Virus record (IMG/VR): IMGVR_UViG_3300030106_000952
Coordinates: 1-22,890 of that record
Source: a virus
DNA: 22,890 nucleotides
Strand: one strand, 5' to 3'
Below the pieces are notes generated by a model. It saw only the letters and a list, made by a program, of their open reading frames with translations. It had not been told where the DNA came from and made no database searches. A program made the position numbers and the translations under genes. Of this stretch, positions 1 through 22,890 are shown piece by piece; the stretch's first letter is position 1, and the number at the start of each line of letters is the position of its first letter.

Positions 1-5
1 AGAAA

Positions 6-641
6 ATGTCCTCTAGTTTTGTAGATAAACTTAACGATGCTATGGACGAAAATATGGAAGATTGGTCGCCAAATCTTGTCGGCAAGGTTTCACAAGAATT
101 AAAATTTACAAAAGAATTAGACCAGATTTGGGCAAAAGAAATGGGTCCTTTTTTAATGAAATATCAAAGTCACGCTGAATTATATACTTCTTTGGGTAAA
201 AGAAATATACAACCTGATATTTTTGAATATAGAATAGATGTAACAAGTGGATGGTTTGTTCGTCAGTTTGAAAATGAGTATAATCCAATTCATGTTCATT
301 TAGGTTCTTATCTATCCTGTGTAGGGTATTTAAAATTGCCTGACGGCATAGAAAAAGAGTGGGAAGAAGACTATAAAGATCACCATCCCTCTAATGGTCA
401 TATACAATTTGTTTATGGTCATGCAGCCAATCACACGGGTTCAAATTTTTTAGCTAAACCACAAGTAGGAGATTTTTATGTTTTTCCTGCTCATTTGCAT
501 CATTGTGTCTATCCATTTAAAACAAAAGGGGAAAGAAGATCTTTTAGTGTTAATTTTACCATAGCTGCTTCTTATAAAGATAAATCAATGGAAGCTAAGT
601 CCTATGCAGAACAAGAAGAAGAAATGAGTGTTAAAAAATAA
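6..641 (+). CDS. Putative 2OG-Fe(II) oxygenase (phage type)
   Basis: A 211-residue protein resembling the 2OG-Fe(II)_Oxy_5 type of 2-oxoglutarate and iron-dependent dioxygenase common in marine phages. Seen: a first ligand region with NPIHVH at residues 93-98 followed by a SYLSCVGYLKLP strand, then a distal block with FPAHLHH (160-166) and ERRSFSVNF (176-184), where His166 (or 163/165) would be the distal metal ligand and Arg177/178 would bind 2-oxoglutarate. The HxH rather than HxD in the first motif fits my memory of this subfamily, where H-x-H-P is usual. The family hydroxylates proteins, small molecules or nucleic acids; the substrate here is unknown. The ATG is five bases from the window edge, so its Shine-Dalgarno cannot be judged. 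The stop overlaps the next start (TAATG). Confidence 0.82.
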   Translation: MSSSFVDKLNDAMDENMEDWSPNLVGKVSQELKFTKELDQIWAKEMGPFLMKYQSHAELYTSLGKRNIQPDIFEYRIDVTSGWFVRQFENEYNPIHVHLGSYLSCVGYLKLPDGIEKEWEEDYKDHHPSNGHIQFVYGHAANHTGSNFLAKPQVGDFYVFPAHLHHCVYPFKTKGERRSFSVNFTIAASYKDKSMEAKSYAEQEEEMSVKK

Positions 642-847
642 TGTGGTTATCAATGGTTTTAGTATGTTCTTCACCTTTTGCAGATACTTGTAATGTTATG
701 ATGGATATTGAAAAAATGCACGAAACTGAAATAAATTGTTTTAAAAGTGGCAATATTCAAGTAAAATACCTTTCTGAAAATCCTGTAGTTTATTATGCAA
801 TACCGTTATGTCAAAAAATAAAAATAGATTTAGGTAAAAAAATATGA
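641..847 (+). CDS. Small putative exported Cys-containing protein
   Basis: A 68-residue protein of unknown function. Its first 14 residues are hydrophobic and end in PFA followed by Asp-Thr-Cys, which looks like a short signal peptide with an Ala cleavage site, although no Lys/Arg precedes the hydrophobic stretch. Three cysteines remain after the putative cleavage, allowing a disulphide in the periplasm. No convincing lipobox is seen. It lies between the oxygenase and the holin, overlapping both (TAATG upstream, ATGA downstream), so it is translated with the lysis block. A spanin-like or superinfection-exclusion role is possible from position and export, but nothing in the sequence proves either. 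Confidence 0.7.
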   Translation: MWLSMVLVCSSPFADTCNVMMDIEKMHETEINCFKSGNIQVKYLSENPVVYYAIPLCQKIKIDLGKKI

Positions 848-1245
848 GTTTGTTAACTACACTTATAGAGCCTGCTACTAAATTATTAGACAAAGTTATA
901 GAGGACAAAGATCAAAAAGCCAAATTAGCCCACGAATTAGCTACTATGGCTGATAAATTAGCCCATGAGCAACAACTCGCACAAATGGCAATTAATAAGG
1001 AAGAGGCTGCTTCTGGTAGCCTTTTTAAAGGTGGTTGGCGTCCTTTCGTTGGTTGGGTCTGTGGGGTTGCTTTTTGCTATCACTTTATTATTCAGCCTGT
1101 TATTATTTTTATAGTCGCATTGACGGGCATAATTATACCTGATTTGCCAAGTTTTAACATGAATACACTTCTTACCGTTCTTGGAGGACTTTTGGGAATC
1201 GGAGGATTAAGAACGTATGAAAAGCAGAAAGGACTGACAAAATGA
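844..1245 (+). CDS. Holin, GTA/phage 3-TM holin family
   Basis: A 133-residue protein with the layout of the GTA_holin_3TM group. An N-terminal amphipathic helix rich in Lys, Glu and Gln (residues 8-55) is followed by the hallmark Lys-Gly-Gly-Trp-Arg-Pro segment (about 62-67), hydrophobic stretches at about 67-78, 80-97 and 105-122, and a short basic tail. The role is to permeabilise the inner membrane at the end of infection and let endolysin reach the cell wall. The endolysin lies about 1 kb downstream on the same strand. The start overlaps the preceding stop (ATGA), and the stop overlaps the next start in the same way. Confidence 0.88.
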   Translation: MSLLTTLIEPATKLLDKVIEDKDQKAKLAHELATMADKLAHEQQLAQMAINKEEAASGSLFKGGWRPFVGWVCGVAFCYHFIIQPVIIFIVALTGIIIPDLPSFNMNTLLTVLGGLLGIGGLRTYEKQKGLTK

Positions 1246-1463
1246 GAAGACAGGCTACCCCAAGGGGATTAACTTATTTTAGAAATGGTGGTTCAGCATC
1301 AAAAAAATCAAAAGGAAGTAAAATTTGTCCAGAAGGTAAAGCTTGGGCTAAAAGAACTTTTGATACCTACCCCTCTGCTTATGCTAACTTGGCTGCTTCA
1401 AAATATTGTAAAGATCCGAACTATGCAAAAAAAGCAAAAGGTGGTAAAAGAAAGGGTAGGTAA
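1242..1463 (+). CDS. Small basic conserved marine-phage protein
   Basis: A 73-residue, very Lys/Arg-rich protein. The core CPEGKAWAKRTFDTYPSAYA (residues 29-48) followed by ASKYCKDPNYAK is a pattern I recognise from small proteins of marine phages, and its function is unknown. Two cysteines (29 and 56) could pair or bind metal. The N-terminal YFRNGGSASKK carries the GG motif that recurs in several other proteins of this window. The C-terminus is a run of Lys/Gly/Arg, suggesting nucleic-acid contact. It overlaps the holin stop (ATGA) and the next start (TAATG), so it is translationally coupled. An overlapping +1-frame reading at 1285-1470 is a shadow of this gene. Confidence 0.75.
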   Translation: MRRQATPRGLTYFRNGGSASKKSKGSKICPEGKAWAKRTFDTYPSAYANLAASKYCKDPNYAKKAKGGKRKGR

Positions 1464-1843
1464 TGGGTGAATTAAAAGAATGGGTTAAACAAAAATGGGT
1501 AAGGATAGGAACAGATGGTGAAATTAAAGGTCCTTGCGGTACTTCAAAGGATAAAAAAAATCCTGACAGGTGTCTTCCTTTGGCGAAAGCCAGAAGTCTC
1601 TCCAAAGAAGAAAGAGCAAAAACCGCCCGCAAAAAGAAAGCAGCAGGCAAAAAGGGGCAGACCGTCGTTAAAAACACGAAAAAAGCAGAAGTAAAATTTG
1701 CTAAAGACGGTGGTGCAATAGAGTATACTAAAGCCAAACGACCGTTTAGAAACAACTATAAAAACGGTGGTATTGTTGCTAGAGGCTGTGGTGTAATTAT
1801 GGCTGATCGCAGAAAAAAAACCAAAGGTTCTGTAAGTGCTTAG
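1463..1843 (+). CDS. DUF5872-like basic protein
   Basis: A 126-residue basic protein. Its N-terminal half contains KWVRIGTDGEIKGPCGTSKD and NPDRCLPLAKARSL, a conserved pattern I associate with DUF5872 in phages and some environmental bacteria; the function is uncharacterised. The middle is nearly all Lys, Ala and Gly. The C-terminal part has FAKDGGAIEYTKA and YKNGGIVARGCG followed by Met-Ala-Asp-Arg-Arg-Lys-Lys-Thr-Lys, a tail that recurs at the ends of small marine-phage proteins. The charge and low complexity suggest nucleic-acid binding or packaging, which is inference. Its TAG stop is part of the TAGGAG Shine-Dalgarno of the next gene. Confidence 0.78.
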   Translation: MGELKEWVKQKWVRIGTDGEIKGPCGTSKDKKNPDRCLPLAKARSLSKEERAKTARKKKAAGKKGQTVVKNTKKAEVKFAKDGGAIEYTKAKRPFRNNYKNGGIVARGCGVIMADRRKKTKGSVSA

Positions 1844-1852
1844 GAGTATATT

Positions 1853-2104
1853 ATGTCTATAACATACAGAGGTGAAAGGTTTTCAGGGTATAACAAACCC
1901 AAAAGAACGCCTGGAAAAAATAAAAAATTTGCTGTATTAGCAAAACAAGGGGACCAAGTTAAATTAATCAGATATGGCGATCCAAACATGAAAATAAAAA
2001 AGAGTAGCCCAGATCGTCGTAAATCTTTTAGAGCAAGACATAAGTGTGACACGGACCCGCCAAGCAAACTTACTGCAAGATACTGGAGTTGTAAAAAATG
2101 GTAA
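1853..2104 (+). CDS. Small conserved phage protein, Cys/Trp-rich C-terminus
   Basis: An 83-residue basic protein conserved, as far as I recognise it, across marine phages including cyanophages. Seen: an N-terminal YNKPKRTPGKNKKFAVLAK stretch, a central LIRYGDPNMKIKK, and a C-terminal FRARHKCDTDPPSKLTARYW followed by SCKKW. Together these read like a compact beta-rich module with a His-Cys...Cys set that could bind zinc. In some phages I recall a similar module next to or fused with head-maturation proteins, so a structural or capsid-associated role is possible but unproven. The start is set by TAGGAG about 8 bases upstream. Confidence 0.78.
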   Translation: MSITYRGERFSGYNKPKRTPGKNKKFAVLAKQGDQVKLIRYGDPNMKIKKSSPDRRKSFRARHKCDTDPPSKLTARYWSCKKW

Positions 2105-2118
2105 AATCACCATTTTAC
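2095..2118 (+). promoter_or_regulatory. Two alternative hairpins over a small-ORF start
   Basis: AAAATGGT at 2095-2102 pairs perfectly with ACCATTTT at 2109-2116 (8 bp, 6-nt loop). A competing hairpin pairs GTAAAAT (2101-2107) with ATTTTAC (2112-2118), giving 7 bp and a CACC loop. Both use 2112-2116, so they exclude each other. The first would bury the ATG at 2098. They could tune initiation of the 38-codon ORF, but both are AU-rich and may be weak. Confidence 0.35.
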
Positions 2119-2214
2119 GTTACAAACAAAGATATATGGGGCAAAGAAGGATGCCTGTTGAAAGAATTAAATATCATCCCAGAAGAGTTAAAAGGAGCCG
2201 ATTATGACGTTTAA
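2098..2214 (+). CDS. Possible 38-residue protein
   Basis: A short open frame starting MVKSPFYVTNKDIWGKEGCL and ending KGADYDV. It exactly fills the only gap between the 83-residue protein, whose last codons it overlaps, and the endolysin, whose first 11 bases it overlaps. The composition is protein-like (mixed charge, Trp, Tyr, Cys, Pro), unlike random AT-rich frames, and a gene here fits the tight tiling of the region. No strong Shine-Dalgarno precedes it, so it may rely on translational coupling. The function is unknown. Confidence 0.5.
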   Translation: MVKSPFYVTNKDIWGKEGCLLKELNIIPEELKGADYDV

Positions 2215-2659
2215 ATTATCGCAAAGATCGTTAGATAAACTAAAAGGTGTAAACGACGATTTAGTTTATATCACCCAAGATGCCATAGGTCTTTCTAAGG
2301 TGGATTTCGGAGTTTATTATGGTTTGAGGACCGAGGCCGAGCAGAAAGAACTTTTTGAATCGGGCGCCAGTAAAACCATGAAATCTAAACACCTTACAGG
2401 TCATGCCGTAGATCTCATGGCTTATGTTGGCTCGAAAGGATCTTGGGCTTTGAATCTGTATGACGATATTGCTGACGCAATGGCTCAAGCTGCCAGAAAC
2501 AATAACGTAGGATTACGATGGGGTGCAGCATGGCATATACCCGATATAAGAGATTGGGATGGCACGATGGAAGAGGCCATGAACTCCTATATTGATTTAA
2601 GACGCTCGGAAGGCAGACGCCCATTTATAGATGCAGTTCATTTCGAGCTTGTTGTATAA
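2204..2659 (+). CDS. Endolysin, M15 L-alanyl-D-glutamate/D-Ala-D-Ala peptidase
   Basis: A 151-residue zinc peptidase of the VanY/M15 type (Peptidase_M15_4), as in T5-like endolysins. Seen: YYGLRTEAEQKELF (38-51), the counterpart of the family's G-x-R-S...Q..L; the zinc motif SKHLTGHAVD (61-70) with His63 and Asp70; LRWGAAWHIPDIRDW (104-118); and DAVHFEL (143-149) with Asp143 as likely catalytic acid and His146 as third zinc ligand. The Asp-to-His spacing of three matches T5 endolysin. It would cleave the peptide stems of host peptidoglycan. There is no signal peptide, so it depends on a holin. AAAGGAG lies about 7 bases upstream of the ATG. Confidence 0.92.
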   Translation: MTFKLSQRSLDKLKGVNDDLVYITQDAIGLSKVDFGVYYGLRTEAEQKELFESGASKTMKSKHLTGHAVDLMAYVGSKGSWALNLYDDIADAMAQAARNNNVGLRWGAAWHIPDIRDWDGTMEEAMNSYIDLRRSEGRRPFIDAVHFELVV

Positions 2660-2679
2660 ATATATAAGGTTTTATAGGA

Positions 2680-2877
2680 ATGACTGAGATTTATCTTGCA
2701 GAAGCGATTTTTCGTGTTATAAGGGAAAGACGCAACATACTTCAAGATGCACTGGTTTTTGGTGAAGTTAAGAATATGGAGCATTATAGAGAGATAATCG
2801 GGGGCTTAAAAAGCCTTGAACACATTGAACAGGAACTCAAGAGCCTGCTAGATAAACAGGAGCAAGTCGATGACTAA
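2680..2877 (+). CDS. Small helical protein of unknown function
   Basis: A 65-residue acidic, mostly helical protein. Residues 5-30 and 34-62 look like two amphipathic helices (IFRVIRERRNILQDAL, then GGLKSLEHIEQELKSLLDK), giving a coiled-coil hairpin. Similar small proteins precede the head genes of other marine phages, without known function. A weak TATAGGA precedes the ATG. Its last codons overlap the first eight bases of the co-chaperonin gene, and it also carries that gene's AGGAG Shine-Dalgarno (2858-2862). Confidence 0.75.
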   Translation: MTEIYLAEAIFRVIRERRNILQDALVFGEVKNMEHYREIIGGLKSLEHIEQELKSLLDKQEQVDD

Positions 2878-3229
2878 AGAAGACAACGAAAGTTTGTTAG
2901 AAAGAATGCCAACACCGACAGGTTGGCGAATTTTGATACTTCCACATAAAGGTAAAGGAAAAACTGAGGGCGGTGTAGTGTTGCCCGATCAGGTTGTAGA
3001 TCAACATAATGTTTCTACACAGGTTGGTTACGTACTTAAAATAGGTGATTTAGCTTATAAAGATAAAGAAAAATTTCCAACAGGCCCTTGGTGTAAAGAA
3101 AAAGATTGGGTTATGTTTGCCCGATACGCAGGTTCTCGCTTTTTTATAGAAGGCGGTGAAGTTAGAATTTTGAATGATGACGAAATTCTATCAACTATAG
3201 CAGATCCAGAAGACATATTAAATTTTTAG
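2870..3229 (+). CDS. GroES-like co-chaperonin (Cpn10)
   Basis: A 119-residue protein that fits the GroES fold. Seen: TPTGWRILILPHK (15-27) as the first beta strand, the mobile-loop equivalent KTEGGVVLPDQ (31-41) with hydrophobic V36-V37-L38 in place of the GroES Ile-Val-Leu that docks onto GroEL, a central GYVLKIGDLAYKDKEKFPTG segment, and VMFARYAGSRFFIEGGEVRI (111-130 nucleotide-wise near 3109-3170) followed by LNDDEILSTI, the usual end of the domain. It probably caps host GroEL and helps fold capsid protein, as T4 gp31 does. No GroEL gene is present. Its place just before the scaffold and capsid genes supports a head-folding role. Confidence 0.86.
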   Translation: MTKEDNESLLERMPTPTGWRILILPHKGKGKTEGGVVLPDQVVDQHNVSTQVGYVLKIGDLAYKDKEKFPTGPWCKEKDWVMFARYAGSRFFIEGGEVRILNDDEILSTIADPEDILNF

Positions 3230-3238
3230 GAAGTAACA

Positions 3239-4111
3239 ATGGCAGAAAAAGAAGATCAAGTACCCTTAGATGTAGTAGAGCAGAATGATACAGAGGTTGA
3301 GGTTAAAGAACCTGAACAGAAAGAATTAGCCTTAGAGCCACAAACGGATGACGTAAAAGAAGATCAGTTTGATAAAGCAGAAAGTGCTACACAAAAAAGA
3401 ATTGATAAGCTGACACGTAAAATGCGTGAAGCGGAAAGACGAGAGCAAGAAGCTATTAAATATGCTCAAAACGTCAAAAGTGAAAATGACAACATAAAAA
3501 ATAGATTGAATAGTTTAGATCAGCATTATGTTTCTGAATATTCGACAAGAGTAGCTTCTCAAATAGCTGAGGCTGAAAAAGAATTAGAAAAGGCAATGGA
3601 GCTTTCTGATTCAAAAGCTGTTGTAGAAGCGCAACGCAAAATTACGGCGTTAGCTATTGAAAATGACAGAGCCAACCAAGCAAAAATGCAACAGGAAAGA
3701 CAAAGAAAACAAGAAGAAATGATGGCTCAACAGCCTGTACAGCAACAACAAGTTGCTCAACAGCCAAGAAGACCAGACCCAAAAGCAGAGCAATGGGCTA
3801 CAAAAAATGAGTGGTTTGGTCAAGATGAGGCTATGACTTACGCAGCTTTTGGTATACATAAAAAATTAGTTGAGCAAGAAGGATTTGACCCGCAGACAGA
3901 TGAGTACTATAATGAACTTGATCGACAAATGGCGGAAACATTTCCGCAGAGGTTAAACGGAGGAAGTAAACGTCCCGTCCAAACGGTTGCTTCTGTATCA
4001 CGCACTACTGGACGCACAAATAGAAAGGTTAGACTCTCCCCTAGCCAAGTTGCAATAGCAAAGAAGTTGGGAGTGCCACTTGAAGAATACGCGAAATACG
4101 TGAAGGAGTAA
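3239..4111 (+). CDS. Putative capsid scaffolding protein
   Basis: A 290-residue, highly charged protein with the features of a scaffold. An acidic disordered N-terminus (1-45) is followed by a long coiled coil rich in Glu, Lys, Arg and Gln (about 50-160), a Gln/Pro-rich linker (about 160-178), a short folded patch around EWFGQDEAMTYAAFGIHKK, and a basic C-terminal helix LSPSQVAIAKKLGVPLEEYA. The last motif (SP.Q..IAKKLG...EEYA) is common at the ends of phage scaffold proteins, where a basic helix binds the capsid protein. It lies three genes before the major capsid protein. The TAG stop of the preceding gene is part of its Shine-Dalgarno (TAGGAAG). Confidence 0.8.
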   Translation: MAEKEDQVPLDVVEQNDTEVEVKEPEQKELALEPQTDDVKEDQFDKAESATQKRIDKLTRKMREAERREQEAIKYAQNVKSENDNIKNRLNSLDQHYVSEYSTRVASQIAEAEKELEKAMELSDSKAVVEAQRKITALAIENDRANQAKMQQERQRKQEEMMAQQPVQQQQVAQQPRRPDPKAEQWATKNEWFGQDEAMTYAAFGIHKKLVEQEGFDPQTDEYYNELDRQMAETFPQRLNGGSKRPVQTVASVSRTTGRTNRKVRLSPSQVAIAKKLGVPLEEYAKYVKE

Positions 4112-4116
4112 TTAAA

Positions 4117-4593
4117 ATGAACGATAACACTAATAATTCTGAAATTAAGAGGACTCCTCGCGCGAACTTAACGAGAGAGAAGACGGCTGTGCGTAAGCCG
4201 TGGGCTCCTCCCTCTATGTTAGATGCACCGCCTGCTCCAACTGGTTTTAAACACCGTTGGATTAGAACGGAAGCTAGAGGTTTTGATGACTCAAAGAATA
4301 TGAGTGCAAGACTAAGAGAAGGATGGGAACCTGTGAGAGCAGACGAATATCCTGATTTTGAGCTTCCAATCGTCAATTCAGGTAAATACGAGGGTGTATT
4401 TGGCGTAGGTGGTCTGATTTTGGCTAGGATACCAGAGGAAACTGTGAAAGAAAGAGAGGACTACTTTAGAAGAAAAAGTAGCGATCAAATGGAAGCAGTG
4501 GATGCGGATCTTATGCGTGAAAATCAACATTCAACCATGACGATTAATAAACCTGATCGTCAGTCACGTGTAACTTTTGGTGGTCCAAAATAG
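4117..4593 (+). CDS. Conserved head-region protein
   Basis: A 158-residue protein of unknown function, located between scaffold and capsid genes and familiar from marine phages in the same position. Seen: a disordered basic N-terminus with Pro-rich KPWAPPSMLDAPPAPTGFKH (28-47), a folded stretch with RWIRTEARGFDDSKNMSARL and REGWEPVRADEYPDF, then GVFGVGGLILARIPEETVKE, a charged helix, and a C-terminus ending in RVTFGGPK. Context suggests a minor head or connector-associated component. The spacing from the scaffold is 5 bases, with AAGGAG in front of the start. Confidence 0.72.
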   Translation: MNDNTNNSEIKRTPRANLTREKTAVRKPWAPPSMLDAPPAPTGFKHRWIRTEARGFDDSKNMSARLREGWEPVRADEYPDFELPIVNSGKYEGVFGVGGLILARIPEETVKEREDYFRRKSSDQMEAVDADLMRENQHSTMTINKPDRQSRVTFGGPK

Positions 4594-4611
4594 GACTGCC
4601 TTTTAGGACTT

Positions 4612-4618
4612 AGGAGGT
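4612..4618 (+). promoter_or_regulatory. Full-length Shine-Dalgarno for the decoration-like gene
   Basis: AGGAGGT lies 7 bases before the ATG at 4626 and is the longest anti-16S match I see in the window. Most other genes here use shorter versions such as GGAG, AGGA or GAGG. This suggests high translation of the following gene, as expected for a virion protein made in many copies. Confidence 0.75.
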
Positions 4619-4625
4619 CTAAAAC

Positions 4626-5276
4626 ATGGCTAATCAAGAAACAGCCTTTGGTCTTCGTCCTATCGGGCTTGTTGGAAGCGCTACAAATTCAACTGGAACA
4701 ACCCAGTATGAGATTGCTTCTGACAATACTAATGCTTTGTTCAATGGTGCTATCGTTGTACCAACCTCAGCAGGGGTAATTGACCAAGCAGGTGCTACAA
4801 GTGGTGGCACTACACAGGCATTAGGTGTTCTGATGGGAGTTGAGTACGTTGACTCAACGACAAAGAAAACAACATTTTTAAACTACTGGCCTGGATCTAA
4901 CAGCGTAAGCGTCGATACAAATCACCCTGTAAAAGCGTTTGTAGCTGATAATCCTAATCAGTTATTTAAAGTTGCCTCTGACGCAACACTAACCGATAGA
5001 GCAACAGCTTTGACTGCGGTCTTTGCTAATGCTTCTTTAGGCACTTCTGCTCGTACAGGTTCAACTGATACGGGAAGAGCAAATGGTGCTTTATCTGTTA
5101 GTTCAATTGCAACAACAGCAACGCTTCCGTTGAGAATTGTGGGAATAATGGATGATGAAGCAAACAGTGATTTCACTGCTGCGGGTATTCCTCTTATTGT
5201 TCGACTCAATGCTCATTTCAATGCACCGACCAGTCGATTTGATTCGCAGACCACTGCGACTTCGACAGGCATATAA
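4626..5276 (+). CDS. Putative capsid decoration/stabilising protein
   Basis: A 216-residue, beta-rich, Ala/Thr/Ser-rich protein lying directly before the major capsid gene. The start ANQETAFGLRPIGLVGSATN (2-21) followed by a T-x-Y-x-I-A strand is a pattern I recognise in many marine phages as a capsid-associated protein. Residues about 60-110 (ALGVLMGVEYVDS, FLNYWPGSNSVSVDTNHPVK, AFVADNPNQLFKVAS) look like a small beta barrel, and the end contains LRIVGIMDDEANSDFTAAGI. The position between scaffold and capsid and the strong AGGAGGT ribosome site both point to an abundant head decoration protein, by analogy with lambda gpD, though I do not see homology to gpD. Confidence 0.74.
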   Translation: MANQETAFGLRPIGLVGSATNSTGTTQYEIASDNTNALFNGAIVVPTSAGVIDQAGATSGGTTQALGVLMGVEYVDSTTKKTTFLNYWPGSNSVSVDTNHPVKAFVADNPNQLFKVASDATLTDRATALTAVFANASLGTSARTGSTDTGRANGALSVSSIATTATLPLRIVGIMDDEANSDFTAAGIPLIVRLNAHFNAPTSRFDSQTTATSTGI

Positions 5277-5290
5277 AGAGGGTATGAAAT

Positions 5291-6196
5291 ATGGCTATAT
5301 CTCGCGCACAACTAGCGAAAGAGCTTGAACCTGGACTTAATGCTTTATTTGGTCTTGAGTATGATCGTTACGATGCAGAACATGCAGAAATCTACGACGA
5401 AGAAGCTTCTGACAGAGCCTTCGAAGAAGAAGTAATGCTTTCTGGTTTCGGGACTGCACCTGTCAAGGCAGAGGGCTCCGCCATCTCTTTTGACGATGCT
5501 CAAGAAACCTTTACTGCACGTTATACACATGAAACTATTGCTCTTGCTTTCAGTATTACTGAAGAGGCTATTGAAGATAATCTTTATGATCGTCTTGCTT
5601 CCAGATATACAAAAGCTTTGGCTAGATCCATGTCTCAAACTAAGCAAATAAAGGCAGCAGCTATTTTAAACAATGCGTTTAGTACAACCTCACCAGTAGG
5701 TGACGGGGCTGCTCTTTGTTCTTCTTCTCACCCTGCAATATCAGGTAATCAGAGAAACTTGCTTTCAACAGCAGCCGATCTGAATGAGACTTCTTTAGAG
5801 CAAATGCTTATTGACATAGCAGGTCTAACAGACGAGCGTGGTTTGAAAATCGCTGTACGTGGTATGAAACTGATTATTCCAAAAGAACTTCAGTTTATTG
5901 CGGAGAGAGTTATTAACTCTAATCTTCGCCCTGGTACTGCTGACAACGATATCAATGCCAATAAGAGCATGGGTATGCTTCCAGAGGGAGCGGTAGTAAA
6001 TCACTTTTTAACTGATACTGACGCTTTCTTTATTAAGACAGACGCTCCAAATGGTTTTAAATACTTTAATAGATCACCTATTAAAACAGCAATGGAAGGG
6101 GATTTCGATACCTCTAACATGCGATTTAAAGCTAGAGAAAGATACTCCTTTGGTGTATCTGACTGGAGATGTGTTTTCGGAACACCAGGAGCTTAA
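5291..6196 (+). CDS. Major capsid protein, Mu gpT-like HK97 fold
   Basis: A 301-residue protein matching the Mu-like_gpT major head subunit family. Seen: an N-terminal LAKELEPGLNALFGLEYDRY, a long acidic helix, the segment GTAPVKAEGSAISFDDAQET (54-73 approximately), TARYTHETIALAFSITEEAI where the P-domain begins, a long helix LASRYTKALARSMSQTKQIK, the loop with GDGAALCSSSHPAISG, and KLIIPKELQFIAERVINSNL. The C-terminus ends in KARERYSFGVSDWRCVFGTPGA (the last strand of the fold), typical of the family. It forms the icosahedral shell. It is preceded by scaffold and decoration-like genes and followed by a strong terminator. Confidence 0.9.
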   Translation: MAISRAQLAKELEPGLNALFGLEYDRYDAEHAEIYDEEASDRAFEEEVMLSGFGTAPVKAEGSAISFDDAQETFTARYTHETIALAFSITEEAIEDNLYDRLASRYTKALARSMSQTKQIKAAAILNNAFSTTSPVGDGAALCSSSHPAISGNQRNLLSTAADLNETSLEQMLIDIAGLTDERGLKIAVRGMKLIIPKELQFIAERVINSNLRPGTADNDINANKSMGMLPEGAVVNHFLTDTDAFFIKTDAPNGFKYFNRSPIKTAMEGDFDTSNMRFKARERYSFGVSDWRCVFGTPGA

Positions 6197-6208
6197 TTTA
6201 AAAATAAT

Positions 6209-6240
6209 AAAAGGCGACACTTGTCGCCTTTTATTTTTTA
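6209..6240 (+). terminator. Intrinsic terminator after the capsid gene
   Basis: AAAAGGCGAC (6209-6218) pairs with GTCGCCTTTT (6223-6232) around an ACTT loop (6219-6222), followed by the T-rich TTATTTTTT. It begins 12 bases after the capsid stop. It would cut read-through into the downstream genes and set a high capsid-to-tail transcript ratio. Confidence 0.92.
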
Positions 6241-6263
6241 TTGTATAGTCCCAATATTAACTT

Positions 6264-6292
6264 CTGACAATCGCATGGTGTGATTGACAATA
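6264..6292 (+). promoter_or_regulatory. Possible sigma70-type promoter with 7-bp direct repeat
   Basis: The largest gap in the window (6197-6312) follows the terminator. It holds CTGACA (6264-6269) and, after 17 bases, GACAAT (6287-6292), a plausible -35/-10 pair with start near 6299, just ahead of the AGGAGA at 6301. The same bases form a direct repeat TGACAAT at 6265-6271 and 6285-6291 (20-bp period), which could instead be a protein-binding site. The -10 match is only 4 of 6. Confidence 0.3.
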
Positions 6293-6312
6293 GCCAAGAC
6301 AGGAGATTAGAC

Positions 6313-7029
6313 ATGGCTGTACATTTTACTGGACCAGTCCTTTTCGCAGGAAAAGACGGTCAAAGAAAGTGGTTTGAAAACCTACCAATAGATAAAAATC
6401 CTGATTATGTCGTTTATATGGACGATTTTACAGGTGTTGCTTTAGATAACACAAATGATTGGACTGTGGTAAAAGATTCAAGTGCTTCCGCAGCAATTGC
6501 TGCTGACGTCGTGAATGGTGCGGTGACATTAAGTTCACAAGCTACTACAGACAATGACGGTGCATCTATTCAAGGCAATGAAATATTTGCCGTAGCAACT
6601 ACCAGAGACATTTGGTTTGAAACAAAAATAACACCTACTGATGCGGAAGGTGATGCAATGGATATTTGTATAGGTTTAACTGTAAACTTTGCAACTAACC
6701 CAGAAGCTATGCTTACCGCTGCTGATAGAATTGTTTTTCAAGTGGACGATGGCGACAGTAACATAGATTGTGTTACTGAAAAAGATGGCACTGCAACTAC
6801 AACTGATTCAGGTGTAGATATTGAAAGTGGCACAGCCGTAACACTTGGATTTCATGTTAAAGGAACAGGCAGTGTTGAATTTTTTGTAAATAGAAATTTA
6901 GTAGCTACACATACTGCTAATATTCCAGATGACGAAAATTTAGCTTTAGGAGCGATGGAACTTTCAGGTTCTGCAACGGGCACAAAATCAATGAATATTG
7001 ATTATATGTTTGCAGCTCAAAACAGATAA
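6313..7029 (+). CDS. Beta-sandwich virion protein, LamG/ConA-like
   Basis: A 238-residue protein whose body reads like a concanavalin/LamG jelly roll: YMDDFTGVALDNTNDWTVVK, a strand with AVTLSSQATTDNDGASIQGN, then TRDIWFETKITPTDAEGDAM, IVFQVDDGDSNIDCVTEKDG, VTLGFHVKGTGSVEFFVNRN and a final NIDYMFAAQNR. Similar proteins occur after the capsid gene in marine phages and probably decorate the head or bind glycans; this role is inferred. The start at 6313 is chosen over an upstream in-frame GTG (6280) because AGGAGA sits 6 bases before this ATG. It is the first gene after the terminator. Confidence 0.72.
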   Translation: MAVHFTGPVLFAGKDGQRKWFENLPIDKNPDYVVYMDDFTGVALDNTNDWTVVKDSSASAAIAADVVNGAVTLSSQATTDNDGASIQGNEIFAVATTRDIWFETKITPTDAEGDAMDICIGLTVNFATNPEAMLTAADRIVFQVDDGDSNIDCVTEKDGTATTTDSGVDIESGTAVTLGFHVKGTGSVEFFVNRNLVATHTANIPDDENLALGAMELSGSATGTKSMNIDYMFAAQNR

Positions 7030-7040
7030 TGGAGGGTTAG

Positions 7041-7214
7041 ATGGCTGACAAAAAGAGAGCCAGAACTAAATCTGGAAAATTTATACCAGACGATCCTAAC
7101 ACTCCAGAAAATGAAGCTTGGGTCACAACTAAATCTTCCTCCAAAAAGGCGCTTCCCCCAAAGGGAAGCGCAGAATATAAAGCCATGCTTTTGCGTGGTG
7201 AGATAAAGGAGTAA
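7041..7214 (+). CDS. Small conserved Lys-rich phage protein (57 aa)
   Basis: A 57-residue protein with a well-placed GGAGG (7031-7035) before its ATG. The N-terminal RARTKSGKFIPDDPNTPENE and the following AWV are a pattern I recognise from many marine phages, including cyanophages, where the small protein lies among head genes; its function is unknown. The C-terminal half is basic (SSSKKALPPKGSAEYKAML). The codons for KALPPKGSA form a perfect 9-bp hairpin (see separate entry). The stop lies three bases before the next start and supplies part of the AAAGGAG ribosome site for it. Confidence 0.8.
   Translation: MADKKRARTKSGKFIPDDPNTPENEAWVTTKSSSKKALPPKGSAEYKAMLLRGEIKE
7149..7171 (+). promoter_or_regulatory. 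Perfect GC-rich hairpin inside a coding region
   Basis: GCGCTTCCC (7149-7157) pairs perfectly with GGGAAGCGC (7163-7171) around a CCAAA loop. No T-run follows, so it is not a standard terminator. It ends 46 bases before the next ATG (7218) and could be an RNA processing, stability or pausing site. Confidence 0.5.
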
Positions 7215-7217
7215 AGT

Positions 7218-7619
7218 ATGGCAGACGCAGTAACCTCTCAAACACTTATAGACGGTCCTAATAAGGCTGTTTTAAAGTTTACAAACATTTCTGATGGTTC
7301 AGGAGAATCTGCTGTTAAAAAAGTAGATGTATCTGCTTTGGCAACAAGTGCTGACGGTGATACTTGTACAAGCGCTACTATTGAAAAAATATGGTGGCAA
7401 TGTAATGGCATGAAGGTTCAAATTTTGTTTGACGCTGATACAGATGTTTTTTGTATTGAATTAGGTGAAAACCAAAGTGGTCATCACGATTATACTAGTT
7501 TTGGTGGACTAACTAACAATGCAGGAACAGGTGTGACTGGGGACATTATGTTTACCACGGTGGGTCATGCAAGTAATGATACTTATACTGTTATTATGCA
7601 GGTACGAAAAGGATACTAA
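7218..7619 (+). CDS. Conserved beta-rich virion protein
   Basis: A 133-residue protein conserved among marine phages. Seen: MADAVTSQTLIDGPNKAVLK (1-20), then FTNISDGSGES and KVDVSALA, a central IEKIWWQCNGMKVQILFDAD with two adjacent tryptophans, and a C-terminal GDIMFTTVGHASNDTYTVIM strand pair ending in a basic tail. The alternating beta pattern, lack of signal peptide and location among virion genes suggest a structural (possibly decoration or neck) protein. I do not recognise a biochemically characterised relative. AAGGAG precedes the ATG. Confidence 0.75.
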   Translation: MADAVTSQTLIDGPNKAVLKFTNISDGSGESAVKKVDVSALATSADGDTCTSATIEKIWWQCNGMKVQILFDADTDVFCIELGENQSGHHDYTSFGGLTNNAGTGVTGDIMFTTVGHASNDTYTVIMQVRKGY

Positions 7620-7621
7620 GT

Positions 7622-7831
7622 ATGGCAGTTAGAAAAGACCAACCTAATATACATGAGTTGGATAAAAAAATTTCTATAGTGTCAGAGATAGTAAATAGAA
7701 TGGAAACAAATCATTTAGTCCATCTTAAAAAAGATATTGACAAGATTGACTTTAGGGTTTGGGCAATCCTTGGTGGCATGACTTTACAACTTGCTGCCAC
7801 GGTTGTCACTTTAGTTACTTTATTAAATTAG
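7622..7831 (+). CDS. XhlA-like small membrane protein
   Basis: A 69-residue protein with a charged coiled-coil N-terminus (residues 8-45, HELDKKISIVSEIVNRMETN and HLVHLKKDIDKID) followed by one C-terminal transmembrane helix (about 48-68, AILGGMTLQLAATVVTLVTL). This layout matches haemolysin XhlA-type phage proteins, which assist holins or anchor complexes to the membrane. A second membrane-active protein far from the holin at 844 is notable. It may act in lysis or DNA entry instead; the sequence does not separate these. Its TAG stop is part of the TAGGAG ribosome site of the next gene. Confidence 0.7.
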   Translation: MAVRKDQPNIHELDKKISIVSEIVNRMETNHLVHLKKDIDKIDFRVWAILGGMTLQLAATVVTLVTLLN

Positions 7832-7840
7832 GAGAGTGAA

Positions 7841-8107
7841 ATGGCAGGATCAAGAGTAAATTTAGGAAACGCAGGTTTCAAAAAAATGAAATCCAAAGGT
7901 GGTACTACCAAGATGAAATCTAAAGGTGGTGCTATTAAAATGAAATCGAAGGGCGGAATGATTAAAAATAATAAGCCCAAAATGATGTCAAAAGGTGGTA
8001 TGATGAAAAACAACAAACCTAAAATGATGTCAAAAGGTGGTACTGTTAAAAAAGACAAAATGAAAATGATGTCAAAAGGCGGTACTGTAAAAAAATATAA
8101 TAAATAA
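7841..8107 (+). CDS. KGG-repeat, Lys/Met-rich protein
   Basis: An 88-residue protein made almost wholly of a short repeat. After MAGSRVNLGNAGFK there are six copies of K-M-[KM]-S-K-G-G, spaced by 3-8 residues such as MIKNNKP. Composition is limited mainly to Lys, Met, Gly and Ser, so it is strongly positively charged and probably unstructured. Codons vary between copies (TCC/TCT/TCG/TCA, AAA/AAG, GGT/GGC), which suggests the peptide rather than the DNA is conserved. Lys-rich proteins of this kind could bind packaged DNA or membranes, but no function is established. The start follows TAGGAGAG by 6 bases. Confidence 0.75.
   Translation: MAGSRVNLGNAGFKKMKSKGGTTKMKSKGGAIKMKSKGGMIKNNKPKMMSKGGMMKNNKPKMMSKGGTVKKDKMKMMSKGGTVKKYNK
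7886..8098 (+). repeat. Six tandem KM(K/M)SKGG-coding repeats
   Basis: Six units begin with ATGAAATC or ATGATGTC and continue AAAGGTGG, with unit lengths of 27 to 42 bases. The last three are nearly identical in ATGATGTCAAAAGG, the first three more diverged at synonymous positions. They are confined to the 88-residue gene. Confidence 0.9.
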
Positions 8108-8122
8108 AAAAAGAGACGAAAT

Positions 8123-8824
8123 ATGGCTTACTTACAAAGTAACATCCCACATTTTAAATGTTGGGTGCGTAGAGAATATACGCATAACCATGAAAAATAT
8201 CATGGTGAATTTTTACATGCTATGGCGGTTGCCGTTACAACTATGCCATGCAGATCATTAAGCTTCCAAGTTATTTTTACTGGCTTGGAAGAGGGTGCGG
8301 AGGAAAACGTACATGGAGGTGCTATGTGGGCAAGAATGCCACTAACGGCATTAGTAGGTGACTTTGATTTTGAAGGATGGCCTGAACCTATGCCTACCTA
8401 TTTAGCTCAACCTTGGGATTGTTCCTCGCATCATCACTCAATATATCAAATTAATAGGGCTCAACCGTGTCCTTGGATTGCTAAAATAGGAAGTGAATTT
8501 TATCCTGCAAAATATTTGTTTACTGTAGATTATGCTGAAAGTGAAATAGCAGACGACCCTGCACAACATAAACAAAGTCATGTTTTGCAGTTGTTACAAG
8601 CAGATGAATACACAGGTAATATAGTCGCTTTACCTAACAATAGGGTTCGAGTCACACACCCTGCTTGGTGGGTAACAGGTGAAGGACCGCCTGATTTTAA
8701 ACCATCACATCACATACATTATTCAAAATCAGATTTGGATTACACACTAGACGTAAATCAAATTTTTGATAACATGTATGCGGAACCTGTTGAAAAGGAG
8801 AAAAAAAATGAAAAAAAACGGTAA
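8123..8824 (+). CDS. His/Cys/Trp-rich conserved marine-phage protein
   Basis: A 233-residue protein I recognise only as a conserved marine-phage hypothetical. It is striking for clustered potential metal ligands: His10, Cys13, His21, His23 and His27 near the N-terminus; Cys100, His103-105 and Cys116 in the middle; and His196, His197 and His199 near the end. The first segment (HFKCWVRREYTHNHEKYHGE) is highly patterned. It also has many Trp and Pro residues (FEGWPEPMPTYLAQPWD, HPAWWVTGEGPP), suggesting a compact beta fold. The C-terminus is a Lys/Glu tail overlapping the ribosome site of the next gene. A virion role is inferred from position. Ribosome site weak (AGAG). Confidence 0.72.
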   Translation: MAYLQSNIPHFKCWVRREYTHNHEKYHGEFLHAMAVAVTTMPCRSLSFQVIFTGLEEGAEENVHGGAMWARMPLTALVGDFDFEGWPEPMPTYLAQPWDCSSHHHSIYQINRAQPCPWIAKIGSEFYPAKYLFTVDYAESEIADDPAQHKQSHVLQLLQADEYTGNIVALPNNRVRVTHPAWWVTGEGPPDFKPSHHIHYSKSDLDYTLDVNQIFDNMYAEPVEKEKKNEKKR

Positions 8825-8978
8825 AACTTTTATAAAAAGAGTTGCAGGAGCTACCATAGGTGTCAGGGCGAATGATGCTCTTCAAAATGTATTTGGTACA
8901 GGAAGAGTTAAAATTGGCGGTGGGTTAATTGCAGCAGGCCAAGGAGCAAAAATGTTCGATAAAAAGAAAGTAAAATAA
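8808..8978 (+). CDS. Small basic Gly-rich protein (56 aa)
   Basis: A 56-residue protein of unknown function. It begins MKKNGKTFIKRVAGATIGVR and ends with a glycine-rich, mildly hydrophobic stretch (KIGGGLIAAGQGAKMF) and a Lys tail. The ATG at 8808 is preferred over an upstream in-frame ATG at 8766 because AGGAG (8796-8800) lies 7 bases before it and the longer form would overlap the preceding gene by almost 60 bases. The last A of its stop is the first base of the next start. Confidence 0.68.
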   Translation: MKKNGKTFIKRVAGATIGVRANDALQNVFGTGRVKIGGGLIAAGQGAKMFDKKKVK

Positions 8979-9646
8979 TGGCGGTATCAGGTAGCACAGA
9001 TTTTGAACTAGACGTTGCAGAATACATCGAAGAAGCTTTTGAGCGTTGTGGTATAGAGGTTAGAACGGGTTATGATTTAAAATCAGCCAGACGTTCTCTT
9101 AATCTTATGTTGGCAGAATGGGCTAATAGAGGTTTAAACCAATGGACTATATCTCAATCAACACAAGCTTTAACAAAAGGCACGGGCAATTATACTTTAG
9201 ATTCTGGTGTTATTGACGTTTTATCTGTTGTAGTAAGAAGAGACGGCACAGATTTTTCTTTGGACAGGATTAGTAGAGATACCTATCTTGCTATACCAAC
9301 TAAAACAACAGAGGCTAGGCCTTCACAATTTTTCTTGGATAGACAGATACAACCTGTTTTAAAACTTTGGCCTGTGCCAGAAAACTCAACAGATACTGTC
9401 ATATTTGATGCTTTAACACGTATGGATGATGCAGATACTTACGTCAATACAGTGGATATGCCCTTTCGTTTTTTTCCTTGCCTAGCAGCAGGTCTTGCTT
9501 ATTATATTTCAATAAAAAGGGCTCCCAATAAAACACAATTATTAAAAGCTGTTTATGAAGAGGAGTTTGAAAGGGCCATGACCGAAGATAGAGACAGAGC
9601 TTCTTTTAAGGTTGTACCTCAGTTTGAGTATTTTAGGGTTAGTTGA
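8978..9646 (+). CDS. Head-tail connector/adaptor (P22 gp4 or T7 gp11-type role)
   Basis: A 222-residue protein with the features of ring-forming connector proteins that sit under the portal. Seen: an N-terminal helical region (ELDVAEYIEEAFERCGIEVR, then SARRSLNLMLAEWANRGLNQ), a W-T-I motif, a beta domain with LDSGVIDVLSVVVRRDG, the segment RPSQFFLDRQIQPVLKLWPV followed by Pro, and a C-terminal helical pair around PFRFFPCLAAGLAYYISIKR and YEEEFERAMTEDRDRASFK. This helix-beta-helix layout, with the conserved [KR].WP.P turn, is usual for tail accessory or tail tubular A-like proteins of short-tailed phages. The fold-level assignment is inference. It is coupled to both neighbours by TAATG and TGATG. 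Confidence 0.75.
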   Translation: MAVSGSTDFELDVAEYIEEAFERCGIEVRTGYDLKSARRSLNLMLAEWANRGLNQWTISQSTQALTKGTGNYTLDSGVIDVLSVVVRRDGTDFSLDRISRDTYLAIPTKTTEARPSQFFLDRQIQPVLKLWPVPENSTDTVIFDALTRMDDADTYVNTVDMPFRFFPCLAAGLAYYISIKRAPNKTQLLKAVYEEEFERAMTEDRDRASFKVVPQFEYFRVS

Positions 9647-10524
9647 TGGCTAAATTTGGACGAGGAAAACATTCTTACGCCATATCGGATAGATCAGGTT
9701 TTCGATATTTATATCGTGATATGCGTAAAGAATGGAACGGTTTACTCGTTGGTCCAGATGAATATGAACCTAAACAACCACAATTAGGTCCTTTTAGAAC
9801 AGTTTCTGATGCTCAAGCTTTAAAAGACGCTAGACCACAAAATCCTGATCTTAACACACCTTTTTTAGTAAAAACAACAAATGGTATATTTAGTGGGGCA
9901 AAAGCAGAATTACCTTCTTCTATAGATAATTTAGAAGCTCTAGTGGCAGGTATAGGTTCTGTCGTAATACCTGATGCAAACCCTACCTATGATACTCAAA
10001 GCTATGTAATGACGGGTTCCGTTGGAAGCGTAGAAATAAATAATGAAAATAGTGCTTCAGTAACAGGTATAGCGGGAACAAGCGCAGTGGGCACGGTTAC
10101 GATTACTAACGACAATACTGCTTCTATCACAGGATTAGCGGGCACTTCAGCCGTTGGTAGTGTTACAATAACTACTAACATTACGACATACGCTGTAACT
10201 GTAGCTACTGGCACAAACAGCTATGGAACAGGTAATAAATTCTACATTGACGGTAGTGTTTCTCCAACCTTAAATTTAAGTGAGGGTAGCACCTATAGAT
10301 TTGACCAATCAGACTCTAGCAATTCTACGCATCCTTTACGTTTTTCCACCACAGCTAATGGTTCGCACGGGGGTGGTTCGGAGTATACGACAGGTGTTAC
10401 AACTAATGGTACACCAGGAAGCTCTGGAGCTTATACACAAATAACCGTTGCTAGTGGAGCGCCAACATTGTATTACTATTGTACCAATCACAGTGGCATG
10501 GGAGGTCAAGCGAATACACCATGA
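9646..10524 (+). CDS. Virion protein with cupredoxin-like C-terminal domain
   Basis: A 292-residue, three-part protein. Residues 1-66 are a marine-phage module (MAKFGRGKHSYAISDRSGFR, EWNGLLVGPDEYEPKQPQLG) that I recall as a separate small structural protein in other phages. Residues 122-178 are degenerate copies of an 18-22 residue repeat (VTGIAGTSAVGTVTITND, ITGLAGTSAVGSVTITTN). Residues 181-288 look like a cupredoxin: YAVTVATG, LNLSEGSTYRFDQSDSSNST, HPLRFS with His229, and LYYYCTNHSGM with Cys279, His282 and Met285, the His, C-x2-H-x2-M ligand set of type 1 copper proteins. Without proof of copper binding the domain could be structural only. The ATG at 9646 overlaps the previous TGA; the TTG at 9643 is not needed. 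Confidence 0.8.
   Translation: MAKFGRGKHSYAISDRSGFRYLYRDMRKEWNGLLVGPDEYEPKQPQLGPFRTVSDAQALKDARPQNPDLNTPFLVKTTNGIFSGAKAELPSSIDNLEALVAGIGSVVIPDANPTYDTQSYVMTGSVGSVEINNENSASVTGIAGTSAVGTVTITNDNTASITGLAGTSAVGSVTITTNITTYAVTVATGTNSYGTGNKFYIDGSVSPTLNLSEGSTYRFDQSDSSNSTHPLRFSTTANGSHGGGSEYTTGVTTNGTPGSSGAYTQITVASGAPTLYYYCTNHSGMGGQANTP
10009..10179 (+). repeat. VTG.AGTSAVGTVTIT repeats (two good copies, one degenerate)
   Basis: Residues 122-178 of the cupredoxin-domain protein contain MTGSVGSVEI (degenerate), VTGIAGTSAVGTVTIT and ITGLAGTSAVGSVTIT. The two good copies use different codons for the same residues, so they are not a very recent duplication. The same repeat fills the gene at 12102-12782. Confidence 0.85.
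10186..10509 (+). other. Cupredoxin-like domain
   Basis: Codes for residues 181-288. The strand pattern is beta-rich with a T-Y-R-F-D-Q-S-D core, and four candidate copper ligands are in the canonical order: His229 (in HPLRFS), Cys279, His282 and Met285 (in YYCTNHSGM). Spacing of Cys, His and Met by three residues each is the C..H..M pattern of many bacterial plastocyanin/azurin-type domains. Confidence 0.72.
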
Positions 10525-11372
10525 GTTTTACCTTAACGACTTTAAGATCCTCTATACAGGATTATACAGAAAATACAGAAACTAGTTTTTTAAATAATTT
10601 AAGCACTTTTATTCAACTTGCTGAAGAAAGAATATTAAAAAGCGTACAATTAAATGTTTTTGAAAAAAATGTATCAGGCAGTATGACTTCAAGTAATCAG
10701 TACTTAGCTTGTCCTAGTGATTTTTTGGCGCCAAATTCTTTGACTATCACAAATAGTAGTAATTATACATACCTACAATTTAAGGAAAAAGAGTTTGTAC
10801 AATCATATACACCTAATCCTGCAACAACAGGCGTTCCTAAATATTATGCCCAATTTGACGTAGATAATTTTGTCATAGCTCCTACACCTGATAGTGGTTA
10901 TACTGTTGATTTAAGTTATTTTTATCGACCTGCTAGTATTACAAGTAGTGTGGTCACTTTCACTGTAACCAGTAGTGCTTCCTTTACTGTTGGAGAAACT
11001 ATTACGGGTGGCACATCAGGTGCAACTACTACTGTTTCATCAAAGCCTTCTAGTACAACTATGGAAGTTATTGTTCCTTTAAATAGTTTTACTGCTTTAG
11101 AAACAATTACAGGTAGTAGTTCTGGTGCTTCGACCTCTTTAGTTTCATTTACTTCAGATACAACAGAAACTTGGTTAAGTACCAACGCTGAGATAGCTTT
11201 ACTTTACGGATCTCTAATAGAATGTTATATTTACATGAAAGGTGATGCAGACGTAATGAATATGTATAACAGTCGTTTTGCAGAAGCCATAGGTAGATTA
11301 AAGAACTTAGGAGAAGCAAAAGAAGTGATCGATGAATATACAATGGGACCGATTAGAAAGGCGAGGACATAA
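10521..11372 (+). CDS. Phage adaptor/tail tube-like protein with inserted repeat domain
   Basis: A 283-residue protein of the phage adaptor group. The N-terminus (LTTLRSSIQDYTENTETSFL, FIQLAEERILKSVQLNVFEK) and the beta core (YLACPSDFLAPNSLTITNSS, GVPKYYAQFDVDNFVIAPTP) lead to FYRPAS at 135-140. The family's usual next segment, TWLSTNAEIALLYGSLIECY (218-237), is displaced by about 70 residues containing two copies of a small beta repeat (FTVGETITGGTSGATTTV and FTALETITGSSSGASTSLV). After it the protein resumes with MYNSRFAEAIGRLKNLGEAK. It probably joins the tail to the head ring. The start is the ATG at 10521, which overlaps the preceding stop (ATGA), rather than 10479. Confidence 0.76.
   Translation: MSFTLTTLRSSIQDYTENTETSFLNNLSTFIQLAEERILKSVQLNVFEKNVSGSMTSSNQYLACPSDFLAPNSLTITNSSNYTYLQFKEKEFVQSYTPNPATTGVPKYYAQFDVDNFVIAPTPDSGYTVDLSYFYRPASITSSVVTFTVTSSASFTVGETITGGTSGATTTVSSKPSSTTMEVIVPLNSFTALETITGSSSGASTSLVSFTSDTTETWLSTNAEIALLYGSLIECYIYMKGDADVMNMYNSRFAEAIGRLKNLGEAKEVIDEYTMGPIRKART
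10941..11156 (+). other. Inserted double repeat in the adaptor gene
   Basis: Residues about 141-212 of the adaptor protein contain two copies of F-T-[VA]-x-E-T-I-T-G-[GS]-[TS]-S-G-A-[TS]-T. The insert is Ser/Thr/Val-rich and unlike its flanks, which together look like one continuous adaptor domain. It is best read as a surface-exposed module added between two strands. Confidence 0.65.
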
Positions 11373-11665
11373 TGTTAACTGAATCGTTAGGTATGCCTAA
11401 TAATTTTAAAGTAGATATACAAACCACCGATAATAGGGGTCAAACCCCTGAAGAAGTCGCAGAAAGATGTGTAAACAAATTAATAGGAATATCTAATAAT
11501 GCACATCCTGCAATAAAAGAACAGGCTCATGCTTATCGCAAAGAAATGGAAAAAATTATTGCAATATACATGAGACAGGCTATTAAAAGTGATAGAACAA
11601 CTGTTTATAACGCAATTAAAGACTCAGGAAACCCTAAACTAGCAGAATATATAAGGAGAATGTGA
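11372..11665 (+). CDS. Small conserved helical phage protein (97 aa)
   Basis: A 97-residue protein conserved, as I recall, among marine phages including T4-like and short-tailed cyanophages; function unknown. Seen: KVDIQTTDNRGQTPEEVAER (13-32), an NNAHPAIKEQAHAYRKEMEK helix, and MRQAIKSDRTTVYNAIKDSG followed by a short basic end. The pattern of amphipathic helices suggests a small folded helical protein. It lies between the adaptor and surface proteins and overlaps both (1 base each), so it is probably co-expressed with tail components. Confidence 0.75.
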   Translation: MLTESLGMPNNFKVDIQTTDNRGQTPEEVAERCVNKLIGISNNAHPAIKEQAHAYRKEMEKIIAIYMRQAIKSDRTTVYNAIKDSGNPKLAEYIRRM

Positions 11666-12102
11666 TGGCATTTACTGGAAACTTTTTATGCACCTCTTTT
11701 AAAACGGAACTTTTAAAAGGTGTACACAATTTTACCGCGACAACGGGAAATACTTTTAACATAGCATTATATGACAATAGTGCGTCTTTTACCGCTGCCA
11801 CTACTGCGTATACTTCAAGTAATGAAATAAGTGGTACAAACTACTCAGCTAAAGGGCAAGCTCTTAACCCCGTTACGCCTACCGCGAGTGGTACAACAGC
11901 TTTAGTTGATTTTGCAGATGAAGTATTTAGTAACGTAACTATTAGTTCTGTAAGAGGCGCTTTAATTTTTAATGAGACAGCTACAGGAGATCCTTCTGTT
12001 GCTGTATTAGATTTTGGTGCAGATAAGGCAGCCAGTAGTGGTGATTTTACCATTGTGTTTCCAACTGCTGATGCGAGTAACGCAATAATCAGGATTGCTT
12101 AA
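11665..12102 (+). CDS. Conserved beta-rich virion protein (145 aa)
   Basis: A 145-residue protein with a pattern common in marine phage tail regions: an N-terminal FLCTSFKTELLKGVHNFTAT, then NIALYDNSASFTAATTAYTS, NEISGTNYSAKGQAL, a Val-rich strand VTISSVRGALIFNETATGDP, and an end in FPTADASNAIIRIA. It resembles small tail or fibre-associated proteins of other phages, with no characterised member known to me. The ATG at 11665 overlaps the previous TGA and follows AAGGAG by about 7 bases; an in-frame GTG one codon upstream is not preferred. Its stop overlaps the next start (TAATG). Confidence 0.75.
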   Translation: MAFTGNFLCTSFKTELLKGVHNFTATTGNTFNIALYDNSASFTAATTAYTSSNEISGTNYSAKGQALNPVTPTASGTTALVDFADEVFSNVTISSVRGALIFNETATGDPSVAVLDFGADKAASSGDFTIVFPTADASNAIIRIA

Positions 12103-12782
12103 TGTCAACAATCGTTGCATTTAAAGGATGGAATAGCTCTTTAACACCTTGGGGGTCTAGTACTTGGGGTGGTGAGGTTGCGTTCACGGGTGCAACGGCC
12201 TCTGTTGGTTCTATAGCAATTGATGCAGATGGTAATGTAGGTGTCTTTGGTGTTGCGGGGACAGGAGCAGTAGGGACCGTAACAGTTAATTTTGATTTTG
12301 CAGTTAGTGTAACGGGTGTTGCGGGCACTTCTGCTATCGACACAGTAAATGCTATTGGTTTAGGTAATATTTCTGTAACGGGCGTAGCGGGTACAAGCGC
12401 CTTGGGTAACATTTTTGAAACTCAAAATGGTGTTGCGGGTACAAGCGCTGTTGGCACAGTTACTACAACGGGTTTTGCTAACATCTCTGTAACAGGGTTA
12501 GCAGGTACAACGTCTTTAGGTAATACGTTTGAAACTTTAAATGGCGTGTCAGGTACAAGCGCTATTGGTACAGTCACTACTACAGGCTTTGCTAATATCG
12601 ATGTTTCAGGCGTAGCGGGAACTATGGCTATTGGTAGAACGACAGAAACGATTATACCAACTTGGGGCCAAATTATTCCAACACAGGACGCTAGTTATAG
12701 CACGGTCACGCCAAGTCAAACGCCTAGTTATAATACAATAACCCCAAGTCAAGATCCATCTTGGCTTGATAAAGCAGCATGA
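12102..12782 (+). CDS. Repeat-built surface protein
   Basis: A 226-residue protein built almost only of repeats. Residues 10-25 form a Trp/Gly motif (WNSSLTPWGSSTWGGE). Residues 28-183 hold seven good copies and one degenerate copy of a G-V-A-G-T-S-A-[VIL]-G-x-[VI] unit, partly as a 38-residue higher-order repeat (16 + 22 residues) present twice. Residues 191-223 are three copies of an 11-residue unit of the type [IV]-[IT]-P-[ST]-Q-x-[AP]-S-[YW]-x-x. It probably forms a beta-structured rod or multimeric surface element, but no function is known. It sits directly before the tail fibre. Confidence 0.75.
   Translation: MSTIVAFKGWNSSLTPWGSSTWGGEVAFTGATASVGSIAIDADGNVGVFGVAGTGAVGTVTVNFDFAVSVTGVAGTSAIDTVNAIGLGNISVTGVAGTSALGNIFETQNGVAGTSAVGTVTTTGFANISVTGLAGTTSLGNTFETLNGVSGTSAIGTVTTTGFANIDVSGVAGTMAIGRTTETIIPTWGQIIPTQDASYSTVTPSQTPSYNTITPSQDPSWLDKAA
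12183..12650 (+). repeat. Seven to eight VTGVAGTSA.GTV repeats
   Basis: Codes for residues 28-183 of the repeat protein. Units share GTAGCGGG/GTTGCGGG-type codons followed by GTACAAGCGC in several copies, and two 114-base blocks repeat as pairs (GVAGTSALGNIFETQN with GVAGTSAVGTVTTTGFANIS, and their second copies). Same unit as at 10009-10179. Confidence 0.9.
12672..12770 (+). repeat. Three 33-base repeats (11-residue units)
   Basis: Units encode IIPTQDASYST, VTPSQTPSYNT and ITPSQDPSWLD. The period is exact at 33 bases, and codons differ between copies while P-[ST]-Q and S-[YW] are kept. Confidence 0.85.
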
Positions 12783-12793
12783 GGATATAAAAA

Positions 12794-15700
12794 ATGCCAA
12801 GTACATATACAACCAACACAGGTATAGAAAAGATAGCCACAGGTGAGCAGTCGGGAACTTGGGGCAATACAACCAATACAAATTTAGATCTTATAGACCA
12901 GTCTACAAATGGTATTGTTGAAATTACGGTGTCGAGCGCGGCTACATCTGGATCGCCAAATAGCTTACCTATTACTAATGGAGCTTTATCAAATGGTAGA
13001 AACGTATACATTGAGTTTAAGGACGGTGGTGATTTAGGTGGCACTGTCTATTATCAACTTGATCCAAATGATGCAGAAAAAGTAGTTCATGTTAGAAATA
13101 ATCTAACGAATCAAGCCCTAATATTATTTCAAGGAACTTATAATTCTAGCAATGATATTGAAATACCTAACGGTAAAGATATGGTTGTAAAGTTTGACGG
13201 GGCGGGTTCTGGTGCTACTGTTGAACAGGTTGATAAAAACTTAAATCCTACAACTGTTGCCGTAACAGGCGCTATTGCCGTGACAGGTGATTATTCTTCT
13301 ACAACTTCTGGAACGTCAAATCTTAGACTAGGTGTCAACGCAGGTAATTCTATCGCTTCTGGTGGTAATTATAATGTTGCTGTTGGTGATGAAGCAGGAA
13401 CAGCTATTAATACAGGAGATGAAAATACTGTAGTAGGGTATAAGGCAGGAGAAGCTGTTACAACAGGTGTTAGAAACACTCTAATTGGTGCTACAGCAGG
13501 TGATGAAATTGTTGGTGGTGAACGTAATACTGCTGTGGGATATGGTGCATTACATTCTGAAACTGAAGGAGACAGAAATACTGCTGTTGGTGTATTTGCT
13601 TTAAGCACTCAAAACACTTCAACTGGTGGTAATGTCTATAATACTGGTGTTGGCTATGGAGCAGGTAATGCTATCACAACAGGTGTAAGAAATGTTATTG
13701 TAGGAGCGCAAGCTTTAGACGCAGAGACAGCAGGTAGTAGGTCTGTTGCAGTTGGGTATGCAGCACTAAGCGCACAAAATTTTACAACTGCTACGGATGT
13801 CTATAATACAGCAGTCGGTCATAATGCAGGTCTTAGTGTTACAACAGCTAGAAACAATACTCTTATAGGAGCTTTATCAGGTGATGCTTTAACAGTAGGT
13901 ACTGAAAATGTGGCTGTTGGTAAAGGTGCATTAAGCACTGACACTTCAGGTAGCAGATCAACAGCATTAGGTTTTGAAGCATTATTTACTCAAAATCAAT
14001 CAACTGCAGCAAATGCTTATAATGTTGCTGTGGGATATGCATCAGGTTTATCAGTCACAACAGGAATTAGAAATACTATAGTAGGAGCATTAGCAGGTGA
14101 TGCCTTAACAGTAGGTGAAGACAATGTTGCTATTGGAACAGATGCTCTTTCTACTGATACAGATGGTCACAGAACAGTTGCTGTTGGTAAAGGTGCATTA
14201 AACTCTCAACTTTTTGGAACTGGTACAAATACTTATAATGTAGCTGTTGGTTATGAAGCAGGAACTTCTGTTACTTCAGGTACAGGAAACACCTTAATAG
14301 GTGGGCAATCAGCAGATGCTTTAACAACAGGTGGAGAAAACACATCTGTTGGATACCTTGCTTTGACCACTGATACTGCAGGTAGTAGAAGCACAGCTAT
14401 AGGAAGAGGAGCATTAGCTACTCAAAATTTTACTACATCCACAAATGCTTACAATGTAGCTATTGGGTATGATGCAGGACTTGATATTACAACAGGATTA
14501 GAAAATACACTTATAGGAAGTTTAGCAGGAGATAATTACACAACAGGCAGTTATAATGTGGCTGTAGGAGTTGGAGCTTTAAGTACTGACCAATTAGGTA
14601 CTAGAAGTACAGCTATTGGAAATGCAGCTTTGTTTAATCAAAATCCGGGTACTACAACAACTATGTATAATGTGGCTATTGGTCATGTTGCAGGTGAATC
14701 TATTACAACAGGTATACAGAACACTCTTATAGGCGCACTAGCAGGTGATGCACTTACAGATGCTGATTATAATGTAGCTTTGGGAGTAACAGCTTTAAGT
14801 GGGGATACGAAGGGCAGTAAATCAACAGCAATAGGATATAGTACGCTTGTTAATCAAAACTTTACCGCTTCAACAAACACTAACAACACGGCAGTCGGTT
14901 TTGAAGCAGGAATGTCTGTCACAACAGGTTTTCAAAACACTCTTATAGGTGCTGCCGCAGGTGATGCTTTAACTACAGGTCAAGAAAATGTTGCTTTAGG
15001 ATATGCAGCTTTGAGTAATGATGATGTAGGAAACCATTCTGTTGCAATTGGATGGAACGCTTTAATATCTCAAAACTACAGTACATCTACAGACAGTAAT
15101 AATGTAGCAGTAGGTTGGAATTCTGGTTCAGCAATTACAACAGGTCTTAATAATACGTTTGTAGGTTCTCATGCAGGTGATGGAACAGATGATGGTGGTA
15201 ATAATGTGGCAGTGGGGTATCAAGCATTAAGTGCTAATTGTGGAAACAGTAATACAGCAGTGGGATATCAAGCGTTAGCTGTTTGCACTGGTTCAGACAA
15301 TACCTGTGTCGGTCTTTTGGCAGGAAGTAATGTAACCTCTGGCTCTAATAATCTTTTTTTAGGACATGATGCAGGTATAACAGGAAGTCCGGGTGGAAAT
15401 TTTGCAGCAGCTTCCAATGAAATTGTTTTGGGAGATGAAAATATCACTGACTTTAATTGTCAAGTTTCATTAACTGTAGCTTCTGACCAGAGAGATAAAA
15501 CAGATTTTACTGCCTTAGATTTAGGTATGAATTTTGTAAAAGCTCTTAAACCATACACTTTTAAATGGGATAAAAGGTCAAAGTATATCGATAAGACAGA
15601 CCCCTCTGTGGATTTAAACAAAGTTACAACAGATGGAACACATAAAGAAGATCAATTAGATGTTGGTTTTAAAGCTCAAGACGTTGTGGCATTAGAAGAA

Positions 15701-15856
15701 GCATCTAATTATAAGATTTCAGATAAAACAAATTTAACTGTAAATCTTTCTAGTGATGGAAAACAATATGCTATGAGATATGAAAAGTTAGTTCCTATTC
15801 TTGTAAAAGCCATACAAGAATTAGAAGCTAGAGTTGCAACCTTAGAAGGAGGATAA
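12794..15856 (+). CDS. Tail fibre with 72-residue repeats and S74 self-cleaving chaperone
   Basis: A 1020-residue fibre. The N-terminus (TYTTNTGIEKIATGEQSGTW, then NTNLDLIDQ) is a head module I recognise from marine phage fibres and probably anchors it to the tail. Residues 192-864 form a long beta-structured shaft of N-T-A-V-G-x-x-A-type rungs resembling YadA/Hep_Hag heads of trimeric adhesins. From residue 228 these form eight units, seven of 72 and one of 55 residues. The C-terminus (897-1020) is an intramolecular chaperone of the Peptidase_S74 type starting SDQRDKTDF, with Ser897 and Lys902 as the likely catalytic pair (spacing of five, as in endosialidase), and a final coiled coil LVKAIQELEARVATLE. 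It should trimerise, fold the shaft and cut itself off. Confidence 0.9.
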   Translation: MPSTYTTNTGIEKIATGEQSGTWGNTTNTNLDLIDQSTNGIVEITVSSAATSGSPNSLPITNGALSNGRNVYIEFKDGGDLGGTVYYQLDPNDAEKVVHVRNNLTNQALILFQGTYNSSNDIEIPNGKDMVVKFDGAGSGATVEQVDKNLNPTTVAVTGAIAVTGDYSSTTSGTSNLRLGVNAGNSIASGGNYNVAVGDEAGTAINTGDENTVVGYKAGEAVTTGVRNTLIGATAGDEIVGGERNTAVGYGALHSETEGDRNTAVGVFALSTQNTSTGGNVYNTGVGYGAGNAITTGVRNVIVGAQALDAETAGSRSVAVGYAALSAQNFTTATDVYNTAVGHNAGLSVTTARNNTLIGALSGDALTVGTENVAVGKGALSTDTSGSRSTALGFEALFTQNQSTAANAYNVAVGYASGLSVTTGIRNTIVGALAGDALTVGEDNVAIGTDALSTDTDGHRTVAVGKGALNSQLFGTGTNTYNVAVGYEAGTSVTSGTGNTLIGGQSADALTTGGENTSVGYLALTTDTAGSRSTAIGRGALATQNFTTSTNAYNVAIGYDAGLDITTGLENTLIGSLAGDNYTTGSYNVAVGVGALSTDQLGTRSTAIGNAALFNQNPGTTTTMYNVAIGHVAGESITTGIQNTLIGALAGDALTDADYNVALGVTALSGDTKGSKSTAIGYSTLVNQNFTASTNTNNTAVGFEAGMSVTTGFQNTLIGAAAGDALTTGQENVALGYAALSNDDVGNHSVAIGWNALISQNYSTSTDSNNVAVGWNSGSAITTGLNNTFVGSHAGDGTDDGGNNVAVGYQALSANCGNSNTAVGYQALAVCTGSDNTCVGLLAGSNVTSGSNNLFLGHDAGITGSPGGNFAAASNEIVLGDENITDFNCQVSLTVASDQRDKTDFTALDLGMNFVKALKPYTFKWDKRSKYIDKTDPSVDLNKVTTDGTHKEDQLDVGFKAQDVVALEEASNYKISDKTNLTVNLSSDGKQYAMRYEKLVPILVKAIQELEARVATLEGG
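13367..15385 (+). repeat. Fibre shaft repeats, 216-base period
   Basis: Residues 192-864. Eight regular units begin at residues 228, 300, 355, 427, 499, 571, 643 and 715. Each has four rungs of about 16-22 residues (NTLIGALAGDALTTG.., NVAVG..ALSTDT.GSR, STAIG..AL..QN....N.YN, VAIGY.AG..ITTG..). The second unit has 55 residues, 17 short. The last partial unit (787 onwards) contains the only three shaft cysteines. Confidence 0.92.
15482..15856 (+). other. Peptidase S74 intramolecular chaperone domain
   Basis: Codes for residues 897-1020 of the fibre. The pattern S-D-x-R-x-K, then F.KWDKR, LDVGFKAQDV and a C-terminal coiled coil match the S74 family, which cleaves just before the Ser after trimer folding. 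The mature fibre would end at Ala896. Confidence 0.85.
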
Positions 15857-15857
15857 A

Positions 15858-16130
15858 ATGGCAGAAACAAGAACAGATGAACAAATAGCAAAAAACTACA
15901 AAGCTATGGGAGACAGTGTAGATCTCATACAATCTATTGTCACAGCAAAGAAAAATGATAATGGTGAGTTGATGGTCATGCAAGGTGCTACAGATGCTGA
16001 AAAGAAAGAAAGAGTCAATATTAACGTAGGTTATATTGAATACATGAAAGCATTGACTGACTGGAAAGGCAATGAAGATTGGACAGATGTAGACAAAGCC
16101 ATTACAGATGGTAAGGCTTATGTAGGTTAA
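15858..16130 (+). CDS. Small acidic protein following the fibre
   Basis: A 90-residue acidic, helical protein behind a full AGGAGG (15847-15852) that overlaps the end of the fibre gene. Seen: RTDEQIAKNYKAMGDSVDLI, a central TDAEKKERVNINVGYIEYMK and TDWKGNEDWTDVDKAITDGK. The position right after a fibre suggests a fibre-assembly or fibre-bound helper, as is common in phages, but there is no family match I can name. The strong ribosome site suggests it is well expressed. Confidence 0.78.
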   Translation: MAETRTDEQIAKNYKAMGDSVDLIQSIVTAKKNDNGELMVMQGATDAEKKERVNINVGYIEYMKALTDWKGNEDWTDVDKAITDGKAYVG

Positions 16131-16135
16131 TATGT

Positions 16136-18058
16136 ATGCCTCTAACAAAACTACAATTCAGACCAGGAATAAATAAAGAAACAACGTCTTTTGCAAATGA
16201 AGGCGGTTGGTTTGATTGTGATAAAGTACGTTTTAGGTTTGGAACTCCTGAAAAAATAGGAGGATGGATTAAACGCTCAGGTAGTAGCTTTTTAGGAACA
16301 GCCAGAGCTTTACACGCATGGGTTGCCATAGATGGCACACAATTTTTAGGCGTTGGAACTCATTTAAAATATTACATAGAAGAGGGTGGAGGTTACAACG
16401 ATGCTACGCCCTTACGTGAAACAACGGCATCTGGAGGCGCCACTTTTTCCGCGACCAACGGATCTGCGGTCATAACAGTTACAGACAGTAATCATGGGGC
16501 AGTTGCAGGAGATTTTGTTACTTTTAGCGGGGCGGCCACGCTTGGTGGTAACATTACTGCTGATATTTTAAATCAAGAATATCAAATAGATGAAATAGTC
16601 TCTACAACGCAATATAAGTTTTCTGCAAGAACGGTTTCTACAATAGCTTCTATCACAGATGATAATCAATTAAACCCAACTGCGGTATTAGCCAATTCCA
16701 GTGACTCTGGAAACGGGGGTAGCTCTGTTGTAGCAGCTTATCAAGTTAATGTTGGATTAGACACGACGGTATCAGGAAATGGTTGGGGTGCAGGCACTTG
16801 GGGACGTGGTACATGGGGTAGTGGTACTTCACTAACCGCAACGGGTGCTACATTAAGAATATGGTCTCACGATAATTTTGGTGAGGATTTAGTTTTTTGT
16901 ATTAGAGATGCAGGTATATTTTACTGGGATAAAAGTGCTAAGTCGGCTCCAATGGCCCGTGCGGTAAGACTTAATGAGTTAGCAGGTGCAGATAGCACTG
17001 TTCCAACTAAAGCAAAAGTTGTTTTGGTATCTGATAGAGACAGGCATATTATTGCTTTTGGTTGTGACCCTGAAACAGATGTAGGTACACAAGATCCGTT
17101 GCTTATACGTTTTTGCAGTCAAGCAGATCCTACTACTTGGCAGTCTTTACCCACTAATACAGCAGGTGATTTAAGAGTAAGCTCTGGATCTGAAATTATT
17201 ACGGCTGTTGAAACAAAACAACAAATCTTGGTTTTTACTGACGTATCTTTACACGCCATGCAGTTTTTAGGACCACCTTTTACTTTTGGTATAACCTTAA
17301 TATCAAAAAATATTACTATTGTAGGTCCTTTGGGTGCTATAGCTGTAGAAGATAGTGTGTTCTGGATGGGATCAGAAGAGTTTTACGTTTATTCAGGACA
17401 GGTGCAAAAATTACCTTGCACGGTAAAAGATCATGTATTTAACGATTTTAATACCTCGCAAGCAGAAAAAGTAACAGCAGGAGTTAATTCTAGTTTTGGT
17501 GAAATATGGTGGTTTTATCCATCTGCTAATTCAGAAGAAGTAGACAAGTATGTTATTTATAATTACCAACAGCAAATATGGTACATAGGTTCTCTTGAAA
17601 GAACCGTATGGTTAGATAGAGGTATTAATAGTCAACCAACAGCAGCCCAAGACGGTTATCTATATTCACATGAAACAGGTTTTAGTGATGGTAGTACAGA
17701 GCCCGCTACAGCTATATCGTCTCACATAGAAAGTAGCCAACTGGATATTGGAGACGGAGAAAACTTTGTGTTTTTAAAAAGAGTCATACCTGATGTAACT
17801 TTTGAAGGCACTGAGGCCGATAATCCTTTACTTAATTTTACACTTAAAACTAGAAACTTTCCAGGTGGTAAGTATTTACAAACAGAGACCAAAGAAGTTT
17901 CTCGGTCTTCTACGACCCCCGTTGAACAATTCACGGACCAAGTGCATATAAGATTAAGGGGTAGATCATTTGCCTTGAGACTAGAAGAAAGTGTAATAGG
18001 TAATCGTTGGCGCTTGGGATTACCAAGAATAGATATTAGACCTGACGGGAGAAGATAG
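16136..18058 (+). CDS. Tail nozzle/stabilisation protein (T7 gp12- or P22 gp10-type role)
   Basis: A 640-residue protein with the N-terminal signature of large short-tail phage tube proteins: LQFRPGINKETTSFANEGGW (6-25), then KVRFRFGTPEKIGGW. A phage domain of the G-D-x-V-T-F-S-G-A type is inserted at about 98-166 (ITVTDSNHGAVAGDFVTFSG), followed by a Trp/Gly motif (GWGAGTWGRGTWGSG, 216-230). The rest has repeated blade-like strands (DLVFCIRDAGIFYWDKSAKS, VLVSDRDRHIIAFGCDPETD, QQILVFTDVSLHAMQFLGPP, SVFWMGSEEFYVYSGQVQKL) that fit a beta-propeller, and a jelly-roll-like C-terminus. It probably forms the tail tip through which DNA leaves. The start at 16136 is chosen over an out-of-frame ATG at 16132. 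The stop overlaps a GTG start. Confidence 0.78.
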   Translation: MPLTKLQFRPGINKETTSFANEGGWFDCDKVRFRFGTPEKIGGWIKRSGSSFLGTARALHAWVAIDGTQFLGVGTHLKYYIEEGGGYNDATPLRETTASGGATFSATNGSAVITVTDSNHGAVAGDFVTFSGAATLGGNITADILNQEYQIDEIVSTTQYKFSARTVSTIASITDDNQLNPTAVLANSSDSGNGGSSVVAAYQVNVGLDTTVSGNGWGAGTWGRGTWGSGTSLTATGATLRIWSHDNFGEDLVFCIRDAGIFYWDKSAKSAPMARAVRLNELAGADSTVPTKAKVVLVSDRDRHIIAFGCDPETDVGTQDPLLIRFCSQADPTTWQSLPTNTAGDLRVSSGSEIITAVETKQQILVFTDVSLHAMQFLGPPFTFGITLISKNITIVGPLGAIAVEDSVFWMGSEEFYVYSGQVQKLPCTVKDHVFNDFNTSQAEKVTAGVNSSFGEIWWFYPSANSEEVDKYVIYNYQQQIWYIGSLERTVWLDRGINSQPTAAQDGYLYSHETGFSDGSTEPATAISSHIESSQLDIGDGENFVFLKRVIPDVTFEGTEADNPLLNFTLKTRNFPGGKYLQTETKEVSRSSTTPVEQFTDQVHIRLRGRSFALRLEESVIGNRWRLGLPRIDIRPDGRR

Positions 18059-18351
18059 TGTCAAGAGGATTAGTACAACCGTTTTTTCCAACCCCACCAA
18101 AAGAATATCAAGATGCTTATATGGCAGAGGTGGTAAGGGCGTTTTCCGTGTTTTTATCACAGGTAAACAATGCAGGTCCTTGGCGGGCCACGGATCTTGT
18201 GCTTACAAATTTACAAACAAATGACCAAGGATTAGAAATAGGGGCTTTATTTAATCAAGAAGGTACATTAAAGATTGTTATAGCTAATAGTCCACACTTG
18301 TCTGGATTATCAGCTACAGGTGGGGTTGGCTCAGTTTCTGTAACTACTTAG
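18058..18351 (+). CDS. Small conserved tail protein (97 aa), GTG start
   Basis: A 97-residue protein that follows the nozzle-like gene in related marine phages, as far as I recall. It begins at GTG overlapping the previous TAG (TAGTG), one of the few non-ATG starts here; no ATG lies near. Seen: SRGLVQPFFPTPPKEYQDAY (2-21), a helix AEVVRAFSVFLSQVNNAGPW, then GLEIGALFNQEGTLKIVIAN and an end in SGLSATGGVGSVSVTT, which resembles a worn copy of the VTG.AGTSAVGTVT repeat seen elsewhere. A tail role is inferred from context. Confidence 0.72.
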   Translation: MSRGLVQPFFPTPPKEYQDAYMAEVVRAFSVFLSQVNNAGPWRATDLVLTNLQTNDQGLEIGALFNQEGTLKIVIANSPHLSGLSATGGVGSVSVTT

Positions 18352-18400
18352 TCTGGACTAGAAAGTAAAAAAGTAGTATGGTATTTAAAAAGGAATAGGT

Positions 18401-19777
18401 ATGGCTACATCAACATTTGCAGAAATAGAGATACCAGAAGGCGGTATAGCTGATTTTGTTATGTCAAAAGCCAATCTTGATTTACTAGCAAAAGAAGAAG
18501 CCGACAAATTATTTGGGCAAAAAGGTGTTGCCGAGTTTCAGGATGTTGCTAAACGTATGGCAGAATATGGTCGCTACGGTGACGATATGGTTGTCCATGT
18601 TGAAAGTGGTGAGATAGTTGTACCAAAAGTTCTAGTTGAAAAAAACCCAAAATTAAAAGAATCCATTTTTGAGAACCTTAGAGAACAGGGTGTCGAAAAC
18701 CCAGAACAATACGTTGTGGGTCACTCTAAAAATAGCGTTAATCCCAACACAGGATTAGTTGAATTTAATATATTTAAAGGTATAGAGAAGGCTTTTAAGG
18801 GCGTTGTAAATGTAGTCAAAAAAGTATTACCTGCAATTTTACCTATCGCATTATCTTTTACACCCCTTGGTCCTGTTTATGGGGCAGCTATAGGATCAGG
18901 TATTGCAGGGCTAGCTAGTGGTCAAAGTATTGGAGAAGCTGCTACTAGTGCGTTAGTAGGTGGTTTAACTGGATTAGCTAAAAGTGGAGTTGGAGCATTA
19001 TTTAACAATAAAAGCCCTGTATCTGCGATGGGTCAAGCATTAAGAAATCCTTTTGGCAGGGTAGGAGAAACACTAGCTAACTTTGGTCAAGGGACTTTTA
19101 CAGGTGGATTTAGTGGAGATACTGTTCTATCTGGAGAAACAAAAACAGGTAAAAATGACATAAAAACAGATAAGGACCCCTCTTTTTTTCAAAAAGCAAA
19201 AGATACTTTATTACCTCCAAGCCCAACGCAAACTGAAATTTCTAATAGAACTAGAGAAATTATAGATGAATTTGCTGCTGATAGAATTACTATAACACCT
19301 GAAAAAGCATTAGAGATGGCCACCAAAGAGCTAACCCCAGGATTTATGGATTATTTACCCCTTGCAGGTGCTACTTTGGGTGTAACGGCTTTGGCAGGTG
19401 GATTTGATAAAGAGGAAAAAGATCCTTTTGCAGATGTAGAAACAGGATCTGATTTAATAGAGAAAAATAGATTTAGATATGTTACTCCAAACCTAAGATC
19501 TTATGGATCTTTTGGACCTTATGAAGTAGCAACACCCTCCTATGCACAGCAGTTTGCTAAGAAGGGCGGAGAAATTTTTCCAAGGCGCACAGGTGGCATA
19601 GACCCAAGCGAGGGCATACCTAATAAGGATAGTGTAAGAGCTATGTTACTTCCAGGTGAGTTTGTAATGACAAAAGGTGCTGTAAAAGGTTTGGGCAATG
19701 GTAATGTAAGAGAGGGTATCAAAAAGATGTACTCTGTAATGCGAGATCTTGAGAGTCGTAGCAAGAGGATGGCTTAA
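18401..19777 (+). CDS. Putative internal/ejection protein with two GE-V motifs
   Basis: A 458-residue protein. Residues 61-75 are DDMVVHVESGEIVVP, followed by LKESIFENLREQGVENPEQY, and 408-425 include KDSVRAMLLPGEFVMTKGAV, a motif resembling the S-[DV]-S-[VI]-x-A-[ML]-L-x-x-G-E-[FY]-V segment near the ends of many tape measure proteins. Between them is a long hydrophobic, Gly/Ala-rich region (about 140-205, VLPAILPIALSFTPLGPVYG, GSGIAGLASGQSIGEAATSA) able to sit in a membrane. The C-terminal FAKKGGEIFPRRTGG carries the recurring GG motif. The location after tail genes suggests a protein ejected with the DNA into the cell envelope, which is inference. The ribosome site AAAAGGAAT lies in a 49-base gap before it. 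Confidence 0.72.
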   Translation: MATSTFAEIEIPEGGIADFVMSKANLDLLAKEEADKLFGQKGVAEFQDVAKRMAEYGRYGDDMVVHVESGEIVVPKVLVEKNPKLKESIFENLREQGVENPEQYVVGHSKNSVNPNTGLVEFNIFKGIEKAFKGVVNVVKKVLPAILPIALSFTPLGPVYGAAIGSGIAGLASGQSIGEAATSALVGGLTGLAKSGVGALFNNKSPVSAMGQALRNPFGRVGETLANFGQGTFTGGFSGDTVLSGETKTGKNDIKTDKDPSFFQKAKDTLLPPSPTQTEISNRTREIIDEFAADRITITPEKALEMATKELTPGFMDYLPLAGATLGVTALAGGFDKEEKDPFADVETGSDLIEKNRFRYVTPNLRSYGSFGPYEVATPSYAQQFAKKGGEIFPRRTGGIDPSEGIPNKDSVRAMLLPGEFVMTKGAVKGLGNGNVREGIKKMYSVMRDLESRSKRMA

Positions 19778-21138
19778 TGACGACACAAACACAAATAGTA
19801 AGAGAAGCCCCAGATATTGAAGCCTATAAACTGGGTCTTTTAGAAAGTGCAAAAGGTTTAGCCGATCAACCTGTAGGTTTAGGGGTTGTCGATGCAGAAG
19901 GCAATCCTGTTATGGAGGATTATACCTTTGAAGACGAAGAAGGTAATATACAGACAGGTCAAAGACAGGTAAAACAGCTACCTACCATGCAAGTGGCAGG
20001 TATGTCTCCTTTACAACAGCAAGCTTTATTTGCAGCCCAGTCAGGTATTGGAAACTATATGCCTTATTTACAACAGGCAGGTTTTACGATGGGCGACGCT
20101 CAACAAGCTCTGGGTGGTGCATTAACAGGCGCTATGCCTTTCAGACAGCAAGCTCTAGGTGGTATGCTTGGAGCGCAAGGTATGTTGGCGGGTGCAGGAG
20201 CAGGTATACAACCTCAAGTATCTCAGGCACAGCAGGCATTACAGCAAGCAGGAGCGTTTGGTCAGCAAACAGCCCAGTCAGGTATTGGTCAGTTAGGCGC
20301 AACTACAGGACGGTTTGATCCATCCAGTATTTCACAGTTTATGAACCCTTATGAAGATGCTGCGGTAGCACAGGCGCTCAAGGATATTAGAGAGCAAGGT
20401 GATATTCAGGCTCAGGGACAAAGGGCACAAGCTGTTGGAGCAGGCGCTTTTGGTGGATCAAGGGCGGCCATTGCAGAACAGCAGCTTGGCAAAAACGTAT
20501 TAGACCAACAAGCGAGAACGGCAGCAGGTATGCGTCAGGCAGGCTATCAACAGGCCGCGGCTCAGGCTCAACAAGCTTTTGAACAGGAGCAAGCTAGACG
20601 ACAAGCGGCAGCTCAACTTACAGGTCAATTAGGTCAGGCAGGTGCAGGATCTGCACTAAGGGCTGCCCAAGCAGGCGGTCAGCTAGGCTTGGCAGGACAG
20701 CAAGCTCTCGGTAATTTAGCTCAGAACTATGGTGCATTAGCACAAGGTATCGGTGGTTTGGGTACACAGTTTGGACAATTAGGTTTACAAACAGGACAGG
20801 CACTAGGTCAGTTGGGTGTACAGCAAGCAGGACTTGGTGAACTAGCACAACTACAAGGTCAGAAAGAGCAGGGATTCTTATTTGATCTTGGTAAGCAGGA
20901 ACAAGCACAGAATCAAGCTGTTCTTGAAGCACAAAGACAAAGTAATTTACAACAACTTTACGAACCATATCAACGCTTAGGCTTTTTGTCCGACATTTAT
21001 AAAGGGGCTCCATCTAGCCAAAGCACAATTACAGCAACAACATCTCCGTCTGTTTCTCCTGCCCAGTCTATTTTAGGGCTTGGTATTGCAGGATTATCAG
21101 CGGCAACTGGGGCACAGAAAGCGGGGTTATTCGGATGA
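19777..21138 (+). CDS. Gln/Ala/Gly-rich putative internal virion protein
   Basis: A 453-residue, low-complexity helical protein. The N-terminus (MTTQTQIVREAPDIEAYKLG, then an acidic DAEGNPVMEDYTFEDEEGNI) leads to LPTMQVAGMSPLQQQALFAA and a long Gln/Ala/Gly-rich region (about 90-390) with short patterns such as G-Q-L-G and A-Q-Q-A. The segment FDPSSISQFMNPYEDAAVAQ (about 185-204) and SRAAIAEQQLGKNV are more conserved. The C-terminus has YEPYQRLGFLSDIYKGAPSS and a hydrophobic GLGIAGLSAATGAQK tail. Proteins of this type occur next to ejection proteins in marine phages. It overlaps its upstream neighbour (TAATG) and downstream neighbour (ATGA). Confidence 0.74.
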   Translation: MTTQTQIVREAPDIEAYKLGLLESAKGLADQPVGLGVVDAEGNPVMEDYTFEDEEGNIQTGQRQVKQLPTMQVAGMSPLQQQALFAAQSGIGNYMPYLQQAGFTMGDAQQALGGALTGAMPFRQQALGGMLGAQGMLAGAGAGIQPQVSQAQQALQQAGAFGQQTAQSGIGQLGATTGRFDPSSISQFMNPYEDAAVAQALKDIREQGDIQAQGQRAQAVGAGAFGGSRAAIAEQQLGKNVLDQQARTAAGMRQAGYQQAAAQAQQAFEQEQARRQAAAQLTGQLGQAGAGSALRAAQAGGQLGLAGQQALGNLAQNYGALAQGIGGLGTQFGQLGLQTGQALGQLGVQQAGLGELAQLQGQKEQGFLFDLGKQEQAQNQAVLEAQRQSNLQQLYEPYQRLGFLSDIYKGAPSSQSTITATTSPSVSPAQSILGLGIAGLSAATGAQKAGLFG

Positions 21139-22890
21139 TGAATCGAAGTGTCATGCAAAGACAAATGTTTAGAAAAGGAGGCGCTGCTTTTCCTGATTTA
21201 AGCGGTGATGGTAAAATTACCCAAAAAGATATTCTAATGGGTCGTGGTGTAATACCGACTCCAAAACAATACGGTGGAGCGGTTGGTATGCAACAGGGAG
21301 GTGTAGCCCCTCCCATGATGCCACCGCCTGCGCCTGCTATGATGCCACCGCCTATGCCACCCGATCCTGCTATGATGCCACCTCCACCACAGATGGATAA
21401 TTTAGATCCTGCCGTATTAGAGGGTATGATGGGGGCTGCGGCTGAAGGTATACAAAGTCTGGATCAAGCACAGGATTATGAGCAGGTGATGAATACTATT
21501 AGAGGTGATGAGGCTTCAATCGGTGAGCGTCGTGATGAACTGGCCTCGGTTGTCGGTGAACGAGACGCGGACCAAACACCAGAGTCCGTCTTGACTTTGG
21601 TACAACCCGTTATGCAAATGGCACAGTCAGGTGTCGATCTCGGTATAGGGGCCTTGGCTCAGGACCAGATGGCAGGGGATGTACAAGGACCAATGGCAGA
21701 GGGTATAATGTCTACGGTAGACATGGGTATGGAGGAAGCCCCGCCCGTAAATTTTAACCAAGGAGGCCCCGTCCTCCCTATGAAAAACGGGGGCGAAATC
21801 AAATATATGAATAAAGGTGGTCTAGGGGGTAGACTAGGGGACATTTTCAGAGAGAAGCAGGCTCTATATGAGTCTGTTGCAGGTACTGATCCTCAAGCTC
21901 TTCAAGACCAAAAAAATATGACGCAAGCTCAGATGCTTTTTGATATCGCAAATACAGCATTAGCTTTTGCTAGTCCTATGCCTAATGAACCTATGGGGTT
22001 GAGTGGGGCAGAAAGACTGGCATTGGCGGCCCAAGGCACACAGCTTTTCGATAAGATTGGCACAAGGGGTCAGCAACTAGAGGCTTTTAAACAAGCACAG
22101 GAAAAAGATAGAAGAGCATTAAGCTTGGGTGCGTTACAAGCTGCTGAATCTCAACTAGCCACGGAAAAAGCAGCGGCTGCTAAAGGAACTGCTACATCTA
22201 AATTAGATAAAACATTAGTTCCAAATTTAGGTCTTGTATTTACCGATAAAGAAGGAAATGTAGTTAAAACAATTAAAGAAGGCCCTGATTATGAAATAAG
22301 AGAGTTAAATGGTAATGTTGTTAGATTTGATAAAAATTCAAATGATTATAGTGTTTTAGGCGATTTAGGAGCAGGTAGAGAGTTTGATACAATTATTAGA
22401 GAAGACGGTAGCGTCTTTTATGTTGATAAAAGCGATCCTACAAACGTAACAGAAGTTTTTAAACCACTACCAAACAAAACATTTAGCACTGTCGAATTTG
22501 ATGGTAATTTAATTCAAGTTACTACAGATAATAATACGGGGGAAGTTAAATACGAAACGGCACTTAAAGGTAGAGATGCGCCTAACATTGAGTATATTAC
22601 AACACCAAACGGAGCTGTCTTAGCTGTTAATCAAAATAAAGTTTTTGATAAGGGGTATGAACCTTTAACATTAGTGAAAGGTACAGAAGATCCAAAATTA
22701 GAATTTAGGACAATTGGAAACACTCAAATAGCTATTAACTACACAGATCCAAAAAACATAACTGTTCAAGAAATTTTTAGATCTCCAGAAAAAGACGATG
22801 TTCAACTTGTAACTGATGAGGGCAATGTTTTCTTAATTAATAAAACTCAAAAAACCAGTACTTTAGTTCAAGCTTCACAAAGAACCCCCA
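21135..22890 (+). CDS. Large putative internal virion protein with EF-hand loop (3' end cut)
   Basis: An open frame of at least 585 codons that runs off the window. After a KGG motif (MFRKGGAAFP), residues 21-32 (DLSGDGKITQKD) match an EF-hand/dockerin calcium loop at positions 1, 3, 5, 6, 8 and 12. Residues about 58-95 are Met/Pro-rich (PPMMPPPAPAMMPPPMPPDP). Two helical parts follow (EDYEQVMNT-type Gln/Glu-rich region, and AQMLFDIANTALAFASPMPN to LQAAESQLATEKAAAAKG), with NQGGPVLPMKNGGEIKYMNK carrying more GG motifs. From about residue 360 it becomes a chain of beta strands with NGNVVRF, EDGSVFYVDK, FDGNLIQVTT and TDEGNVFLIN. The role in DNA ejection is inferred from position. Start: ATG overlaps the previous TGA; a second ATG follows at once. 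Confidence 0.76.
   Translation, partial: MMNRSVMQRQMFRKGGAAFPDLSGDGKITQKDILMGRGVIPTPKQYGGAVGMQQGGVAPPMMPPPAPAMMPPPMPPDPAMMPPPPQMDNLDPAVLEGMMGAAAEGIQSLDQAQDYEQVMNTIRGDEASIGERRDELASVVGERDADQTPESVLTLVQPVMQMAQSGVDLGIGALAQDQMAGDVQGPMAEGIMSTVDMGMEEAPPVNFNQGGPVLPMKNGGEIKYMNKGGLGGRLGDIFREKQALYESVAGTDPQALQDQKNMTQAQMLFDIANTALAFASPMPNEPMGLSGAERLALAAQGTQLFDKIGTRGQQLEAFKQAQEKDRRALSLGALQAAESQLATEKAAAAKGTATSKLDKTLVPNLGLVFTDKEGNVVKTIKEGPDYEIRELNGNVVRFDKNSNDYSVLGDLGAGREFDTIIREDGSVFYVDKSDPTNVTEVFKPLPNKTFSTVEFDGNLIQVTTDNNTGEVKYETALKGRDAPNIEYITTPNGAVLAVNQNKVFDKGYEPLTLVKGTEDPKLEFRTIGNTQIAINYTDPKNITVQEIFRSPEKDDVQLVTDEGNVFLINKTQKTSTLVQASQRTP

Follow-up and report, generated by a model that had tools for sequence, protein, structure and literature searches.

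A cupredoxin-like domain with a predicted type-1 copper site is an optional cassette in a probable phage virion protein

A probable virion accessory protein of 292 amino acids, encoded at positions 9646..10524 of a viral DNA stretch of 22,890 nucleotides (IMG/VR record IMGVR_UViG_3300030106_000952; the whole stretch is called the window below), carries a C-terminal cupredoxin-like domain. Alignments and a predicted structure support a cupredoxin fold with a complete predicted type-1 copper site, made up of H229, C279, H282 and M285 with a CxxHxxM loop. The domain is an optional cassette in this phage group, and its four ligand residues act as one unit, kept or lost together. The cupredoxin fold and the type-1 site themselves are known kinds; the use of such a site as a widespread, optional module of virions, with ligand-dead counterparts in nature, appears to be undescribed. 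A search of open-access text turned up no article describing a cupredoxin in phage tails or virions, and we know of no described virion with blue-copper-type centres.

Organization of the protein

The gene, its parts and the two flanking adaptor-like genes are on the plus strand. The gene 9646..10524, defined by its translation, residue positions and PHROG matches (tail-fibre, baseplate and structural families), begins with a conserved N-terminal module of about residues 1-90 (9646..9915; phrog_28581). This module is found alone in relatives, as a protein of 99-120 amino acids; its structure prediction is unreliable (pLDDT 58.9). A repeat linker of ..VTGxAGTSAVGTVTI.. units, probably a stalk, follows at 9937..10179. 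The cupredoxin-like domain (residues 181-292, ~112 amino acids; 10186..10521) is delimited by structure prediction, structure search and profile matches. Linker and cupredoxin together constitute a variable cassette (9919..10515), where homology to phages with a short version of the protein breaks off.

The candidate ligands, recognized by their position in the protein and their conservation, are encoded at 10330..10332 (H229, first His), 10480..10482 (C279, Cys), 10489..10491 (H282, second His) and 10498..10500 (M285, axial Met). In the translation of 9646-10524, H229 lies within THPLRFS and the other three within YYYCTNHSGMGG. C279 is the sole Cys of the 292 residues. Within the domain, His occurs at positions 229, 241 and 282, and there is no HxH motif. 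The earlier note, made from the letters alone, had numbered the four ligands exactly as the translation places them. Its start of the domain at residue 181 also stands, while the end, given as residue 288, is better set at about 292 (10186-10521).

Predicted fold and relation to known cupredoxins

The AlphaFold2 model of residues 180-292, built with 70 aligned relatives, has a mean pLDDT of 97.6 and a pTM of 0.89. In a Foldseek search of the PDB, the first rank (E 9.6e-4) goes to a cupredoxin domain from the Hyphomicrobium copper nitrite reductase, an enzyme of three domains, and rusticyanin and CueO come next. The VIA-align Z values are moderate, and all the rows listed are copper proteins of cupredoxin fold, including 2dv6 (Z 8.9, rmsd 2.4, 94 residues), rusticyanin (Z 8.6), the purple cupredoxin of Nitrosopumilus (Z 7.6) and auracyanin A (Z 7.2). 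The predicted model and the PDB matches place the domain in the cupredoxin beta-sandwich fold; type-1 copper proteins rank first in the structure search that the earlier note had proposed as a check. In a viral structure library, 65 predicted proteins match the domain at E < 0.001, and those with names are mostly virion proteins of cyanophages, plus a few giant-virus 'beta-sandwich' proteins. The latter are small and include BFVD A0A481Z6J5 and A0A481Z7Q7 (Pithovirus) and A0A481YVH3 (Marseillevirus).

A PDB search with the single sequence gave a match that we attribute to chance. With a profile that includes divergent members, plastocyanin 2plt comes first (E 2.4e-4), before copper nitrite reductase, amicyanin, pseudoazurin and rusticyanin. 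The printed profile alignments set the His, Cys, His and Met of the family onto the plastocyanin ligands, and in this register the order His then Cys-x(2-4)-His-x(2-4)-Met occupies the cupredoxin positions. A profile-profile alignment with PF00127 proteins of bacterial genomes also has the ligands in register, with a P of 4e-6 that is supportive only, since the templates were chosen by ligand pattern. Structure, plastocyanin register, profile-profile alignment and the conservation described below thus support the initial recognition of a cupredoxin fold that retains the full set of type-1 ligands.

A Pfam search with the 292-residue protein matched no family. PF00127 (Copper-bind) is not matched by the window protein, and its best E among the 70 relatives is 0.008; the domain is therefore not filed under PF00127 itself. 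PF25489 (At5g54830-like), named after a plant protein, has a cut-off of 27 bits, which distant bacterial members exceed (33.9 bits); the copies of phage P-SSM2 match it weakly (E 1e-4), whereas it has no match in the window and most other phage copies fall short of it. The idea that PF25489 corresponds to the C-terminal domain found in Knickkopf/Skeletor-type proteins received no support.

The predicted beta-sandwich and the order His then Cys-His-Met are common to the phage domain and the PF00127 cupredoxins (plastocyanin, amicyanin, pseudoazurin and rusticyanin); the CxxHxxM spacing is that of amicyanin. Unlike these proteins, the phage domain lies within a virion protein without signal peptide, is below PF00127 detection, has a long conserved loop (STT..GTHGGGSEYTTGVT) past the first ligand strand, and belongs to a family with ligand-dead members. 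The tail-fibre and baseplate families PHROG 30742, 693, 708 and 677 hold the same domain; their names come from the protein that contains it, and neither domain nor copper is named.

Conservation and loss of the ligands

The ligand columns were compared in 136 non-redundant copies, taken from 17 complete phage genomes as well as from viral contigs and cellular genomes. Cys is kept in 118 of the 136. Among these copies, selected on Cys alone, both His are present in 118/118 and Met in 116/118, and in the unfiltered 136-copy alignment the three columns are the most conserved of all (best non-ligand column, 96.6%). The two Met exceptions are a SAR86 copy with Gln (L117) and an alignment error (L146). 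Where another residue occupies the Cys position (16 copies), the first His is found in one copy, the second His in three and Met in one. Copies with one to three ligands number 6, against 50.6 after independent column shuffles, a contrast inflated by relatedness. The profile with divergent members that found plastocyanin (A4) contains only His-Cys-His copies, and its invariant columns were excluded as conservation evidence. Free variation of His and Cys, named earlier as an observation that would speak against the assignment, is absent from the alignment; the residues vary only as a block.

The tree needs 2-5 separate ligand losses, a rough number, as the 123 columns used include the ligands. 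Ligand-dead copies are found in T4-like fibre proteins, in the second domain of gp7-like proteins and in cyanophage PSS2, and also in one lineage of the 9646-10524 gene itself (L298, L301, L305, L306 and L309); in L298 and L301 the sequence reads GYDLRLW ... LRYSSSGNVNDEPLGG. Two of the options named in the earlier note are both seen: the ligands are retained in most copies, while a minority are beta sandwiches devoid of them.

Distribution in phages and cells

Relatives of the domain were found in at least 598 viral-contig stretches, in 324 of 50,697 phage records and at 44 prokaryote-genome loci. Given this spread and the conservation of the ligand columns, the resemblance is far beyond chance. 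In other phages the domain forms part of the baseplate proteins gp7 and gp10, of long tail fibres and of other virion structural proteins; it is also present in a Methylophilales phage tail fibre and in a T7-type tail fibre whose contig is labelled Pelagibacter. These homologues, together with the flanking adaptor genes, support the virion placement given in the earlier note.

In cells, marine bacteria and archaea have the domain in exported proteins, among them SAR86 lipoproteins that also contain cadherin-like and subtilase domains, and archaeal lipoproteins that contain collagen-like repeats. About 20 Gammaproteobacteria (L151-L173) carry the domain (..YYxCRNHKxMGGKI..) in ~500-residue proteins with a signal peptide or lipobox; the conserved C-terminal region after the domain in these proteins has no Pfam family. 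Signal peptides and lipoboxes of cellular proteins were judged by eye. Several 'bacterial' loci look like phage DNA, and one of them (L099) has a T7 tail-fibre N-terminus. Cellular status is claimed only for proteins with signal peptides or lipoboxes or on long contigs, such as L113 (1.19 Mb contig), L149, located over 600 kb into its contig, and L167, located over 3.6 Mb into its own. A Cellvibrionales protein (L131:4509-5654) combines a signal peptide and a C-terminal membrane anchor with three cupredoxin-like domains in tandem, each with the full ligand set. The SAR86 copy L117:734-1009 has Gln in place of the axial Met, a swap known from stellacyanin-type sites.

An optional cassette between adaptor-like genes

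The gene lies between two genes for SU10-adaptor-like proteins (both PF24175), at 8978..9646 upstream and 10524..11372 downstream, and the N-terminal-module gene sits directly between two such genes in this phage group. Among loci with enough DNA, the upstream neighbour is conserved in 127/134 and the downstream one in 99/106. Homology to the 110-residue version of relatives ends at 9918 and restarts at 10516. The blocks that flank the cassette are about 90-98% identical in relatives with the short version (L242-L247). In another relative (L241) the adaptor proteins are 100% identical to those of the window, and between them are a repeat-only version and a separate cupredoxin ORF with another N-terminus, whose cupredoxin is unlike that of the window and keeps all four ligands (YQCSNHSSM). 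This ORF, at about 1490-2150, stands in place of the fused domain, and its N-terminus is of fibre type (IGSSANDGTGDTLRAGADKINDNF); ORFs of the same type are present in L295-L297.

The N-terminal module led to 74 loci, a sample that leans to near relatives: the cassette is missing from 57 and long in 17. Every one of the 17 long cassettes contains a cupredoxin fold, 12 with intact ligands and 5 ligand-dead (one lineage), and these cupredoxins fall into two unlike forms. The slot takes the cupredoxin fold specifically.

Possible function

The best explanation, to which we give about even odds (a probability near 0.5), is a displayed, copper-capable host-contact module on the tailed marine phage virion, metal-dependent in shape or recognition. 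The protein would be a small virion accessory, placed by gene order probably at the neck or head-tail connector. Its N-terminal module may anchor it on the particle, and the repeat linker may serve as a stalk with the optional cupredoxin displayed at the appendage tip. The predicted site would probably take up copper from seawater or from the lysed host after release, and the domain may then contact the host surface with a shape or recognition set by the bound metal. Judged from alignments and models, the virus particles of many marine phages, this one included, probably carry copper on a small appendage. Contact with the host is suggested because gain, loss and swap of a cassette between similar phages typify host-contact modules, and because homologues occur in fibres, baseplates and secreted cell-surface proteins. 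Copper would be unneeded for the basic role of the protein, since most close relatives are without the cassette and one lineage is ligand-free.

The cyanophage gene petE (plastocyanin) is likewise a cupredoxin encoded by marine phages, and is a metabolic gene working in the infected host. Its product is a stand-alone soluble electron carrier, whereas the present domain is the C-terminal part of a 292-residue protein encoded between adaptor genes. A metal site with possible ecological meaning has also been proposed on phage tails in the form of iron-binding HxH motifs of tail fibres (T4 gp37), with the idea of a Trojan horse (PMC11705849); motif, fold and probable metal all differ from those of the cupredoxin domain. 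A more extended proposal, which we consider doubtful, is that virions show a type-1 copper centre filled after lysis and, when copper-bound, engage host surfaces, possibly copper-handling proteins. Cassette exchange might then tune the contact, and the particles might form a tightly bound pool of seawater copper, a copper counterpart of the iron Trojan horse.

The main rival to the host-contact reading gives the metal a structural role: copper, or the bare fold, might merely protect a beta sandwich of the virion from unfolding or from proteolysis in seawater, with no recognition or redox activity. Ligand-free copies of the fold in several virion proteins, including the 9646-10524 gene in relatives, indicate that the sandwich alone can suffice, but the ligands are otherwise kept nearly without exception and a pure scaffold needs no full type-1 set; other stable sandwiches exist, yet the slot accepts only the cupredoxin fold. 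We regard this role as unlikely. Less probable again is that the copper centre exchanges electrons, for example with a host surface protein or reactive oxygen species, at attachment or in the water. The ligand set is that of electron-transfer proteins, in register with plastocyanin, and distant cellular members reach the Pfam family named after At5g54830, a plant protein with redox domains. Against electron exchange, no redox partner, haem or second copper domain was found in the protein or its neighbours, and it is not obvious where a virion would obtain electrons.

In vitro, type-1 sites also take up Zn, Co or Ag, and Zn or Fe might occupy the site instead of copper. The iron of the tail-fibre HxH motifs is a precedent (PMC11705849), but His...CxxHxxM is the set of type-1 copper proteins and there is no HxH motif here, which makes another metal quite improbable. 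A chance resemblance, in which the domain would be an immunoglobulin-like sandwich that happens to have the His, Cys, His and Met, is very improbable. Through the ..YYC.. strand, the first, narrow profile did match antibodies alongside plastocyanin; with divergent members added, plastocyanins came first. The broader profile ranks cupredoxins first, the structure search ranks type-1 copper proteins first, and the four residues are conserved jointly and lost jointly.

If the predicted site is filled, ocean phage particles carry blue-copper-type centres. A common but unnamed module of marine phage tails would then have a function open to test, and host contact would be linked to trace-metal chemistry. 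Naturally occurring proteins that lack the domain, or have the fold minus the ligands, are ready-made controls.

Other genes of the window

Downstream of the adaptor-like genes, a protein at 12102-12782 consists mostly of VTGxAGTSAVGTV repeats and is 44-57% identical to the linker of the cupredoxin protein. It is followed at 12794-15856 by a tail spike-like protein of 1020 residues, which contains numerous repeated units and ends in a Peptidase_S74 chaperone domain. A 2OG-Fe(II) oxygenase family protein (PF13759) is encoded at 6-641, upstream of a GTA-type holin (844-1245). A GroES-like co-chaperonin (PF00166; 2870-3229) lies amid phage structural genes, and a short Lys/Gly/Met-rich repeat protein (KMKSKGG, NNKPKMMSKGG) is encoded at 7841-8107.
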